Source: Cryptosporangium aurantiacum
Lineage (GTDB): Bacteria > Actinomycetota > Actinomycetes > Mycobacteriales > Cryptosporangiaceae
Assembly: GCF_900143005.1 (NCBI RefSeq)
Contig: NZ_FRCS01000027.1
Location: forward strand, 1-64,000
Direction of reading: 5' to 3'
Length of the DNA stretch: 64,000 nucleotides
The notes below the pieces were generated by a model. It saw only the letters and a list, made by a program, of their open reading frames with translations. It was not told the DNA's origin and made no database searches. The position numbers were made by a program, and so were the translations under genes. This document shows positions 1 to 64,000 of the stretch, piece after piece (the stretch's first letter is position 1; each line of letters opens with the position of its first letter).

Positions 1-501
1 CGGCGGGTGGTCTTTCGCCGGGAGTAGGTGCTCGAGGATGCGTTTGGCGATCTGCCGCAGCTCTGAGCAGCTGAGCCGGTGGGCGTTCTCGAACAACATC
101 TCCTCAGCGACCGGCACCAAATCCGGATCGACGGCGTCGACCTTGCGGGCCAGCCACGCGGCGACTTTCACGTGTCCGAAGGACACCGTGCCGGCGGACA
201 GGGCGGCGGCGAAACGCGGCAGAACCGGTAACCGGCGCGCGGTGTCCACCAGAGCGCTGGCCTCACCGGAGGTCATTCTCAAGGAGCCTTGGAGCCAGGC
301 CTTCGTCGACGGGGCACCGTTGTAGGCGACCGCGCCCCGGCGGTGCACCGCACCGACCGCTTCGGCCAGGCCGGCCTGGGCCACCCGCACGATCTCTTCC
401 CAGTCCTCCACCCGGCCCAGCTGCGCGGAATCAGGGAGCCCGCCGAGGTCTTCCCCGGCCAGCTCCCGCAACACCGCCACACACCCGACCATCGAACTCA
501 T
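1..501 (-). CDS. DUF222 (13E12-type) domain protein, partial
   Basis: The gene starts at ATG 501-499 and runs off the left edge, so only about 167 N-terminal residues are visible. The translation contains the helical region typical of DUF222 proteins, including a WLQGSLRMTSGEAS segment and the later FGHVKVAAWLARKVDAVDPD segment. In the known family this domain precedes a C-terminal HNH endonuclease domain, which here would lie outside the window. Such genes are multicopy in actinomycete genomes and their role is not well defined. Domain identity is from recognition of conserved motifs; the presence of the HNH domain is an inference. Confidence 0.75.
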   Translation of the reverse strand, partial: MSSMVGCVAVLRELAGEDLGGLPDSAQLGRVEDWEEIVRVAQAGLAEAVGAVHRRGAVAYNGAPSTKAWLQGSLRMTSGEASALVDTARRLPVLPRFAAALSAGTVSFGHVKVAAWLARKVDAVDPDLVPVAEEMLFENAHRLSCSELRQIAKRILEHLLPAKDHPP

Positions 502-640
502 GTGCGAAATTCTAGAGCCGCCCACCGACAGAAACCGCTGTCCACAGCCCGGGAGTGCGGTGGTGCGGTCTCGGTGATTGCGCCGACCCCTGGGCGGAGT
601 TGCCGCGCTGACCTCCACCGACCTCCCGCGCGGCCGGTGC

Positions 641-2626
641 TCACAGCGTCGCGAGGTCCGCCTTCAGTGCGGCGGCTGTCCCCGTGTCGAGCTGACCGCT
701 GGCCAGGTCGAGTACCGCGGTGAACGGGAGGCCGCGGGCCAGATCGATCAGTGGGTGTTCGGGCAGTTCGGGGACGTGGCGGACGATGATCCCGCGGGCA
801 TCCGGGTCGTCGAGCAGCGTCCCGAACGTGGTGGTGGTCAGGTCGTACCGCCCGGTCGGCGCCGCCGCGGCTGCCGCTACCGGCGGTGGCGCCGCGGACG
901 GCGTCCAACTGAGGTAACGGAGACCATCGCCGAAGCGGAAGGTCGGATCGGCGGTGTCGAACGGCACGTCGGGCCGGCTGGCCTCGACCGCGGCCATCGA
1001 CGACGGGAGGTCGAACGGGAGCGTCCCCAGCGGTTCGGCTTCGCCGAACAGGACCTGGACGGACGCCTCCGGCGCCGCGCCGAAGTTGACGACGAGGGAT
1101 GCGGCGGCGTCGGCGATCTCGGCGAGGATCGCGGGCCGGTCGAGGTAGACGCTGACGACTGTGGGCACGGTGGCGCAGATCGCGCGGATCCGCAGAATCT
1201 CATCGGCGGGGAACGCCAGTGAACCGGCGCGGAAGAACGACTCGACCGAGCCGGCCTCGCCGCGCTGCTCGTAGGGGGCGTGGAGGCGCAGCAGGGCAAC
1301 GTCGGCCTCGGCGGGGGACTCGACGAGCGTCGCGCGGGCACCGAGGTCGGCGGCGGTGTAGCCCTCGGCGTAGATGCGCAGGCCGGAGCCTAGCGGCAGG
1401 CGGGCGGGGCCGTCGGCGGCGTTGATCAGCAGGGTGTGCGCCGCGGCTTGGGCGGCGAGACCGTCGGCGCGTGCGGTGGCTGTTCCTACTACGGTGTCGG
1501 CGCGGTCGGCGTCCACATAGGGCTTGTCGAAGAGGCCCAGCCGGAATTTTTCCCGCAGCAGACGACGGACGGAAGTGTCCAGGCGCTCCTCGGTGACGGC
1601 TCCGGCCGTCACCAGCCCGACGAGGACGTCGGTCCGCCACTCGCCGCCGAACTGGTCGACGCCGGCGTCCAGGGCTTTGAGCATGCGCTGCTCGTAGGAG
1701 AGGTGCTCGACGCCCCAGCAGGTGTTGGACAGGATGCCCCAGTCGGTGCAGACGATGCCGTCGAAGCCGAGCCGGTCGCGGAGCAGATCGGTGAGGACCG
1801 ACCGGTTGAAGCCGAAGCCGACCTCCTCGTGCTCGGTGCCGATCGGCATGCCGTAGTACGGCATGAGCTGAGAGACGCCGGCGGCGATCGCGGCGCGGAA
1901 CGGTTCGAGGTGGTAGTCGAAGCGGCCGCCGGGGTAGACCTGCTCGCGTCCGTACGGGAAGTGCGGGTCCTCACCGTCCTTCTGCGCACCACCGCCCGGG
2001 AAGTGCTTGGCCATCGCGGAGACCGACTCCGGGCCGACCTGCTCGCCCTGCAGACCCCGGATGTAGGCGACGCCGAGCCGCGCGGTGAGGTCCGCGTCCT
2101 CGCCGAACGTCGAGCTCTGGCGGGCCCATCGCGGTTCGGTGGCCAGGTCGATCTGCGGGTGCAGCGCGGTCCGGATGCCGACCGCGAGGTACTCACGACG
2201 GACGACGTCGGCGAAGCGCGCCACGAGGTCAGCGTCGCCGATCGCGGCGAAGCCGAGCGGTTCCGGCCACTGGGAGAACGGACCGGCGACCAGCGCGGTC
2301 GCGGGGTTGTCGGTGAAGTGGTGCCGCGGGTCGGTGGAGATCGTGACCGGGATGCCGAGCGGGTGCCGGAGCGCCTCGGCCTGGACGGCGTTGTGCCACT
2401 CCGCGATCTCGCGGGCGGACCGGGCGAACAGGATGTTCGCGTGGTTGATCCGGCGGTCCAGGAACTCCCGGGTGGACGGGGAGCCGAACAGGTTCGGGGC
2501 GTCGAGATTGCCGACGCCGGTCATCGGCTGGAACATCAGCCCGGCCTTGTCCTCGAGCGGAAGGCGGGTGAGTAGGTCCTCGACGCGCTGGTCGATCGGG
2601 AGCGTGGCGTCCTGGTACGGGTACAT
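641..2626 (-). CDS. Glycoside hydrolase family 3 beta-glycosidase
   Basis: The 661-residue protein is a GH3 enzyme that removes non-reducing-end sugars from beta-linked glycosides. The N-terminal (beta/alpha)8-like domain shows the substrate-binding AKHFPGGG segment and the nucleophile region GIVCTDWG, where the Asp is the expected catalytic base. A second alpha/beta domain follows. No signal peptide is evident, suggesting a cytoplasmic enzyme acting on imported glycosides. ATG 2626 is preceded by GAGAGG at a good distance. The gene lies 11 nt downstream of the MFS transporter on the same strand, so the two probably form an operon for uptake and hydrolysis of a glycoside. Substrate specificity cannot be read from the sequence. 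Confidence 0.9.
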   Translation of the reverse strand: MYPYQDATLPIDQRVEDLLTRLPLEDKAGLMFQPMTGVGNLDAPNLFGSPSTREFLDRRINHANILFARSAREIAEWHNAVQAEALRHPLGIPVTISTDPRHHFTDNPATALVAGPFSQWPEPLGFAAIGDADLVARFADVVRREYLAVGIRTALHPQIDLATEPRWARQSSTFGEDADLTARLGVAYIRGLQGEQVGPESVSAMAKHFPGGGAQKDGEDPHFPYGREQVYPGGRFDYHLEPFRAAIAAGVSQLMPYYGMPIGTEHEEVGFGFNRSVLTDLLRDRLGFDGIVCTDWGILSNTCWGVEHLSYEQRMLKALDAGVDQFGGEWRTDVLVGLVTAGAVTEERLDTSVRRLLREKFRLGLFDKPYVDADRADTVVGTATARADGLAAQAAAHTLLINAADGPARLPLGSGLRIYAEGYTAADLGARATLVESPAEADVALLRLHAPYEQRGEAGSVESFFRAGSLAFPADEILRIRAICATVPTVVSVYLDRPAILAEIADAAASLVVNFGAAPEASVQVLFGEAEPLGTLPFDLPSSMAAVEASRPDVPFDTADPTFRFGDGLRYLSWTPSAAPPPVAAAAAAPTGRYDLTTTTFGTLLDDPDARGIIVRHVPELPEHPLIDLARGLPFTAVLDLASGQLDTGTAAALKADLATL

Positions 2627-2637
2627 CGGTGTGCCTC

Positions 2638-4029
2638 TCAGCGGACGGACTTGATCGGGGCGACGGCCAGGCCGCCGAGCAACAGCAGAACGATGCCGAC
2701 GGGGAACAGCGCCGCGTAACCGAGTACGACGACCACCGCCCCGGCGGCTGCGGGGGCCAGCACCTGCGGGAGGGTCGCGGCGATGTTGACGACGCCGAGG
2801 TCCTTGGCGAAGTCCTCCTGCGCCGGAAGTACCTCGCTGACCAGCGCGGTGTCGACGGACTGGAAGAAGCCGAACCCGAACCCGCCGATCGCGGCGAAGA
2901 GCAGCATGCCGGTGGTGGTCGGCGTGACCCACGGCCCGATCAGTCCCAGCGCGCAGATCACCGCGGCGAGGTAGATGAGCGGCTTGCGGCGGCCGATCCG
3001 GTCCGAGAGCGGGCCGCCGATCGCGGTCGCGATCAGCGTCGTGACCAGCATGACCGCGCCGAGTACGGGGATGAAGTCCACCGCGTCATCGCCCAGCCCG
3101 ACATAGTCCTGCAGGACGTAGAGCTGGTAGTTGAGCACGACGAAGTAGCCCAGGTAGAGCAGTAAGCGGCCGAGGAACGCCCAGGCGAAGTCGGGGTGGC
3201 GGCGCGGGTCGAAGTAGTAGCTGCGCAGCAGCGCTCGTGCCGAGAACGGCCGGCGCGGCGCGGCCCGGTTGTCACGGTCGGGGTTGAGCGCGACGAACAG
3301 CGCGAGCGTGACCAGCGCGATGCCGGCGAACGTGACGTAACCGGCGCCGACGTGGTCGGCGAACCCGGTGGCGGCGACCTGGCCGCCGAGGGCGCCGAGC
3401 ATCGCGGCGAAGCCGACCACGGCCGAGAACGTGCCCCGCCGCGCGGTGGGCACCCGGTCGGGAAGGACGGCGCTCAGCGGGCCCTGTACGAAGTTGTAGG
3501 CGATCTGGACGATCGTCCACGCGACCGCGATCTGCACCAGCGTGTTCGCCGCCGCCAGGCCGAGCAGGGCCAGGCCGCCGCAGAGTGTGCCGCCGACGAT
3601 CCAGGACGCGCGGGGCCCGTAGCGGCTGCGGGTGCGGTCGGAGAGTGTCCCGGCCAGTGGCTGCGCCAGCATCGCGACGAACGCGCCGATCGTGGTGACG
3701 ACCGCGAGGTTCGCGGCCTTGTCCGACGGGTCGAGGCCCTCGATCTGGAGCGGGAGCAGGATCCCCGGGACCGCGCCCCAGAGGAGGAACAGGCCGAGGT
3801 TCGCCGGTGCGAACGTGACCAGGAGGCGGCGGAGGCGGGGTGAGCGCCTCGAGGTGTCGGCCGTCGCGGCGAGGTCGGGGTTCTCGGCCGCGTCTGCCGC
3901 GTCGGGCGCTGTGACCGCGTTGGGCGCGACGGGGCCTTGGGCCGCGCCGGCGGCGTCGGGCGCCGCATGGGCGAATGCGTCGGCGGGTGCGGCCGCGTCG
4001 GTGGGCCCGATCGGTGACTGCGTCGTCAC
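2638..4029 (-). CDS. MFS transporter, probable glycoside/sugar importer
   Basis: The protein has 463 residues. After an Ala/Pro/Asp-rich cytoplasmic leader of about 70 residues come roughly 12 hydrophobic segments. Two copies of the MFS loop 2-3 signature are present, GTLSDRTRSRYGPR in the first half and GGPLSDRIGRRKP in the second. The GTG start at 4029 is chosen because AGAGGA lies 6 nt upstream; the open frame extends further upstream but crosses the divergent promoter. Coupling to the downstream GH3 gene suggests import of an oligosaccharide or aryl-glycoside. The divergent TetR gene and the paired operators between them suggest substrate-responsive repression. Confidence 0.85.
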   Translation of the reverse strand: MTTQSPIGPTDAAAPADAFAHAAPDAAGAAQGPVAPNAVTAPDAADAAENPDLAATADTSRRSPRLRRLLVTFAPANLGLFLLWGAVPGILLPLQIEGLDPSDKAANLAVVTTIGAFVAMLAQPLAGTLSDRTRSRYGPRASWIVGGTLCGGLALLGLAAANTLVQIAVAWTIVQIAYNFVQGPLSAVLPDRVPTARRGTFSAVVGFAAMLGALGGQVAATGFADHVGAGYVTFAGIALVTLALFVALNPDRDNRAAPRRPFSARALLRSYYFDPRRHPDFAWAFLGRLLLYLGYFVVLNYQLYVLQDYVGLGDDAVDFIPVLGAVMLVTTLIATAIGGPLSDRIGRRKPLIYLAAVICALGLIGPWVTPTTTGMLLFAAIGGFGFGFFQSVDTALVSEVLPAQEDFAKDLGVVNIAATLPQVLAPAAAGAVVVVLGYAALFPVGIVLLLLGGLAVAPIKSVR

Positions 4030-4068
4030 GGGAGTCCTCTCGGAAGGGGTACCGGGTGCGGCGAAGCA

Positions 4069-4151
4069 ATATTTCCCGGTGGGGGAAAAGTAGGTGGACG
4101 TCAGCGAATGGTCAAGGGGCCGTTCGCACTTTTCTTCCGCCCGGGAAATAT
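4069..4151. promoter_or_regulatory. Paired operators in the divergent MFS/TetR promoter region
   Basis: Two copies of one sequence lie in inverted orientation. The first, at 4069-4091, contains the near-palindrome TTTCCCGGTGGGGGAAA (4072-4088). The second, at 4128-4151, contains TTTCTTCCGCCCGGGAAA (4131-4148). Outer flanks ATATTTCCCGG and CCGGGAAATAT match as inverted copies. The spacing and divergent setting fit operators for the adjacent TetR protein, which would repress both itself and the transporter-glycosidase operon. Binding is an inference. Confidence 0.65.
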
Positions 4152-4179
4152 GCTGGGATCGTCGGGACGAGGAGGCGGG

Positions 4180-4857
4180 ATGGCACAGCCGGATACCGGT
4201 GCGGCGACGGGTCGTCGACGTGGCCGGCCACCGCGGATCGACCGCGCACGGATCGTGGCCGCGGCACGTGAGCTGGATCCGGAGACGCTGACGATGCAGG
4301 CGGTCGCCGAGCGGCTCGGCGTCGACCGGAAGGCGCTCAACTACCACGTCAACGACCGTGAGCGTCTGCTGGAGCTGGTCGCGTCCGACGCCCTGGCGAC
4401 GCGGCTCGGGAGCCTTCAGCTCCCGCACGACGGTGACTGGCAGGACGCCGTGCGGGTCTACACCCGGGCGATGCGGGACGCGATGATCGGCATCGGCGCG
4501 CTCTTCGACTACGTGCGGATGCCGCTGTCCGGCGGCGAGGCCGCGCTGGCGTCCGTGGAAGGGCTGCTGCAGGTGCTGGTGCGGGCCGGTTTCACCGCGG
4601 ACGAGGCGGGGCGCACCGTTGCTCTGCTCGCGGAGTTGCTGGTGTCCTCGGCCCGGGACGCGGTGCTGATCGAGCGGCACGGGGTGCATCCGCAGCTGGT
4701 CGAGGTGCGGCGTGTGCTGGACGCCGCACCCGCCGACGCGATGCCGGGGTTGCGGGGTCTGCGGGACCTCGGCCTCCAGGCAGGCGACGCGCAGCTGGAG
4801 TTCGATCTGGAGGTTGTGCTCGCCGGGCTGGAGCAGCGACTGGCACGTGATCGCTGA
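4180..4857 (+). CDS. TetR-family transcriptional regulator
   Basis: This 225-residue protein begins with a basic arm (GRRRGRPPRIDRARIV) followed by a TetR helix-turn-helix (LTMQAVAERLGVDRKALNYHV, roughly residues 31-51). The C-terminal ligand domain is unassigned. ATG 4180 follows a GAGGAGG ribosome-binding site by five bases; an upstream in-frame ATG at 4108 lies inside the operator region and has no such site. It is divergent from the MFS/GH3 operon with twin inverted operators between, so it probably regulates sugar uptake and itself. The effector is unknown. Confidence 0.88.
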   Translation: MAQPDTGAATGRRRGRPPRIDRARIVAAARELDPETLTMQAVAERLGVDRKALNYHVNDRERLLELVASDALATRLGSLQLPHDGDWQDAVRVYTRAMRDAMIGIGALFDYVRMPLSGGEAALASVEGLLQVLVRAGFTADEAGRTVALLAELLVSSARDAVLIERHGVHPQLVEVRRVLDAAPADAMPGLRGLRDLGLQAGDAQLEFDLEVVLAGLEQRLARDR

Positions 4858-4889
4858 GGTTCCTGATGCTGATGCGGTAGAACTTGCGG

Positions 4890-5996
4890 GTGTCCGAATT
4901 ACCCCCGCGGCCGTCCGCCGTGAAACTGGCCGTTGTCGCGTCCTACGTGTCCGCCGCCACCGGCGTCGTCGCGTACCTGGCGTTCCTCGTGATCCTGCTG
5001 AAGAACAGGGGCGATGACGAGCTCAGCCCGGTGGTGTACCCGCTGCTGTTGCTGGCGGTGGTGCCCGCGGTGATCGGGCGGCTGCTCGTCGTCGCGGCCG
5101 ACAGCAGGCCGACCGCCCACACGGTGGCCAAGGTGCTCGCGTCGGCCTGGGCGTTCGCGCAGTTCGTGCTCGTCGTCACGGCGGCCGCGGCAGTGACCGA
5201 CGACGGTGACACAGCCGTCATCCGCGCGATGGAGCCCCCGGTCATCGTGTTTCTCGGTCTCCACCTCGTCGCGCAGTTCGTCGCGATGGTCGTGCTGGTA
5301 CTGCCGGGCGTGCGCCGGTACCGGGACGCGGTGATCGCCGCGCGTCCGGCGCCATCGCTCGTGGCCGGGCGCCGGTGGATCATCGTCGCGATCGTGCTGT
5401 TCGCGGTCGGCGTCCTGCTCGCCGGTGCGCAGATCGCGGTGTGGCAGGTGTACCGGTCGGGCACGGTGGACCTCGCGAGCGGGTACTACGGCGGCATCGA
5501 GGACGAAGCGACGACGCTGCTGATCTTCGGGGCCATCGGCGCGGTGGGCGGACTGATCCTCGCCGGCGGGACCGCGCTCGCGCTGCCCGGGTTCAACTGG
5601 GCGCGGCGGCTGGTGTTCTTCTTCGGACGATGGGGGATCGTGACGGCGTCGACCCTGTTCGGGCTCGCGCTGCTCTTCTACTACGACGGCATGGAGTTCT
5701 ATCTCGACGACGACGCGACGCTGAACGCGGTGGGACAGGGGATGCTCGCGCTCGGGTTCGTGCAGCTGGTGGTGTTCTCGGCGGCGGTGGCGCTGGTCGG
5801 TACGCAGTCCGGGACGGCGTGGGTGAAGCGCAAGGCGGGGCCGGGCGGCCCGGGGGTGCCCGCGTTCGCGGGCCAGTTCCCGCCGCCGGGGTATGTGCAG
5901 CCGGGTCAGGGCTACCCGGCCGGGCCGCCGGGGTATGGGCAGCCGGGGTCGGGTTACCAGGCGCCGGCGCAGCAACCGGGATGGCCGGGGCGCTGA
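4890..5996 (+). CDS. Polytopic membrane protein with Pro/Gly/Tyr-rich tail
   Basis: The protein of about 368 residues has around eight hydrophobic helices and ends in a roughly 45-residue tail rich in PGY/GYQ-type motifs, a common low-complexity cytoplasmic tail in actinomycete membrane proteins. No family was recognised. The start is uncertain: GTG 4890 is preferred because TAGAAC lies six bases upstream, resembling the -10 spacing of leaderless genes elsewhere in the window; TTG 4884 is also in frame. It stands alone between the TetR gene and the convergent MmcQ/YjbR gene. Confidence 0.7.
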   Translation: MSELPPRPSAVKLAVVASYVSAATGVVAYLAFLVILLKNRGDDELSPVVYPLLLLAVVPAVIGRLLVVAADSRPTAHTVAKVLASAWAFAQFVLVVTAAAAVTDDGDTAVIRAMEPPVIVFLGLHLVAQFVAMVVLVLPGVRRYRDAVIAARPAPSLVAGRRWIIVAIVLFAVGVLLAGAQIAVWQVYRSGTVDLASGYYGGIEDEATTLLIFGAIGAVGGLILAGGTALALPGFNWARRLVFFFGRWGIVTASTLFGLALLFYYDGMEFYLDDDATLNAVGQGMLALGFVQLVVFSAAVALVGTQSGTAWVKRKAGPGGPGVPAFAGQFPPPGYVQPGQGYPAGPPGYGQPGSGYQAPAQQPGWPGR

Positions 5997-6072
5997 CGGT
6001 CGGCGGGGCGCTGACGGTCGGCGGGGCGCGGAAGCCGGGGGCGCGGCTGCTGGGCCGCAGCCGGGGCCGCGA

Positions 6073-6429
6073 TCAGGCGAGGTCGTTGACGAGTTCCTCC
6101 GGGGCGCGCATGCGCCAGGCGTCGGTGACCAGCTCGGTCAGCCGCTCCACGTCCACGGTCTCCAGCCGCAGCATGACGAGCGGCAGGCCGTCGTAGGCGG
6201 CGGTGGTGAAGAACCGCTCCGACTCGCCGAGCAGGAGAGCCTGTTTCTCGGCCTCGTCGCCCACGAAGAGCACCGCGACGTCGGTCCGGATCCGCCGGGG
6301 ACGGCCCGGCTCGGGATACGACCACACGAAACCCTTGTTACCGACCCGGAAGTCGAAGCCGTCGCTGTCGATCTCGACCACGTGAGGCAAAGCCGACGCG
6401 ATCCGGCGGACGTCGTCGGCGTCAGCCAT
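6073..6429 (-). CDS. MmcQ/YjbR family protein
   Basis: This 118-residue protein matches the MmcQ/YjbR fold, known as a small DNA-binding-like alpha/beta domain. Visible features are the opening ADDVRRIASALPHVVE, the central FVWSYPEPGRPRRIRTDVAVLFV strand region and the C-terminal VERLTELVTDAWRMRAPEELV helix. Length is normal for the family. Function is not established; members are often described only by fold. It is divergent from the thioesterase gene; a possible -10 (TAACCT on the minus strand) lies about 35 bases upstream of the ATG. Confidence 0.75.
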   Translation of the reverse strand: MADADDVRRIASALPHVVEIDSDGFDFRVGNKGFVWSYPEPGRPRRIRTDVAVLFVGDEAEKQALLLGESERFFTTAAYDGLPLVMLRLETVDVERLTELVTDAWRMRAPEELVNDLA

Positions 6430-6477
6430 CGACGCCGCCCCGGCAACTCTGCATGCGCACAGGTTAGGGGGCGCCGC

Positions 6478-6483
6478 TAGGCT
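6478..6483 (+). promoter_or_regulatory. -10 box of a leaderless promoter (thioesterase)
   Basis: TAGGCT lies exactly six bases upstream of the GTG start at 6490 and no ribosome-binding site is present. This is the geometry of a leaderless actinobacterial mRNA whose first base is the start codon. Confidence 0.55.
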
Positions 6484-6489
6484 CGCCGC

Positions 6490-6897
6490 GTGTTCGTCTA
6501 TCCCACCCGTGTGCGGTACATGGAAGTCGACGCACAGGGAGTGGTGTTCAACGCCTGGTACCTCGCGTACTTCGACGAGGCGTTCGCCGCGTTCCTCGAG
6601 TTCCGGGGCCTGCGCTACCCCGATCTCGTCGGCGCCGGGTTCGACACCCAGCTCGTGCGGTCGGAGATCGACTGGCGATCAGGGCTGCGCTGGCAGGACG
6701 ACGCGGTCGTCGCGGTCTCGACCGCCCACCAGGGGCGGACCAGCTTCGCGATCGACTTCGAGGTCCGGCGCGGCGACGACGAGGTCACCTGCTCCGCGCG
6801 TACGGTGTACGTCGTGATCGGCACCGACGGATCGGGCAAGCGGGAGATCCCGCCGATGCTCGCCACGGCGCTCGGACCGCCGGCGCCGCTGCGCTGA
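6490..6897 (+). CDS. Hotdog-fold acyl-CoA thioesterase (4HBT type)
   Basis: The 135-residue protein is a single hotdog domain of the 4-hydroxybenzoyl-CoA thioesterase class. Near the N-terminus the motif [21 protein letters not shown] gives the conserved Asp, the Gly-Val turn and the Asn/Tyr positions of the active-site helix. Such enzymes hydrolyse acyl-CoA thioesters in the cytoplasm; the acyl group is not predictable. The GTG start follows a TANNNT box by six bases, so translation is probably leaderless. No operon partner is present. Confidence 0.85.
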
Positions 6898-6985
6898 GCC
6901 CGGCACCACCGAATTGCGGCGGCGAAGTCCTCGGCTGCGCCTGCTTCCGGCCGAACAGGCAGGTGTTGTCGACCGAAGGGGAACC

Positions 6986-8584
6986 GTGGTGGCCGGACGT
7001 GGCGGTGTGTGGGCGGTCTTCGACGACCGGTCCCTGCGGACGAAGATCGCGTCGGCCGTGCTGGTCGCGACCGTGATCGGCGCGGTGGTCGGCGGCCTCG
7101 CGATCAATACCGTGAACAACCTTAACGACGAGGCGGCCGCCGCGCAGACGCGGAGCATCGCGGTGCTCAGCGCGTCCGGGCAGTTCGCCAAGAACATCGA
7201 GTCGTACGGCGGGAACGTGTCGGCCTTGCGGCTGTACCCGACGCTGGCGTCGACGATCAAGACGAACATGGCGACCAACGAGTCGGAGATCGACGCGGCG
7301 CTGGACACGCTCGGGGCGAACCTCACCGGCTCCGCGGGCCAGAAGCTGGTCGAGAAGGCCCGCAGTGACTGGAGCGCTTTCCTCGACTTCATGGCGACGA
7401 TCCAGACCGGCGGCACGTCCACGCCGGCCGAGGTGGCCGCGGGCGCCGCCAAGTACAACGAGCTCTACGGTGAGCTGATTGCCGACCAGGCGTCCGTGCA
7501 GCAGCAGGCCACCGCGGCCTCCCGCAGCGCGGTGGCCAAGGCCAAGGACAACGCGTCCAGCGCCACCCGCACGATCCTGATCCTGCTGGTCATCGGCGTC
7601 GTCGTCAGCCTGTACCTCGGCATGCGGGTCGCCAACCGGGTCCGGAAGGCGGTGGCCGGTGTCCCACACGTCGCCGACGGGCTCGCCGTCGGCGACCTGA
7701 CCCGCACGTCCGGCGTCACGGTCCAGGACGAGGTGGGCCGGATGGCTTCCTCGCTGGACCGGGGGATCAGCCGGTTGCGTCAGGACATCGTGTCGCTGGC
7801 CGGCAACGCGACAACGCTGCAGGGCGCGGCGGAGCGGCTGACGTCGGTGTCCGGCGCGGTCGGCTCGGCGGCGGAGGAGGCGTCCACGCAGGCCGACACC
7901 GTTGCCGCCGCGGCGGACGTCGTCTCGGGGAACCTGCAGGTCGTCTCGTCGGGGTCGCAGGAGATGGGCGCGGCGATCCGGGACATCAGCCAGTCGACGG
8001 CCGAGGCCAGTGAGGTGGCCGCGCAGGCGGTGCAGGTCGCCGCCGCCACCAACGCGACCGTGGCCCGGCTCGGCGAGTCGTCGACCGAGATCGCGACCGT
8101 GGTCAAGGTCATCACTTCGATCGCGGAGCAGACGAACCTGCTCGCGCTGAACGCGACGATCGAGGCGGCCCGCGCCGGTGAGGCAGGGAAGGGGTTCGCG
8201 GTGGTCGCGAACGAAGTGAAGGACCTCGCGCAGGAGACCGCGAAGGCGACCGAGGACATCGTGCAGCGGGTGCAAACGATCCAGTCGGACACGTCCGGTG
8301 CGGTCGAGGCGATCGACCAGATCTCCTCGATCATCGAGCGGATCAACGACATCCAGCTGACGATCGCGTCCGCGGTCGAGGAGCAGACCGCCACTACGCA
8401 GGAGATGAACCGGACGCTGACCGACGCGGCGGACGGCGCGGGCAACATCGCCGCGACGATCGCCGGGGTCTCCGACGCCACCCGGCGCACCACCGCGACC
8501 GTCGGCGACACCCGGGCGGCCGCCGACGAGCTCGCCACGATGTCGGCCGAGCTTCAGGGTCTGGTGGCGCGCTTCACGTACTGA
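6986..8584 (+). CDS. Methyl-accepting chemotaxis protein
   Basis: The 532-residue receptor has a cytoplasmic leader, a first membrane helix ([20 protein letters not shown]), a helical extracellular sensor domain of about 150 residues, a second helix ([17 protein letters not shown]), a HAMP domain and a long coiled-coil signalling domain. The hairpin tip shows the conserved [19 protein letters not shown] segment, which contacts CheA and CheW. No C-terminal CheR-tethering pentapeptide is present. GTG 6986 or 6989 is chosen because GAAGGGG lies just upstream. It implies chemosensory control somewhere in the genome, although no che genes are in the window. A strong hairpin follows the gene. Confidence 0.93.
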
Positions 8585-8603
8585 GCATTCGCTCTCGCTG
8601 TCG

Positions 8604-8635
8604 CGGGGCCGTCCGGCTGTCGCCGGGCGGCCCCG
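8604..8635 (+). terminator. GC-rich hairpin terminator after the chemotaxis gene
   Basis: Arms of 14 bases at 8604-8617 and 8622-8635 pair with one G-T mismatch around a four-base loop. No U tract follows, as is usual for high-GC actinomycetes. It lies 20 bases after the receptor stop codon and before the NUDIX gene. Confidence 0.7.
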
Positions 8636-8650
8636 TGGAACGATTCAGGC

Positions 8651-9295
8651 ATGGGCACCCCCTTGACCCCGACGCTGCACCGGATGGCCATCGAGCTGGC
8701 CGCGATGGCCCAGAACGGGCTCACCTACGGCACCGATCACTACGATCTCGACCGCTACACGCGCATTCGCGCGCTGGCCGCGGAGCTGATGGGGCTGATC
8801 TCCGACGGTGCTCCGGCCGAGGTGGAGGCCGTACTCGCGCTCGAGGCGGGCCACGCCACCCCCAAAGTGGACGTCCGCGGTGCGCTGTTCGAGGACGACC
8901 GGGTGCTGCTGGTCCGGGAGGCCAGGGACGGGCGCTGGACGCTGCCCGGCGGCTGGGCGGACGCGCTCGACCGGCCGGCGCGGGCGGCCGAACGCGAGTT
9001 CGCCGAGGAGGCCGGGCTCGCCGTGCGGGCGGTGAAGCTGGCCGCCGTGCACGACGGCAGCGCGCACAACGGGCACTCGCCGGTCGCGCCGTGGCACGTC
9101 TACAAGCTGTTCTTTGTGATGGAGCGGCTCGACGACGGCGTTCCGACGGCCGGCCTGGACGGCGAGACCAGCGACGTCGAGTTCTTCGCGCTGGACGCGC
9201 TGCCGCCGCTGTCGACCGCTCGGACGACCGCGGAGCAACTGGAGCGCATGCGCGTCCACGCGCGGGATCGCTCCGTGCCCGCCGACTTCGACTGA
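8651..9295 (+). CDS. NUDIX hydrolase with N-terminal extension
   Basis: The 214-residue protein has an N-terminal helical region of about 70 residues of the kind found in YjhB-like ADP-ribose/nucleotide hydrolases, then a NUDIX domain. The NUDIX box reads GGWADALDRPARAAEREF followed by AEEAGL, keeping the RE and EE metal-binding pairs, with Asp in place of the first Glu. Members cleave nucleoside diphosphates linked to another moiety. The substrate is not evident. ATG 8651 is the natural start; no clear ribosome-binding site is visible. Confidence 0.85.
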   Translation: MGTPLTPTLHRMAIELAAMAQNGLTYGTDHYDLDRYTRIRALAAELMGLISDGAPAEVEAVLALEAGHATPKVDVRGALFEDDRVLLVREARDGRWTLPGGWADALDRPARAAEREFAEEAGLAVRAVKLAAVHDGSAHNGHSPVAPWHVYKLFFVMERLDDGVPTAGLDGETSDVEFFALDALPPLSTARTTAEQLERMRVHARDRSVPADFD

Positions 9296-9311
9296 CTGGC
9301 GCAACAACCCG

Positions 9312-10061
9312 TCAGCGGCTCGCGCGGTCCGCGACCCGCTGCAGGCGGCCGGTCTGGTCGGCCGGGGTGACGCGTCGCGCCTGCGGTTCGGGGTCGCTCT
9401 CCCGCCGCGCGGGGTGGGTGAGCACGTAGCGCAGCGCCTCGACGGCGGTGGCGTCCACCAGCGTGCAGACGATCGGCGTCCGGCGCCGGTAGTAGCTCGC
9501 CAGCGTGACCCCCGCGAGCGTCAGCCCGAGCCCGCTGCCCAGCAGCCACGAGACGTTCGTGCCGGTCACCGGCAGGTAGTGGTGGGTCGCGAGGTCCGGG
9601 TCGGCCGCCGTCGTGTCCGTGGCGTGCGCGGTCGCGGAGGCCTCCGCCGTCGCGGTCGCGGTCGCCTCCGCGGTCTCCTCGGCGGCGGCGGTCTCCTCGG
9701 CCGTCGTCTCCTCCGCGTGCGCGGTCTCCTCCGCGTCCTGCGCTGCCGACGCCGCGGTCTCGCCGGGGACCACTTCGGCCGTCGGTGCCGGTGCCACCGG
9801 CTGGGCGACAGCGGACGCGTCGGGGGTAGACGGGGTGGCGGCTGCGTTCCGGGCCGCGAGCGTGTCGGCGTTCGTGTGCGCGCGCCAGAGCAGCAGGCTC
9901 AGCGCGACGGCCAGCGCGAGGAACACCGCGGTGGCGCCTGCCAGCAGGATGACCGCGGTGTCGCGGCTGGTGCCTGCCAGGAGCGACAGCGCGGGCGGGG
10001 TCACGTGCTCGGTCCGCTCCTGAGCCGAATGTCTCGGCGCAGGATCCGGGTGATCCGCCAT
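9312..10061 (-). CDS. Ala/Glu/Thr-rich two-helix membrane protein with internal LPVTG motif
   Basis: The 249-residue protein has an N-terminal cytoplasmic stretch, a membrane helix (VILLAGATAVFLALAVALSLL, about residues 37-57), roughly 100 residues of low-complexity Ala/Glu/Thr sequence, then LPVTG, a second hydrophobic helix, the basic cluster YYRRR and a further tail of about 55 residues. LPxTG plus helix plus Arg is the layout of a sortase substrate, but such substrates normally end just after the basic cluster. ATG 10061 has GAGGAGG seven bases upstream. No sortase gene is nearby. Function unknown. Confidence 0.7.
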   Translation of the reverse strand: MADHPDPAPRHSAQERTEHVTPPALSLLAGTSRDTAVILLAGATAVFLALAVALSLLLWRAHTNADTLAARNAAATPSTPDASAVAQPVAPAPTAEVVPGETAASAAQDAEETAHAEETTAEETAAAEETAEATATATAEASATAHATDTTAADPDLATHHYLPVTGTNVSWLLGSGLGLTLAGVTLASYYRRRTPIVCTLVDATAVEALRYVLTHPARRESDPEPQARRVTPADQTGRLQRVADRASR

Positions 10062-10216
10062 GTGCCGCCTCCTCGCCAGGTCCCGTTTCAAGTATTCACA
10101 TCATGAAAGTCCGTTAAACGAGGTATGCGGCACTCGCGCGTTCATTCGCCGGGATTCTGGTACTTGGCAGTACCGGTCCGGTTAGTCTGGCGGCCCCCTC
10201 TTCGAAAGGCGGCTCG

Positions 10217-11686
10217 GTGGACGAGTACACGTCGTACGACGCGGTCGGACTGGCCGAGCTGGTGCGCACCGACCAGGTCTCCCCGGCCGAACTGCTGGAC
10301 GCCGCCCTGCTCCGCGCCGAGAAGGTCAACCCGCAGCTCAACGCGATCGTCGCCGACGTCGAACCACCGTCCTCCGCGGCCGAGAACCAGCCGTTCCGCG
10401 GCGTCCCGTTCCTGATCAAGGACCTGCACCAGGACCTCGCCGGCTACCCCACGCCCGGCGGCTGCCGCGCGCTGGCGAACACACCCGCGACGACGACGTC
10501 GACCGTCGTGCAGCGGTGGATCGACGCCGGCCTGGTCGTCTTCGGGAAGACCAACACGCCGGAGTTCGGCGCCAAGGGCATCACCGAGTCGGACCTGTAC
10601 GGCCCGGCCCGCAACCCCTGGAACACCGACCACACCCCCGGTGGGTCGTCCGGGGGAGCGGCGGCCGCGGTCGCCGCCGGGATCGTGCCCGCCGCCGGTG
10701 CCAGCGACGGCGGTGGTTCGATCCGGATTCCGGCGTCCGCCTGCGGGTTGTTCGGCCTCAAGCCGTCGCGCGGCCTGATCCCGGCCGGTCCGGAGCGGGC
10801 CGAAGGGCTCGGCGGTACGGCCACCGACGGTGTCATCTCCCGCTCGGTCCGAGACACGGCGGCGCTGCTCGACGTGCTGGTCGGACCCACCGACGACGCG
10901 CCTTACCTCGCGGCGCAGCCCGCCGGCCGGTTCCTCGACGAGATCGGACGCGAGCCGGGCCGGTTACGCGTCGCGGTCTGCACGGCCAGCGCGATCAACC
11001 CCGACCCGCACCCCGAAGCGGTCGCTGCCGCGCAGAACGCCGCGACGCTCCTGGCGGAGCTGGGCCACGACGTCGTCGAACTCGAACAACAGCCGGTGGA
11101 CGACGCCGCGCTGGCCGCCGACTTCCTCACCACGTGGTTCGTCGCGTGCGCGCAGGCCGTCGAGGACGTCAAGCGCGCCACCGGCGCGGGTGACGCCGGG
11201 TTCGAGCCGGACACGCTGCTGATGGCAGCGATCGGCCGGGCGACGTCCCCGGTCGTGTTCGCGCGCGCGATCGAGCGGCGGCACGAGCACACCCGGCGGC
11301 TCGCCGCGTTCCACGCGTCCACCGACCTCCTGCTGACGCCGACCACCGCGATGCCGCCGCCCCGGATCGGCTTCTTCGACATCCCGGCGCCGCTGCGGGC
11401 CGGGCAGAAGGCGTTCCTGGCCACGCGCACCGCCGGGCTGCTGCGCCACACCGGGATCGTGGACCGGCTGATCCGGGAGAACCTGGGCTGGGTGCCGTAC
11501 ACGCAGCTGGCCAACCTCACCGGACGCCCGGCGATGACCGTGCCGCTGCATTCCACGCCGGACGGGCTGCCGATCGGCGTGCAGTTCGTGGGTCGGCTCG
11601 GGGCGGAGCCGACGCTGCTGCGGCTGGCCGCGCAACTCGAAACCGCTGCGCCGTGGGCGGATCGGCGGCCCGCGCTCGTCGGCTGA
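10217..11686 (+). CDS. Amidase (amidase signature family)
   Basis: The 489-residue enzyme belongs to the amidase signature family, which hydrolyses carboxamides by a Ser-cisSer-Lys triad. The Lys is in FLIKDLHQD (about residue 62), the glycine/serine-rich loop is GGSSGGAAAAVAAG and the nucleophilic Ser lies in DGGGSIRIPAS. The C-terminal segment GRPAMTVPLHSTPDGLPIGVQFVG is also typical. It is not clustered with gatB or gatC, so it is more likely a catabolic amidase than the GatA subunit. The GTG start at 10217 is preceded by GAAAGGCGG. Confidence 0.88.
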   Translation: MDEYTSYDAVGLAELVRTDQVSPAELLDAALLRAEKVNPQLNAIVADVEPPSSAAENQPFRGVPFLIKDLHQDLAGYPTPGGCRALANTPATTTSTVVQRWIDAGLVVFGKTNTPEFGAKGITESDLYGPARNPWNTDHTPGGSSGGAAAAVAAGIVPAAGASDGGGSIRIPASACGLFGLKPSRGLIPAGPERAEGLGGTATDGVISRSVRDTAALLDVLVGPTDDAPYLAAQPAGRFLDEIGREPGRLRVAVCTASAINPDPHPEAVAAAQNAATLLAELGHDVVELEQQPVDDAALAADFLTTWFVACAQAVEDVKRATGAGDAGFEPDTLLMAAIGRATSPVVFARAIERRHEHTRRLAAFHASTDLLLTPTTAMPPPRIGFFDIPAPLRAGQKAFLATRTAGLLRHTGIVDRLIRENLGWVPYTQLANLTGRPAMTVPLHSTPDGLPIGVQFVGRLGAEPTLLRLAAQLETAAPWADRRPALVG

Positions 11687-11790
11687 CCGGGGTTCGGTAC
11701 GGTCGCGCCGAGCGCGCGTGGGGACACGGACGAGTCGTGGGACCGGAGTGCCGGGCAGCGCTCCCGAGGCTCCCGAGGTGAGAGGTGCGC

Positions 11791-12939
11791 ATGCCGGGTA
11801 CAGAGCAGGGCTCCTTACCCCCGAGCGCCGGGGACGCGACCGCCCAGCTGGCGCCGGTGAGCAGCGCACCAGCCGCGGCCGGCCCCCCACCGCCGCCGCA
11901 CGCGTACACGGTGCCGGGCCAGCGGCCCCCGGCCGAGGCGCCGACGGTCGTGACCGCGCCGGTCTCCGGTGCGGCCTGGCGCGCCGACGAGGCGCCGCCC
12001 GCAGCGGCGCCGATGTCCGGGGCGGGCCCGATGCCGGGGGCGCCGCCGGTGCCCGGGGCGGGCCCGATGCCTGGGGCGGGCCCGATGCCGGGGGCCGCTG
12101 TGCCGCCCGGAGCCCCCGTGCCGCCCGGAGCAGTGCCGCCGCCCGGCGGGGACGGGATCCCCGGGGCGTTCGCCGCCTCCTCGGCCGATCCGGCCGATCC
12201 GGCGGTGCCGGCGGAGGGGCCGCGGCGGGCGGGGCGTGGCAAGCACGTTCGGCCGACCCCGTACCTGCCGCTGCGCATCGCCGCGGTCGTGGTCGTGGTG
12301 AGCGCGGTGATCCTCGGTGTCACCGTGACGCTCATCCGCAACACCGCCCCGGACAGCGTCACGGTGACGAACGAGGTGCAGGCCGACGACCCGGCGCAGG
12401 ACGCGACGCCCGGCCCGCCCGGCGGGGACCAGCAGGACGCCGCCGACGAGGCCGCGCTGGCCCGGCAGCGGCAGGCGGTGCTGGACGAGGCGCAGTCCCG
12501 GGCCGCGGACAAGGCCGTCGCGGCCCAGGAAGCCGCGTCCGAGACCGCCGAACGCGCCGCCGAGGCCCGAGAGGAACGCGCCGAGGAGGGAACGACCGGC
12601 GCTCCGGTGCCCACCGCGCCGGTCGACTGCAACACGTACTCCGGCAACAAGAACACCGGCTGCGCGCTGCTGTCCGAGTACGGCTTCCCCAGCAGCGAGA
12701 TGACCTGTCTGGAGCAGCTCTGGACGAAGGAGAGCGGCTGGCGGACCGAGGCGGAGAACCCGTCGTCCGGCGCCTACGGCATCCCGCAGGCGTTACCCGG
12801 GAGCAAGATGGCCTCGGTGGCCGACGACTGGCGCACCAACCCGGCCACCCAGATCCGCTGGGGCCTCGGCTACATCAAGCAGCGCTACGACACCCCGTGC
12901 GGCGCCTGGACCTACTTCCAGAACAACGGGCACTACTGA
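11791..12939 (+). CDS. Membrane-anchored transglycosylase-like protein with Pro-rich cytoplasmic domain
   Basis: The 382-residue protein has a Pro/Ala/Gly/Met-rich N-terminus of about 150 residues containing PGAGPM-type repeats, a membrane helix (IAAVVVVVSAVILGVTVTLI), a coiled-coil-like Ala/Glu/Arg segment and a C-terminal domain of about 100 residues. The last domain begins after two conserved cysteines and contains LWTKESGWRTEAENPSSGAYGIPQA, resembling the lysozyme-like fold of actinobacterial transglycosylases where the Glu is catalytic. It probably acts on peptidoglycan outside the membrane. ATG 11791 follows GAGAGG by five bases. Catalytic activity is inferred. Confidence 0.8.
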   Translation: MPGTEQGSLPPSAGDATAQLAPVSSAPAAAGPPPPPHAYTVPGQRPPAEAPTVVTAPVSGAAWRADEAPPAAAPMSGAGPMPGAPPVPGAGPMPGAGPMPGAAVPPGAPVPPGAVPPPGGDGIPGAFAASSADPADPAVPAEGPRRAGRGKHVRPTPYLPLRIAAVVVVVSAVILGVTVTLIRNTAPDSVTVTNEVQADDPAQDATPGPPGGDQQDAADEAALARQRQAVLDEAQSRAADKAVAAQEAASETAERAAEAREERAEEGTTGAPVPTAPVDCNTYSGNKNTGCALLSEYGFPSSEMTCLEQLWTKESGWRTEAENPSSGAYGIPQALPGSKMASVADDWRTNPATQIRWGLGYIKQRYDTPCGAWTYFQNNGHY

Positions 12940-12946
12940 CGCCGCG

Positions 12947-14263
12947 TCAGAGCGAGAGCGGCTGCCCGGTGGTCTCCAGCACGGCCATCCACAGGTCGCC
13001 GTGCGGGTCGACGTGGTTGCTCGTCTTCGTCGCCAGCGCTATCGGCAGGTTGATGAACCGCCCGCGGCGGCTGCCGACCATCACCGACGTGAAGCCGGCC
13101 ATCGCCGCGTGGGTGGCCGCCTGCGCGAGCCGGGTGCAGTACACCGCGTCGAACGCGTTCGCCGGCACCGACCGGATCGCGTAACCGGGATCGATGTAGC
13201 GCAGCGACAGCGGCAGGTCGCTCAGACCCTCGGTGAGCTGCTGCTTCAGGAACGCGCCGATGTCAACCAGCTTGCGGTTGCCGGACGGGTCGGTGGCGGT
13301 GGACGGCGGCAGCAGGTCCTGCCCGGCGCCCTCGGCGACCACGACGACCGCGTGTCCCTGGTTCGCCAGCTTCTTCCGGACGCCGTCGAGCAGCCCGTCG
13401 AGCGTGAACGGCACCTCGGGGATCAGCGTGAAGTCCACGCCCTGCGCGACGAGCGCGGCGTGGGCGGCGATGAACCCCGAGTGGCGTCCCATCAGCTTGA
13501 CCAGGCCGATGCCGTTCACGCCGGAGCTGGCCTCGACGTGCGCGGCCTGGATCGACTCCGCGGCCCGGGCGTACGCGGTCTGGAACCCGAAGCTGTGGTC
13601 GATCCACGGGATGTCGTTGTCGATCGTCTTCGGCACGCCGACGACGGCGATCGGCAGATCGCGCCGGGCCGCCTCGGTGGCGAGCGTCTGTGCGCCGCGC
13701 AGCGTCCCGTCGCCACCGACGACGAACAGCATGTTGACGTTGTGCCGGACCAGCGTCTCGATCATCGTCGCCGGGTCCTGGTTGCCCCGGGACGTGCCGA
13801 GGATCGTGCCGCCGCGGGTGTGGATGTCGCGCACCAGTTCCGGGGTGAGCCGGAGCGGCTCCGAGCCGTCGGCGAGCCCCTGGTAGCCGTTGCGGAAACC
13901 GAGGACGTCACGGCAGCCGTACGCGTGCCGCAGGTGCAGCACCAGCGCGCGGATCACGTTGTTCAGGCCGGGGCAGAGCCCACCGCAGGTGACGATCGCG
14001 GCGGTGACCTCGGACGGGTCGAAGAACAGCTTTCGCCGCGGCCCGCCGGGGTTGAACGCCGGGAGGTCGGCCGCCTCCACGCCCCGGTTCTTGGCCATTC
14101 CCAGCGTGTCGTCGACGAGAACCCGGTCGGTCTCGGTGACGTAATGCACCGATTCCTGACGGTTGCCGAGGAGCTCTTGTAACGGCGTATCCACGGTGCG
14201 TTGACCCAACCGGGTGATCAACAGGTCTTCATGCGTGATCGCCTGCAAGTCACTCAGTCGCAC
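12947..14263 (-). CDS. pfkA: 6-phosphofructokinase, plant-like ATP-type
   Basis: The 438-residue enzyme phosphorylates fructose 6-phosphate in glycolysis. It is longer than the bacterial 320-residue enzyme and matches the group that includes plant kinases. Visible motifs are CGGLCPGLNNVIR (phosphate donor loop), VVGGDGTLRGA and PKTIDNDIPWID with the catalytic Asp, and LMGRHSGFIA. GGDG together with PKTIDND is the combination known from plant ATP-dependent enzymes, whereas PPi-dependent enzymes usually carry GGDD. GTG 14263 is supported by GAGGAAG upstream. It ends seven bases from the convergent transglycosylase-like gene. Confidence 0.9.
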   Translation of the reverse strand: MRLSDLQAITHEDLLITRLGQRTVDTPLQELLGNRQESVHYVTETDRVLVDDTLGMAKNRGVEAADLPAFNPGGPRRKLFFDPSEVTAAIVTCGGLCPGLNNVIRALVLHLRHAYGCRDVLGFRNGYQGLADGSEPLRLTPELVRDIHTRGGTILGTSRGNQDPATMIETLVRHNVNMLFVVGGDGTLRGAQTLATEAARRDLPIAVVGVPKTIDNDIPWIDHSFGFQTAYARAAESIQAAHVEASSGVNGIGLVKLMGRHSGFIAAHAALVAQGVDFTLIPEVPFTLDGLLDGVRKKLANQGHAVVVVAEGAGQDLLPPSTATDPSGNRKLVDIGAFLKQQLTEGLSDLPLSLRYIDPGYAIRSVPANAFDAVYCTRLAQAATHAAMAGFTSVMVGSRRGRFINLPIALATKTSNHVDPHGDLWMAVLETTGQPLSL

Positions 14264-14333
14264 GGTTTCTTCCTCACCCGGAACGCAATCGCCGTGAAGA
14301 ACGGTAGCGCACGGAATTCGGTACGGGAATCGA

Positions 14334-14990
14334 TCAAGAGGCCGGTCTCGTCCGGTTCGGCCCCCGCAGAGCTCCGTCGACCAGCGCGAGCGCGTGCGCA
14401 CGCCCGGGACAGCGGTGCGGGCCCGCGCCGAACGCCAGGTCACCGGCGAGCGGCACGCTTACGAGGTCACCCCCGACGAGTGCCTGCCGCTTGGTCATCG
14501 GCACCGGCGGCCGGTTCTGTAGGACCTCCTCGACCGGTGCGGTCCGGGATCGGTCGATCAGGTCGGCGGTCGCCCGGCACGCCTGGACGAGCAATCCGAT
14601 ACGGGCCGCGGTGGTCTCGTCGTACGCGCCGCCGCACGCCTCCACCAGGCGGGGAAGAGCGGCGTCGGCGCGCGTCTCGTCGCCGGTGCCCGGCTGGTAG
14701 GCCTGCGCGACGTAGTCCACCAGCTCGACGACCGGCGCGGCGATGCCGAGCGCCCGCGCCAGCACATCCACCGGGTGGCCACGGTACGCCCCGCGCAGCG
14801 AGTCCGGGGGAACCGCCGCCAGCATCCCGACGGCGAGCGCCCGCCGCCGCGCGTGGTCCTCTCCGGTGCTGAAGCGGGCCACGGTCGCCCGCAGCCAGGC
14901 GACGCCGCCGGTCGCGGGCGGGACCGGCGGGACGACGAACGCCGGATCGGTGAGCACGGAAGCGGCCTCGCCGCTCGGGATCTGCTGCAT
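14334..14990 (-). CDS. Miniature cytochrome P450-like protein
   Basis: The 218-residue protein ends in LAFGAGPHRCPGRAHALALVDGAL, an almost ideal P450 haem-cysteine loop and L helix. Upstream parts align with a P450 in order: FSTGEDHARRRALAVGML resembles the C helix, ALGIAAPVVELVDY the region before the F helix, and LLVQACRATADLI the I helix with QACRAT in place of AGxET. The stretch VEEVLQNRPPVPMTKRQALVGGDLVSVPLAGD then jumps directly to the haem loop, so the K-prime and meander region is missing. A full P450 has about 400 residues. TACCGT lies six bases upstream of the ATG on the minus strand, suggesting leaderless translation. It is divergent from the ArsR gene. Activity is uncertain. Confidence 0.7.
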   Translation of the reverse strand: MQQIPSGEAASVLTDPAFVVPPVPPATGGVAWLRATVARFSTGEDHARRRALAVGMLAAVPPDSLRGAYRGHPVDVLARALGIAAPVVELVDYVAQAYQPGTGDETRADAALPRLVEACGGAYDETTAARIGLLVQACRATADLIDRSRTAPVEEVLQNRPPVPMTKRQALVGGDLVSVPLAGDLAFGAGPHRCPGRAHALALVDGALRGPNRTRPAS

Positions 14991-14996
14991 GCCGCG

Positions 14997-15002
14997 ACGG
15001 TA
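14997..15002 (-). promoter_or_regulatory. -10 box of a leaderless promoter (P450-like gene)
   Basis: On the minus strand TACCGT sits six bases before the ATG at 14990, with no ribosome-binding site. The region also forms the divergent promoter with the ArsR regulator. Confidence 0.5.
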
Positions 15003-15054
15003 GGGCCGTGACCGTTCGGTGCGGCCCGAACGATCCGGGGCCGAGAATGGGTGG

Positions 15055-15900
15055 GTGACCACCGCCCGCGGCCTCGCCTCGTTCGCGACGCTCCTCGCCG
15101 ACGAGACTCGGGCGGCCATGTGTCTGGCGCTGCTCGACGGCCGGGCCTGGACCGCGGGGGAGTTGGCGGCTCACGCGACGGTGGCGCGCTCCACCGCGTC
15201 CGAGCAGCTGCACCGGCTGGTCGAGGGCGGCCTGCTCGTCGAGCGGCGTCAGGGGCGCCACCGGTACGTGCAGCTCGCCGATCCGTCGGTGGCGTACCTG
15301 CTCGAAGACCTCGCGGCCAGGGCCGTGCCGCGTCCGGCCCCGCCCCGTGGGCTGCGGGCGGTGACCGCGGACGCCGCGCTGCGCCGCGGTCGCACCTGCT
15401 ACGACCACCTGGCCGGACGTCTCGGCGTGGCGGTGACCGACGCGATGGCCGACGCGGGCCTGCTCGACCGCGCCGGTGGCCTCGCGCTCACGCCGGCCGG
15501 CAAGACGTGGCTGACCGGGACGCTCGGGGTGGACCCGGCGGAGCTGGCGCCGGGCCGCCGTCCGCTGACGCGCGGATGCCTGGACTGGACCGAGCGGCGC
15601 GAGCACGTCGCGGGCCGGGTCGGCGTGGCGCTCTGCGAGACGTTCCGCGGCCGTGGATGGGGGAGCGGGTCGGCTCCGGGCGGGCGGTGCGCACCACCCC
15701 GACCGGCAGAGCCGCCCTCACCGACCTCCTCGACGTCCCCGACCTCGACGCCCACCCGTAGCGGACCCGTCCGGGCGGGCTCCGGCGCGCTCGAACGAGT
15801 CCGCGTCTCAGCGGGGGCGTCTCAGCGGGGGCGTCGAAGTGGACCCGCTCGGGGGCGTTATAGCCCGCTTTATCGGGTCCGCTCCGGGGTGGCGGCGTAG
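15055..15900 (+). CDS. ArsR-family regulator, apparently frameshifted near the C-terminus
   Basis: The N-terminal 90 residues form a winged helix-turn-helix (ELAAHATVARSTASEQLHRLVEGGLLVERRQGRHRYVQL) typical of ArsR regulators; a longer C-terminal domain with CYDHLAGRLGVAVTDAM follows. As given, the frame stays open to 15900 and the last 80 residues are low-complexity. Around 15658-15664 the coding signal passes to the frame that ends at TAG 15761 and reads VGSGRAVRTTPTGRAALTDLL, a plausible family ending. One extra G in the G5 tract would restore a 236-residue protein. Divergence from the P450-like gene suggests it controls that gene. GTG 15055 is the chosen start. Confidence 0.75.
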   Translation: MTTARGLASFATLLADETRAAMCLALLDGRAWTAGELAAHATVARSTASEQLHRLVEGGLLVERRQGRHRYVQLADPSVAYLLEDLAARAVPRPAPPRGLRAVTADAALRRGRTCYDHLAGRLGVAVTDAMADAGLLDRAGGLALTPAGKTWLTGTLGVDPAELAPGRRPLTRGCLDWTERREHVAGRVGVALCETFRGRGWGSGSAPGGRCAPPRPAEPPSPTSSTSPTSTPTRSGPVRAGSGALERVRVSAGASQRGRRSGPARGRYSPLYRVRSGVAA

Positions 15901-17324
15901 GAGCCGGTTGCCAGGTCCTTGACGGCGGACGGGCGGGTGGGGGTCCAGCCGAGTGCGCGGGCGCGTTCGGCGGTGATCACCTGGTCCAGGGCCAGGGCCT
16001 CGGCGAACGGCGCGCCGAGTTCGACGGCTGCCTTCTCCTCGGGCCACGGCACCGCGGTCGGCTCGACGCCCGCGCCGACGGCGGCCGCCCGCGCCAGCTC
16101 GGCAGCCGGAACCCCCGGCTCGGCCACGGCGTGCAGGAGCCCCTGGGCGTCCGCCCCGGTCAGCGCCCGCAGGTACAGGTCGGCGAGGTCGTCGACATGC
16201 ACCAACGGCCACCGCGGCCCCGCCGCGGTGCCGCGCCCGCCGCTCACCCCGCGCGCGCCGTCCGCGCTGGCCGCGCCGTCCGCGCCGGCAACGCCGTTCG
16301 CGCTGGCCGCGCCGGCAAGGCCGTCCGCGGCGGCAAGGCCGTCCGCGTCGGCCGCGCTGGCAAGGCCGTCCGCGGCAACGCCGCCCGTGGCCGGGGCGTC
16401 GGCCGGGGCGACCCAGCGGCCGTGGCCCAGCTCGCGCGCCCAGCTGACGAGCATCGCCGGGATGCCGGTGCCCCGGCCGTGGACGACGCCCGGCCGCAGC
16501 ACGACGGTCCGGATGTTCCGCGAGGCCGCGGCGAGGACCCGCTCCTCGACCTGCGCCCGCGGCCCGGTGATGACGATCGGCGCCACCGGTGTCGACTCGT
16601 CGGCAGGCGTGTCACCGGTGCGCCCCAGGACCCAGATGCCGCTGGTCCACACCAGCGGGCGCCCGCTGCCCGCGAGCGCGTCGACCAGCGCGTCGACCAG
16701 CGGCAGGTCGGCGTCGCCGAGCGGCGCCGCGGTGTGCAGCACCGCGTCGACGTCCTCGGTGACGAGCGCGGCGATCGCCCCCGGATCGGTGAGGTCCGCG
16801 GCGACCGCGGTCACCCGATCGGCGGCGGCCGCCGCGGCGCGGCCGGTGGCGACGGCGGTGACCCGGTCCGCGGCGGCAGCGGTGACCCGGTCCGCGGCGG
16901 CAGCGGTGCCTGGGTCCGCGGCGGCAGCGGTGCCTGGGTCGGCGGCGACCGCGGCGGCCCGGTCCGCGGCGTCCGCGGTGCCCGGGTCGGCGGCGACCGC
17001 GGTGCCTGGGTCCGCGGCGGCAGCGGTGCCTGGGTCCGCGGCGGCAGCGGTGCCCGGGTCGGCGGCGACCGCGGCGGCCCGGTCCGCGGCGTCCGCGGTG
17101 ACCCGGTCGGCGGTGACCCGGTCGGTGGGGAGCGCGGTGACGCGGCCGGCCGCGCCTGGGCCGGCGAGCTCAGCGGCGGTCGTGGGGACTCGGTCGGCCG
17201 CGGGGACGGGCCCGGCGCCCCCACCCGAGCGGGATACGGCGGTGACGCGGTGACCGGCGTCCACCAGCCGGTCGACGGCGGCGGAGCCGAGGTAGCCGGT
17301 AGCGCCGAGAACGAGGACGTGCAT
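15870..17324 (-). CDS. NAD-dependent epimerase/dehydratase with two repeat insertions
   Basis: The 484-residue protein opens with the Rossmann motif MHVLVLGATGYLGSAAVDRL (GxxGxxG) of extended short-chain dehydrogenases. Later family segments include VDAVLHTAAPLGDADLP, WTSGIWVLG and VHVDDLADLYLRAL. Related proteins have about 300 residues. The excess comes from an Ala/Asp/Thr-rich tract of about 100 residues after the first strand, encoded by a 24-bp tandem repeat, and a second Ala/Gly/Asp tract of about 45 residues before the VHVDDL segment. ATG 17324 follows GGGGAG. The divergent TetR gene with operators in between suggests it is the repressor. Confidence 0.85.
   Translation of the reverse strand: MHVLVLGATGYLGSAAVDRLVDAGHRVTAVSRSGGGAGPVPAADRVPTTAAELAGPGAAGRVTALPTDRVTADRVTADAADRAAAVAADPGTAAAADPGTAAAADPGTAVAADPGTADAADRAAAVAADPGTAAAADPGTAAAADRVTAAAADRVTAVATGRAAAAAADRVTAVAADLTDPGAIAALVTEDVDAVLHTAAPLGDADLPLVDALVDALAGSGRPLVWTSGIWVLGRTGDTPADESTPVAPIVITGPRAQVEERVLAAASRNIRTVVLRPGVVHGRGTGIPAMLVSWARELGHGRWVAPADAPATGGVAADGLASAADADGLAAADGLAGAASANGVAGADGAASADGARGVSGGRGTAAGPRWPLVHVDDLADLYLRALTGADAQGLLHAVAEPGVPAAELARAAAVGAGVEPTAVPWPEEKAAVELGAPFAEALALDQVITAERARALGWTPTRPSAVKDLATGSYAATPERTR
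16842..17105. repeat. 24-bp minisatellite inside the epimerase gene
   Basis: Eleven tandem 24-bp units, the first imperfect, begin at 16842, 16866 and every 24 bases to 17082. A typical unit starts GTCCGCGGCGGCAGCGGTG. The unit length keeps the reading frame and encodes eight-residue Ala/Asp/Thr repeats on the minus strand. A degenerate continuation follows to about 17130. Confidence 0.9.
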
Positions 17325-17357
17325 GAGGTGCTCCCCAGGTAGCGGGTGTATCCATAA

Positions 17358-17403
17358 GCGGACTAGAGTCCGCCTATGGACGACGTTAGCGGACTCAAGT
17401 CCG
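17358..17403. promoter_or_regulatory. Twin palindromic operators over the TetR start and -10 box
   Basis: GCGGACTAGAGTCCGC (17358-17373) has perfect seven-base arms around AG and contains the -10 box TAGAGT (17364-17369), six bases before the ATG at 17376. A second copy, CGGACTCAAGTCCG (17390-17403), lies inside the first codons of the TetR gene. The shared CGGACTnnAGTCCG core suggests one TetR dimer site each, giving autorepression and control of the divergent epimerase gene. Confidence 0.75.
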
Positions 17404-18008
17404 GTTCGGCAACGGGGCGGCGTGACCTTCCGGTGCTCGGTGCGGCTCCGCCCGAACGCGCGGACGCCGCCCGTAACCGCCGGCGCGTGCTCGACGCCGC
17501 GGCTCGCCTGCACGCCGAGCACGGCGTCGCGGGCCTGAACATGGACGACGTGGCCGCGGCGGCCGGCGTCGGCAAGGGCACGGTCTACCGGCGGTTCGTG
17601 GACAAGTCGGGCCTCGCGGGTGCGTTGCTCGACGACCGGGGGCGCCAGCTGCACGAGCGGCTGCTGTACGGCCCGCCGCCGCTCGGCCCGGGCGCACCGG
17701 GGGAGGAGCGGCTGGTCGCGTTCGTCGCGGCATACATCGAGCACTCGGTCCGGTCGCTGGACCTGGTGCTGCTCTCCGAGACCGGTACGCCCGGCGGACG
17801 GCTCGCCAAGCCGGTCTACGGGTTCTGGCGTCTGCACGTGGAGGTGCTACTGCGGGACGCCGGCGCGCCCGACCCCCGCACCCGCGCGGAGGCGCTGCTG
17901 GCCGTGCTCTCCGCCGAGCAACTGCAGCAGTGGACCCAGCGCGACGGCCGGACCGTCGAGGAACTCTCCACGACCCTCGGCCACCTGGCCCGATCGATGG
18001 CGACCTGA
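17376..18008 (+). CDS. TetR-family transcriptional regulator
   Basis: The 210-residue protein has an extended N-terminus of about 25 residues, then a TetR DNA-binding domain (RRVLDAAARLHAEHGVAGL then MDDVAAAAGVGKGTVYRRFVDKSGLAGAL). The remaining 130 residues form the ligand/dimer domain, with AYIEHSVRSLDLVLLSETG in the middle. The ATG follows a TAGAGT -10 box by six bases with no ribosome-binding site, so the message is probably leaderless. Two identical-core palindromes overlap the promoter and first codons. It likely represses itself and the divergent epimerase gene. A long inverted repeat follows the stop codon. Confidence 0.88.
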   Translation: MDDVSGLKSGSATGRRDLPVLGAAPPERADAARNRRRVLDAAARLHAEHGVAGLNMDDVAAAAGVGKGTVYRRFVDKSGLAGALLDDRGRQLHERLLYGPPPLGPGAPGEERLVAFVAAYIEHSVRSLDLVLLSETGTPGGRLAKPVYGFWRLHVEVLLRDAGAPDPRTRAEALLAVLSAEQLQQWTQRDGRTVEELSTTLGHLARSMAT

Positions 18009-18056
18009 GGCAGATTGCATTCGGAAGGGCTCTAGCCCTTCCGAATGCAATCCGCC
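18009..18056. terminator. Long inverted repeat between two convergent TetR genes (dispersed palindrome copy 1)
   Basis: Perfect 19-base arms at 18013-18031 and 18034-18052, starting GATTGCATTCGG, flank a two-base loop; outer bases extend the stem. It begins directly after the stop codon of the upstream TetR gene and probably terminates both convergent transcripts. A related palindrome occurs at 54844-54892, so it also represents a dispersed repeat family. Confidence 0.75.
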
Positions 18057-18078
18057 TCGAGCGGCCCGCAGCCACCAG

Positions 18079-18681
18079 TCAGCGGAAACCCGCGAGGACC
18101 ATCGACGCGGCTAGGTCCACCAGCGTGTCCCGGGAGACGTGCGACGGACGTTGCAGCGCGATCCGCAGACACGTCGACACCAGGACGCCCATCGACAGGA
18201 ACACGATCGCGTCCAGCTGCTCCGGGGTGGCGTCCGGGCGGTGCCTGCGGGGGAGCACGGTCGCCAGTGGATACAGGTCGGCCTCGATCGACGGCAGCAG
18301 GTTCGCGGTGGTGCCGCCGGGGTTGGCCTCGGCCATCGCGAGGATCACCGCCCGGTGCCGCTCGAACGCCGCCACCAGCGTCTCGACGATCAGCCGCACC
18401 CCATCCTCCACGGCGAGGTCGAGCGCCGCCGCGACCCCCGCCATCAGATCGACGCTGATCGCCCGCACGGCCTCCTCGCGCAGCGCCGTGAGCACGTCGT
18501 TCTTGTCGGAGAAGTAGCGGTAGAACGTCCCGGTGCTCACGTGCGCGTGCGCCGCGATCGCCGTCGTCGTGAGCTGCGCGGCGCCAGCGGACTCCAGAAG
18601 GTGAACGGTCGCATCGAGCAGGTCCCGCCGCATCCGCCGCGCGCGCTCCTGAACCGGCTGGATCCGCTGCTTACGTACCAT
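18079..18681 (-). CDS. TetR-family transcriptional regulator
   Basis: This 200-residue protein shows a TetR helix-turn-helix (LTTTAIAAHAHVSTGTFYRYFSDKNDVLTAL, about residues 41-72) after a basic leader. The C-terminal part includes VILAMAEANPGG and DAIVFLSMGVLVSTCLRIAL, as in many TetR ligand domains. ATG 18681 is selected because GGAGG lies six bases upstream; longer starts exist but cross the promoter. It is divergent from the MpaB-type oxygenase, with a 28-bp interrupted palindrome between them, and probably represses that gene. Confidence 0.87.
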   Translation of the reverse strand: MVRKQRIQPVQERARRMRRDLLDATVHLLESAGAAQLTTTAIAAHAHVSTGTFYRYFSDKNDVLTALREEAVRAISVDLMAGVAAALDLAVEDGVRLIVETLVAAFERHRAVILAMAEANPGGTTANLLPSIEADLYPLATVLPRRHRPDATPEQLDAIVFLSMGVLVSTCLRIALQRPSHVSRDTLVDLAASMVLAGFR

Positions 18682-18722
18682 GCGGCGCCTCCGCATCCCG
18701 GGCGGCCGAGAAGTGAATAGAA

Positions 18723-18750
18723 GGTGAGAAATTTTCACTTTACTCTCACC
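18723..18750. promoter_or_regulatory. Interrupted palindrome and leaderless -10 upstream of the MpaB-type gene
   Basis: GGTGAGA (18723-18729) and TCTCACC (18744-18750) are perfect inverted arms separated by 14 AT-rich bases. The -10 box TACTCT (18741-18746) lies in the right arm, six bases before the ATG at 18753. Binding by the adjacent TetR protein would block the promoter directly. Confidence 0.65.
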
Positions 18751-18752
18751 GC

Positions 18753-19955
18753 ATGGAGCGGATCCCGAGTTCGATGCGCAACCGCGACGAGGCGGAACGG
18801 CGGTTCGGCCCGTTCGCCGACGAGTACGTCCGGGCGATGTGGATCGGCGATCCGCTCGCGGACGCGTTCGTGGCCGACTTCGACACGATCGGCCACGCCG
18901 CCGGGATGAAGATGCTCCGGCGCGCGTGCCGCGACGGCGTAGCGGCGGTTCCGGACGCTCCGCCGTCGCTGCACGCGCTGTTCGCCCAGCTTGACGCGGT
19001 CCCGGACTGGGCCGACCTGCCGGGCACCGACGCCGCCACCGTCCACGCCGCCCGGTACGTCCGGCAGTCCGGCCTGGCGCTCGGGGCGGCGTCGCTGGTC
19101 AGCGGCTACGCGAACGCTGCCGCGTCACGTCCGCTGGAGATGACCGGCCGGTACCTCGACAACGCCGGCGCTCGCACGATCGAGGTCGGGTCCTGGCTCT
19201 CCGAGGTCGCCAAGCCCGGCGGCGTCGACCGGTTCTCGCGCGGCTTCGAACTGACGGTCCGGGTCCGGATCATCCACGCGCTGGTCCGCCGCGCGCTCTC
19301 CGGCCGCCCCGACTGGGACCTCGACGCCTGGGGCGTCCCGATCTGCCAGGCCTATCTGGCGTACACGCTGGTCGAGTTCTGCATGATCCCGATCCGCGCG
19401 ATGCGGGCGATCGGCGCCCCGCAACTGCCGTACGAGGAGCGCGCCGCCTACGCCCGGTGGCGCTACCTGGGTCACCTGCTCGGCATCCACGAACAGATGC
19501 TGCCGCGCGACCGCGCCGAGCAGGAGCGCCTCGAAGCCATCTACCTGCTCACCCGCCCGCCGGTCGACGAGTACTGCCGCACGCTGGTCGGCAGCATCAA
19601 CCGCGACTTCCTGGTGCCGGAGATCGAGGGGTTACTGCCGGCTCGGGCGCGCGGCGCCGCGCCGAGCGTCGTCCACGGCTTGGAACGGATTTTTGTGGGT
19701 GACGGGATCGCCGACGAGCTCGGGATCCCCCGGACGCGGATGACCGCGGTGATCCGGGCCGTAGGCCCGGTCCTCGGTGCGGTCAACGGTGTCCTCGACC
19801 GTCTGCCGTGGACGCTCGGCCCGCGGACACGCGCCGGTGAGCGGTACGGCGAACAGCAGGACGCGCGGCTGCGCGCCAAGTACGACGTGCGCCACGACCT
19901 GGTGGACGCGTCGCCGGCGGGCGGCCGCGCGCATCCTGCCCGGCCCGGGGCATGA
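18753..19955 (+). CDS. MpaB-family (DUF2236) haem oxygenase-like protein
   Basis: The 400-residue protein belongs to the oxygenase MpaB / latex-clearing protein superfamily (DUF2236), haem b proteins that cleave C-C bonds of polyisoprene or act in other oxidations. Supporting segments are GDPLADAFVADFDTIGHAAGMKML near the N-terminus, the central RGFELTVRVRIIHALVRRAL helix that would supply haem-pocket Arg/His residues, and YARWRYLGHLLGIHEQMLPR. No signal peptide is visible, unlike secreted rubber oxygenases. Translation is probably leaderless. The divergent TetR gene and overlapping palindrome suggest tight repression. The natural substrate is unknown. Confidence 0.8.
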   Translation: MERIPSSMRNRDEAERRFGPFADEYVRAMWIGDPLADAFVADFDTIGHAAGMKMLRRACRDGVAAVPDAPPSLHALFAQLDAVPDWADLPGTDAATVHAARYVRQSGLALGAASLVSGYANAAASRPLEMTGRYLDNAGARTIEVGSWLSEVAKPGGVDRFSRGFELTVRVRIIHALVRRALSGRPDWDLDAWGVPICQAYLAYTLVEFCMIPIRAMRAIGAPQLPYEERAAYARWRYLGHLLGIHEQMLPRDRAEQERLEAIYLLTRPPVDEYCRTLVGSINRDFLVPEIEGLLPARARGAAPSVVHGLERIFVGDGIADELGIPRTRMTAVIRAVGPVLGAVNGVLDRLPWTLGPRTRAGERYGEQQDARLRAKYDVRHDLVDASPAGGRAHPARPGA

Positions 19956-19961
19956 CCGCGG

Positions 19962-20540
19962 TCAGTCCGCCCGGTCGAACCAGGTGATCGACGTGCCGTC
20001 GCCGATCGACTCGCGGCTGGTAGGGCGGAACGCGGTGGGGGAGAACGCGCCCCGGAACGCCGGGATGCCGTCCCCGGCGGCGATCGGGTAGCTCTTGACG
20101 ACCAGCGCGTCGATCTCCGGCAGTACCGAAGCCGCGAGCCGGCCACCGCCCGCCAGCCAGACGTCCTTTTTGGTGTCCTCGGCCTTGAGCCTGCGGATCA
20201 GGGCGACCGGATCGGTGTCCACCAGCTCGACCGCGGGGTCGTCGATCGCGCCGAGCGTGGTCGAGATGACGTACTGCCGCAGGTGGGCGTACGGGCTGGG
20301 GATACCGGCGTCGAGCCCGGGCCGGTAGGTGCCCAGGCCCATCACCACCGTGTCGAACCGCTGGTTCGGCGCGTCCGCGACGCCGAAGTGCGACCGGACG
20401 TGCGTGGGCAGGGTTTCCGGATACGTGCGCCCGATCCAGGCGGCCATCTCGGGGCCGACCGGGAAGAAGTCGGTCTGCCCCTCCGGGCCGGCGAGGTAGC
20501 CGTCGATCGTGACCCCGACGTAATACACGAGCTTGCGCAT
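19962..20540 (-). CDS. RibD C-terminal/dihydrofolate reductase-like protein
   Basis: The 192-residue protein has the DHFR-like fold of RibD C-terminal domain proteins: MRKLVYYVGVTIDGYLAGPEG at the start, FDTVVMGLGTYRPG in the centre and KDVWLAGGGRLAASVL, the NADPH-binding loop. These proteins are NADPH-dependent reductases of uncertain substrate. ATG 20540 follows AGGAGG by seven bases. The gene is downstream of the short TetR gene on the same strand; a 28-bp palindrome overlapping its ribosome-binding site lies between, so it is probably the repressor's target. Confidence 0.85.
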   Translation of the reverse strand: MRKLVYYVGVTIDGYLAGPEGQTDFFPVGPEMAAWIGRTYPETLPTHVRSHFGVADAPNQRFDTVVMGLGTYRPGLDAGIPSPYAHLRQYVISTTLGAIDDPAVELVDTDPVALIRRLKAEDTKKDVWLAGGGRLAASVLPEIDALVVKSYPIAAGDGIPAFRGAFSPTAFRPTSRESIGDGTSITWFDRAD

Positions 20541-20550
20541 GCGATGTCCT

Positions 20551-20578
20551 CCTGACCACTTCAACTGCAGTGGTCAGG
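20551..20578. promoter_or_regulatory. Perfect palindromic operator before the reductase gene
   Basis: CCTGACCACT (20551-20560) and AGTGGTCAGG (20569-20578) are perfect ten-base inverted arms around eight bases. The palindrome covers the ribosome-binding site of the reductase and ends four bases from the stop codon of the upstream TetR gene. It is the likely TetR operator. Confidence 0.7.
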
Positions 20579-20581
20579 AAA

Positions 20582-20989
20582 TTAGACGTTGTCCTGGAGC
20601 TCCGCGGTGAGGAAGCTGCTCAGCTCCGTGCGCAGGGCGGGCCGCCGGGTGGCCTCCAGGCGCAGCTCCAGCATCGCGAGGTTGCTCGCCCGGTCGGCGC
20701 GCATGCGGGCGAGCAACTGCCGCATCAGCTCGGCGACGAGCTCGTGGGACGGCGCCGGGGTCATCGTTGCGGCCAGGGCCTCCGGATCCGGGGCGAGGCG
20801 CTCGCGCGTACGCCGCATGACCTGCGCGAGCAACTCGTCCCGGTTCGCGAAGTAGTTGGTGGCGGTGCCGATCGGCACCGCCGCCTCCTTGTCGATGGCC
20901 CGGAGCGTCAGGCCACGGGACCCTTCCCGGGCGAGGACCTCGATGGCCGCGTCGAGCAGCGCGGTACGCCGCTCCGGATTCTGCGGCAC
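20582..20989 (-). CDS. Short TetR-family regulator, C-terminally truncated
   Basis: Only 135 residues are encoded, against about 190 in usual TetR proteins. The DNA-binding domain is intact (LTLRAIDKEAAVPIGTATNYFANRDELLAQVM, about residues 27-58). The ligand domain starts normally but stops at TELSSFLTAELQDNV, leaving out the last two dimerisation helices. The stop codon is immediately followed by the palindromic operator of the reductase gene, suggesting loss of the 3' end by rearrangement, or a compact functional repressor. The GTG start at 20989 has TAGTAC six bases upstream and no ribosome-binding site. Confidence 0.75.
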   Translation of the reverse strand: MPQNPERRTALLDAAIEVLAREGSRGLTLRAIDKEAAVPIGTATNYFANRDELLAQVMRRTRERLAPDPEALAATMTPAPSHELVAELMRQLLARMRADRASNLAMLELRLEATRRPALRTELSSFLTAELQDNV

Positions 20990-21012
20990 GGTGAAGTACT
21001 ACACCGGCGGGG

Positions 21013-22155
21013 TCAGTCCCGCACGAACGGGCGGGGCGCGAGGTCGGTCTGGTTCGCGAAGCGCTGGATCCGCTCGGGCTCCTGGCCGGACCGCCAGAGG
21101 TAGAGGTGCCGGTTGACGGTGGCCAGCGCGGTGTCGTCATCCCAGGTCGGCGGCTCGTCCGGCGTCGGGAAGTCCGTGCGGGTCAGGTTGCCGAGGTCGG
21201 CGCCGATCGTCATCAGCACGCCGTACTCCCGCCCGCTGGTGACGACCAGGTCGAAGAAGTACCGCCCGCTCGGCGACAGCGTCCCGTACGTGCTCGCCGC
21301 CGACAGTCCCAGGTCGCACTGCTTCGCCAGGACCGACAGGTCTGAAGGGCGCAGCAGCGCCAGGCACCCGGTGTCCTCGTTCACCGACCCCTGCCGCACC
21401 GTGGCGAGCAGCCGGGTTCCGTCCAGCACCGGCCCGTGGACCGCGGTGACGCCGGTCGTCCAGCGGGGCGTGAACCCCCCGGCCGGAGGGTCCCACACCG
21501 CGAACCGGGGCTCCACGTACTGCTGGTTGTCGCCGCCGCAGCAGGAACCGGCCTGCATCATCACCACACGCTCGCCGACGAAGGCCACTGGGTACGCCTC
21601 GTGGGCCGAGGGCGTCGGGACGAGGCCGGTCACCCGACCGTCGCGCAGGACGCCGACCGCGAGCCCGCCCTTCCTGGTGAACGCGATCCGGGTGCCGGTG
21701 CCGTCGATCAGATAACTGTCGATGTTGTCAGCGATCGGCGTCACCGCGCCCGACGCGTTGATAAAGCTCAGCTCGGACGTCCGCGACAGGCTCATCCAGC
21801 CGTCCCGGACCTCGGTGACCCGCGCACCGAGTGCGGTCAGATCCATCGGCACCGTGACCTCGCCGTCCTTCGTGCGCAGCTGCTCGCCGTCGACCACGGT
21901 GAGGTCGACCGGTGCGCCGTGCCCCTTCACCGGCCGGATCGCCTCCGTGCCGGTGTTCCACTTGACCAGCAGCGTCGCGGTCAGGATCACGACGACGGCG
22001 GCCACCGCGGTCGTGGTGATCGCGCCGAGCTGACGTCGCCGCCGCACCCACTCACCCCGGCGAACCAGAGCGTCGACGTCCAACGACCGCTCCCCGGCCT
22101 CCACCGATCGGGTCTCCAGCATCGCGCGCACCAACTCTTCCGTCCGGTCGTTCAC
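21013..22155 (-). CDS. Membrane protein coupled to an ECF sigma factor
   Basis: The 380-residue protein has a cytoplasmic segment of about 45 residues, one membrane helix (LGAITTTAVAAVVVILTATLLV) and a large extracytoplasmic part. That part resembles a beta-propeller-like repeat protein, with segments such as GYMSLSRTSELSFI-like strands, GTGTRIAFTRKGGLAVGVL and a CC motif in MMQAGSCCGGDNQQYVEP. The GTG start overlaps the sigma factor stop codon (GTGA), so translation is coupled. It takes the place of an anti-sigma factor, but no zinc-binding HxxxCxxC motif is seen in the short cytoplasmic segment. Regulation of the sigma factor is an inference from position. Confidence 0.75.
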   Translation of the reverse strand: MNDRTEELVRAMLETRSVEAGERSLDVDALVRRGEWVRRRRQLGAITTTAVAAVVVILTATLLVKWNTGTEAIRPVKGHGAPVDLTVVDGEQLRTKDGEVTVPMDLTALGARVTEVRDGWMSLSRTSELSFINASGAVTPIADNIDSYLIDGTGTRIAFTRKGGLAVGVLRDGRVTGLVPTPSAHEAYPVAFVGERVVMMQAGSCCGGDNQQYVEPRFAVWDPPAGGFTPRWTTGVTAVHGPVLDGTRLLATVRQGSVNEDTGCLALLRPSDLSVLAKQCDLGLSAASTYGTLSPSGRYFFDLVVTSGREYGVLMTIGADLGNLTRTDFPTPDEPPTWDDDTALATVNRHLYLWRSGQEPERIQRFANQTDLAPRPFVRD

Positions 22156-22667
22156 CGCCGCCCCTCCCGCGTGGGTTCGGATACGTCCAACTGCGCCCGC
22201 ATCGCGGCCAGCCCCCGGGACGCGTGGCTCTTCACCGAGCCGGCCGACATCCCCAGCGCCTCGGCGATCTGCGCCTCGCTCCAGTCCTCGTAGAACCGCA
22301 GCACGAGGACTGCGCGCTGCTTCGGCGACAGCCGCCGGAGCAGCCGCCACATCGCGTCCCGTTCGGCGTGGTCGGACGCCGGATCGTCGTCCTGCCGCGG
22401 TTCCGGCAGGTCCCCGCTGGGTCGCTCGGCGTGCCACCGGCGGCGCCACCAGGACACCGCGGTCGTCGCCATCACCCGCCGCACGTAGGAGTCCAGCGCC
22501 GCCTTGTCCCGGATGTGGTTCCAGGACACGTACGTCTTGACCAGCGCGGTCTGCAGCAGGTCCTCGGCCTGTCCGCGGTCGCCGGTCAACAGATAGGCCG
22601 TGCGCAGCAGTGCGGACGTTCGGTCCGAGACGAAGTCCCGGAACGCCGCCTGAGCCAGCGCGTCCAT
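22152..22667 (-). CDS. ECF RNA polymerase sigma factor, SigE-type
   Basis: The 171-residue protein has region 2 (FVSDRTSALLRTAYLLTGDRGQAEDLLQTALVKTYVSW) that contacts the -10 element and core polymerase, and region 4 (LSPKQRAVLVLRFYEDWSEAQIAEALGMSAGSVKSHASRGLAAMR) that binds the -35 element. Length and motifs fit the actinobacterial SigE-type ECF group. ATG 22667 follows GAAGGGAG. It forms an operon with the membrane protein that overlaps its stop codon, its likely signal partner. The regulon is not evident in the window. Confidence 0.9.
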   Translation of the reverse strand: MDALAQAAFRDFVSDRTSALLRTAYLLTGDRGQAEDLLQTALVKTYVSWNHIRDKAALDSYVRRVMATTAVSWWRRRWHAERPSGDLPEPRQDDDPASDHAERDAMWRLLRRLSPKQRAVLVLRFYEDWSEAQIAEALGMSAGSVKSHASRGLAAMRAQLDVSEPTREGRR

Positions 22668-22849
22668 CCAGCTCCCTTCCCCGTGTGTCTGGATCATGGG
22701 ACGCGCCGGATGCCACTCCCGGTTGACACGATTTCGTAGATGTTCGGATCCGGCCTCGGTGGTCCCGCCGAGGTGGGGTACGGTACGTGCCCGTTTAGGG
22801 CTCGGAGTCGGATTGACCTCCGGCTGATCCTCGAGAGGACAGAGTTTCG

Positions 22850-25003
22850 ATGTCACCGACCCCCGTGCATCTCCGTGCCGCAGGCGTCTCGCTCGTACTG
22901 GACGTGACCGGCCCCGTGCCGTCGGTGCTGCACTGGGGTGCCGATCTGGGCGAATTGGACACTGCCGACCTCGACGCCCTGCGCGCCACCGACGTCCTCG
23001 AGGTGCCGCACAACCAGCCCGACGACCCGCGGCGGCTGACGCTGCTCCCGACCGAGCACGACATGTGGTCGGGTACGCCCGGCTTCGCCGGGCACCTCGC
23101 GGGCACGCGGACGACGCCGCGGCCGGAGCTGCGCGCGGCGGTCCGGGTGACCGGCCGCACGGTGGCGGCCGACCTCGTCGACCCGGTGACCGGCCTGGAG
23201 ATCGACCTGGTCGTGGCGCTGAGCCCGGAGGGCCTGGTGCAGGTCTCCCACACGGTGCGACGTCCGGCAGGGGACGCCGACCCGGAGCAGCCGTTCGACG
23301 TCGCAGGCGTCCTCGCGGTGCTGCCGTTGCCCGCCAGGGCCACCGAGATCCTCGACTTCACCGGGCGGTGGGCGCGCGAACGGCAGCCCCAGCGGTTGCC
23401 GGTGGTCGACGGCGCCCACCGGCGTGACGTCCGGCGCGGCAAGCCGGGACCGGACTCCCCGCACCTGGCGATGGTGGGGACCCCCGCGTTCGGAAGCCGG
23501 ACCGGCGAGGTCTGGGGCCTGCACGTGGCCTGGAGCGGCGACACGTCCTGGCTGGTCGAGCGGCTGCCGGAGCCCGCGGGCACGCACCGCTCCGTGCTCG
23601 GCGGCGGCGAGCTGCTGCGCGCCGGTGAGGTCCGGCTGCTCCCGGGCCAGGAGTACCGGACGCCGACCGCCTACTTCGCCTGGTCCGACCGCGGCACCGA
23701 CGGGATCGCCGACCGGTTCCACCAGCACCTCCGGGCCCGCTCCGGGCACCCGGCGCGACCGCGGCCGGTCATCGTCAACACCTGGGAAGCGGTGTACTTC
23801 GACCACCGGCTCGAGCCGCTGCTGCAGCTCGTCGACCGCGCGGCGGAGATCGGCGTCGAGAGGTTCGTGCTCGACGACGGCTGGTTCCTCGGCCGCCGGG
23901 ACGACACCGCGGGCCTCGGCGACTGGAGCGTCGACCGGACCGTGTGGACGGAGGGCCTGGGTCCGCTCGCCGACCACGTGCGGGCGCGCGGCCTGGAGTT
24001 CGGCCTGTGGGTCGAGCCGGAGATGGTCAACCTCGACTCCGAGCTCGCCCGCACGCACCCGGAGTGGCTGCTGGCCCCGGCGCCGGGCGTCGGCCCCGCG
24101 TCCCGGAACCAGTACGTGGTCAACGTCGCCCACCCGGAGGCGTTCGAGTACCTGCTGACGTCGATCAGCGCGCTGGTCTCCGAGTACGACATCGCGTACC
24201 TGAAGTGGGACCACAACCGGGAGCTGCACGAGGCGGTCTCCCGGGTCGACGGCCGTCCCGGCGTCTCCGCGCAGACCCACGCGGTCTACGCACTGTTCGA
24301 CCGGCTGCGGGACCGGCACCCCGGCCTGGAGATCGAGTCCTGCTCGTCCGGTGGCGCCCGGGTCGACCTGGGGATCCTCGAGCGCACCGACCGGGTCTGG
24401 GCGTCGGACTGCATCGACCCGGTCGAGCGCGTGATGATCGACCGCTGGACGATGCAGCTGCTCCCGCCGGAGCTGGTCGGCGCGCACGTCGGCGCGCCGC
24501 GCTCGCACACCACCGCGCGCGTCACCGACCTGCCGTTCCGGCTGGCGACCGCGCTGATCGGCCACGTCGGCGTCGAGTGGAACCTCAACGAGCGCAGCCC
24601 GGAGGAGCTGGCGATCCTGCGGTCCTGGATCGGCTACCACAAGAGCATCCGGCCGCTGATCGCGTCCGGGACCGTGGTCCACGGCGACCTCGCCGACCCG
24701 CAGACGACGCTGGCCGGCGTGGTGTCGCCCGAGCGTGACCAGGCGGTCTTCGTCTGGACCCGGACCGGCACGTCGGCGACGACGCAGGCCGGGCGGGTGC
24801 CGCTGCCCGGCCTCGCCGAGGACCGGACGTACTCGGTGCGGGTGGTGTCCGAACTCGGCGAGCCGGAGTTCACCGCCCGGGTGGCGCCGGCGTGGACGAC
24901 CGCGCCGCTGACGATCTCCGGATCGGTGCTGGGGGCGGTCGGGCTGCCGATGCCGACGCTCGCGCCGCAGCAGGCGATGGTGCTGGAGGTGCGGGCCGTC
25001 TAG
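22850..25003 (+). CDS. Alpha-galactosidase, glycoside hydrolase family 36
   Basis: The 717-residue protein is a GH36 retaining alpha-galactosidase acting on melibiose- and raffinose-type sugars. It has an N-terminal beta-sandwich, then a catalytic barrel with FVLDDGWF, LWVEPEMVN and the nucleophile motif YLKWDHNRE (Asp). The acid/base Asp is expected in VWASDCID. The motif ESCSSGGARVD and the C-terminal beta domain complete the family layout. No signal peptide is evident, so it is probably cytoplasmic. ATG 22850 is preceded by GAGAGGAC. It is monocistronic and overlaps the convergent small membrane gene by four bases. Confidence 0.93.
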   Translation: MSPTPVHLRAAGVSLVLDVTGPVPSVLHWGADLGELDTADLDALRATDVLEVPHNQPDDPRRLTLLPTEHDMWSGTPGFAGHLAGTRTTPRPELRAAVRVTGRTVAADLVDPVTGLEIDLVVALSPEGLVQVSHTVRRPAGDADPEQPFDVAGVLAVLPLPARATEILDFTGRWARERQPQRLPVVDGAHRRDVRRGKPGPDSPHLAMVGTPAFGSRTGEVWGLHVAWSGDTSWLVERLPEPAGTHRSVLGGGELLRAGEVRLLPGQEYRTPTAYFAWSDRGTDGIADRFHQHLRARSGHPARPRPVIVNTWEAVYFDHRLEPLLQLVDRAAEIGVERFVLDDGWFLGRRDDTAGLGDWSVDRTVWTEGLGPLADHVRARGLEFGLWVEPEMVNLDSELARTHPEWLLAPAPGVGPASRNQYVVNVAHPEAFEYLLTSISALVSEYDIAYLKWDHNRELHEAVSRVDGRPGVSAQTHAVYALFDRLRDRHPGLEIESCSSGGARVDLGILERTDRVWASDCIDPVERVMIDRWTMQLLPPELVGAHVGAPRSHTTARVTDLPFRLATALIGHVGVEWNLNERSPEELAILRSWIGYHKSIRPLIASGTVVHGDLADPQTTLAGVVSPERDQAVFVWTRTGTSATTQAGRVPLPGLAEDRTYSVRVVSELGEPEFTARVAPAWTTAPLTISGSVLGAVGLPMPTLAPQQAMVLEVRAV

Positions 25004-25242
25004 AGGACAGCAGCCACAACGCCGACGAGCATCGCGACGCCGAGCAGGCCGCCGACCGTGTGCCACAGCCATGGCTGCAGGAACTGGAAGTCGAACTCCA
25101 GCAGTGCGTAGACGACGAGGATGATCGTGGCGACGGTCGCCGCGCCCCAGAGCGTCATCCGGTGCCCGAAGTAGGCGGTCAGTCCCTCCAGGACGACGAT
25201 GATCGCTACCCAGATTCCGGCGGTTTTGGCTGCCCCGCGCAT
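25000..25242 (-). CDS. Small membrane protein, three helices
   Basis: The 80-residue protein is almost entirely hydrophobic with about three membrane helices: ILVVYALLEF, the N-terminal AGIWVAIIVVLEGLTAYF and HTVGGLLGVAMLVGVVAAVL. No family was recognised. ATG 25242 follows GTGGAG. The first 37 bases lie within the end of the DUF418 gene on the same strand, so expression is probably coupled. Confidence 0.7.
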   Translation of the reverse strand: MRGAAKTAGIWVAIIVVLEGLTAYFGHRMTLWGAATVATIILVVYALLEFDFQFLQPWLWHTVGGLLGVAMLVGVVAAVL

Positions 25243-26459
25243 CGTTCTCCACTCCTGTCCGGCGCTGTCACCGCGTTCATGGTGGCGGCGCCGGGCAAGG
25301 GCGGCTGCCCTGGAGTCGGATTCCGGACCGGTCCGTACGTGACCCGGCGGAGCAGCGTCTCGAACGGTCCGCGGCGGCCGGTGCGGCGCAGCGCGTCGGC
25401 GAGGAGCACGGTAGCCAGCCAGGTCGTCGTCGCCAGCAGCGCGGTTCCGGCGATGCTCAGCGTGCCGGACAGGTCGAGCAGGAACGGCGTGAACGTGACC
25501 GCCCACACCACCGACTGCGCCAGGTAACACGTCATCGACCGCTGGCCGGTGGCCGCGATCGCGTCCACCACCGGCCGGTGCCCCGGCCGGGCACGCAGGC
25601 GCAGCGCGAGCAGGCAGAGCAGCGCGGCGTAGCCGCAGCCGCCCGGCACGCCGGACGCGTCGTGCAGCGGGCCCAGCAACTCCAGCGTCGACCGGTCCGG
25701 TACCGGCACCACGCCGGCGTGGATCAGCGCGATCGGCTGGGCACCGAGCACCGCGACCCCGAGGCCGACGCACGCGGTGACGCGCAGCAGCGTCCGGTGC
25801 CGCTCCGGCTCCTCCAGGATCCGCCGGCGCCCCGCCCACAGCCCGAGCGCGAACGGGCACGCGAAACCGATCGGGCCGAGCAGCGCGATGAACGCCGAGA
25901 TCGGGGGCCGTGCGGTGAGCATCGTGAGCAGGTCCGGCGGCAGCATCGGGTCGCCGGGCGGTTCGGCGTCGATCGTCAGCGAGTCCCCGCTGGGCAGCGC
26001 GGTGATCGTGAAGAACACCGCGGCGAAGATCAGCAGGCGCCGGTCGGGCCACCGCACCATCCACGCGCCGAGCAGCAGCAGGACGCCGTACGCCGCGAGG
26101 ATGTCACCGACGTAGAGCAGCACCGCGTGCAGGAACCCGATGATGATGAGCGCGGCGGCGCGCCGCCACAGCAGCCGGCGGACGCCCCGCGGGCCGCGTC
26201 GTTCCTGGCGGGCCGCGATCCGCGCCACCCCGTAGCCGAAGAGCAGCCCGAACAGCGGGAACGCCCGGCCGTCGACGAACGTCGAGATCACCCAGGCGAC
26301 GGCGGCGTCGAGGCCCGCGACGTCGCGTGGGTAGCCGCCGAGCACCGCGGGGGCGTCCACGAAGTAGTGCGAGTTGGCCAGCGCGATGAACAGCAGCATG
26401 GCGCCGCGGGCGAGGTCCGGGCCGAGGGCGCGGTCCGCGGTCGGGAGAGGTCCGGTCAC
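25206..26459 (-). CDS. DUF418-type polytopic membrane protein (YeiB-like)
   Basis: The protein of about 417 residues has around ten membrane helices and the hallmarks of DUF418 proteins: the N-terminal DLARGAMLLFIALANSHYF segment, RAFPLFGLLFGYGVARIAARQ, and the C-terminal GQRSMTCYLAQSVVW motif. Relatives are thought to be membrane acyltransferase-like proteins or transporters; the function is not established. The GTG at 26459 is chosen because it precedes the conserved N-terminus, but upstream in-frame starts, including ATG 26558, cannot be excluded. Divergent from the unknown Rossmann-like gene. Confidence 0.8.
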   Translation of the reverse strand: MTGPLPTADRALGPDLARGAMLLFIALANSHYFVDAPAVLGGYPRDVAGLDAAVAWVISTFVDGRAFPLFGLLFGYGVARIAARQERRGPRGVRRLLWRRAAALIIIGFLHAVLLYVGDILAAYGVLLLLGAWMVRWPDRRLLIFAAVFFTITALPSGDSLTIDAEPPGDPMLPPDLLTMLTARPPISAFIALLGPIGFACPFALGLWAGRRRILEEPERHRTLLRVTACVGLGVAVLGAQPIALIHAGVVPVPDRSTLELLGPLHDASGVPGGCGYAALLCLLALRLRARPGHRPVVDAIAATGQRSMTCYLAQSVVWAVTFTPFLLDLSGTLSIAGTALLATTTWLATVLLADALRRTGRRGPFETLLRRVTYGPVRNPTPGQPPLPGAATMNAVTAPDRSGERCAGQPKPPESG

Positions 26460-26602
26460 CGCCTCAGTGCAGCGGACCGGGGTCCCCGCGCGCGGCGGCC
26501 GTCGGTCGGTGCGGGATCGACCGAAGTCGATCGTGACCCCGGCCGTGCGTCCGGACATGATGACAACGACACTGACTTTTAGCATTCGACGAAGGAGGTT
26601 CG

Positions 26603-28081
26603 ATGGCCGACGAGCGCTACGGAGTCCGGTTCCCGAAGATCGACGGACGGCGGAGCTCGTCGCGCACGGGAGCGGACATCCTCGCCGACTCGCTCGTCCG
26701 CGTCGACGGCAGCCTCGCGTCGCAGGCACGCGAAGCCACCGACTGGCGTCACCGCTACGTGGGCGTGTTCGCGGCCTCCACCCGGGTGAGCGCGTTGGCC
26801 AAGGACTCGGTGTCGATCGCCGAGCACGGGCTGCAGTCGGCCTGGGACCGGATGGTGTTCCGCGCCGCGGACGGTGTCGAGACGCCGGTGTCGAGCTGGG
26901 TCCGCGCGAATTCGGGAGCCCCGGCGCCGGGCACCGAGCGGATCGACGGCACCGACACGGCGCTGACCCGCCTGGAGGTGCCCTACCGCGGGGAGGTCCT
27001 GCACGGCGTCGCGCTCGAGCGGCAGCTCCAGGAGTGGGTGCGGCGCGGCATCGTCGAGCCGGGGTTCGCCGACGCGGTGCAGCTGGTCGTCGAGTCGCCG
27101 GAGTTACTCTCGCTGCCTGACCACGAGGTCGTCCTGCTCGGTGCGGGTGCCGAGATGGGGCCGCTGGAATGCCTGCTGCGGTGGGGTGCGCGGGTGGTCG
27201 CGGTCGACGTCCCCGGCGCCCGGGTCTGGGACCGCATCCGCGGGCTGGCGTCGGCCGGAACGCTCACGATCCCGGTCGACGCCACGAGCGGCGAACCGGG
27301 CATCGACGTCGGATCGCGGCTCGCCGAACTGTCGGGCTGGCTCACCGCCCGCTGGGGCGGGACCGCGGTTCCCGTCCTCGGCAGCCACGCCTACGCCGAC
27401 GGGGCGACGCACGTCGAGATCAACCTGGCCGCCGACGTCCTGGCGCACACGCTGACGACGGCCCGCCAGGACGCGGTACTCGCCTACCTCCACACGCCGA
27501 CCGACAGCTTCCTGGTCCCGGCCGACGCGGTGGCCGAGGCCCGGGAGCGGGCGGGGTCCACCCGCTGGAACGGGCCGGTGCACCGCCTCGCGGCGCTCAC
27601 CACCGGGCGCCGCCTGTTCCGGCCCGCGTACGAGGAGACCTACGTCGACGACACCGGCCGGACGTGGGGGCTCTCGGACACGCTGGTCGACGTGCAGGGC
27701 CCGAACTACGCGCTGGCCAAGCGCCTCCAGCGGTGGCGCGCGGTGCTGCGGCACCACGCCGGGCATCGGGTCTCGAGCACGGTGGCGCCCGCGTCCTGGA
27801 CCCGGTCGGTCACCAAGAACCGCGTCCTCGCCGCCGCGTACGCCGGGGCGTCGGCGTTCGGCGTGGAGATCTTCCGCCCGGAGACCGCACGCGCGCTCAC
27901 CGCGGCCAAGCTGGTCGCCGACACGGTGCGGCCGCTCGCGTCCGCGGACGCGCACCCGGAGAGCGTGTTCTGCGACGCCGCCCACGGCGGGTTGTGGCGG
28001 CAGCCGTTCGAACCCCGCAGCGCGCTGTCGGTCGCGGCCGTGATCGGCGGCCCGAAGACCCTCGTCACCCGTCGGCGCTGA
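26603..28081 (+). CDS. Unrecognised protein with Rossmann-like core
   Basis: The 492-residue protein is not recognised as a member of a characterised family. In the middle, VVLLGAGAEMGPLECLLRWGARVVAVDVPG (about residues 176-205) looks like a nucleotide- or SAM-binding strand-loop-helix. Other notable segments are HAYADGATHVEINLAADVL and TWGLSDTLVDVQGPNYALAKRLQRWRAVLRHHAG. There is no signal peptide or clear membrane helix. ATG 26603 follows a very strong GAAGGAGG ribosome-binding site, so it may be well expressed. It is monocistronic and divergent from the DUF418 gene. Confidence 0.75.
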   Translation: MADERYGVRFPKIDGRRSSSRTGADILADSLVRVDGSLASQAREATDWRHRYVGVFAASTRVSALAKDSVSIAEHGLQSAWDRMVFRAADGVETPVSSWVRANSGAPAPGTERIDGTDTALTRLEVPYRGEVLHGVALERQLQEWVRRGIVEPGFADAVQLVVESPELLSLPDHEVVLLGAGAEMGPLECLLRWGARVVAVDVPGARVWDRIRGLASAGTLTIPVDATSGEPGIDVGSRLAELSGWLTARWGGTAVPVLGSHAYADGATHVEINLAADVLAHTLTTARQDAVLAYLHTPTDSFLVPADAVAEARERAGSTRWNGPVHRLAALTTGRRLFRPAYEETYVDDTGRTWGLSDTLVDVQGPNYALAKRLQRWRAVLRHHAGHRVSSTVAPASWTRSVTKNRVLAAAYAGASAFGVEIFRPETARALTAAKLVADTVRPLASADAHPESVFCDAAHGGLWRQPFEPRSALSVAAVIGGPKTLVTRRR

Positions 28082-28144
28082 CCCGCCGCGCCCGGGTCAC
28101 ACACTGCTGTTCCGGGGCACCTGAAACAGCGTTCTGTGGCGACG

Positions 28145-28924
28145 CTAGCCGGGTACCCGTCCCTGGACGGCCCAGGCGCCGCCGTTGAGCGTGAACGCGC
28201 TGTCGCCGAGGTGTTCCCGGAGCTTCTCGCGGAGCGCCTGGCGGCGCTCCGCGGAGAGCGTTTGAACGTATCCGGGCGCCGGGCCCTGCCCGCCGAGGAA
28301 CGGTGTCCAGAACGCCTCGAACGACTCGAAGACCATGGGGACGTCGATCGAGGTCACCGTCACGCCGGTCAGCCCCGCGTCCGTCCACGCCGACTCCAGC
28401 GGACCGGGGCGGCAGAGCGGAAACCGGACGCCCTCGTCCCGGGCGGCGGCGCCCGGGTCGAGCGCGACCGCGGCGTCCCAGAACGTCCGCAGCATCGCCA
28501 TGCGGCCGGCGTAGTCCCAGACGTACGCCCCGACCGTGCCGCCGGGCACGGTCACCCGGACGAACTCCACCAGCGCGCGCCCCGGATCCGGGACGAAGTT
28601 CAGCGCGAGGCCGCTGACCACGGCGTCCACCGCGTTCGCAGCGACCGGAAGGGCACACGCGTCACCGACCGCGAAGCGGGCCGCGGGGACCGAGGCCCGG
28701 GCCGCCCCCACGAACCCGAGCGACGGATCAACGCCGACCACCGCGACCGGGTCCTGCCCGACGACCCGAGACGTCAGCGCTCCGGTACCGCAGCCGACGT
28801 CGAGCCAGCGCCACCCCGGTCCGTGCCCGAGCAGGCCGAGGAACGCCTCCGCGACCGGGCGGCTCCACCGGCCGATGTAGGCCTCGTAGGCCGCGCCGAC
28901 CCGCCAGCTGTCCGATGCTGTCAT
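28145..28924 (-). CDS. SAM-dependent methyltransferase, class I
   Basis: The 259-residue protein has the class I fold. Motif I is WLDVGCGTGALTSRV (about residues 41-55), followed by VVGVDPSLGFV, FAVGDACALPVAANAVDAVVSGLAL and the post-motif VTVPGGTVGAYVWDYAG. It is most like UbiE/type-11 enzymes. The substrate is unknown. ATG 28924 overlaps the stop of the upstream Lrp/AsnC gene (ATGA), so the two are translationally coupled. Confidence 0.85.
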   Translation of the reverse strand: MTASDSWRVGAAYEAYIGRWSRPVAEAFLGLLGHGPGWRWLDVGCGTGALTSRVVGQDPVAVVGVDPSLGFVGAARASVPAARFAVGDACALPVAANAVDAVVSGLALNFVPDPGRALVEFVRVTVPGGTVGAYVWDYAGRMAMLRTFWDAAVALDPGAAARDEGVRFPLCRPGPLESAWTDAGLTGVTVTSIDVPMVFESFEAFWTPFLGGQGPAPGYVQTLSAERRQALREKLREHLGDSAFTLNGGAWAVQGRVPG

Positions 28925-29367
28925 GGCGTCGGTTCCACCTCCTCGAACACCAGCCACGTCCGGGTGCTCAGGACGCCCTCGATGGATTGGATCTCATCCA
29001 GCACCAGCCGCCGCAGCTCGGCGTTGTCGCGGGTCCGCACCAGCAGCACCACGTCGAACTCACCGCCGACCAGGCCGATGTGAATGACGCCGGGCAAGGC
29101 CTGGAGCCGGCGGCGCAGCGTCCGCCACTCGTGCTGGCTCAGGTTCAGCGTGACATAGGCGGTCGTGCCGAGCCCGACCGCGACCGGGTCGATGTCCGCG
29201 TGGAAGCCGCGGATCACGCCGGTCTCCTGCAGCCGCTCCACCCGGGCGTAGGCGTTCGCGCGGGAGATGTGGACGCGTTCGGCGAGCGTCCGCATCGACA
29301 GCCGGCCGTCCGCGCGCAGTGCCGCGACGATCCGCTGGTCGATGTCGTCCAGGTCGGTTGCTGCCAT
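28921..29367 (-). CDS. Lrp/AsnC-family regulator, likely of the bkd operon
   Basis: The 148-residue protein has an N-terminal helix-turn-helix (RLSMRTLAERVHISRANAYARVERLQETGVIRG) and a C-terminal RAM ligand domain (VTLNLSQHEWRTLRRRLQALPGVIHIGLVGGEFDVVLLVRT). It is divergent from the branched-chain 2-oxoacid dehydrogenase operon. In known systems an Lrp-type BkdR protein controls these genes in response to branched-chain amino acids, so this role is probable. The methyltransferase is coupled to it. Confidence 0.88.
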   Translation of the reverse strand: MAATDLDDIDQRIVAALRADGRLSMRTLAERVHISRANAYARVERLQETGVIRGFHADIDPVAVGLGTTAYVTLNLSQHEWRTLRRRLQALPGVIHIGLVGGEFDVVLLVRTRDNAELRRLVLDEIQSIEGVLSTRTWLVFEEVEPTP

Positions 29368-29498
29368 GTGTCTCGCAGGCCTCCTCGGATCGTTGCCCCG
29401 GTTGGACGAATGGCCTCCGGAGCGGCGTCCGCGAGTGCCATTTTCTCGTCCTGCTCCGCGTCCACCCCAGCGATTGGTGCGAGGAGGAGCATCTATTC

Positions 29499-30578
29499 AT
29501 GACACGTGATCCTGCTCACTTGTTGCCGTCGGCGGAGCCGGTTGCGCTGATCGACCCGCGGGGACACGCGACCGGAGGGCTGCCCCCGGCCGCCGATCTC
29601 CTCCGTGCCTACGCCGGGCTCGTCCTCGGACGCCGGTTCAACGAGCAGGCCCACGCGCTGGCCCGCCAGGGCCGCCTGGCCGTCTATCCGTCCTCGCACG
29701 GGCAGGAGGCCTGCCAGGTCGTGGCCGCGCAGGTGCTCGGCCCCGACGACTGGCTGTTCCCCACCTACCGGGACGCGGTCGCGATGGTCGTCCGCGGCGT
29801 CGATCCGATGGCGACGCTGACGCTGTTCCGCGGCGACTGGCACAGCGGCTACGACCCCCACCGGCACCGCGTCGCCCCGCAGACGACGCCGCTGGCCACC
29901 CAGCTGGTGCACGCGGTCGGCGTCGGCCACGCCGCGCGGCTGCGGGGGGAGCCGACCGTCGTCCTCGCGCTCTGCGGCGACGGCGCGACCAGCGAGGGTG
30001 ACTTCGCCGAGGCGCTGAACTTCGCCGCGGTGTTCGGCGCCCCGGTCGTGTTCTTCGTGCAGAACAACCAGTACGCGATCTCGGTGCCGCTGGACCGGCA
30101 GTCGGCCGCGCCGTCGCTGGCCCACAAGGGCGTCGGCTACGGGATCCCGTCCGAGCGCGTCGACGGCAACGACGTCGCGGCGCTGCTGACGGTGCTGGGT
30201 GCGGCGGTGCGCCGGGCCCGGGACGGCAACGGGCCGCAACTCGTCGAAGCGCACACGTACCGGGTGGCGCCGCACACGAACGCGGACGACCCCGGCCGCT
30301 ACCGATCGGCCGCCGAGGTCGAGACCTGGGCCGCGCGGGATCCGCTCACCCGGCTGGCGACCTACCTGCGCGCGGCGGGGCTGCTGGACGACGAGGCCCA
30401 GGTCCGCTTCGACACCGAGGCCGAGCGCGTCGCGACCGCGCTGCGCACCGCGTCGTCGGAGGCGTCCGCACCGGACCCCGCGCGCCTGTTCGCCCACGTC
30501 TACGCCGCGCCGACCCCGCAGCTGGCCGAACAGTCCGCGCTGGTGCTCGACGAGGTCAGCCGGGAGGTGGAGGTCTGA
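29499..30578 (+). CDS. bkdA: Branched-chain 2-oxoacid dehydrogenase E1 component, alpha subunit
   Basis: The 359-residue protein is the thiamine diphosphate-binding alpha subunit that decarboxylates 2-oxoacids from Val, Leu and Ile. Key segments are YPSSHGQEACQVVAA, the TDYR-like LFPTYRDAVAM and the ThDP motif CGDGATSEGDFAEALNFAAVFGAP ending in QNNQYAIS (GDG to NN). ATG 29499 is downstream of GAGGAGGAG by nine bases. It overlaps the E1 beta gene by one base (TGATG). A pyruvate-type substrate cannot be excluded, but the AsnC regulator and separate E2 favour branched-chain substrates. Confidence 0.88.
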   Translation: MTRDPAHLLPSAEPVALIDPRGHATGGLPPAADLLRAYAGLVLGRRFNEQAHALARQGRLAVYPSSHGQEACQVVAAQVLGPDDWLFPTYRDAVAMVVRGVDPMATLTLFRGDWHSGYDPHRHRVAPQTTPLATQLVHAVGVGHAARLRGEPTVVLALCGDGATSEGDFAEALNFAAVFGAPVVFFVQNNQYAISVPLDRQSAAPSLAHKGVGYGIPSERVDGNDVAALLTVLGAAVRRARDGNGPQLVEAHTYRVAPHTNADDPGRYRSAAEVETWAARDPLTRLATYLRAAGLLDDEAQVRFDTEAERVATALRTASSEASAPDPARLFAHVYAAPTPQLAEQSALVLDEVSREVEV

Positions 30579-31561
30579 TGGAGAAGAGCACGATGGCCGG
30601 CGCGATCAACCGGGCACTGCGCGACGCGATGACCGAGGACGACACGGTGGTCGTCTTCGGCGAGGACGTCGGTCCGCTCGGCGGCGTCTTCCGGGTCACC
30701 GACGGCCTGAGCGCCACGTTCGGGCCCGAGCGGTGTTTCGACACGCCGCTGGCCGAGTCCGGCATCGTCGGCATGGCGGTCGGCATGGCGATGAACGGCT
30801 TCCGGCCGGTCGTCGAGATGCAGTTCGACGCGTTCGCGTACCCCGCGTTCGAGCAGATCGTCAGCCACGTCGCGAAGATGCGGAACCGGACGGCGGGCGC
30901 GGTGACGCTGCCGATCGTCATCCGGGTCCCGTACGGCGGCGGGATCGGCGCGGTCGAGCACCACTGCGACTCGTCCGAGGCGTACTACGCGCACACGCCG
31001 GGCCTGCACGTGTTCACGCCCGCGACCGCGGCCGACGCCTACGGCCTGCTGCGATCGGCGATCGCCGGGTCCGACCCGGTCGTGTTCCTCGAACCCAAAA
31101 AGCTCTATTGGACGAAAGAGGAGCTCGATCCGTCGGTCTCGGCACCACCGCCGGGGCGCGCGGTCGTGCGGCGGTCCGGGACCGACGTCACGCTCGTCGC
31201 GTACGGGCCGTCGGTGCCGGTGGCGCTGGACGCCGCCGAGGTCGCCGCCACCGAGGGGCGCAGCATCGAGGTCGTCGACGTGCGGACGCTGGTGCCGTTC
31301 GACGATCTCACCGTCTGCGCATCGGTGGAGCGGACCGGCCGCGCGGTGGTGGTCGCCGAGGCGCCGGGGTTCGCGAGCGTCGCGTCGGAGATCGCGGTCC
31401 GGGTGTCCGAGCGGTGTTTCTCGGCACTGGCCGCGCCGGTGCGCCGGGTGACCGGACTGGACATCCCGTACCCGCCCCCGGCGTACGAGGCGTTCCACCT
31501 GCCGAGCGCCGACCGGATCCTCGATGTCGTCGACGACCTGCAGTGGGAGGACGAGCTGTGA
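30578..31561 (+). CDS. bkdB: Branched-chain 2-oxoacid dehydrogenase E1 component, beta subunit
   Basis: The 327-residue beta subunit completes the E1 heterotetramer. It shows the family segments VVFGEDVGPLGGVFRVTDGL, FDTPLAESGIVGMAVGMAMNGFRPVVEMQF and the later HHCDSSEAYYAHTPGLHVFTPATAADAYGLL. The C-terminal transketolase-like domain carries IEVVDVRTLVPFD. Its start overlaps the alpha-subunit stop codon and its own stop overlaps the E2 start (GTGA), so the three genes are translationally coupled. Confidence 0.9.
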   Translation: MEKSTMAGAINRALRDAMTEDDTVVVFGEDVGPLGGVFRVTDGLSATFGPERCFDTPLAESGIVGMAVGMAMNGFRPVVEMQFDAFAYPAFEQIVSHVAKMRNRTAGAVTLPIVIRVPYGGGIGAVEHHCDSSEAYYAHTPGLHVFTPATAADAYGLLRSAIAGSDPVVFLEPKKLYWTKEELDPSVSAPPPGRAVVRRSGTDVTLVAYGPSVPVALDAAEVAATEGRSIEVVDVRTLVPFDDLTVCASVERTGRAVVVAEAPGFASVASEIAVRVSERCFSALAAPVRRVTGLDIPYPPPAYEAFHLPSADRILDVVDDLQWEDEL

Positions 31562-33186
31562 GTTCGACGGTGTCCGAGTTCCGGCTGCCCGACCTCGGTG
31601 AGGGGCTGACCGAGGCGGAGATCGTGCGCTGGCTGGTCGCCGAGGGGGACCGGGTGCGGGTCGACCAGCCGGTGGTGGAGGTGGAGACCGCGAAGGCCGT
31701 GGTGGAGGTGCCGACGCCGTACGCCGGGACCGTGACCGTGCTGCACGCGGCGGTGGCGCGGACCGTGCGGGTGGGGGAGCCGCTGCTGTCGGTGGCTCGT
31801 TCGTCGGGCGAGGAGGGGGAGGGGTCCGGCAGCGTGCTCGTGGGGTACGGCACCGGCGCGACGTCCGGCCCCCGGCGGCACCACCGCCCCCGATCCCGCC
31901 GCCCCCGCGGCGCAGGCGGCGCCCCGGCCGCCATCCCAGCGGCCTCAGCCGCCCCAGCGGCCTCACCCGCCACAGCGGCCTCAGCCGCCACAGCGGCCTC
32001 AGCCGCCACAGCGGCCTCAGCCGCCCCAGCGGCCTCAGCCGCCCCAGCGGCCTCAGCCGCCCCAGCGGCCTCGGCCGCCCCAGCGGCCTCGGCCGCCTCG
32101 GCCGCCCCAGCGGCCTCGGCCGCGGCGGCTCCCGCCGCAGCTTCGGCCATGGCCGGCGGGACGGCGGCGGCGGAGCGGCCTCGGGTGGTGTCGCCGCTGG
32201 TGCGGCGGCTCGCGCGGGAGTGGGGCGTCGACGTGCGGACCGTGCGCGGCACCGGCCACGCGGGCTTGATCCTCCGCCGAGACGTCGAACGCGCCGCGGC
32301 CGAGGCGCGACTGGCCGCACCCGCACCGCCCACCGAGACGCGGCCCGCCGCGGGTCTGCCTGCGGCGGGTCTGCCTGCGGCGGGTCTGCCTGCGGCGGGT
32401 CTGCCTGCGGCGGGCCTGCCTACCGCGGGTCTGCCGGCCGCGGGCGTGCCCGAAGCGGGCTCGCGGGCCGCGGCGGCCGGCTTGACCGGCGCGGCCTCGC
32501 GGGCCGTGGCCGCGGGCCCGGGTGAGGAGCGCACGGCGCTGTCGCCGTTCCGGAAGGCCGCGGCGGCGACCTTCACCCGCAGCCGCCGCGAGATCCCCGA
32601 GGCGACGATCTGGGTCGACGTGGACGCCACCCCGCTGGTCGCCGCCCGCGAAGCCACCCCGGCCGGCCCCGGCCTGCTGGCGTACCTGGCTCGCTTCACG
32701 GTGGCCGCGCTGCACGAGTTCCCGGTGTTCAACAGCCGCTTCGACGCCGACCGGCAGGAGATCGTCCACCTCGACCGGATCGACCTCGGCCTCGCCGTCC
32801 AGGGCGACCGTGGCCTGGTGGTGCCCGCGATCGCCGACGCCGGGACGCTCACCACGTCCGCGCTCGACGCCGAGATCCGCCGCGTCGTCGACGCCGCCCG
32901 GGCCGGCGCCGCCACCCCGGCGGGCACGTTCACGCTGAACAACTACGGCGTGTTCGACGTCGACGGCAGCGCCGCGATTCTCGTCCCACCGCAGGTGGCG
33001 ATGCTCGGCATCGGACGGATCATCGACCGGCCCTGGGTCGTCGGCGGCGCGGTCACCGTGCGCAAGGTCGCCCAGCTGTCGCTCGTCTTCGACCACCGGG
33101 TCTGCGACGGCGAGACCGCCGCCCGCTTCCTCCGCCGGATCGCCGACGCGATCGAGAACCCCGCCGCCGCGATCGCTCACCTCTGA
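31558..33186 (+). CDS. bkdC: 2-oxoacid dehydrogenase E2 (dihydrolipoamide acyltransferase)
   Basis: The 542-residue E2 core has one lipoyl domain (residues about 7-80, lipoylated Lys in VETAKAVVEV), a peripheral-subunit-binding domain (VVSPLVRRLAREWGVDVRTVRGTG) and the acyltransferase domain with the catalytic His motif FDHRVCDGETAARFL. Two linkers are unusually repetitive: an Ala/Pro/Ser tract encoded by 18-bp repeats and an AGLPA tract encoded by 15-bp repeats. Such linkers are normally flexible and Ala/Pro-rich. The GTG start is fixed by overlap with the E1 beta stop. No E3 gene follows, so lipoamide dehydrogenase is supplied from elsewhere. Confidence 0.9.
   Translation: MSSTVSEFRLPDLGEGLTEAEIVRWLVAEGDRVRVDQPVVEVETAKAVVEVPTPYAGTVTVLHAAVARTVRVGEPLLSVARSSGEEGEGSGSVLVGYGTGATSGPRRHHRPRSRRPRGAGGAPAAIPAASAAPAASPATAASAATAASAATAASAAPAASAAPAASAAPAASAAPAASAASAAPAASAAAAPAAASAMAGGTAAAERPRVVSPLVRRLAREWGVDVRTVRGTGHAGLILRRDVERAAAEARLAAPAPPTETRPAAGLPAAGLPAAGLPAAGLPAAGLPTAGLPAAGVPEAGSRAAAAGLTGAASRAVAAGPGEERTALSPFRKAAAATFTRSRREIPEATIWVDVDATPLVAAREATPAGPGLLAYLARFTVAALHEFPVFNSRFDADRQEIVHLDRIDLGLAVQGDRGLVVPAIADAGTLTTSALDAEIRRVVDAARAGAATPAGTFTLNNYGVFDVDGSAAILVPPQVAMLGIGRIIDRPWVVGGAVTVRKVAQLSLVFDHRVCDGETAARFLRRIADAIENPAAAIAHL
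31930..32120. repeat. 18-bp tandem repeat in the first E2 linker
   Basis: About ten units of the type GCCTCAGCCGCCCCAGCG encode six-residue Ala/Pro/Ser repeats. Variants with CACAGCGG or TCGGCC occur. The frame is maintained throughout. Confidence 0.85.
32350..32454. repeat. 15-bp tandem repeat in the second E2 linker
   Basis: Seven units of GCGGGTCTGCCTGCG type encode the AGLPA pentapeptide; the last units are diverged. It lies between the subunit-binding and catalytic domains. Confidence 0.85.
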
Positions 33187-33189
33187 TTC

Positions 33190-33234
33190 ACGCGAAACCG
33201 GCCCCTAAGCCGAGCTTAGGAGCCGGTTTCGCGT
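33190..33234. terminator. 45-bp hairpin between convergent bkdC and alcohol dehydrogenase genes
   Basis: Outer arms ACGCGAAACCGGC (33190-33202) and GCCGGTTTCGCGT (33222-33234) are perfect, and inner arms CCTAAGC/GCTTAGG extend the stem around a CGA loop with one mismatch. Its position suggests a bidirectional terminator. Confidence 0.8.
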
Positions 33235-33252
33235 CAGCGCGGGAAGAGAAGC

Positions 33253-34374
33253 TCAGAACACCACGACGCCGCGGATGTTTTTGCCCGCGTGCATGTCCTC
33301 ATAGGCCTGCGCGACCTCGTCGAGGGTGTACTCGCGGGTGATCAGCTCGTCGAGCTTCAGGTCGCCGGTCTGGTAGAGGCGCAGCAGGTTCGGGATGTCG
33401 AACCGCGGGTTGGACTCCCCGAACAGCGACCCCTGCAGCCGCTTCTGCAGCAGCGTCAGGTCGCCGAGCGCGATCGGCGCGCCGACCGCGGTGATGTCGC
33501 CGAGCCCGGTGAGCACGACCGTGCCCGCCTTCCGGATCGACGCCAGCGCCTCCCCGACGTGGTCCCCGTTGACGACGCCGATCGTCACGATCGTGGCGTC
33601 GGCGCCCTGACCGTCGGTGATCGACCGCGCGTAGTCCGCCGCCTCCTCGATCGTCGTGAACGCGTGGGACGCGCCGAACTCCGCGGCGACCTTCTGCTTG
33701 AACGGCGCCGGGTCGACGGCGATCACCGCGCGCGCCCCGGCGAACCGGGCACCCTGTAGCGCGTTCGCGCCGATGCCGCCGATGCCCATCACGATCACGA
33801 CGTCCCCGGGCCGCACGTTCGCCGACCGCACCGCCGAACCCCACCCGGTCGGCACCCCGCAGCCGACCAGCGCCGCGGACTTCAGCGGGATGTCCCGGTC
33901 GATCGTGACCACCGAGTCCACCGACGCGGTCGTGTACTCGCTGAACGTCGAGATGCCGCACTGCTGGCCGACCGGCTGCCCGTCCAGGTGCATCCGATAG
34001 CTGGTCGGGTCGTCCGCGCGAGCACCGGTGAGCAGTGACGCACCGAGGTTGCACAGGTTCGACAGCCCGCGGGCGCAGAACTCGCACTGACCGCAGGCGG
34101 GCAGGAACGAGAACACGACGTGGTCGCCGACCGCGTAACCGGGGGTGTCCGGCCCGACCGCGGTGATCACGCCGGAGCCCTCGTGGCCACCGACGAACGG
34201 GTACACGCCGACCGGCACGTCCCCGGTGGCGACGTGGTCGTCGGAGTGGCACAGCCCGGACGCCGCGAGCTTGACCGTGACCTCGCCCTGCCGGGGGTCG
34301 TCCAGCTCGACCTCGGCGGTCTCGTACGTACCGGGGGCGCTACGGACAAGGGCGACGCGCGTCGTGATGGGCAT
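33253..34374 (-). CDS. Zinc-dependent alcohol dehydrogenase, NDMA-dependent type
   Basis: The 373-residue medium-chain dehydrogenase has catalytic zinc ligands in GLCHSDDH and GHEGSG, a four-cysteine structural zinc lobe (CGQCEFCARGLSNLC) and the nucleotide motif VIVMGIGGIGANALQGA. The sequence resembles the actinobacterial NDMA-dependent alcohol dehydrogenases, which keep the nicotinamide cofactor tightly bound. Substrates are primary alcohols or aldehydes. ATG 34374 follows GGGGAGG. It is divergent from the PaaR-like TetR gene, but a link with phenylacetate metabolism is only positional. Confidence 0.85.
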   Translation of the reverse strand: MPITTRVALVRSAPGTYETAEVELDDPRQGEVTVKLAASGLCHSDDHVATGDVPVGVYPFVGGHEGSGVITAVGPDTPGYAVGDHVVFSFLPACGQCEFCARGLSNLCNLGASLLTGARADDPTSYRMHLDGQPVGQQCGISTFSEYTTASVDSVVTIDRDIPLKSAALVGCGVPTGWGSAVRSANVRPGDVVIVMGIGGIGANALQGARFAGARAVIAVDPAPFKQKVAAEFGASHAFTTIEEAADYARSITDGQGADATIVTIGVVNGDHVGEALASIRKAGTVVLTGLGDITAVGAPIALGDLTLLQKRLQGSLFGESNPRFDIPNLLRLYQTGDLKLDELITREYTLDEVAQAYEDMHAGKNIRGVVVF

Positions 34375-34510
34375 GGGTATCCTCCCCGGTCGTGCAAGTC
34401 GGCTGAGCCCCGAGTTTGCGGCCGGGACGCAGCCCGGACTTGACCGTCGGCGCACGGAACCGGTGCGCCACCGCCGTGGTCCACCGGCAACAGCGTGAGA
34501 GGCTTCCCCG

Positions 34511-35122
34511 GTGACAGCGACCTCGCCGCCCCGCCGTGGACGTGGCCGGCCCGGCAACGACCAGGCCGCGGTCCTGCGTGCGGCCGTGGACCTGTTCAAC
34601 CGCAAGGGCTACGACGCAACGAGCATCGGCGACCTCGCGAAGGAGCTCGGCGTCACCAAACCCGCGATCTACCACCACTTCGACAGCAAGGAAGACCTGC
34701 TCCGGCTCGCGCTGGACGACGCGCTCGACGAGCTGACCACGGTGGTGTCGAACGCGTCGGCGGGCAGCGGCACCGCCTACGCCCGGTTGCGTGACGTCAT
34801 CCACCGCTCGGTGGAGGTGCTCGTCGCCCACCAGCCCTCGGTCACGCTGCTGCTGCGGATCCGCGGCAACACCGCTGTGGAGCAGGGCGCGCTGGAACGC
34901 CGCCGCTGGCTCGACGACCGCCTGGCCGAGCTGGTCCGCGACGCGGTCGCCGACGGTGCGCTGCGGGACGACGTGCCGCCGGATCTCGTCAGCAGGTTGC
35001 TGTTCGGCATGGTGAACTCGCTGGTCGAGTGGTACCGGCCGGAGGGGACGTACGACGCCGCGTCGGTCGCGGACGCGCTGGTCGCGATCGCTTTCGACGG
35101 CCTGGCCCGCGGGCAGGCCTGA
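34511..35122 (+). CDS. paaR: TetR-family regulator, probable PaaR
   Basis: The 203-residue protein has a basic arm and a TetR helix-turn-helix (YDATSIGDLAKELGVTKPAIYHHFDSKEDLLRL). The C-terminal half includes AYARLRDVIHRSVEVLVAHQPSVTLLLRIRG. It abuts the convergent paaI gene with no gap. TetR-type PaaR repressors that respond to phenylacetyl-CoA are known from actinobacteria, so it is the best candidate controller of the cluster; a palindromic site lies between paaA and paaZ. The GTG start follows GAGAGG. Confidence 0.75.
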   Translation: MTATSPPRRGRGRPGNDQAAVLRAAVDLFNRKGYDATSIGDLAKELGVTKPAIYHHFDSKEDLLRLALDDALDELTTVVSNASAGSGTAYARLRDVIHRSVEVLVAHQPSVTLLLRIRGNTAVEQGALERRRWLDDRLAELVRDAVADGALRDDVPPDLVSRLLFGMVNSLVEWYRPEGTYDAASVADALVAIAFDGLARGQA

Positions 35123-35566
35123 CTACAACCCCGGGATGGGCCGCCCGAGCGACCGGCTCCGGCCGCGGAACTCGGCGAGGACGTCCCCGGGCGTCCCGTC
35201 CGGAAACAGCCGGAACACCGTGACGTCGTAGAGCCCGGACCGCCCGCGGCTGGCCCGTTCCACGGCGCGTGCCAGCAACCGATCCCCGGCCCGGCCGGAC
35301 TCCAGGAACGTCACGTCGAACCCGGCGGCCACCGTGACCTCGCCGTGCGAGTTGCACGCGACCGCGAACGCGGTGTCGGCGAGCGTCGCGATCAGCCCAC
35401 CGTGGCAGAGGTCCCAGCCGTTCGTCATGTCCGGCCGCACCGTCATCGAGACCTCGGCGGTGCCCGGCCCGACCGCCTCCAGCGTGATCCCGAGCGCGCG
35501 GCTCGCGTCGTCCCCGGCGAGCATCAGCTTCGCGCTGCGCCGCGCGACATCCTCGGCGTCAGGCAT
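35123..35566 (-). CDS. paaI: Phenylacetyl-CoA pathway thioesterase PaaI
   Basis: The 147-residue hotdog protein carries the PaaI active-site segment NGWDLCHGGLIATLADTAFAVACNSHG, with the catalytic Asp and the HGG turn. PaaI hydrolyses dead-end ring-hydroxylated CoA esters, recycling CoA in the pathway. It overlaps paaE by eight bases and is the last gene of the paaABCDEI operon. Confidence 0.92.
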   Translation of the reverse strand: MPDAEDVARRSAKLMLAGDDASRALGITLEAVGPGTAEVSMTVRPDMTNGWDLCHGGLIATLADTAFAVACNSHGEVTVAAGFDVTFLESGRAGDRLLARAVERASRGRSGLYDVTVFRLFPDGTPGDVLAEFRGRSRSLGRPIPGL

Positions 35567-36638
35567 CGTAATCCACGGTCAGCGCGTCACCGACCGGGAA
35601 CGACTGGCAGGTCAGCACAAAACCGGCGGCGACCTCGGCCGGCTCCAGCGCGTAGTTGCGCCGCATGTCGGCCGCTCCGTCCCGCACCAGCGCGCGACAC
35701 GTCCCGCAGACCCCGCCCTTGCACGCGAACGGCAGATCACCGCGGGTGGCCTGGGCGCCGTCGAGGATCGTGGTGTCGCGGGGCACCGGCGCGGTCGCGC
35801 GCCGCCCGTCCAGCACGGTCGTGAGTGCGGTGGTCACTCCTGGTGCGGCGGTGGTCCGCCGCGGCTGGGGCGGTGGCTCATCCACATAGAAAAGCTCCAC
35901 GTGGACGCTGTGCGGCGGCACACCGCACTCGGTGAGCACCGCGCGGGCGTCCTCGATCATCGGGTGCGGTCCGCATAGCCAGACGTGGTCGAACGTCTCG
36001 GTCGGCACCACGTCGGTCAGCAACCGCCGGAGCCGGTCGCGGTCCAGGCGCCCGGAGAACAGCTCGACGTCGCGGGGCTCGCGGGAGAGCACGTGGGCGA
36101 CCTGCAGGCGGGGCCCGTAGCGGTTCTTCAGGTCGCCGAGCTCGTCGGCGAACATCACCGAGCGGCTGGTGCGGTTGCCGTAGAGCAGCGACACGTGCGC
36201 GCCGGGGTGGGTGAGGACGGTGGCGGCGATCGAGAGCAGCGGCGTGATGCCGGATCCGGCGGCGATGCACAGGTGACGCTCACCGAGCGCCGGGTCGGCG
36301 TCCCACGCGCCGGACGGCGTCTGCACGTCGATCGTCGTGCCGGGCCGGACGTCGTGGACCAGCCAGGACGAGATCAGCCCGCCCGGGATCTCGCGGACAC
36401 CGATCCGCGGCGCCGCACCGACCGGGGCGCAGATCGAGTACGAGCGGCGCTCCTCCCGTCCGTCGAGGATCCGGCGCAGCGTGAGCGACTGCCCGGCGCG
36501 GAACGCGTAGGCCGCGCGGAGCTCGTCGGGGACCGCGAACGTCACCGCGGCCGCGTCGTCGCAGAGGTGTTCGACCGCGGCGACCGTCAGCGTGTGGAAC
36601 ACCGCCGACCGGGCCGGAAGGGTCGCGGGCGCGGTCAT
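35559..36638 (-). CDS. paaE: Phenylacetyl-CoA epoxidase reductase PaaE
   Basis: The 359-residue flavoprotein passes electrons from NADPH to the PaaAC epoxidase. It has a ferredoxin-reductase FAD domain with RRSYSICAPVG, the nucleotide domain with CIAAGSGITPLLSI and the CGPHPMI segment, and a C-terminal plant-type 2Fe-2S domain with CKGGVCGTCRALV and a later Cys in VLTCQSF. Order and length match known PaaE. It lies four bases downstream of paaD. Confidence 0.93.
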   Translation of the reverse strand: MTAPATLPARSAVFHTLTVAAVEHLCDDAAAVTFAVPDELRAAYAFRAGQSLTLRRILDGREERRSYSICAPVGAAPRIGVREIPGGLISSWLVHDVRPGTTIDVQTPSGAWDADPALGERHLCIAAGSGITPLLSIAATVLTHPGAHVSLLYGNRTSRSVMFADELGDLKNRYGPRLQVAHVLSREPRDVELFSGRLDRDRLRRLLTDVVPTETFDHVWLCGPHPMIEDARAVLTECGVPPHSVHVELFYVDEPPPQPRRTTAAPGVTTALTTVLDGRRATAPVPRDTTILDGAQATRGDLPFACKGGVCGTCRALVRDGAADMRRNYALEPAEVAAGFVLTCQSFPVGDALTVDYDA

Positions 36639-36641
36639 CGC

Positions 36642-37148
36642 TCACAGCTCCTTGACGTGTTCGAACGGCTCCTGGCAGGCCGTGCAGCGGTAGAGGGCCT
36701 TACAGGCGGTGGCGCCGAACTCCGAGATCAGCCGGGTCTGCCGGGCGCCGCAGCGCGGGCACGCCGGGGCGGCGCGGGTCGGGCCGAGCGTCAGCGGGAT
36801 CGGGCCGCCGGGCGTGCGGGCCGGGCCGGGCGGTGACAGGCCGGCGTCACGCAGCGCCGCGCGTCCGCGTTCGGAGATCCAGTCGCTGGACCAGGCCGGA
36901 TCCAGCGCGACCCGCACCTCGACGCGCGGAAACCCGGCGTATGTCAGCCGGTGGACCAGGTCGTCGCGCATCGTCGCCATCGCGGGGCAGCCGGAGTACG
37001 TCGGGGTGATCGACGCGATCACCGTGTCACCGTCGAGCTCGACCGCGCGCAGCACCCCGAGGTCCGCGAGCGTGAGCATCGGCATCTCCGGGTCCCGCAC
37101 CTCCGCCGCGATCGCGGCGGCCCGGTCGCGGTCGGACACCCTCACCAC
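36642..37148 (-). CDS. paaD: Phenylacetyl-CoA epoxidase maturation protein PaaD
   Basis: The 168-residue protein has an N-terminal MIP18/DUF59-like domain (VRDPEMPMLTLADLGVLRAVELDGD then ITPTYSGCPAM) and a C-terminal zinc-ribbon-like Cys cluster (CPRCGARQT and YRCTACQEPF). PaaD is thought to assist iron cofactor assembly of the epoxidase. The start overlaps the end of paaC. Confidence 0.92.
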   Translation of the reverse strand: MVRVSDRDRAAAIAAEVRDPEMPMLTLADLGVLRAVELDGDTVIASITPTYSGCPAMATMRDDLVHRLTYAGFPRVEVRVALDPAWSSDWISERGRAALRDAGLSPPGPARTPGGPIPLTLGPTRAAPACPRCGARQTRLISEFGATACKALYRCTACQEPFEHVKEL

Positions 37149-38008
37149 CGCCCCATCGGGTGGGCGCGCGCGACCACCTGCATCTCGGCGAGCATCCGGC
37201 TCAGCGCCTCGGTGTGCAGGCCGTCGCGGCCGGCGCGGCCCCCGACTCCGGCCAGCGCGGGCCGCTGCGGACGCTCGACCTCGCTCACCGTGAAGACGTG
37301 ATCCAGGACCGCGTCGACCTCGGCGTCGAGGTCGCTGGGGTGTCCGGTGAGCAGCTCGGGGTAGAGCGGCCAGAGCGCGTCGAGCGCGGTGACCAGCCGC
37401 CGCCGGGACTCCGCGGTGCCCAGCGCGAGCGTGCGGAACCAGCGCGCCGACCAGTCGCGGTGGTAGGTCAGCTCCTTCACGCCCTTCGCGGCCACCGCCG
37501 CCAGCACCTGGTCAGGGCTGCTGCGCAGCCGGTCGAACAGCGCGAGGCGCGCGGTGGAGAACAGCAGAATGCGGACGACGACGTGTGCGAAGTCGCCGTT
37601 GGGCACCTCGGCGAGCCGCACGTTGCGAAACTGCCCGGCGTCGCGGAAGAACGCGAGCGCGTCCTCGGCCGGGACCGGCGAACCGTCGGGCAGCGCCGGG
37701 ACCAGGGCGGGATCCGCCGCCGCGGCCCGAGCCAGCAGCAGCCGGGCCTGGCCGAGCAGGTCGAGCGCGGTGTTCGCCAGCGCGATGTCCTCCTCGAGCT
37801 CCGGCGCGCGGCTGCACCACTCGGCGAGCCGGTGGGAGAGCACCAGCGCGTCGTCGCCGAGCGCCAGGCAGTACGTGGCCAGCTCACCCGCGTCCACACC
37901 GTCCGGGACCGACGTGTCCACGCCGGCGAGCGGGTCCTCGAACGAGGTGCCGAACGCCCACTGGGAGGAGTCGCCCTCGTCGAGCAGCCCGTCGTACGCG
38001 TTGTCCAT
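37142..38008 (-). CDS. paaC: Phenylacetyl-CoA epoxidase structural subunit PaaC
   Basis: The 288-residue helical protein is the non-catalytic ferritin-like partner of PaaA. Typical segments are YCLALGDDALVLSHRLAEWCSRAPELEEDIALANTALDLLGQA and LTYHRDWSARWFRTLALGTAES. ATG 38008 follows AGGAGGG. An N-terminal stretch DSSQWAFGTSFEDPLAGVD is somewhat longer than in enterobacterial PaaC. Confidence 0.92.
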   Translation of the reverse strand: MDNAYDGLLDEGDSSQWAFGTSFEDPLAGVDTSVPDGVDAGELATYCLALGDDALVLSHRLAEWCSRAPELEEDIALANTALDLLGQARLLLARAAAADPALVPALPDGSPVPAEDALAFFRDAGQFRNVRLAEVPNGDFAHVVVRILLFSTARLALFDRLRSSPDQVLAAVAAKGVKELTYHRDWSARWFRTLALGTAESRRRLVTALDALWPLYPELLTGHPSDLDAEVDAVLDHVFTVSEVERPQRPALAGVGGRAGRDGLHTEALSRMLAEMQVVARAHPMGRW

Positions 38009-38019
38009 CGGATCCCTCC

Positions 38020-38313
38020 TCACATGTGCGGCACGTCCGCCGGGATCTCGTAGAACGTGGGGTGGCGGTAGACCTTGTCGCCGTTCGGGGCGAACAGCGG
38101 GTCCCTCTCGTCCGGGCTGGACGCGGTGATCGCGTCGGCGCGGACCACCCACAGGCTCACGCCCTCGTTGCGGCGGGTGTAGACGTCCCGGGCATGGCGC
38201 AGGGCCATCGTGTCGTCGGGCGCGTGCAGCGAGCCGACGTGGACGTGGTTGAGGCCGCGCTTGCCGCGGACGAACACCTCGTAGAGCGGCCAGTCCCGGC
38301 GGTCCGTGCTCAT
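38020..38313 (-). CDS. paaB: Phenylacetyl-CoA epoxidase subunit PaaB
   Basis: The 97-residue protein is the small bridging subunit of the PaaABC complex. Diagnostic segments are [44 protein letters not shown] and [12 protein letters not shown]. The start overlaps the paaA stop codon by ATGA. Confidence 0.94.
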
Positions 38314-39371
38314 CGCCCCGCCCCCGGCCCGGCTGTGGCTGCCCCCGGCCCGGCTGTGGCTGCCCCCGGCCCGGCTGTGGCTGCCCCCGGCCCGGCTGTG
38401 GCTGCCCCCGGCCCGGCGGCGGCCTCCGGCCCGGCTGTGGCAGTGGCCGGGCGCGCCGCGAACGCGGTCGCGGCCTCGCGGACCCACTCGCCCTCGTCGT
38501 GGGCGGCGCGGCGGTGGGCCAGCCGCTGGGCGTTGCACGGGCCGTTGCCGCGAACCACCGCGGCGAACTCGTCCCAGTCCGGCTGCCCGAAGTCGTAGTG
38601 CCCGCGGTCGGCGTTCCAGCCCAGTCCCGGGTCGGGCAGCGTGACGCCGAGCGCGTCGGCCTGCGGCACGGTCATGTCGACGAACTTCTGCCGCAGCTCG
38701 TCGTTGGTGTTGCGCTTGATGCCCCAGGCCATCGACCGCTCGGTGTTCGGGGAGTCGGCGTCCGGCGGCCCGAACATCATCAGCGACGGCCACCAGAACC
38801 GGTCGACGGACTCCTGCACCATCGCCCGCTGCGCGTCGGTGCCGCGCACCATCGTCATCAGCAGCTCGTAACCCTGCCGCTGGTGGAACGACTCCTCCTT
38901 GCAGATCCGGATCATCGCCCGCCCGTACGGCCCGTACGAGGTGCGGCACAGCGGGACCTGGTTGCAGATCGCGGCGCCGTCGACCAGCCAGCCGATCGTC
39001 CCGACGTCCGCGTAGGACAGCGTCGGGTAGTTGAAGATCGACGAGTACTTCTGCTTGCCGGTCAGGAGCGCCTCGACCAGCTCCTCGCGGGACACTCCGA
39101 GCGTCTCGCACGCCGCGTAGAGGTACAGGCCGTGCCCGGCCTCGTCCTGCACCTTCGCGAGCAGGATCGCTTTGCGCCGCAGCGACGGCGCCCGGCCGAT
39201 CCAGTTGCCCTCCGGCTGCATGCCGATGATCTCGGAGTGCGCGTGCTGGGCGATCTGCCGCACCAGCGTCTTGCGGTAGGCGTCGGGCATCCAGTCGCGC
39301 GGTTCGATCCGGTCGTGGTGCGCGATCACCGCGTCGAAGGTGTGTTGGAGCTCCTCGACGGTCGTCGTCAT
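38310..39371 (-). CDS. paaA: Phenylacetyl-CoA epoxidase catalytic subunit PaaA with repetitive C-terminus
   Basis: The 353-residue ferritin-like protein holds the di-iron centre that epoxidises phenylacetyl-CoA. Iron ligands are expected in [18 protein letters not shown] and [15 protein letters not shown], matching E-x-x-H pairs. After about residue 310 the sequence becomes a low-complexity tail of GPGAATA repeats from a 21-bp minisatellite that runs into the paaB start. Typical PaaA ends near 310-330 residues. ATG 39371 follows GGAGGAG. It opens the paaABCDEI operon, divergent from paaZ. Confidence 0.93.
38320..38424. repeat. 21-bp tandem repeat at the paaA 3' end
   Basis: Four perfect 21-bp units (starting 38320, 38341, 38362 and 38383) and a partial fifth encode a seven-residue Ala/Gly/Pro/Thr repeat in PaaA. 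The array ends seven bases from the paaB start codon. Confidence 0.92.
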
Positions 39372-39399
39372 GGCTCCTCCGAGAAGGCTGCGGGAGCAT

Positions 39400-39421
39400 T
39401 TACTTAACGATCGGTCTGTAA
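39400..39421. promoter_or_regulatory. Candidate PaaR operator between paaA and paaZ
   Basis: A 22-bp imperfect palindrome begins TTAC, ends GTAA and has CGATCG at its centre. It is centred in the divergent paaA-paaZ promoter region. Size and ACNNACCG-like half-sites recall TetR-type PaaR boxes of actinobacteria. Binding is an inference. Confidence 0.55.
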
Positions 39422-39472
39422 TACCGTGGCACGCGCCTGCCACCCTGCGCAACCGGCGATCGAGGAGGCACC

Positions 39473-41506
39473 GTGGCCACGTTGCTCGAGAGTTACGCAG
39501 CCGGACGTTGGATCCGCGCCGAGGACGAGGGCGAACCGCTGCTCGACGCGGCCACCGGTGAGGAGGTCGCCCGCATCTCCAGCCGCGGCCTGGACGTCGC
39601 GGCGATGGTGCGCCACGCGCGCGACGTGGGCGGCCCCGCGATCCGCGCGTTGACGTTCCACCAGCGGGCGGCGCTGCTCAAGGCCGTCGCCAAGCACCTG
39701 ACCGGCGTGAAAGACGAGCTCACGACACTATCGGCGCACACAGGCGCCACCGCCAGGGACACCGCGGTGGACGTCGACGGCGGCATCGGGACGCTGTTCA
39801 GCTACGCCAGCCGCGGCACCCGCGAACTGCCCAACGACACGATCGTCCTGGACGGCGGCGTCGAACAGCTCGGCAAGGGCGGGACGTTCGTCGGCCGGCA
39901 CGTCTACACCTCGCGGCCGGGCGTCGCCGTCCAGATCAACGCGTTCAACTTCCCGGTCTGGGGAATGCTGGAGAAGCTCGCCCCGGCGTTCCTCGCCGGG
40001 CTGCCCACGATCGTCAAACCCGCCAGCCAGACCGCGTACCTCACCGAGCTGACCGTCCGGCACATCCTCGGGTCCGGGCTGCTGCCCGCCGGGGCGCTGC
40101 AGCTGATCTCCGGCAGCGCGGGGAACCTCCTGGACGAGCTGACCGTGCAGGACTCGATCGCGTTCACCGGCTCCGCGCACACCGCGGGCATCCTGCGGCG
40201 TCACCCGAACGTCGTCGACGGCGGCGTGCGACTCGGCGTCGAGGCCGACTCGCTGAACTGCTCGATCCTCGGCCCGGACGTCCGGCCGGACGACCCGGAG
40301 TTCGACCTGTTCGTCAAGGGCGTCGTCACCGAGATGACCGTCAAGGCCGGGCAGAAGTGCACGGCGATCCGCCGGGTGCTGGTTCCCTCGGGTCTGCGGG
40401 ACGCGGTGATCGAGGCGCTCGGCGCGCGGCTGTCGAGGATCACGGTCGGCGACCCGCGCAACCCCGACGTCCGGATGGGCCCGCTGGCGAGCCTCGGCCA
40501 GCGCGACGAGGTACGGAAGGCCGTCGAGGCGCTGCGGGCGGGCGCCGACGTGGTGTTCGGTGACCCGGACGGCGGGACGGTTCTCGACGGGGACCCCGAG
40601 CGCGGCGCGTTCGTCACCCCGCTGGTGTTGCGCGCGGCTTCCGGCGCCCCCGAGCCGCACGACATCGAACCGTTCGGGCCGGTCAGCACCGTGCTGGCGT
40701 ACGCGGACGTGGACGAGGCGGTCACGCTGGCCGCCCGCGGCCGGGGCAGCCTCGTCGCGTCGGTGGTCACCCACGATCCGGACGTCGCCCGGTCGGTCGT
40801 GCTCGGGCTCGCGCCCTGGCACGGCCGGGTGCTGGTCCTCGACCGGGACGACGCCGCGGAGTCCACCGGGCACGGCTCACCGCTGCCGACGCTCGTCCAC
40901 GGTGGCCCCGGGCGCGCCGGCGGCGGCGAGGAACTGGGCGGCATCCGCGCGGTCCTCGGCCACCTGCAACGCACCGCGGTCCAGGCGTCCCCGGACCTGC
41001 TCACCGCGATCACCGGACGCTGGACCACCGGCGCCGCGCGGCGCGAGAGTGACGTCCACCCGTTCCGGAAGAGCCTCGCCGACCTGCGGATCGGCGACGC
41101 GATCCGGTCTGCGCGGCGGACGATCAGCCTCGGCGACATCGAGCACTTCGCCGAGTTCACCGGCGACACGTTCTACGCGCACACCGACGCCGAAGCCGCG
41201 GCGCGCAACCCGCTGTTCGGCGGCATCGTCGCCCACGGCTACCTGGTCGTGTCGCTGGCCGCCGGGTTGTTCGTCGAACCGTCGCCGGGCCCGGTCCTGG
41301 CCAACTTCGGCGTCGACAACCTGCGCTTCCTGACGCCGGTGAAAGCGGGCGACAGCATCGCGGTGACGCTCACCGTCACGCAGATCACCCCGCGCAACAC
41401 CGCCGACTACGGCGAGGTCCGCTGGGACGCGCTCGTCACCAACCAGGACGACAAACCGGTGGCGACCTACGACGTCCTGACGCTGGTCGCGAAGGAGTGG
41501 CCGTGA
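39473..41506 (+). CDS. paaZ: Bifunctional oxepin-CoA hydrolase / semialdehyde dehydrogenase PaaZ
   Basis: The 677-residue fusion has an aldehyde dehydrogenase domain (residues about 1-510; [18 protein letters not shown], catalytic Cys in [12 protein letters not shown]) and a C-terminal MaoC-type hydratase domain with [13 protein letters not shown] and the [14 protein letters not shown] segment. It opens the oxepin-CoA ring and oxidises the resulting aldehyde. The GTG start follows GAGGAGG. The stop overlaps the paaG start. Confidence 0.95.
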
Positions 41507-42276
41507 GCGAAGTCCTGGCCGAGCGGGTGGGTGCTGCCGTCGTCGTCACGCTGAACCGCCCACGCCGACGCAACGCGCTGGACGCCGCCGCGAAGGCGCA
41601 GCTGCACACCACGCTGGCGCAGGCCGCGGCCGACGAGGGCGTCCGGGCGGTGCTGCTCACCGGCGCCGGCGACGCGTTCTGCGTCGGCCAGGACCTCGCC
41701 GAGCACGCCGAGGCCCTGCGCGCCGACCCGGCGCACGCGTTCGACACCGTCGAGCGCGACTACGCGCCGATCGTCCGGCTGCTGGCCACGATGGACAAAC
41801 CGGTCGTCGCCGCGGTCAACGGGACCTGCGTGGGGGCGGGGCTGGCCCTGGCGCTCGCCTGTGACCTGCGGGTGTTCGCCGAGGACGCGGTGCTCGCAAC
41901 CGCGTTCACCGCGATCGGGCTGACCTGCGACTCCGGACTCTCGGCGACGCTGGCCGCAGCAGTCGGGGTGTCGCGGGCACGGGAGCTGGTGCTGCGCGGC
42001 ACGTCGTTCACCCCCGCGGACGCGCTGACCTGGGGCGTGTCGGGCACGGTCGTGGCCAGGGCCGACGTCGACGCGGCCGGAAGGGCGCTGGTCGCCGAGC
42101 TCGCCGGGGGCCCGACCGCCGCCTACGCGGCGACCAAGCGCCTGTTCGCCGGTGCGCTCGACGCCGCCCTGGCCGCCGAGTCCCGGGAACAGGCCGCCCT
42201 CGGCCTCACCGCCGACCACGCCGGGGCCGTCGAGGCGTTCCTGTCCAAGCAGAAGCCCACGTTCAGCGGCCGCTGA
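41503..42276 (+). CDS. paaG: 1,2-epoxyphenylacetyl-CoA isomerase PaaG
   Basis: The 257-residue crotonase-fold enzyme has the oxyanion-hole segments FCVGQDLAEHAEAL and VNGTCVGAGLALALACDL. The phrases GQDL and AIGLTCDSG resemble PaaG isomerases rather than PaaF hydratases, but the distinction is not certain. It would convert the epoxide to oxepin-CoA, the PaaZ substrate. The GTG at 41503 has GAAGGAG upstream and overlaps the paaZ stop. Confidence 0.82.
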   Translation: MSEVLAERVGAAVVVTLNRPRRRNALDAAAKAQLHTTLAQAAADEGVRAVLLTGAGDAFCVGQDLAEHAEALRADPAHAFDTVERDYAPIVRLLATMDKPVVAAVNGTCVGAGLALALACDLRVFAEDAVLATAFTAIGLTCDSGLSATLAAAVGVSRARELVLRGTSFTPADALTWGVSGTVVARADVDAAGRALVAELAGGPTAAYAATKRLFAGALDAALAAESREQAALGLTADHAGAVEAFLSKQKPTFSGR

Positions 42277-42314
42277 GCCGGTCGCGGCCGCTGAGCCGGT
42301 CGCGGCCGCCGGGG
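42267..42314. repeat. 18-bp direct repeat at the paaG end
   Basis: CGGCCGCTGAGCCGGTCG occurs at 42267-42284 and 42285-42302, with a partial third copy. The first copy contains the last codons and stop of paaG; the rest fills the gap to the convergent AraC gene. Confidence 0.85.
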
Positions 42315-42318
42315 CCGC

Positions 42319-43281
42319 TCAGCGCAGACGGACGTGGGCCTTGCGGTAGGCGCGGGGCGACGCGCCGAACACGCCGCGGAACAGCCGCGAGAAGTGCGCC
42401 GCGTCGGGGAACCCCCAGCGGTGGCCGATCACCGCGAGCGGCACGTCCGCGAGGAACGGGTCGACGAGATCCCGGCGGCACCGCTCCAGGCGGCGGCTGC
42501 GGATCAGCGCCGAGACCGACGTCCCCTCGGCCTCGAACGCCTTCTGCAGCAGCCGCGCGGAGACGAAGTGCGCCTCGGCGATGCTCTGCGTGCACAGCGT
42601 GCTCTCCGGCAGATGCTGGTCGATGTACGCGCGGACCTGCGTGACGAGCGCCCGGTGCGGGTCCCGCGCGCCGGCCGTCGAGGGCAGCGCCATCCGCTCG
42701 GCCAGCGCCGCGGTGACCAGGTCGACGATCGCGTCGCCGAGGTGGGTGGTGATCCCGGTCCGGTCGCCGTCGAGTTCGGACGTCAACCCGCGCAGCAGCG
42801 GCGCGACCAGCCGCCCGAGACCGGTGTCGCCGCACAGCCGGACCGCGGTCAGCTCCGCCATCCGCTGCTCCGGTAAGTGGACGAGATGGCGCGGGAACAT
42901 CGCGACGATCATCGCGAACCCGTCGCTGCACGCGATCCGGTACGGGCGGGACGTGTCGTAGATCGCGAGGTCGCCGGGGTCGAGGCGGGCCTGCCGGTCG
43001 TCCTGTTCGAGCACGCACGAGCCGGACAGCTGCAGCCCGAACTTGTACAGCTCGGGGTCGGTCTGCCGGATCAGGCGCGGCGTGCGCTCGACGTCGGTCG
43101 CGGACGCCGTCCGCACCTCGGCGAGCACCACCGAACCGAACGAAGTGGCCGTCACGTCACCGCGGAAGCCCGTGACCGACGCGGCCGGACGGCACGCCCG
43201 GAGCGGCACGAACGTCCGGCTGATCGCGTCTTCCCACTCCTCGAATTCGGCACCCGGGCCCTCGTGCAGCTCAACGGTCAT
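42319..43281 (-). CDS. AraC-family regulator with AraC-like ligand-binding domain
   Basis: The 320-residue protein has an N-terminal cupin-like sensing domain of the AraC_binding_2 type (FGLQLSGSCVLEQDDRQARLDPGDLAIYDTSRPYRI) and a C-terminal pair of helix-turn-helices (IAEAHFVSARLLQKAFEAEGTS then LAVIGHRWGFPDAAHFSRLFRGVFGASPRAYR). This form of regulator often controls aromatic catabolism. It is divergent from paaK; two direct repeats lie between them and may be its sites. Confidence 0.88.
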   Translation of the reverse strand: MTVELHEGPGAEFEEWEDAISRTFVPLRACRPAASVTGFRGDVTATSFGSVVLAEVRTASATDVERTPRLIRQTDPELYKFGLQLSGSCVLEQDDRQARLDPGDLAIYDTSRPYRIACSDGFAMIVAMFPRHLVHLPEQRMAELTAVRLCGDTGLGRLVAPLLRGLTSELDGDRTGITTHLGDAIVDLVTAALAERMALPSTAGARDPHRALVTQVRAYIDQHLPESTLCTQSIAEAHFVSARLLQKAFEAEGTSVSALIRSRRLERCRRDLVDPFLADVPLAVIGHRWGFPDAAHFSRLFRGVFGASPRAYRKAHVRLR

Positions 43282-43336
43282 CGTGGAACTCCCTTGTTCC
43301 GGTGCCTCCCGTCACACGATGCCAGGTGTGGGCGTC

Positions 43337-43386
43337 CGGTCAAGAGCCTTGCGCGAACGGTCAAGTCGGTCGTCACCGCAGGTGAC
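43337..43386. promoter_or_regulatory. Direct repeats and palindrome in the AraC/paaK promoter region
   Basis: CGGTCAAG occurs at 43337-43344 and 43358-43365, 21 bp apart, which places both on one helix face as expected for an AraC-family dimer. GTCACC (43372-43377) and GGTGAC (43381-43386) form a perfect palindrome just upstream of the paaK start. Confidence 0.55.
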
Positions 43387-43397
43387 AGGCTCGGGGG

Positions 43398-44705
43398 ATG
43401 GACGATCTGAGCCCTCGCCCCGGCGATCTGGAGCCGATCGAGACCGCGTCGGTCGACGAGCTCCGCGCGCTGCAGCTGCGGCGCCTGCGGTGGACGCTCC
43501 GGCACGCCTACGACAACGTCGCCCACTACCGCGCGGCGTTCGACGCCGCCGGCGTGCACCCGGACGACGTCACAACGCTCGACGCGCTGGCCACGCTGCC
43601 GTTCACCACCAAAGAGGACCTGCGGCGCAACTACCCGTTCGGCATGTTCGCGGTACCGCGCGAGCGTGTCGTCCGCATTCACGCGTCGTCCGGAACGACC
43701 GGGCGGCCGACCGTCGTCGGCTACACCCAGGAGGACCTTGACGTGTGGGCGACGGTCGTCGCCCGCAGCATCCGTGCGGCCGGAGGCCGCGCGGGCATGA
43801 TCCTGCACAACGCCTACGGTTACGGGCTGTTCACCGGTGGCCTCGGCGCCCACGCCGGTGCGGAGAAACTCGGCTGTACGGTGGTGCCGGTCTCCGGCGG
43901 TATGACCGAGCGGCAGGTCCAGCTCATCCGGGACTTCCGCCCGGACGTCATCACGGTGACGCCGTCCTACATGCTCGCGCTCGTCGACGAGATGGAGCGT
44001 CAGGGCGACGATCCCCGCGCGACCAGCCTCAGGGTCGGCATCTTCGGCGCCGAGCCGTGGACCAACGACATGCGGCGCGAGATCGAGCAGCGCCTGGACA
44101 TGCACGCCGTCGACATCTACGGGCTGTCCGAGATCATCGGCCCCGGCGTGGCGAACGAGTGCGTCGAGACCAAGGACGGCCTGCACGTCTGGGAGGACCA
44201 CTTCTACCCGGAGATCGTCGACCCGATCAGCGGCGAGGTGTTACCGGACGGCGAGGAGGGCGAACTCGTCCTCACGTCGCTGACCAAGCAGGCGATGCCG
44301 GTGATCCGCTATCGCACGCGGGACCTGACCCGGCTGCTGCCCGGCACCGCGCGGACGATGCGCCGGATCGAGAAGATCACCGGGCGGACCGACGACATGA
44401 TCATCCTGCGCGGCGTGAACCTGTTCCCGACGCAGGTCGAGGAGCTGATCCTCGGCACGGCCCCGCTCAGCCCGCACTTCCAGTGCGTCCTGGATCGCGA
44501 GGGCCACCTCGACGCGATGACCGTGCGGGTCGAGCGGCGGGAGTCCGCACCGGCCACGGACGCCGCCGAGGCCGGTCTGGAGCTGCAGCGGCTGGTCAAG
44601 AACCGGATCGGCGTCTCGGTGTCGGTCGAGGTCGTCGAGCCGGGCAGGATCGAGCGGTCGGTCGGCAAGATGCGCCGGATCGTCGACCGGCGCCCCAAGC
44701 GCTGA
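43398..44705 (+). CDS. paaK: Phenylacetate-CoA ligase PaaK
   Basis: The 435-residue adenylate-forming enzyme activates phenylacetate with ATP and CoA, the entry step of the pathway. It has the P-loop HASSGTTGRPTVVGYT, the YGLSEIIGPGVANEC segment and the hinge region ITGRTDDMIILRGVNLFPTQVE. The C-terminal Lys lies in SVGKMRRIVDRR. Length is normal. ATG 43398 is preceded by a G-rich stretch. Confidence 0.95.
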   Translation: MDDLSPRPGDLEPIETASVDELRALQLRRLRWTLRHAYDNVAHYRAAFDAAGVHPDDVTTLDALATLPFTTKEDLRRNYPFGMFAVPRERVVRIHASSGTTGRPTVVGYTQEDLDVWATVVARSIRAAGGRAGMILHNAYGYGLFTGGLGAHAGAEKLGCTVVPVSGGMTERQVQLIRDFRPDVITVTPSYMLALVDEMERQGDDPRATSLRVGIFGAEPWTNDMRREIEQRLDMHAVDIYGLSEIIGPGVANECVETKDGLHVWEDHFYPEIVDPISGEVLPDGEEGELVLTSLTKQAMPVIRYRTRDLTRLLPGTARTMRRIEKITGRTDDMIILRGVNLFPTQVEELILGTAPLSPHFQCVLDREGHLDAMTVRVERRESAPATDAAEAGLELQRLVKNRIGVSVSVEVVEPGRIERSVGKMRRIVDRRPKR

Positions 44706-44710
44706 CCTAC

Positions 44711-46687
44711 CTAACCGGCGTTGCCCTTCTTCGTCCCGCCGCGCACCGGCGGTGCGAACTTCACGACCGGCTGCGAGGCCACCGCCGTCTTCATGTAGTC
44801 CCGCCAGATCGCGCCCGGAACCCCGGAGCCGGTGACGTCGATCCGGCCGTCCGTGGCCTGGCGCCTCGGGATCGGGGTGCTCTTGGCCTTCCCCGTCCAG
44901 ACCGTGGTCGCGAGCTGGGGCGTGTACCCGGCGAGCCAGGCGTCCGAGGAGTCCCCGTACCGCTGACCGCCGGACTTGATCGCGGCCGGCCGGCCGATCG
45001 CGACCGACGGGTCGGCGGCGTACGCCTGCTGCAGGACGTAGGACAGGTCCCGGCCGACCTCGGCGGACCAGGCCTTCTTCGCGGCGGAGGTGTGCGACGC
45101 GCGGTCCCAGAGCACGGTCGTCCCGTCCCCGTCGAGCACCTGGGTCACGAAGTACGGCTCGCGGTAGAGGCCGTTGTTCGCGATCGTCGCGTACGCGGAG
45201 GCCAGGTCGAGCACGGTCACGCTGGTCCGGCCGAGACCGAGCGACGAGTCGACGTTCTGCGCACCCGTCTGCCCGTCCAACTGGCGAATTCCGGCGGCGT
45301 CCGCGGTCCCGGCGACCTTCCGGGCGCCCACCGTCTGGGTCAGCGCCCAGTAGACGGTGGAGACCGACTTCACGGTGGCCGAGGTCAGCGAGCAGCGCGG
45401 CCCGCAGGAGCTGTCGCCGCCGGGATTGGTGACCGGCGCGGGGGCGTCCTTGAAGCTCTGGCCGGAGGTGCCGTTCCACAGTGAGTCGATGCCGTAGCCG
45501 TCGGTCAGCGCGGTCGCCAGCGCGAACGGTGCGAACACCGCGCCTGCCGGGTGGGGCGCGACGCGCGAGGCCAGGTCGGCGTTGCCGTAGCCCCGGTCAC
45601 CGCCGTAGTACGCGGTGACCGCGCCGGTCGTCGGGACGATCGACACCATCGCGGTCTCCAGCGCGGGGTCTCCGCTCCGCGGATTGACGTGGGCCTCCGC
45701 GGCGCGCGTCGCGGCCCGCTGGGCGGCCGGGTCGATCGTGGTCCGGACGGTCAGGCCGCCGGTGTTGATCTGCGCGGCGCTGAAGCCGAGTTTGAGCAGT
45801 TCGTTCTCGATCCGGTCGCCGAGCACCCCGGTCGCCCCGTTGCGCCACGCGGTGGCCGAGCGCGATTGCGCCAGGACCTTCGGGTACGTCAGTGCGCGGC
45901 GGTCGTCGGCGCTCAGCGTGCCGGCGCGCACCATCGCGTCCACAATGTCGTTCCAGCGGTCCTCGGCCGCCCCGGGGTCCTTCTGCGGATCCGTCCGCGT
46001 CGGGTCGCCGATCAACGCGGCGAGTACCGCGCCTTCCGCGACCGTGAGCTTGCCGACGTCCTTTCCGAAGTAGGCGGTCGCCGCCTCGCGCAGGCCCCAC
46101 ACGCCGCGTCCGAAGTACAGCGTGTTCAGGTAGGCGATCAGGATCTCGTCCTTGCTCCAGGACCGTTCGAGCTTCTGCGCGCGGATCACGGTCTTCGCGC
46201 GTGCGGTGCGGCCGTCCTGGGCGTCGACGAGCCGGACGTATTTCTCGGCGATCGAGTCGTCGCCTCCGCTGCCGGTGATCAGGCTGCGGATCGCCCCAGT
46301 GGTGGCGCCGATCGCGGAGCTGCCGGAGGAGTAGTAGTCGGGGTCCTCGGCGGCGAGCACCGCGTCCCGCACCGGGGCGGGCAGATCCTCGCGCCGGAGC
46401 ATCGTCCGGTTCTCGGTGGCGAATGTGGCGAACGTGTTGCCGTCCGCGTACTGGATCCGGCTGGCCGTGCTGGGGGCGGGGAACGCCGTCAGGCCGGTGG
46501 AGGAGTACGCGGTCCAACTGCCGACAACGCCTAACAGCAGAATGACGACGACGCCGAGCGCGATCAGGTACTTCCGGCGCCGTGGTGGTCCGGCCGCGTT
46601 CGTCGCGGCGTCCGTGTCGTCCGGTGGCGTCGGCGCCCCACCCGAGGTCGGCGTCGGTTCGGCGATCTCGGTCTGCTCGATCGGCAT
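44711..46687 (-). CDS. Class A penicillin-binding protein homologue lacking catalytic residues
   Basis: The 658-residue protein has a Pro-rich cytoplasmic tail, a membrane helix (YLIALGVVVILLLGVVGSWTAY), a GT51-like domain and a transpeptidase-like domain. Nearly every catalytic motif has changed. The SxxK region reads GAVFAPF, with Ala in place of both Ser and Lys; the SxN motif is SVS and KTG is KSG. In the transferase domain, EDxxFxxHxG is EDPDYYSSGS and the GGST..TQQ motif is GDDSIAEK. The fold-determining segments remain (RGVWGLREAATAYFGKDVGKLTVAEGAVLA, DAWLAGYTPQ). It is probably a structural or regulatory pseudoenzyme. ATG 46687 is preferred over an upstream TTG. Confidence 0.85.
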   Translation of the reverse strand: MPIEQTEIAEPTPTSGGAPTPPDDTDAATNAAGPPRRRKYLIALGVVVILLLGVVGSWTAYSSTGLTAFPAPSTASRIQYADGNTFATFATENRTMLRREDLPAPVRDAVLAAEDPDYYSSGSSAIGATTGAIRSLITGSGGDDSIAEKYVRLVDAQDGRTARAKTVIRAQKLERSWSKDEILIAYLNTLYFGRGVWGLREAATAYFGKDVGKLTVAEGAVLAALIGDPTRTDPQKDPGAAEDRWNDIVDAMVRAGTLSADDRRALTYPKVLAQSRSATAWRNGATGVLGDRIENELLKLGFSAAQINTGGLTVRTTIDPAAQRAATRAAEAHVNPRSGDPALETAMVSIVPTTGAVTAYYGGDRGYGNADLASRVAPHPAGAVFAPFALATALTDGYGIDSLWNGTSGQSFKDAPAPVTNPGGDSSCGPRCSLTSATVKSVSTVYWALTQTVGARKVAGTADAAGIRQLDGQTGAQNVDSSLGLGRTSVTVLDLASAYATIANNGLYREPYFVTQVLDGDGTTVLWDRASHTSAAKKAWSAEVGRDLSYVLQQAYAADPSVAIGRPAAIKSGGQRYGDSSDAWLAGYTPQLATTVWTGKAKSTPIPRRQATDGRIDVTGSGVPGAIWRDYMKTAVASQPVVKFAPPVRGGTKKGNAG

Positions 46688-46868
46688 GTACGTCCCCGGG
46701 TCAATGAGCGGCGCACCGGACGGCAGCGCCGAGGCCACATTCTGGGGCAACCCCCGGAAGCCACGCAATTAACGCTGTTCACACGCGTGTCTGTGGGTCA
46801 AGTCGTCTCAGATCCGGCGGCGGGTGACCGACGGGACTGGGAAGAGCCCTTTGCTCCGGGAGACGCAG

Positions 46869-47960
46869 ATGCGGTATCCACGGTTCGTTCGGCTGTCGGC
46901 GTTGATCGTCGCGGTCGTGCTCGTGGCGGTCGGGTGCTCCGACTCGTCCGGCGACGGCGACGACGCCGCCACGGACAAGGGCCGGATCGGGATCGCGCTG
47001 CCGACCACCGTCTCCGCGCGGTGGCTCATCGACGGCGACAATCTGGTGTACGAGTTCGGCAAGATGGGCTACACCACGGACCTGGAGTACGCGGACGACG
47101 ATCAGGCCAAGCAGATCGCCCAGCTCGAGGCGATGATCTCCAGCGGCGCGCGGGCGCTGATCGTCGGCGCGGTCAGCTCGACCGGCCTCACCGCGGTCCT
47201 GGCGAAGGCCGCCGCCGCGAAGATGACCGTGATCGCCTACGACCGGCTGATCCGGGAGACGGCCGACGTCGACTACTACGCGACGTTCGACAACACCCGG
47301 GTCGGGGTGCTCCAGGGCACGTACCTCGCGGAGGCGCTCGGGCTCAAAGCCGGCGGCGGGCCGTACACGATCGAGCTGTTCGCGGGCTCGGCCGACGACA
47401 ACAACTCGCAGATGTTCTTCGACGGCGCGATGAGCGTGCTGCGGCCCTATATCTCCGACGGCACGCTCGTGGTCCGGAGCGGGCAGACGTCGTTCGAAGA
47501 AGTCACCACCGCAGGCTGGAGCTCGGCCGTCGCCCGGCAGCGGATGACGCGGATCCTGGACGAGTACTACGGGTCCGCCCGCCTCAACGCGGTGCTCTCG
47601 CCCAACGACGACCTGACGCGGGGCATCCTCACCGCGGTCAAGGCCGCCGGGTACCGCGGTGCCACGCTGCCGAAGCTCACCGGCCAGGACGCCGAGCTGG
47701 AGTCGGTGCGGCTGATCGCGGCCGGCGAGCAGGGGCACACGGTGTTCAAGGACACCCGCAAGCTGGCCCAGGCCGCGTCGCAGATGACCGACGCGGCGCT
47801 CACCGGCGGGGAGCCGCAGATCAACGACACCGCGCAGTTCAACAACGGGGTGAAGGTCGTCCCCACGTACCTGCTGCAGCCGGTGAGCGTCGACAAGTCG
47901 AACTACGAGTCGGTTCTCGTCGGCAGCGGTTACTACAGCGCGGACCAGGTGGGGAGCTGA
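46869..47960 (+). CDS. Sugar ABC transporter substrate-binding lipoprotein, orphan
   Basis: The 363-residue protein starts with a lipoprotein signal (LSALIVAVVLVAVGCSDSS, Cys about residue 23) and continues as a periplasmic-binding-protein type 1 domain similar to ChvE/xylose-type sugar binders: DGDNLVYEFGKMGYTTDLEYADDDQAKQIAQLEAMISSGARALIVGAV and AVLSPNDDLTRGILTAVKAAGYRG. No permease or ATPase gene adjoins it. ATG 46869 follows GGGAGAC. Its convergent neighbour is a beta-glucosidase, so it may bind a glucoside-derived sugar. Confidence 0.88.
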   Translation: MRYPRFVRLSALIVAVVLVAVGCSDSSGDGDDAATDKGRIGIALPTTVSARWLIDGDNLVYEFGKMGYTTDLEYADDDQAKQIAQLEAMISSGARALIVGAVSSTGLTAVLAKAAAAKMTVIAYDRLIRETADVDYYATFDNTRVGVLQGTYLAEALGLKAGGGPYTIELFAGSADDNNSQMFFDGAMSVLRPYISDGTLVVRSGQTSFEEVTTAGWSSAVARQRMTRILDEYYGSARLNAVLSPNDDLTRGILTAVKAAGYRGATLPKLTGQDAELESVRLIAAGEQGHTVFKDTRKLAQAASQMTDAALTGGEPQINDTAQFNNGVKVVPTYLLQPVSVDKSNYESVLVGSGYYSADQVGS

Positions 47961-47964
47961 TCGT

Positions 47965-47996
47965 CCCCGGCCGCGGCGCAGCCGCCGCGGCCGGGG
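47965..47996. terminator. Perfect GC hairpin between convergent sugar-binding and GH1 genes
   Basis: Fourteen-base arms at 47965-47978 and 47983-47996 pair perfectly around CAGC. It begins four bases after the binding-protein stop codon and ends before the beta-glucosidase stop; it can serve both strands. Confidence 0.8.
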
Positions 47997-48003
47997 CCTC
48001 GCG

Positions 48004-49386
48004 TCAGTCGAGCGTGCGGCTCGCCACCACGCCCGCGTACCAGCGGGCGCTGTCCTTCGGCGTGCGCTCGAGCGTGTCGTAGTCGACGCGGACGATGCCG
48101 AATCGCTTCGAGTAGCCGTACGACCACTCGAAGTTGTCGAGCAGCGACCAGAGGAAGTAGCCGCGCACGTCGACGCCCTTCTCCCGGACGTTGAGCACGG
48201 CCTGCAGGTGCCGGCGCACGTAGTCGGTCCGGTCGGCGTCGTGCACCTGACCGTCCACGACGACGTCCGGGAACGCGGCACCGTTCTCGGTGACCATCAG
48301 CGGCTGACCGGGGTACCGCTCGTGCAGCTCGACGAGCAACTCCTCGAGCCCCAGCGGGTCGATGTTCCAGCCCATGTCGGTGTGCGGCGGGTCGGTCGGC
48401 AGGAACTCGATGTCGTCCGCGCCGGGCCAGGCGGTCGCCGCGGACGCTCCGTGGCCGTCGGCGCGCTGGAACTCGCCGGTACCGTCCCAGACCTGGACCC
48501 GCGTGGTGCTGTAGTAGTTCACGCCGAGGACGTCGATCGGCTGCCGGATCAGGTCGAGGTCGCCGTCCAGGACGAACGACCAGTCGGTGATCTCGCGGGT
48601 CACCTCCCGCACGTGCTCCGGGTAGGCACCCTCCAGCATCGGGCCGAGGAAGACGCCGTTGGCCAGCGCGTCCAGCGTGCGGCGTGCGGCCTCGCCGGAC
48701 TCGCCGACCGGCCGGAAGACGTGCAGGTTGAGCGTCACCGAGAACTGCGCGTCGGGCCGGACGACCTGCCGGAGCTCCCGGAGCGCCAGGCCGTGGGCCA
48801 GGTTCAGGTGGTGCACGGCCTCGAGCGCGGCCTTCGGCTCGGTCCGCCCCGGCGCGTGGACGCCGGAGCTGTAGCCGAGGTAGGCCGAGCACCAGGGCTC
48901 GTTCAGCGTCGTCCAGGTGTGCACCCGGTCGCCGAGGGCCTCACCGACGACGCGCGCGTAGGTGGCGAACGCCTCGGCCGTGCTGCGAACCGTCCAGCCG
49001 CCCTCGTCCTCCAGGGCCTGGGGGAGGTCCCAGTGGTAGAGCGTGGCGACCGGGCGGATGTTCCGCGCCAGCAGCCCGTCGACCAGGCGGGAGTAGAAGT
49101 GCAGGCCGGCCTGGTTGACCGCGCCGCGGCCGGCCGGGATCACCCGGGGCCAGGCGATCGAGAACCGGTACGCCTCCAGGCCCAGCTCGGCCATCAGGTC
49201 GAGGTCGGCGTCGAGCCGGTGGTAGTGGTCGTCGGCGACGTCACCGGTGTCGCCGTTGAGCACTTTGCCCGGTGTGTGGCTGAACGTGTCCCAGATCGAC
49301 GGGCCGCGGCCGTCCTCGTTCACCGCCCCTTCGATCTGGTACGAGGCAGTGGCGGAGCCGAATACAAAATCAGCGGGGAAGGACAT
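48004..49386 (-). CDS. Beta-glucosidase, glycoside hydrolase family 1
   Basis: The 460-residue enzyme is a complete GH1 barrel. [15 protein letters not shown] opens the fold, the acid/base Glu is in TWTTLNEPW and the nucleophile Glu is in [12 protein letters not shown]. The substrate-binding C-terminal segment [24 protein letters not shown] is intact. No signal peptide; it hydrolyses imported beta-glucosides such as cellobiose. A LacI-type operator overlaps its promoter region. ATG 49386 follows GAGGAC. Confidence 0.94.
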
Positions 49387-49406
49387 GCGGGTCCTCGCTT
49401 TCCTGG

Positions 49407-49424
49407 TGTGATAGCGCTTTCACA
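49407..49424. promoter_or_regulatory. LacI-family operator upstream of the beta-glucosidase
   Basis: TGTGATAGCGCTTTCACA is an 18-bp near-perfect palindrome with the central AGCGCT core of LacI-family operators such as CebR/BglR-type boxes. It lies 21 bases upstream of the GH1 start. The matching LacI repressor is not in the window. Confidence 0.7.
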
Positions 49425-49471
49425 GCTTCGCATCCAGGTCGGATTCGCGCACTGCTGGGGTCAGAATCGAG

Positions 49472-50044
49472 TCAGCGCAGGCGGGTCCACGGGCTCACCG
49501 CGAGCCGGCCGGTGTTGCCCGGGTCGACGGGGAACTCCAGCGTGTGGGCGGGCTGCCCGGTGGCCGGAGCGACGCGCAGGTAGGCGCCGCGTGCGACCGT
49601 CGCGGCGTCGGTGGTCAGGTTGCGCCAGACCAGCGCCGCGCCGACCGTGCCGCCCGGCGGGACGTCGAGGACTTCCGGCGGCCCGGCGAAGTGCTCCATC
49701 CGGTGGACGTGCTCGGTGCCGTGGAGGACCGCGACATCGAGGGGGTTCCGCTCTTCGTCGAGGACCGTGATCACGGGGTACCCCTCGACGCGGTAGACGT
49801 CCGTCCCGCAGTTACGGAGAGTGAGGCCGACCATACGGAGGCCCATCGCGCCGTTGGTCTCGCCGATCGACACCTCGACGCCCGGTGCGAGGCACTGGGG
49901 TCCGCTCGGTGCCGCGCCGGGCGTCGTCGCGGTGATGTTCGGTGACGGGCTGTTCATCGCCGGGCGTAAGACGTCCGGCTCATCGGGACCGGAGCCGCAG
50001 GCTCCGAGCAGAAGCACCACCAGCAGAAGTCCGCGCGCTCTCAC
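49472..50044 (-). CDS. DUF4232-like lipoprotein
   Basis: The 190-residue protein has a short lipoprotein signal (LLLVVLLLGACGSG, Cys about residue 16), a Pro/Ser/Thr linker and a beta-rich domain of the kind annotated DUF4232 in actinomycetes (VGLTLRNCGTDVYRVEGYPVITVLDEERNPLDV and later LVWRNLTTDA). It is a surface lipoprotein of unknown role. GTG 50044 is the start. A perfect 20-bp palindrome lies just upstream. Confidence 0.78.
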   Translation of the reverse strand: MRARGLLLVVLLLGACGSGPDEPDVLRPAMNSPSPNITATTPGAAPSGPQCLAPGVEVSIGETNGAMGLRMVGLTLRNCGTDVYRVEGYPVITVLDEERNPLDVAVLHGTEHVHRMEHFAGPPEVLDVPPGGTVGAALVWRNLTTDAATVARGAYLRVAPATGQPAHTLEFPVDPGNTGRLAVSPWTRLR

Positions 50045-50046
50045 CG

Positions 50047-50066
50047 GCCCGATGATGTCATCGGGC
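50047..50066. promoter_or_regulatory. Perfect palindrome in a divergent promoter region
   Basis: GCCCGATGATGTCATCGGGC has nine-base perfect arms around TG. It lies three bases upstream of the lipoprotein start and 38 bases from the divergent F420-type oxidoreductase. It is probably an operator; the binding protein is not known. Confidence 0.55.
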
Positions 50067-50103
50067 TTGACCTGAAGTCGGGTTGAGGGCGCACGGTGAG
50101 GTC

Positions 50104-50517
50104 ATGACTTTCACTTCGGACGAGCGTCAGTACCTCGCCGCCCAGCGGCGCGGTCACCTGGGCACGATCGGCCCGGACGGAACGCCACAGGTCAAGCCCG
50201 TCGCGTACTTCTGGGACGCCGACGCGGAGACGATCGACATCGGGGGACCGGAGCTGTCCCGCTCGCAGAAGTCCCGGAACGTCGAGGCGGACCCGCGGGT
50301 GAGTTTTGTGGTCGACGACGAGTCGGCGACGCCGGTGGGCCCGGGCGGGCAGCGGGGGCGCGGCCTGGAGATCCGCGGCACCGCGGTGCTGCTGTCGCGG
50401 GCCGAGGCGCTGCTCCCGGGCTTCAGCCCGGAGGTGCTGCGGATCCGGCCGCGGCGGGTGGTGGCCTGGAACATCGACGGCCCCGGCGCGAACATCCGCG
50501 ACGTCGTCGCGGGCTGA
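50104..50517 (+). CDS. PPOX-class F420-dependent oxidoreductase
   Basis: The 137-residue split-barrel protein matches the small PPOX/F420-dependent family: FTSDERQYLAAQRRGHLGTIGPDGTPQVKPVAYFWD forms the first strands, SRSQKSRNVEADPRVSFVVDD the cofactor region, and IRPRRVVAWNIDG the C-terminal signature. Such proteins use F420 (or a flavin) for redox steps; the substrate is unknown. ATG 50104 is chosen over an upstream in-frame codon. Confidence 0.83.
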   Translation: MTFTSDERQYLAAQRRGHLGTIGPDGTPQVKPVAYFWDADAETIDIGGPELSRSQKSRNVEADPRVSFVVDDESATPVGPGGQRGRGLEIRGTAVLLSRAEALLPGFSPEVLRIRPRRVVAWNIDGPGANIRDVVAG

Positions 50518-50520
50518 GCG

Positions 50521-51099
50521 CTAGGCGCGTTCCAGGGTCGGCGTGCGGCCGAGGAACGCGAGGAGCCGTTCCTGCGGGGTGGCGTCGGCGGCCACCGGAA
50601 CGCGGACGCCGTACATGCCGGTCGGGCGCAGCGCCGCGTCGAGGGGTTCGAGTTCGGCGAGCAGCGGCTCGGCGAGCGCGTCCGGGATCGCGAACGGGTG
50701 TCCGACCGCGGTCGCGAGGTCCCAGCCGTGCACGAGCAGTTCGAGGCTGGCCTGTCCCAGCCCGACGTCGATCGGCAAGTCGCCGCCGGGGGTGCTGATC
50801 GTGCCGTCGGGGTCGGCGGCCGCGAGCGTCGCGAGCAGGTCGGAACGGGCGGTCTCCCACGTCTCGGCGGGCCGGTCGCCCGCGAGTACTGCCGGATCAC
50901 CGGACGGCGGTTCGGGACGCCGCCCGGTTGCCACCATCGTCCGGATCATCGCGAGGCCACCGATCACGTGGCCGACGACCGCGGCGGCGGTCCAGTCCGC
51001 ACAGGGGGACGGAGCGTCCCACCGGCCGTCCGGGACGTCGCGTACCGCCCGGTCGAACAGGGTCAACGCGTGGGTCAGGCGATCGGCGCCAGTGGTCAT
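50521..51099 (-). CDS. TIGR03086-type DinB-fold metal-binding protein
   Basis: The 192-residue protein is like the mycothiol-dependent maleylpyruvate isomerase N-terminal fold. Conserved segments are RWDAPSPCADWTAAAVVGHVIGGLAMI, with a metal-ligand His, and LELLVHGWDLATAVGHPF. The precise reaction is unknown. The start overlaps the upstream TetR stop (ATGA), so the pair is co-translated and the protein is probably what the TetR regulator controls. Confidence 0.82.
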   Translation of the reverse strand: MTTGADRLTHALTLFDRAVRDVPDGRWDAPSPCADWTAAAVVGHVIGGLAMIRTMVATGRRPEPPSGDPAVLAGDRPAETWETARSDLLATLAAADPDGTISTPGGDLPIDVGLGQASLELLVHGWDLATAVGHPFAIPDALAEPLLAELEPLDAALRPTGMYGVRVPVAADATPQERLLAFLGRTPTLERA

Positions 51100-51710
51100 C
51101 GGGGGCCTCCCTCGGCCGGTCGGAGACGGTGGACGTTCTGCCACGCGGCGTCGGCGACGGGCGCCGCAACCTCGTGGGGCGGGTGCGGGCTGCGACCGGC
51201 CAGCCAGCCACGCGTGTACTCCTTCGCCGGGCCCACCCAGAGCGCGAGGAGGACGGCGATCGGCGTAGGCGTGGCGTCGGGATGGCCGTGGGTGGTGAGC
51301 CAGGTAGTCACCGACTCCAGAAACGTCGGCCCCTCACCTCGATCCGGCTCCGGAGTGGCCGGCAGCGGCCGCTCCGGAGGCGGGTCGACTTCGAAACGCA
51401 GCAGGACGCGTGCGGCCGCGGGATGGTCCTCGGCCCACTGCAGGAAATGTCCGACTACCGCGCGGATCCCGGCTTCGTGCCCGCTCGCGCTGGTCAGGGC
51501 AGCGAGCGATTCGGCGCGGTAGCGGCCGAGCCACTCGTCGAGGACGGCGCTGACCAGCGCCGGCTTCCCGGTCGGGAAGTGGTGGTAGAGGCTTCCGACG
51601 CTGGCCCCGGCGGCCACCCGGATGTCCTCGGCGGACACGGCGACGACGCCGCGCTCGTCCAGCAGCGTCAACGCCGCCGTGAGCAGTCGTGTTCGTCCGT
51701 CCCTGGCCAT
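51096..51710 (-). CDS. TetR-family transcriptional regulator
   Basis: The 204-residue protein has a TetR helix-turn-helix (VVAVSAEDIRVAAGASVGSLYHHFPTGKPALVSAVL, residues about 22-57) and a ligand domain with WAEDHPAAARVLLRFEVD. A perfect 23-bp palindrome lies 13 bases upstream of its ATG. It overlaps the DinB-fold gene downstream; together they are an autoregulated two-gene operon. Confidence 0.88.
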   Translation of the reverse strand: MARDGRTRLLTAALTLLDERGVVAVSAEDIRVAAGASVGSLYHHFPTGKPALVSAVLDEWLGRYRAESLAALTSASGHEAGIRAVVGHFLQWAEDHPAAARVLLRFEVDPPPERPLPATPEPDRGEGPTFLESVTTWLTTHGHPDATPTPIAVLLALWVGPAKEYTRGWLAGRSPHPPHEVAAPVADAAWQNVHRLRPAEGGPR

Positions 51711-51722
51711 CGCACCCCGAGC

Positions 51723-51745
51723 GTTCTAGAGGATTCCTCTAGAAC
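51723..51745. promoter_or_regulatory. Perfect TetR operator palindrome
   Basis: GTTCTAGAGG (51723-51732) and CCTCTAGAAC (51736-51745) are perfect ten-base arms around ATT, directly upstream of the TetR gene. Possible -10 boxes for the minus-strand promoter (TAGAGT/TAGAAC) lie inside or next to it, so binding would cause autorepression. Confidence 0.75.
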
Positions 51746-52007
51746 TCTACGCGATGCGGTCAGTCGGCCGCGCGGGCCGCCCGTGAGCAGGGTCAGCGGC
51801 TGTCCTTCCCCGGGCCGATCCGGCGACGCTGTTGACGCTGTACGGCTGATATCACCGCCGGGCCGCACTCCGCATTGTGGATGCTTCGACGCAGGCGCCT
51901 CCGCCGGGCCGGGCGAATGCCCGCCGGATGGTGTCTAGCGGGCTCGCGTGCTGCCCGGCAGCATCAGATCCCGCTGCGCGTCGCAGTGCATGGTGGGGGG
52001 GACCACG

Positions 52008-53318
52008 ATGGTTGACCAACGAACGGCGTCCAAAACCGGCCGGTCGCGGAAACGGGCCGACCTGTCCCGTTCGGACGCCACGACACATCTCGCGACCGGT
52101 GCCTACGTCGACCGGGATTTCCGCCGGGCCGCGATCAACCAGGTCTATTTTCAGCCGGCGCGAGCTGTCGCGCCCTCCCATGGCTTTGACGCCACGCTCG
52201 TGCTGTTCCATTGCTGGCAGGCGTGGCGGTGGGAATTCGCCCGTGACGCGGTGGTTCTGCTCTCGCTGTTCACGACGTTCCTGCTCTCGGGGACCGTCGG
52301 GGCCGCGGTACTCGGCATCGCGCTGGTGATCTACGTGATCGGGGACTTCGGCACGCTCGTCCGGCGCGCCCTACTCCTGATCAAATACGGGCGAGAAAGC
52401 GACGTGACGGTCGGCGAGCTGTTCGCCCGGGCTCTGCGGTTGTCGGCGCTCTGGGTGGTCGTGGTCGTCGTGGGCGCTGCCTTGGGACTGTCGAACCTCG
52501 AATCTCTGATCACCTACCTGTTCGACCTCGCGGTCGGCGGTTCGTCAGGTCCGGGCGGGGCCGACGGTGTCGAACCGCGAACCTGGCTCGCGGTCCTCGT
52601 CGCCCTGCTTATTCCCATTGCGACCGTCGGATACCGGAGCGCGGCGCAGCGCGCGATCGACGGGCTGGCCACCCACGATCAGGACTGGCGCGCCCACCTC
52701 ACCGAGCGCATGCGCACGATCGGACGCCAGCAGTATCCGGCGGTCGTTCGGTATGCGGGGTTCGAGCCGTTCGTGGGCGCGGGCTGGGTCCTGCGGGACT
52801 GGTCTTTCGCTCTCCGCCTGATGCCGGCCGTGCAACCGGGCGAGCGTCCGTGGACGGGCGAGGAGGTGGAACAGCACCCGGCCCCGTTCGACGCCGTGGA
52901 CCTGATCGAGCATTTGCGCCGCCGGTTCGACGAACTCCGCGCCACCGAGCGACACCCCACCCAGAGGCTCGACACGGCCGTCGCCGGCGAACAGATGTTT
53001 CTGCCGGCCGCTACCGCTCTCCGTTCGCCGGTGAGGTGCCCACACGCGCCGAACGGGACGAGGTCATCCGCGACCCGGACGGACCCGCCCGCTACGAACT
53101 CGTCGCCCAGGCCAGCGGGTGGGGCGGCGAAATCGTCACGACGACGTACGTGCTGGTCACGCTTCAGGCCGGGATGCTCCACGTCGAGTTCACGTCGCTG
53201 CTGTTGCCGCCGACGCCGGCCCACTTCCACCAGGTTCACCAGATCGGTGGCGTGGGGCAACCCGCGCGAAGCAGAGCCGGCTGGCGCGGGATCCGGGAGA
53301 TGCCGGGCGTCATCCTGA
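52008..53318 (+). CDS. Membrane protein of the motif-pair operon, N-terminal part (frameshifted gene)
   Basis: The frame encodes about 330 believable residues before an apparent shift near 53000-53013; beyond that it reads out-of-frame Arg/Ser-rich sequence to 53318. The protein begins with a basic leader and a conserved-looking segment (RRAAINQVYFQPARAVAPSHG, LFHCWQAWRWEFARDAV), then hydrophobic helices (LLSLFTTFLLSGTVGAAVLGIALVIYVIG; LSALWVVVVVVGAALGL; TWLAVLVALLIPIATVGY). A soluble region follows with RERM-like helices and RYAGFEPFVGAGWVLRDWSFAL. No family was recognised. ATG 52008 follows a G-rich stretch. One missing base in CTGCCGGCCGC would explain the break; the remainder is annotated separately. 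Confidence 0.6.
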   Translation: MVDQRTASKTGRSRKRADLSRSDATTHLATGAYVDRDFRRAAINQVYFQPARAVAPSHGFDATLVLFHCWQAWRWEFARDAVVLLSLFTTFLLSGTVGAAVLGIALVIYVIGDFGTLVRRALLLIKYGRESDVTVGELFARALRLSALWVVVVVVGAALGLSNLESLITYLFDLAVGGSSGPGGADGVEPRTWLAVLVALLIPIATVGYRSAAQRAIDGLATHDQDWRAHLTERMRTIGRQQYPAVVRYAGFEPFVGAGWVLRDWSFALRLMPAVQPGERPWTGEEVEQHPAPFDAVDLIEHLRRRFDELRATERHPTQRLDTAVAGEQMFLPAATALRSPVRCPHAPNGTRSSATRTDPPATNSSPRPAGGAAKSSRRRTCWSRFRPGCSTSSSRRCCCRRRRPTSTRFTRSVAWGNPREAEPAGAGSGRCRASS

Positions 53319-53710
53319 CCTCGCCGGTGCGCGTGGTAACCGCGCTCGGCGAGCGGCTCCGGGGTCGGCTCGCCGAATCGGCGCTGGTTTTCGACAGCCA
53401 GCCGTGGGGAGATCGGGGGGCGGTCGTCAGCATCCGCGAGATCGGCGCGGTCAAGCCGGAGAACTATTTCCAACGCAGCGACGCCTTCCGCTTTCTGAAG
53501 CTGGTCGAACGCCGTCTGCTCGCGGACCTGAAGGAATACCTCGTCGACGCCGGAGTCGACGTGTCCGAACTCGGCGAACGAATCGTCAACGTGCTCAACA
53601 CGTCGATTTCCAACGCGAACTACGGCGTCCAGAACCTCGGATCCGGCAGCACGACGGTCAGCAACTCGGTGATGGGGCAGGGCAACGTGACCAGGGAGGG
53701 ATCGCGATGA
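53036..53710 (+). CDS. Membrane protein of the motif-pair operon, C-terminal part with Asn/Gly motif
   Basis: This frame continues the preceding gene: coding character begins at about 53005 (AGRYRSPFAGEVPTRAERDE) and ends at 53710. GTG 53036 would be the first independent start, but no ribosome-binding site is seen. The soluble domain contains YELVAQASGWGGEIVTTTYVLVTLQAGMLHVEFTSLLLP and a helical stretch (FRFLKLVERRLLADLKEYLVDAGVDVSELGERIVNVLN). The last 33 residues form a motif with NYGV, GSG, NSV, MG and a final Asn. The same motif opens the next protein. The stop overlaps the next start (ATGA). Confidence 0.6.
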   Translation: MPTRAERDEVIRDPDGPARYELVAQASGWGGEIVTTTYVLVTLQAGMLHVEFTSLLLPPTPAHFHQVHQIGGVGQPARSRAGWRGIREMPGVILTSPVRVVTALGERLRGRLAESALVFDSQPWGDRGAVVSIREIGAVKPENYFQRSDAFRFLKLVERRLLADLKEYLVDAGVDVSELGERIVNVLNTSISNANYGVQNLGSGSTTVSNSVMGQGNVTREGSR

Positions 53711-54066
53711 ACGACTCCGTCAACTACGGCGTGTCCAGCAGCGGCTCGGGCGACGTCTCGATCACCAATTCCGTTCTGGGGCGCGACAACACCGTCGTGC
53801 GGCCGGTGGACACTCGGATCGACGAGCTCGCCGTGGAAATTCGTGCGGCGCTGCAGCGCAACCGCGAGCGTCTCGACCAGACCGACGACCTGCTCGCCGA
53901 TCTCGAGACCGCGCTCGCGGAACTGCACCGCGCGGAGCCGGACGGCAGACGGGTTCGGACGCTGCTCCAGCGGATCGGTGCGGCGCTCGGGGCAGCCGGG
54001 GTGGTTGCTTCGCCGGTGGCCGACCTCGTCACGGTCGCCTCCACGATTACCGGCGGCACGGGATGA
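53707..54066 (+). CDS. Small helical protein with N-terminal Asn/Gly motif
   Basis: The 119-residue protein opens with about 30 residues (SVNYGV, SGSG, ITNSVLG, DNTVV) that match the C-terminal motif of the upstream protein in order and spacing. A coiled-coil-like helix follows (RIDELAVEIRAALQRNRER and LLADLETALAELHRAE), then an amphipathic C-terminus (LLQRIGAALGAAGVVASPVADLVTVASTITGG) that could pack against a membrane. The start overlaps the upstream stop, and the stop overlaps the next start (ATGA at 54063). Function unknown; a signalling partner of the upstream protein is inferred. Confidence 0.75.
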   Translation: MNDSVNYGVSSSGSGDVSITNSVLGRDNTVVRPVDTRIDELAVEIRAALQRNRERLDQTDDLLADLETALAELHRAEPDGRRVRTLLQRIGAALGAAGVVASPVADLVTVASTITGGTG

Positions 54067-54836
54067 GCCCCGATCGGCCGGGCGTTCCGCCCCGGTCGCC
54101 CTGGTCACGGGCGTCGGACGAGGCGCCGCCTCGCGGGGACTCACCGTGGCACCGTGGCACCGGCGCGGCGCCGCCGCCCGTCGAGGCGCCGCCGCCCGTC
54201 GACGCGCCACCGCCCGTCGAGCCGCCGTCGTCCGCTGATTCGGCGGCGTCGTCGTTTTCTGATCCGGCAGGGGAGTGGCGATGGTCCGGTCTGGTCGCGC
54301 CACCAGCGGCCAGCGCCGATGGCCCCAGCAGGCAGCGACGACCTCCGCCCTTCGCGGCGGTCGTGGTCCTCGCCGCGCTGCTGGTGGCCGGTCTCGGCGC
54401 TGCCGCCGCGTTCGTCGTGCAGAGCGACCGCGACGGGACGACGCTCACCGCCCCATCGGAGGCGGTGCCCCCATCGGAGGCGGTGCCGACGTCGGAGGCG
54501 GTGGTCGAGCCTCCGCCGCCGACCAGTGCGCCGACGGACACGGCCGAGGAGCCAACGGTCACCGACGTACCCACCGAAGAGGCGGCGCCGAGCCCCACCG
54601 AGTACTGCATCCTCGCCACGGCCGCCCGCATGCGCACCGAACCTGGTACCAGCAACACCCAAGTCGCGCGCCTGGTGCAAGGAACCTGCGACATCTATGA
54701 CGCAGCGGAGGACGGCCGCCCGGTGCTCCAACCCGGACCGGCGCCCAGCGGCGAGATCGTGGACTGGCGTTTTGTCAGACACGGCGGCGACGAAGGCTGG
54801 ATCATCAACTCCTACCTCGAGCTGCGGCGCTTCTGA
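54063..54836 (+). CDS. Membrane-anchored SH3-type domain protein
   Basis: The 257-residue protein has a Pro-rich cytoplasmic region with VEAPPPVDAPPPVEPP repeats, a membrane helix (FAAVVVLAALLVAGLGAAAAFVV, residues about 98-120), a Glu/Pro/Thr linker with SEAVP repeats and an extracellular bacterial SH3-like domain (CILATAARMRTEPGTSNTQVARLVQGTCDIYD then WRFVRHGGDEGWIINSYLEL). Such domains bind peptidoglycan or peptides. It is the third gene of the coupled operon. A dispersed palindrome follows the stop codon. Confidence 0.82.
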   Translation: MSPDRPGVPPRSPWSRASDEAPPRGDSPWHRGTGAAPPPVEAPPPVDAPPPVEPPSSADSAASSFSDPAGEWRWSGLVAPPAASADGPSRQRRPPPFAAVVVLAALLVAGLGAAAAFVVQSDRDGTTLTAPSEAVPPSEAVPTSEAVVEPPPPTSAPTDTAEEPTVTDVPTEEAAPSPTEYCILATAARMRTEPGTSNTQVARLVQGTCDIYDAAEDGRPVLQPGPAPSGEIVDWRFVRHGGDEGWIINSYLELRRF

Positions 54837-54843
54837 CCGCCCA

Positions 54844-54892
54844 GGCAGATTGCGTTTGGAAGACGCGGGGCCCTCCCAAATGCAATCCGCTT
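54844..54892. repeat. Dispersed palindrome copy 2, probable terminator
   Basis: The sequence starts GGCAGATTGCGTTTGG and ends CCAAATGCAATCCGC, forming an imperfect hairpin around an 11-base GC loop. The arms match the palindrome at 18009-18056 (GATTGC, TTYGG, GCAATCCGC). Like that copy it follows a stop codon closely. Confidence 0.7.
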
Positions 54893-54934
54893 CACGGCCC
54901 GAGGGAATCGAGCCTCGGCGGGCTCGGCGTTGGC

Positions 54935-54940
54935 TACGGT
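54935..54940 (+). promoter_or_regulatory. -10 box of a leaderless promoter (54948 gene)
   Basis: TACGGT lies seven bases upstream of the GTG start at 54948, with no ribosome-binding site between. Confidence 0.5.
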
Positions 54941-54947
54941 CGCGGGC

Positions 54948-55424
54948 GTGGACGACGTTGCGAGCCTGCGCCCCAAACCCGACATCGCCATGGTCCTCGG
55001 AGCTCTGTTCGCGCTCGCCGGATACCTGATGCCCTGGTTCAAGCTCGGCGATGACTACGAATGGTGGTTCTCCGGCTGGTCGTACGCGGGTCTGAGCAGC
55101 GGCGGCGGGTGGACGCTCTTCACATTCGTCTGGCTCGCGGTGGCACTCGGCGCCGCGCTGTGGGCCGGAGGTTCCGCGGCCGCGGCGATGACCGGTCTGG
55201 TCGCGACGGCCGGGACGCTGGTCATGTCGAGTGCGGTGGTGGCGGTCAGCTTTGCCATGGTGCCGGAGAAGGACGCGCTGAACCCGGTGGCGAACCTGCC
55301 GTTCGGTCTGGGTCTCCCGGTTCTGGGGATCGGACTCGGCCTGCTGCTGGCCGGCGGATGCCGCGCGACCGCGCTTGCCGTCCTGCGCGCGCCAGCGGCC
55401 GATTCGCGGCCGGCCGGTGTCTAG
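54948..55424 (+). CDS. Four-helix membrane protein
   Basis: The 158-residue protein has four hydrophobic segments: IAMVLGALFALAGYLMPWF, WTLFTFVWLAVALGAALWA, AAAMTGLVATAGTLVMSSAVVAVSFAMV and LPVLGIGLGLLLAGG. No conserved family was recognised. Translation seems leaderless, with a TACGGT box seven bases before GTG. It has no obvious operon partner. Confidence 0.65.
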   Translation: MDDVASLRPKPDIAMVLGALFALAGYLMPWFKLGDDYEWWFSGWSYAGLSSGGGWTLFTFVWLAVALGAALWAGGSAAAAMTGLVATAGTLVMSSAVVAVSFAMVPEKDALNPVANLPFGLGLPVLGIGLGLLLAGGCRATALAVLRAPAADSRPAGV

Positions 55425-55462
55425 TTCGAGACTCTTGTGACTTGGACGGACCAGCCTGCGCA

Positions 55463-55468
55463 TAGCGT
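55463..55468 (+). promoter_or_regulatory. -10 box of a leaderless promoter (55476 gene)
   Basis: TAGCGT lies seven bases upstream of the ATG at 55476 and no ribosome-binding site is present. Confidence 0.5.
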
Positions 55469-55475
55469 CCGCTGC

Positions 55476-55718
55476 ATGCCGCAGAAGTACCCTGATGTCC
55501 TGTACTCGAAGGAGACCTCCGCCTTCATCATGGCGATGGTCGCGCTGCAGCGCGCCAACGGCGTGTCCGTCGACGACGCGCTGGACTGGGCCCTCGACCG
55601 ATACTGGCAACAGTTCGGCCGGCCGCACAGCAGCTTCACGCTCAACGACCTGCAGGCGTTCATCCGCGACGTGGCGCCGCCGCAGCCCGGCCTGAGCCGA
55701 GGCCCGCGCCGGGCCTGA
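55476..55718 (+). CDS. Small hypothetical protein
   Basis: The 80-residue soluble protein is not recognised. It has a Tyr/Lys-containing start (PQKYPDVLYSKETSAFIMAMVALQRANG) and a helix with DDALDWALDRYWQQFGRP. The even amino-acid composition argues that it is a real gene. The ATG is preceded by a TAGCGT box at leaderless distance; an upstream in-frame codon at 55437 would overlap that promoter. Confidence 0.6.
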   Translation: MPQKYPDVLYSKETSAFIMAMVALQRANGVSVDDALDWALDRYWQQFGRPHSSFTLNDLQAFIRDVAPPQPGLSRGPRRA

Positions 55719-55806
55719 GTCACTGTGGACACGGCCTCCATTCCGCAGGTAGCCCGCAGGTGAACCGGAGGGTAACATTCCCCAAAGGAATTCGCTGGGG
55801 GGTGTA

Positions 55807-56664
55807 GTGGAGGGTTCCGGGGACGAAAAGCGAATGACCAGCGTGGCGCGCAGTACGCGGAGAATCTGGGAAAGAGTGACGGTCGGCCTGACCTTGGTCA
55901 CCGGAACCTATCTTGTTCTCGCGACGATCGAGCCGACCCGTGCGGTCCTCGAGCGGTACGTATTCAAGCTCGATACGGCAGCTATCGCTGCTCTGGTCGC
56001 CGTGATGCTCGAAGTGTGCATCATCGCGATCTACCAACTCGGACGCGATGTTCGCGCCATGCGTCGCGCCCTGGAAAAGCAGGTCAGCGACAACGTGATC
56101 TACGACATCAGCGAGATCGTCGACCGGCTTCGCGACACACCGCATCCGCACCGGGCCGATCCGTGTGAAGTGGAGGTGCTCGGCCACACTCTCGCGGCCG
56201 TGTGGCCGCAGCTCTCCGCCTGGGTGACGTCGCGAGCCCAGCCCACGAACTGGAAGGTCGTTCTGTACTGTCTCTCGCCGGAGTTCATTTCCGAATGCGG
56301 ACAGTTTCCGGCGTATTGGGAGGACGAGTCGCGGCGAATGCAAGCACGCATCCAGGAATTCGTCGCGATGCACCGAGCCGACATGGCCCGGCGCGGCCTG
56401 ACCATCGAGGTGCGGCCGTACGCGTGTTTATCGATCGTGCACGGTTACCGATTCCAGAACGGCGAGATCTTCATGTCCTTCATGGAGTGGAGCCGGGACG
56501 ACAAAGTGACGCCGTACCTGTTCTACGAGCGGCTCTCGCCGGATGACCGATCGGCGCGCGACAACGAATACCGGGAGCTCTTCAACAGCTGGATGCGTCG
56601 GGTGCAGCGCACGGCGGTTCCCGATTCCGACCTCACGCGCGACCCCTCCGTAGCCGGCCCGTAG
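55807..56664 (+). CDS. Unrecognised two-helix membrane-anchored protein
   Basis: The 285-residue protein has two N-terminal membrane helices (VTVGLTLVTGTYLVLATI and IAALVAVMLEVCIIAIYQLG) and a cytoplasmic domain of about 200 residues with KVVLYCLSPEFISECGQFPAYW, IEVRPYACLSIVHGYRFQNGEIFMSFMEWSRDD and RDNEYRELFNSWMRRVQ. The domain layout suggests a sensor or effector anchored at the membrane. Codon choice is less GC-rich than its neighbours (GTATTC, CTTGTT, TATCTT), a possible sign of transfer. The GTG start follows a GGGGGGTG stretch; TAACAT at 55773-55778 is a possible -10 box. Confidence 0.65.
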   Translation: MEGSGDEKRMTSVARSTRRIWERVTVGLTLVTGTYLVLATIEPTRAVLERYVFKLDTAAIAALVAVMLEVCIIAIYQLGRDVRAMRRALEKQVSDNVIYDISEIVDRLRDTPHPHRADPCEVEVLGHTLAAVWPQLSAWVTSRAQPTNWKVVLYCLSPEFISECGQFPAYWEDESRRMQARIQEFVAMHRADMARRGLTIEVRPYACLSIVHGYRFQNGEIFMSFMEWSRDDKVTPYLFYERLSPDDRSARDNEYRELFNSWMRRVQRTAVPDSDLTRDPSVAGP

Positions 56665-56817
56665 CGGCGAACCCGCTGAGAATCTCGCCGCTCGCTCGGA
56701 CATCCCCGCAGGTCAGCGCCGGGCGCCCACGGACCGCTCCCAGGATCGCCCCCGGCACCCAGCGGGCTCCCAGGAAACGTCCAGGAGGACGTCACCCGCG
56801 GGCGACACGGTGCCCGC

Positions 56818-57735
56818 ATGGCAACCATCGAGATCCGCGGCCTGACGAAACGATTCGGCGCGCGCACCGCCGTCGACGACCTGACGTTCACCGTCCGCCC
56901 GGGGCAGGTCACCGGGTTCCTCGGCCCGAACGGGGCAGGCAAGACCACGACGATGCGCGTGATCCTCGGACTGGACGCGCCCACGGCCGGCACCGCGACC
57001 GTCGACGGCCACCGCTACCGTGACCTGCCCCAACCGATGCGGACGATGGGCGCGCTGCTCGACGCCCGCGCGGTGCACCCCTCCCGCACAGCACGCAGCC
57101 ACCTGCGCTGCCTGGCCCGCAGCAACGGCCTTCCCGACGCCCGGGTCGACGAGGTGCTGGCCGACGTCGGGCTGACCGACGTCGCCGGGCAGCGAGCCGG
57201 CCGGTTCTCGCTCGGCATGAGCCAGCGGCTCGGCATCGCGGCGGCGCTGCTCGGTGACCCCGCCGTGCTGATGTTCGACGAACCGGTCAACGGACTGGAC
57301 ACCGAAGGCATCCGGTGGATCCGGGCTCTGATGCGGCGGCTCGCCGCCGAGGGTCGCACGGTGCTGGTGTCGAGCCACCTGATGAGCGAGATGGCGCTGA
57401 CCGCCGACCATCTCGTCGTCGTCGGCCGCGGACGCCTGCTCGCCGACTGCCCGCTGCCCGACGTTCTGACGCAGGGCGATCGCACGGTGCTGGTGCGCAC
57501 GCCGACGCCGTCGGACCTGATCGCCCGTTTGTCCGCGGACGGGGTCACGATCCGCTCCGACGCCGCGGGGGAGTTGCTGGTCACCGGGCTGGACAGCGAA
57601 GACATCGGTCACATCGCGGCGGCCGCCGGGATCGTGCTGACCGAGCTGACGCCGCAGCGCGCGTCGCTCGAGGACGCCTTCACCGCGCTGACCAGCGACA
57701 GCGTCGAGTTCGCCGGGGCGGGGAGCGAATCATGA
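56818..57735 (+). CDS. ABC transporter ATP-binding protein
   Basis: The 305-residue ATPase is of the CcmA/BcrA class. It has Walker A (GPNGAGKTTT), the signature FSLGMSQRLGIA, Walker B (AVLMFDEPVNGLD) and the switch His in VSSHLMSE. The C-terminal extension ends in LEDAFTALTSDSVEF. It overlaps the permease start by ATGA. The pair is likely a drug, peptide or lipid exporter. Confidence 0.92.
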   Translation: MATIEIRGLTKRFGARTAVDDLTFTVRPGQVTGFLGPNGAGKTTTMRVILGLDAPTAGTATVDGHRYRDLPQPMRTMGALLDARAVHPSRTARSHLRCLARSNGLPDARVDEVLADVGLTDVAGQRAGRFSLGMSQRLGIAAALLGDPAVLMFDEPVNGLDTEGIRWIRALMRRLAAEGRTVLVSSHLMSEMALTADHLVVVGRGRLLADCPLPDVLTQGDRTVLVRTPTPSDLIARLSADGVTIRSDAAGELLVTGLDSEDIGHIAAAAGIVLTELTPQRASLEDAFTALTSDSVEFAGAGSES

Positions 57736-58514
57736 CCGACCTCCGCCTGCCGCACGTCGTCCGTTCGGAGTGGACGAAACTCGTCAGCCTCCGCTCCACC
57801 GCCTACACGCTGGCCGGGACCGCCGTGGTCGGCATCGGGCTGTCGCTGCTGATCAGCGCCGGGCAAGCCACCGCGTACCAGGCCGCCGGCGCCGCCGAGC
57901 GCGCGGAGTTCGACCCGATCGTCGGGCTGCGGAGCATCCTGGTGGCCCAGCTGACGCTCGGTGTCCTCGGCGTTCTGGTGGTCACGTCCGAGTGGGCGAC
58001 CGGCATGATGCGCACGAGCCTCACCGCGGTCCCGCGCCGGGGCCGGCTGCTCGCCGCGAAGGCCCTGGTGTTCACCGGGGTCGCGCTGATCGTCGGCCAG
58101 GTCGTGGGGTTGACCGCGTTCCTGGTCGGACAGCGGGTGCTCGCCGACGGCGGCGCACCGCACCTCACGCTCGGCGACCCCGGAGCACTGCGCGCAGCCA
58201 CCGGCTACGGGCTGTACCTGGCCGCGACCGGCCTGCTCGGCGTCGCGCTGGGCACGCTGCTGCGCTCGACCGCGGGCGCGCTGGCGACGCTGTTCGCGAT
58301 CACGCTGCTCGTCCCGGCGTTCATCCCGGCGCTCCCGACGTTCCTGTCCGACTTCCTGCACACGTGGTGGCCGACGATGGCCGGGCTCCAGGTCATCTCG
58401 ATGACCCCGGAACCTCACAGCCTCGATCCATGGCCGGGGTTCGCGCTGCTGACGGGTTCGGTCGCGGTGCTCACGGTCGCCGCGGCGAGCGTCTTCCGGC
58501 GTCGAGATGTCTAG
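57732..58514 (+). CDS. ABC transporter permease
   Basis: The 260-residue membrane protein begins with HVVRSEWTKLVSLRSTAYTL, the usual start of ABC-2 type permeases paired with this ATPase class, and has about six helices. SEWATGMMRTSLTAVPRRGRLLAAKALVF is a conserved loop segment. It overlaps both neighbours, so it belongs to one transcription unit running toward the two-component system. Confidence 0.88.
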   Translation: MTDLRLPHVVRSEWTKLVSLRSTAYTLAGTAVVGIGLSLLISAGQATAYQAAGAAERAEFDPIVGLRSILVAQLTLGVLGVLVVTSEWATGMMRTSLTAVPRRGRLLAAKALVFTGVALIVGQVVGLTAFLVGQRVLADGGAPHLTLGDPGALRAATGYGLYLAATGLLGVALGTLLRSTAGALATLFAITLLVPAFIPALPTFLSDFLHTWWPTMAGLQVISMTPEPHSLDPWPGFALLTGSVAVLTVAAASVFRRRDV

Positions 58515-59991
58515 GCGGGCGTTCGCGGCGGGGGTCGTCGCCGGCGCGGCGGCGCTGATCGCGATGGTCGCGGTGGCCCTCGGGGCGGTGCTCCTGCTCG
58601 GCGCGGACGGCTCGGAACTCCCGCGGCTCGTGGCGCTGGTGGTGGCGGCGGCGCTGGGCGTGCCGATCGAGCTCGGCGGCGCGGTCGACACCGGGTTCCT
58701 GCCGGCGCGGATCGAACTGGAGCTGTCCGCGATGCCGCTCGGCGTCTCGCTCGCCGGTGCGGTCACGATGGCGGCGACCGGAGCGCTGCTCCGACGCCGA
58801 GCGACGACGAGGGTTCAGGCCCAGCCCCAGCTCCGGGCGCGGCCCCAGCCCCAGCCCCAGCCCCAGCCCTCGCCGTGGCCCCAGCGCCAGCTTCGGCCGG
58901 TCGAGATCGTGATGTTCGTCGTCGGCGCGATCGGTGGCTTCGCGCTCCTGCTCGCTCCGGTGCTCGCGCTGGGCGGCTCCGAAACGTCGGCGCCGACCCC
59001 GTCCGGCACCCTGCGCCCCGGGGACGTGTCCGGGCTCGTCCAGGTGCTGGGGGAGCCGCGCGCCGACGCGTCCGCCACCTGGGGACACGCGTTGCTCTGG
59101 CTCGCGGTCGTCCTCGCGGTCGTGGTGGTGGGCAGCCGGGCGGTGTCGCTGCCCGGTGAGTATTTCCGGCGTGCGGTGGTGAGTGTGGCGGCGGTGTTCA
59201 CCGGCGTCGCGGGCCTCCTGACGGCTGTCGCCGCGGCGATCGCCGGGTTCGCCGCCGGACCGGCCGCTGCGGGGGCGACGCTGCTCGGCGGCCCCAACGT
59301 GGTGCTCACCGCCCTGACCCGCGGGCTCGGCGCCGACTGGCGGCTGGACACCGGCGGCCTGCCCGCCGGTGTCGGCGCGGCCCTGCGCGACCGGATCGCC
59401 ACCGGCCTGTCCGACCCGTCGTCGGTTCCGACCGGTACGGAGGCGGCCCTGGACGTTCCGGGCGCACTCCTGACGGTCGCAGCCGCCGCGGTACTGCTCC
59501 TCTGCGGCACGCTCGCCGCGGCCCGCCCCCCAGCCCACGACCCGGCCCCGGCACCCAGCCGCGACCCGGCCCAGGCCTCGGCCCGAACGTCGGCCCACGA
59601 CACGGCCCGAAGGCCCGGCCGTGACCCGGTCCGCACGGCCGCGGGCGACTCGGCCCGAACGCCGGCCCACGACCCTGGGCGTGTCCTCTGGTGCGCTGCG
59701 GCGCTCGGCGTCACCACTGCCCTCGCGCTCGCGGTCGCCACCGTCCTCGCCCGGGTTTCGCTCGACGTCCACCTCTCGATCGGCGAGTTCGCCGCGCTCG
59801 ACGCCGGTCTCGGGCTGCGTGCGAGCGTCCCGCGGATCGCACTGGTCGGCCTGGTCTCGGGCGCAGCGGCCGGCGCGCTCGGCGTCGTGCTCGTGGACGC
59901 GGCCCGTCGAACGGAGTCCATCTGGCGGCTGGTGTCCGCCTACCGAGTGGCGTCGGTCCGTAGGGTCGACCGCAGTGGTGGGAGCGGATGA
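58507..59991 (+). CDS. Large polytopic membrane protein, possibly streptophobe-type
   Basis: The 494-residue protein has about ten helices in two halves, separated by low-complexity stretches: a Pro/Gln repeat (PQPQPQ) near residue 115 and an Ala/Arg/Asp/Pro-rich loop near residue 360. The segment AAAGATLLGGPNVVLTALTRGLGADW recalls the streptophobe family of Streptomyces membrane proteins, but the assignment is tentative. Its start overlaps the permease stop by eight bases. Function unknown. Confidence 0.68.
   Translation: MSRRAFAAGVVAGAAALIAMVAVALGAVLLLGADGSELPRLVALVVAAALGVPIELGGAVDTGFLPARIELELSAMPLGVSLAGAVTMAATGALLRRRATTRVQAQPQLRARPQPQPQPQPSPWPQRQLRPVEIVMFVVGAIGGFALLLAPVLALGGSETSAPTPSGTLRPGDVSGLVQVLGEPRADASATWGHALLWLAVVLAVVVVGSRAVSLPGEYFRRAVVSVAAVFTGVAGLLTAVAAAIAGFAAGPAAAGATLLGGPNVVLTALTRGLGADWRLDTGGLPAGVGAALRDRIATGLSDPSSVPTGTEAALDVPGALLTVAAAAVLLLCGTLAAARPPAHDPAPAPSRDPAQASARTSAHDTARRPGRDPVRTAAGDSARTPAHDPGRVLWCAAALGVTTALALAVATVLARVSLDVHLSIGEFAALDAGLGLRASVPRIALVGLVSGAAAGALGVVLVDAARRTESIWRLVSAYRVASVRRVDRSGGSG
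59961..59966 (+). promoter_or_regulatory. Candidate -10 box for the two-component operon
   Basis: TAGGGT lies within the end of the preceding gene, 34 bases before the GTG of the response regulator, which has GGAGCGG upstream. It could give the two-component genes an independent promoter. Confidence 0.35.
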
Positions 59992-59994
59992 CGG

Positions 59995-60699
59995 GTGGAC
60001 GTGGACGTGGCCGAGACCAGTTCTTTGCTCGTCGTGGAGGACGAGCCGACGCTGCGGGAACTGCTGGCGGCGAGCCTGCGGTTCGCCGGGTTCGAGGTGC
60101 GGGCCGCGGCGACCGGCGCCGAGGCGCTCGAGCTCGGCCTGCGCGAGCAGCCGCACCTCATCGTCCTCGACGTCATGCTGCCCGACATCGACGGCTACGA
60201 GGTGTTGCGGCGGCTACGGGCACGGTCGTCGGACGCGATCCCGGTGCTGTTCCTGACCGCCCGCGACGCTCCGGCGGACAAGCTCACCGGCTTGTCGCTC
60301 GGCGGCGACGACTACGTCACGAAACCGTTCCAGCTGGACGAGCTGATCGCCCGGATCAAGGTGATCATCCGCCGCGCCCAGGGCCGGGTCGCGGACAGCA
60401 CGCTGGTCGTCGGTGACCTGCACCTCGACGTCGACGCCCACCTCGTGACCAGGGGCGGCGAGCCGATCGAGCTCTCACCGACCGAGTTCCGGCTGCTCCA
60501 CTACCTGATGACCCACGCCGACCGCACGCTCGACAAGACCCGCATCCTCACCGACGTCTGGCAGTACGACTTCGGCGGCGACGCGGGCATCGTCGAGTCC
60601 TACGTCAGCTACCTGCGCCGCAAGGTCGACCGCACCGAACCCAAGCTCATCCACACGGTCCGGGGCGTCGGCTACGTCCTGCGCAGGCCGCGGCCGTGA
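59995..60699 (+). CDS. OmpR-family response regulator
   Basis: The 234-residue protein has a receiver domain with acidic VVEDEP, phosphoacceptor Asp in LIVLDVMLPDIDG, Thr in LFLTARD and Lys in YVTKPF. A winged-helix domain follows (LSPTEFRLLHYLMTHADRTLDKTRIL, and RRKVDRTEPKLIHTVRGVGYVLR). It overlaps the kinase start (GTGA), giving a coupled pair. Confidence 0.94.
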   Translation: MDVDVAETSSLLVVEDEPTLRELLAASLRFAGFEVRAAATGAEALELGLREQPHLIVLDVMLPDIDGYEVLRRLRARSSDAIPVLFLTARDAPADKLTGLSLGGDDYVTKPFQLDELIARIKVIIRRAQGRVADSTLVVGDLHLDVDAHLVTRGGEPIELSPTEFRLLHYLMTHADRTLDKTRILTDVWQYDFGGDAGIVESYVSYLRRKVDRTEPKLIHTVRGVGYVLRRPRP

Positions 60700-62249
60700 G
60701 GCTGAGCCGCCGGTGGCGGGAGCTGTCCCTGCGGGCCCGGCTGCTGTCGCTGATCGTCGTGTTGTTCGCCGCCGGGCTCCTGCTGACGAACGAGGCCGTG
60801 GTGGCCGCGCTGCGGCCGCCGCTGGTGGGCCGGGTAGACGCGCAGCTCCGTCCGATCGCGGCGACGCTGAGCCGGCTCGACCCCGCGGCGATCGAACAGT
60901 TCCAGCGGTCGGCCGACCCACCGGCGCAGTCCCTGGCCCAGGCGCCGGTGGCGTTGGACCTGATCAGCCAGGTGTGGCTGGTGCAGCTGTCGGCGGACGG
61001 CGAGGTGGTGCGGACGCTCCGGGCCGGCCAGGAGCAGGGCCGCACCCCGGACCTGCCGACGCTGGACACCGCCGCGATCACCCGCCGGGCCGGGGAGGCG
61101 TTCGGGCTCCGGGCGGAGGACGGCACCGGCTGGCGGGCGATCGCGGTCAGCGGACCGGACCGCGGCGGCTGGGTGGTCGCGGCGTCGCTGGACGAGGTAG
61201 AAACGACCGTCGACCGGGTCCGGGTCACCGGGCTGGCGATCGGCGCCGGCGTCCTCGCGCTGCTCGCGCTGCTGGCGGTGATCGCGGTCCGCGCCGGGCT
61301 CCGGCCGCTCCGCCGGATCGAGGAGACCGCTGCCGCGATCGCCGGTGGCGACCTGACCCGCCGAATTCCGATCGACGCCGGGCCGCGCACCGAGATCGGG
61401 CGGCTCGGCGAGGGGCTGAACGGCATGCTCGAACGCATCGAGACCGCGGTCGCGGCCCAGGCCGCCTCCGAGGCACGGATGCGTCGTTTTGTCGCGGATG
61501 CCAGCCACGAGCTGCGGACCCCACTCGCCGGCATCAAGGGCTTCGCCGAACTCCACCGCCTAGGCCGCGACACCGCCGCGGCCCCCGGCCCAGCCGCCAC
61601 GGGCACTGGCCCCGGCGGCCCGGCCGCAGGCGGTCCGGGTGGCCTGGACCCCACCGACCTTGCGATGGTCCGGATCGAGCGGGAAGCCACCCGCCTCTCC
61701 CACCTGGTCGACGACCTGCTGCTACTCGCCCGCCTCGACAGCGCGGACCCCGCCGCCGAACCGGCCGACCTCGGGCTCCGTCCGGCGCCGATGGACCTGC
61801 GCGCGTTGGCCGCCGACGCGCTGGCCGACCTGCGCGCGCTGGCCCCGGACCGGCCCGCCGAGATCACCGGCCCTGGCGGCGGGCCGATCGCGCCCGCGCC
61901 CGCCGTCGGCGACGAGGTGCGCCTCCGGCAGGTGGTGTCCAATTTGCTCGGCAACGCGGTCGCGCACACGCCCGCGGGCACCGGCGTCCGGATCGGCGTC
62001 GGCACCGTCGACGGCCGCGCGGTCCTCGAGGTCGCCGACCACGGCCCCGGCGTCCCCGCGGAGCTGCGCGACCGGGTCTTCGAACGGTTCTACCGCGCGG
62101 ACTCCTCCCGCACCCGCGATGCCGGTGGCGGCGCCGGGCTCGGCCTGGCGATCGCGCAATCGGTCGCGCTGGCACACGGCGGCCGGGTCACGCTCGCGCC
62201 CACCCCCGGCGGCGGCGCCACGTTCCGGCTGGAACTTCCCAGCGAGTGA
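60696..62249 (+). CDS. Sensor histidine kinase
   Basis: The 517-residue kinase has two membrane helices (LLSLIVVLFAAGLLLTNEAVVAA and VTGLAIGAGVLALLALLAVIAV) flanking an extracellular sensor of about 140 residues, a HAMP domain, an HisKA domain with phospho-His in DASHELRTPLAGIKGFAE and a HATPase domain (NLLGNAVAHTP, DHGPGVP, GAGLGLAIAQS). An Ala/Gly/Pro-rich insert (about residues 295-315) sits inside the dimerisation region. With the overlapping regulator it may sense the extracellular substrate of the neighbouring exporter; that link is positional. Confidence 0.93.
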   Translation: MRLSRRWRELSLRARLLSLIVVLFAAGLLLTNEAVVAALRPPLVGRVDAQLRPIAATLSRLDPAAIEQFQRSADPPAQSLAQAPVALDLISQVWLVQLSADGEVVRTLRAGQEQGRTPDLPTLDTAAITRRAGEAFGLRAEDGTGWRAIAVSGPDRGGWVVAASLDEVETTVDRVRVTGLAIGAGVLALLALLAVIAVRAGLRPLRRIEETAAAIAGGDLTRRIPIDAGPRTEIGRLGEGLNGMLERIETAVAAQAASEARMRRFVADASHELRTPLAGIKGFAELHRLGRDTAAAPGPAATGTGPGGPAAGGPGGLDPTDLAMVRIEREATRLSHLVDDLLLLARLDSADPAAEPADLGLRPAPMDLRALAADALADLRALAPDRPAEITGPGGGPIAPAPAVGDEVRLRQVVSNLLGNAVAHTPAGTGVRIGVGTVDGRAVLEVADHGPGVPAELRDRVFERFYRADSSRTRDAGGGAGLGLAIAQSVALAHGGRVTLAPTPGGGATFRLELPSE

Positions 62250-62320
62250 CCCGGAGCAGCCGGGGGACGGCCCGGTGCGGCCCGGTGGCGGCGACCCGGA
62301 GCAGCCGGGGACGGCCAGGC

Positions 62321-62440
62321 GCGGCCGGCACCGGCCTGGGAACGCCCGGTGCGGCCGGCACCGGCCCGGGAACGCCCGGTGCGGCCGGGAGCGGCCCGGG
62401 AACGCCCGGTCCTGCCGGGAGCGGCCCGCGAGCGGCCCGG
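62321..62440. repeat. 30-bp tandem repeat downstream of the histidine kinase
   Basis: Four units begin at 62321, 62351, 62381 and 62411; the typical core is CACCGGCCCGGGAACGCCCG. The last unit is diverged. The array is in the 256-bp gap between the kinase and the lipoprotein; no gene is seen in that gap. Confidence 0.85.
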
Positions 62441-62505
62441 AGCGGCGCGCGAGCAGCCCGAGGGCAGGGCCGGAACCGAACGGGTCGGGGCGGCGTCCTA
62501 TCGCC

Positions 62506-62943
62506 ATGCCCCGCCGCGTCGCCGTCGCCCTCCTCGCGCTGCTGACCGCCGCGTGCGGCCCCGCCGAACCCCCGGCCTGTGCTCCGTGTGCCGGTCCCAG
62601 CGTCAGCGTCGACCTCACGTCGGTGATTCGACTCCTGCCCGCCGGCACCACGGCGCAGCTCTGCATCACCCCGCCCGCGAAGGCCGAGGCCTGCAAAACC
62701 CCCGAGCCGGTGTCGCAGGGCACGGTGTTGCTGTTCGGGCTCGACGGGTCCGCGCTCACCACGCTCGGGGTCGTCCTCGCCGTCCCGGGACGCCCGCCGA
62801 CCCGCTTCGAGGTCCTCCATCCGACGCCGTACCAGGACCGGTGTTGCTGCGTGGACGACTGCCACACGTATCGCTCCTACTCCTACCGGCTGGCCGGCCC
62901 CGACGGCCCGCTCGTCCATCGCCCGCAGCCGCGACCGTCGTGA
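62506..62943 (+). CDS. Cysteine-rich lipoprotein
   Basis: The 145-residue protein has a lipoprotein signal (VAVALLALLTAACGPAE, Cys 17) and an unusual number of further cysteines, including PACAPCAGP and the cluster DRCCCVDDCHTY near residue 112. It might bind a metal or form disulfides outside the cell. No family was recognised. ATG 62506 has no clear ribosome-binding site. Confidence 0.68.
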   Translation: MPRRVAVALLALLTAACGPAEPPACAPCAGPSVSVDLTSVIRLLPAGTTAQLCITPPAKAEACKTPEPVSQGTVLLFGLDGSALTTLGVVLAVPGRPPTRFEVLHPTPYQDRCCCVDDCHTYRSYSYRLAGPDGPLVHRPQPRPS

Positions 62944-62954
62944 CCAGCCACCGA

Positions 62955-64000
62955 TCAGAGCCGCCCGGCGCCCGCTCCCGCCCGCACCACCGCAGCCACC
63001 CGCGCCACCGGATCGACCCGGCCCACCCGCGTCGGCGTCCACCCCGCGTCGTTCCCGAGATCCGGGTCGTGCGCCGCGTTGTAGGCCGCGACCAGGTCCA
63101 CCGGAGCGCCGTTCACCGTGTTGTCGCGGGCGGTCAGCGCCGTGCCGCCCCAGTGGTAGAGGAGGTCACCCGCGGGCACGCCCGCACCCAGCAGGAACGC
63201 GTTGCGCTCGGCCACGATCGCGGACTCGACACCGACCCCGAGCGCGTACTCGAACGGGTCCGCGGCCGGGATCTCGTACAGGTTGTTGTAGACGTGCACC
63301 GGCCCGAACCGCACCCGCGGCAGCCGCTGGAGCACGTCGGTGTACCGGTTGTGGTGCAGGGTCACGCGCAGCTTGCCGCGGTCGTCGGCCGGGTTGTTCG
63401 TGGACCCGATCAGCGACACCTTGTCGTGCCGCGCGAACACGTTCCACGAGCCGGTGACCAGGTCCGAGCCGCGCGTGATGTCGAACTGGCCGTCGTGCAC
63501 CTGGTACGGACGCCCGAAGTACACCGGTTGCTCCGAGTCCGGGTTGGCGCCGTCGGTGAACGTGTTGTGGTCGACCCAGACCCGGCTCGCGCCGAGCAGC
63601 TGCAGGTTGTCATAGGCGGAGTTCCAGTTGCCGGTCGCGCCGTCGGTCGGATCCCACTGCGGGAAGCAGTCCGCCGCGTCCTCGAACCGCAGGTTCCGCA
63701 CGATGACGTTCGAGACGCCGTCGAGCACCAGGCTCAGCCCGAGCAGCCGTGCGTTCCGGCCCAGCCCCACGATCGTCGTGTTCGAGCCGACCGGAATCTT
63801 GATCTGCGCGGCCTGGGCCGCCGCCGACCGCACCCGCGCCTCCTCCAGCGGACCGCTCGGCTCCGCGGTGCGCCCCCAAACCGCCGGGTCGTACGCGGCG
63901 AGGTAACCCGCGAGCGTGTAGCCGGGGTCGGCGTATGCGGCGCACCCCGCGTCGTCGCGGATCGTGCCCCGCACGTAGACGATCTTCGGCGCGGAGCCGG
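62955..64000 (-). CDS. Pectate lyase family 1 protein, partial
   Basis: The last 348 residues are visible; the N-terminus lies beyond the right edge. The parallel beta-helix of PL1 enzymes is evident: IPVGSNTTIVGLGRNARLLG, NVIVRNLRFEDAADCFPQWDPTDG, the VWVDHNTFTDG calcium/acid region and HHNRYTDVLQRLPRVRFGPVHVYNNLYE, whose Arg is the expected catalytic base. It cleaves polygalacturonate by beta-elimination, normally as a secreted protein. The stop codon at 62957-62955 is 12 bases from the convergent lipoprotein. Confidence 0.9.
   Translation of the reverse strand, partial: GSAPKIVYVRGTIRDDAGCAAYADPGYTLAGYLAAYDPAVWGRTAEPSGPLEEARVRSAAAQAAQIKIPVGSNTTIVGLGRNARLLGLSLVLDGVSNVIVRNLRFEDAADCFPQWDPTDGATGNWNSAYDNLQLLGASRVWVDHNTFTDGANPDSEQPVYFGRPYQVHDGQFDITRGSDLVTGSWNVFARHDKVSLIGSTNNPADDRGKLRVTLHHNRYTDVLQRLPRVRFGPVHVYNNLYEIPAADPFEYALGVGVESAIVAERNAFLLGAGVPAGDLLYHWGGTALTARDNTVNGAPVDLVAAYNAAHDPDLGNDAGWTPTRVGRVDPVARVAAVVRAGAGAGRL

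Follow-up and report, generated by a model that had tools for sequence, protein, structure and literature searches.

The window, by which we mean the whole stretch of 64,000 nucleotides of Cryptosporangium aurantiacum DNA analysed here, contains a unit of three overlapping, co-directional genes on the forward strand (P1, P2, and P3, as read from the sequence and the list of open reading frames [ORFs]), which sits among metabolic genes in that list. P1 encodes a membrane protein and lies in two reading frames. Its N-terminal part (51948–53015, with possible starts at GTG 51948 and ATG 52008) is a frame 0 ORF and equals the membrane half of the protein family described below, and its C-terminal part (approximately 53041–53710, with the stop codon at 53708–53710) belongs to the frame 2 ORF at 52850–53710 and comprises the putative cytosolic alpha/beta part and the tail. 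P2 (53707–54066), the presumed effector gene, encodes 119 residues, and P3 (54063–54836) encodes 257 residues with a proline-rich N-terminus, one hydrophobic segment, and a weakly SH3-like C-terminus. P1 and P2 overlap by an ATGA stop/start at 53707–53710, as the initial annotation had proposed, and P3 overlaps P2 by ATGA as well; the frames of P2 and P3 are open in the window genome. Downstream of the unit, positions 55807–56664 encode a predicted membrane protein with a cytosolic domain, which has no match in Pfam at E 0.01 and none in PADLOC.

Near 52990–53030, the coding signal of P1 passes from one frame to another, with both parts strongly coding, and the place of the change can be put at 52990–53040 from the move of the GC3-GC2 signal from frame 0 to frame 2 and from a match to the family profile in two consecutive pieces (52071–53015 to model positions 3–299 and 53048–53668 to model positions 323–551). 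Among 139 homologous ORFs, 134 span nearly the whole family model and 138 read through the model region of the switch in one open frame. The local copy of P1 therefore appears to have been recently broken or mis-assembled: the frame switch could be an error of the assembly, or a frameshift that inactivated the gene very recently. The membrane protein of the initial annotation is not a single open frame; the position of its motif at the C-terminus stands.

The two motif copies lie on either side of the junction of P1 and P2. The C-terminal tail of P1 reads NANYGVQNLGSGSTTVSNSVMGQGN (53612–53686) and the N-terminal head of P2 reads SVNYGVSSSGSGDVSITNSVLGRDN (53716–53790), and the two align over 25 residues without a gap and with 12 identities, so that the elements NYGV, GSG, and those that follow do occur in both proteins in the order and spacing that the initial annotation reported. 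The local alignment of tail and head has a score of 72, compared with a mean of 27 and a maximum of 61 in 5,000 shuffles of the tail. A profile built from the two copies recovers both sites in the 9.58-Mb window genome (E = 4e-17 and 2e-16) and no third one, the next-best match in that genome having an E-value of 0.61.

In an AlphaFold2 model of P2, the motif copy is of low confidence and probably disordered (residues 7–28 are mostly at pLDDT < 50), and from residue 31 onward the block means are 79–97; four helices are predicted at residues 33–115 (53803–54051), the last of which is hydrophobic. The protein is distantly DUF5955-like (E = 0.021, below the family cut-off). Its helical part has no significant structural or sequence relative (best Foldseek E-value of 0.23), and a ‘Bell/HeLo-like’ label is thus not established; the VIA Z of up to 10.6 is in the range that the tool calls common for helical bundles. 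A PADLOC match of P2 to JetC (E = 8.7e-4) was taken as a chance helical match.

Through its weak DUF5955 match, P2 pointed to divergent genes of this family in other actinobacteria. Twelve regions around such genes contain a P1 homologue in eight cases (L029–L036) and lack one in four (L037–L040), and in five of the eight (L029, L030, L031, L033, and L034) a next gene with its own matching motif is readable directly. Two weak matches from the protein search with P2 (L006 and L007) were taken as spurious, the genes of L007 being unrelated. A profile of the membrane protein found 138 relatives in named genomes, and the best 80 of these 138 loci, which were taken further, come from Nonomuraea, Planomonospora, Actinomadura, Actinoplanes, Lentzea, Amycolatopsis, Streptomyces, Intrasporangium, and others.

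Within the class, 68 of 394 genomes match the receptor family. In 15 of the 68 the match is only partial (within model positions 35–156) and falls at the site of a motif-less Streptomyces-type paralogue, leaving 53 of the 394 genomes with a match beyond this paralogue; the three paralogue loci that were read (L152, L153, and L185) have neither tail motif nor partner. A wider receptor profile matches 13 of 296 phylum genomes, partial paralogue matches being among these, and one locus outside the class (L245) has a tail and a head that match by eye. Of four genomes in the genus of the window, only that of the window has the unit. Carriage on plasmids was dropped as a proposal, with just two weak records. 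DUF5955 genes also occur without the motif: such a gene is above the cut-off in 27 of 296 genomes, mostly of one genus, and 19 of 20 re-read loci lack an N-terminal motif by eye, with the remaining one having no match. The motif therefore acts like an addition to the helical domain. In the class sample, one genus often has a motif-less DUF5955 gene (L009–L028).

To compare tails with heads, partners were defined as the gene after the membrane gene and called by codon-position GC only, blind to the motif. Among 141 loci, a membrane ORF was found in 139 (all except L089 and L177), and a partner was called in 130; no call was made for L068, L069, L098, L133, L144, L145, L147, L162, and L180, four of which (L133, L144, L147, and L162) have a matching partner by eye. 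Eight loci with a gap of more than 100 nt were left out of the permutation test (L077, L081, L094, L148, L152, L153, L184, and L185), and the window was added. Miscalled partners were kept in the test, among them those of L047, L051, L092, and L174. Some genomes occur twice among the loci, L148 and L174 being the same place, a duplication that is absorbed by clustering the membrane proteins at 50 per cent identity, which gave 46 clusters. This test supersedes an earlier one with GC3-chosen partners, in which 10 of 80 loci had been removed by hand (L047, L051, L068, L069, L077, L081, L089, L092, L094, and L098).

Tails match the heads of their own partners specifically. The tail/head match exceeds z = 3 in 113 of the 130 called pairs and z = 5 in 108. 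Across the 46 clusters, the own-pair score has a mean of 74.4, compared with 29.2 for mismatched pairs, and none of 10,000 permutations reaches 74.4. A tail's own head ranks first in 37 of the 46 clusters and among the top three in 43; with clustering at 40 per cent identity, it ranks first in 26 of 27. As a control, the 60 residues before the tail score 20.2 with the own partner and 20.9 with mismatched ones, and 8,928 of 10,000 permutations reach the own value. Tails compared with partner residues 61–120 show a small excess (23.7 versus 21.3; 17 of 10,000 permutations), which we tentatively attribute to second or tandem motif copies. The pairs differ greatly from one another, as illustrated by GGNYGPINTGSG with GGNQGPINTGSG in L070, GGTFTGSTIGGQGA with GGTFTGSNIGGQGA in L071, and GGQQNFGGKNT with GGIQNFGGQNT in L084. 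The gap between the two genes is 0 nt or less in 59 of 118 pairs and −4 in 42.

Over 45 pairs, the codon is shared at 425 of 688 identical residues, compared with approximately 372 expected, and this modest excess is carried partly by a few pairs, with L071, L156, and L170 clearly above expectation. (For the window row, codon usage was taken from the misframed piece, which alters only the expected value of that row, 4.6 or 5.3 of the approximately 372.) Because codon sharing is only slightly above chance, the match is in general not a recent DNA copy; it is old and maintained at the protein level. A reading in which the similarity is a functionless by-product of duplication or gene conversion is therefore barely credible to us: adjacent genes can recombine, and the three codon-rich pairs and the overall excess fit such a process, but most identical residues are at or near chance codon identity, matching pairs are found repeatedly in highly divergent lineages and with output domains that are unrelated, and partners located elsewhere in the genome also resemble the tails.

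The last 60 residues of the receptor were compared with the first 60 of the partner, and in the 113 pairs with z > 3 the segment that matches is a median of 28 residues long (range 15–48), ends a median of 7 residues from the receptor C-terminus, and begins at a median partner residue of 8. G, N, Q, and S are abundant in it (G at 19.2 per cent against a comparison value of 8.2 per cent, and N at 9.1 against 1.4 per cent), and charged residues are scarce (7.8 against 21.6 per cent). The motif is also nearly exclusive to the unit. With a Streptomyces/Lentzea motif profile, each of 10 genomes has exactly two sites, both in the unit, and no other site below E 0.16 (in part of them among the best 150 candidates per genome). 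Of the 24 sites expected in another 12 genomes, 23 fall below E 0.01, all at the unit, and no site outside the unit does so, the next having an E-value of 0.066 (among the best 150 candidates per genome). Over the 23 genomes searched, neither a third carrier of the motif under E 0.05 (in part among the best 150 candidates per genome) nor an NLR carrying it was found; as only these best candidates were scored in part of the genomes, the exclusivity is not absolute.

Several loci depart from the standard arrangement. In L092 and L077 there is no adjoining partner, and a partner with a motif similar by eye lies elsewhere in the genome. No partner was found in the genome of L047, which keeps its tail; in L081 a partner-like domain lacks a clear motif, and the partner of L051 looks broken. 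These five loci were the ones examined for the refuting case named in the initial annotation, homologues in which a single protein of the two bears the motif. Eight partners (L135, L142, L158, L163, L164, L171, L172, and L176) carry two tandem motif copies by eye; the copies are separated by a linker, and the receptor tail carries one copy. In L098 (6001–7905), receptor, a single motif, and helical domain are fused in one protein, and in its sister species (L105) there are two genes and two motifs, so that the fusion looks like a deletion between two motif copies.

The motif does not follow published patterns. PP, PUASM, and GDQN patterns occur in none of the 113 pairs. The RHIM core has the pattern [VI]Q[VILFM]G, and in this strict form it is present in one head and no tail of the 113 pairs; a much looser RHIM-like pattern, found in 55 tails and 51 heads, is too loose to count either way. 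Of the earlier proposal of an amyloid-like signalling pair, the pair and its shared motif hold; of the named patterns, PP is absent and the strict RHIM core nearly so.

The architecture of the membrane protein is seen in a model of a relative of P1 (L042; pTM of 0.83). Four long helices in its N-terminal half (65–96, 98–113, 124–153, and 174–206) fit transmembrane (TM) segments and are followed by a predicted cytosolic alpha/beta domain and a low-confidence tail (555–585) that holds the motif. By simple hydropathy, the receptors of the 40 listed loci have two to four segments each. Pfam gives no convincing match for the family among 33 members scanned (two singletons, best E-value of 1.6e-4), none of these 33 has an NLR domain or a PADLOC match, and no significant solved relative was found by sequence or Foldseek. 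An aromatase/START-like fold was rejected (E of 0.13 or worse; TM-scores of at most 0.27).

Behind the matched motif, the output domain is exchanged between partners. Pfam was searched with 112 of 118 partners (all except L109, L110, L111, L115, L116, and L117). DUF5955 (PF19380) is matched at E 0.01 by 39 of 50 aligned partners, with P2 of the window among the 50 and unmatched, and at E 0.001 by 5 of 54 more divergent ones. PNP_UDP_1 is found in 7 of 10 partners and in 3 of the 54, TIR_2 in one partner (L093; E = 1.4e-11), and EAD1 in two (L141 and L143), and 55 of the 112 match none of DUF5955, PNP_UDP, TIR, and EAD1. No caspase peptidase occurs among the 112, one weak CATRA-C match (E = 0.0041) being the nearest. 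In PADLOC, two PNP partners are both matched as ‘Effector, PN-superfamily’ (E = 7.9e-22 and 6.5e-16), and the TIR partner and one EAD1 partner have no match. The motif match is kept across these outputs: z is 7.7 to 21 in 10 pairs with PNP, in the TIR pair, and in one of the two EAD1 pairs, the other (L143) matching weakly (z = 2.4). With the pair specificity across 46 clusters and the swapped outputs, the proposal of a receptor and an effector linked by a low-charge Asn/Gly motif is strongly supported. One 3.3-kb locus (L272, 189–1830) joins, in one open frame, a stretch resembling PNP_UDP and a helical protein, DUF5955-like, whose N-terminus bears the motif ‘VVVQAGHVHGGIRV’; no membrane receptor was detected within this locus, which is possibly another motif-linked system.

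P3 was initially counted as an SH3-type partner of the system, a role that it loses here: it is an optional third gene, and its SH3 match is below the family cut-off (Pfam E = 0.0028). A co-directional ORF follows the partner within 120 nt in 42 of 117 loci, in 22 of them with a predicted TM segment. Kinship of these 22 with P3 is not established; 20 were compared further, and those of L050 and L056 were set aside as unlike by eye. In L136, L140, L142, L154, L158, L161, L163–L166, L171–L173, L175, and L176, the product of the gene after the partner begins with a stretch of the W...Q.W type and has a single TM helix and an outer domain, which in L173 is weakly PsbP-like (E = 2.9e-5); it may be an envelope sensor tied to one branch of the system.

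We propose that the unit is probably a two-gene actinobacterial signalling system in which a membrane receptor activates its cognate effector via the matched motif, in the manner of amyloid signalling. The receptor would consist of approximately four membrane helices and a cytosolic alpha/beta domain, with an apparently disordered tail holding the motif of approximately 28 residues; the soluble partner would present the cognate motif first and then its output domain, here a four-helix bundle and in relatives PNP_UDP, TIR, or EAD1. At rest, both motifs would be unfolded. Some membrane or envelope insult would trigger the receptor, which would then cluster, and the clustered tails would take up a shared beta-arch or cross-beta fold and, by binding the partner motif directly, template the same fold in it. 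Templating would gather the output domains at the membrane and switch them on, and the outcome, which we infer to be defence or cell death, might be membrane damage or the depletion of nucleotides or NAD. A conserved receptor, a variable and matched terminal motif, and exchangeable outputs together form a templating design, which argues that triggering would nucleate a shared beta fold. We also count in its favour the low pLDDT of both motif copies in otherwise confident models, the low-charge, Gly/Asn-rich composition, the tandem copies in eight partners, the fusion with a single motif (L098), and the similar motifs of the partners that L092 and L077 have elsewhere. Weighing against the proposal are the lack of a match to the known amyloid patterns scanned, the 55 of 112 partners that match none of the four output families, the solitary tail of L047, the weak pair L143, the missing PADLOC matches of the receptor and of the TIR and EAD1 partners scanned, and the split receptor gene of the window genome.

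The main rival to templating is ordinary, finite beta pairing, in which tail and head would form a stable complex (a two-chain beta-arch, a short solenoid, or beta-augmentation) that neither templates nor becomes amyloid. What was found is matching and near-exclusivity, and polymerisation is not among the data; moreover, a glycine-spaced pattern with alternating hydrophobic residues also suits a solenoid, and one of 50 partners has a weak match to the YdcK beta-solenoid (E = 0.0018). This match aside, there was no sign of the ordinary beta-solenoid that the initial annotation had named as a refuting outcome, and the motif is of low confidence in both models. Constitutive docking would presumably need no near-identical sequences, and the tandem copies in eight partners also count against finite pairing. 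Additionally, PNP_UDP, TIR, and helical outputs joined by the same logic are amyloid signalling elsewhere, in the excerpts drawn on here (PMC7889193, PMC9815663). We regard finite pairing as unlikely, albeit a serious contender.

A housekeeping role, in which a membrane regulator or transporter has a small accessory subunit, with PNP, TIR, and EAD1 as exceptional partners, appears improbable. It would fit the metabolic surroundings of the window unit, the motif-less DUF5955 genes (27 of 296 genomes; 19 of 20 re-read loci), and the small proteins of unknown function that make up most of the sampled partners. However, TIR, PNP_UDP, and EAD1 are recurrent domains of conflict systems in the part of the survey used here (PMC7159879), partners with these domains mostly keep the matched motif, and the unit is patchy, being present in one of four genomes in the window's genus. 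We consider it very improbable that tail and head make no mutual contact and instead recognise one site on a common third protein or membrane feature. Binding of this kind would also account for the pair-specific covariation, and the third genes with a predicted TM segment (22 of 117 loci) could supply such a protein, but 95 of the 117 loci have no called predicted-TM ORF within 120 nt downstream, the 23 genomes searched yielded no third carrier of the motif, and a fusion with a single motif copy exists (L098).

Under the templating reading, we lean towards regarding the unit as an NLR-independent, amyloid-type class in which the receptor carries a private C-terminal code, only its own effector carries the same code at the N-terminus, dozens of such codes are unlike one another, and outputs are interchangeable. 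No description of the unit was found in the literature searched, the founding BASS paper lying outside the reach of that search, and none was found of DUF5955. As far as excerpts of the relevant papers show, the unit resembles BASS/Bell-NLR systems in its adjacent or overlapping genes, in a short motif shared by receptor and effector, in several unlike motif families, in a main helical-bundle effector with TIR as a minor one, and in its occurrence in multicellular actinobacteria (PMC7889193, PMC8086366). In the same excerpts, however, the BASS receptor is an NLR, whereas that of this unit is a membrane protein with approximately four TM helices; the BASS motif is at the NLR N-terminus and the Bell C-terminus, whereas here the polarity is reversed, from receptor C-terminus to partner N-terminus; and this unit differs in having PNP_UDP and EAD1 outputs (PMC7889193, PMC8086366).

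The fungal HET-s, PP, sigma, and PUASM systems, to the extent that the excerpts used describe them, share with the unit the pairing of a receptor motif with an effector motif and, for PUASM, PNP_UDP outputs (PMC9815663, PMC7889193), and the tandem copies in eight partners resemble the HET-s repeats described in a section of the review (PMC7889193). Receptor type and motif polarity differ from those in the same excerpts, and none of the 113 pairs has the PP, PUASM, or GDQN pattern (PMC9815663, PMC7889193). RHIM (RIPK1/RIPK3) and BASS3 are similar in being short homotypic-assembly motifs of death-signalling proteins, although the strict RHIM core is in one head and no tail of this unit's 113 pairs.

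Among actinobacterial conflict systems, the EACC1 ‘System 4’ also joins a membrane component to a variable effector and has a link to EAD1, according to its section in the survey (Kaur 2020, PMC7159879). That section gives it one TM helix and mostly a caspase partner, in contrast to the four TM helices (L042 model) and absence of caspase here, and describes no terminal matched motif (PMC7159879). EADs, in the part of the survey that treats them, follow the same adapter logic, with the same module on core component and effector and with adjacent copies most alike, but they are small, mostly helical domains, whereas the motif here is of approximately 28 residues and has no predicted fold (PMC7159879).

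A 2021 review asks, in the section used here, whether fungi and bacteria have signalling amyloids in NLR-independent pathways (PMC7889193), and the unit is a concrete and testable candidate for one. Its many unlike but internally matched motifs provide dozens of natural pairs from which the specificity of templating could be learned, and DUF5955-type proteins gain a suggested role, as does a large membrane family without a convincing Pfam match. If the proposal is true, the unit would be a bacterial counterpart of templating from receptor to executioner, with sensing at the envelope: its motif handshake resembles a membrane-based form of the amyloid switch by which fungi and other bacteria turn on effectors of cell death and immunity.
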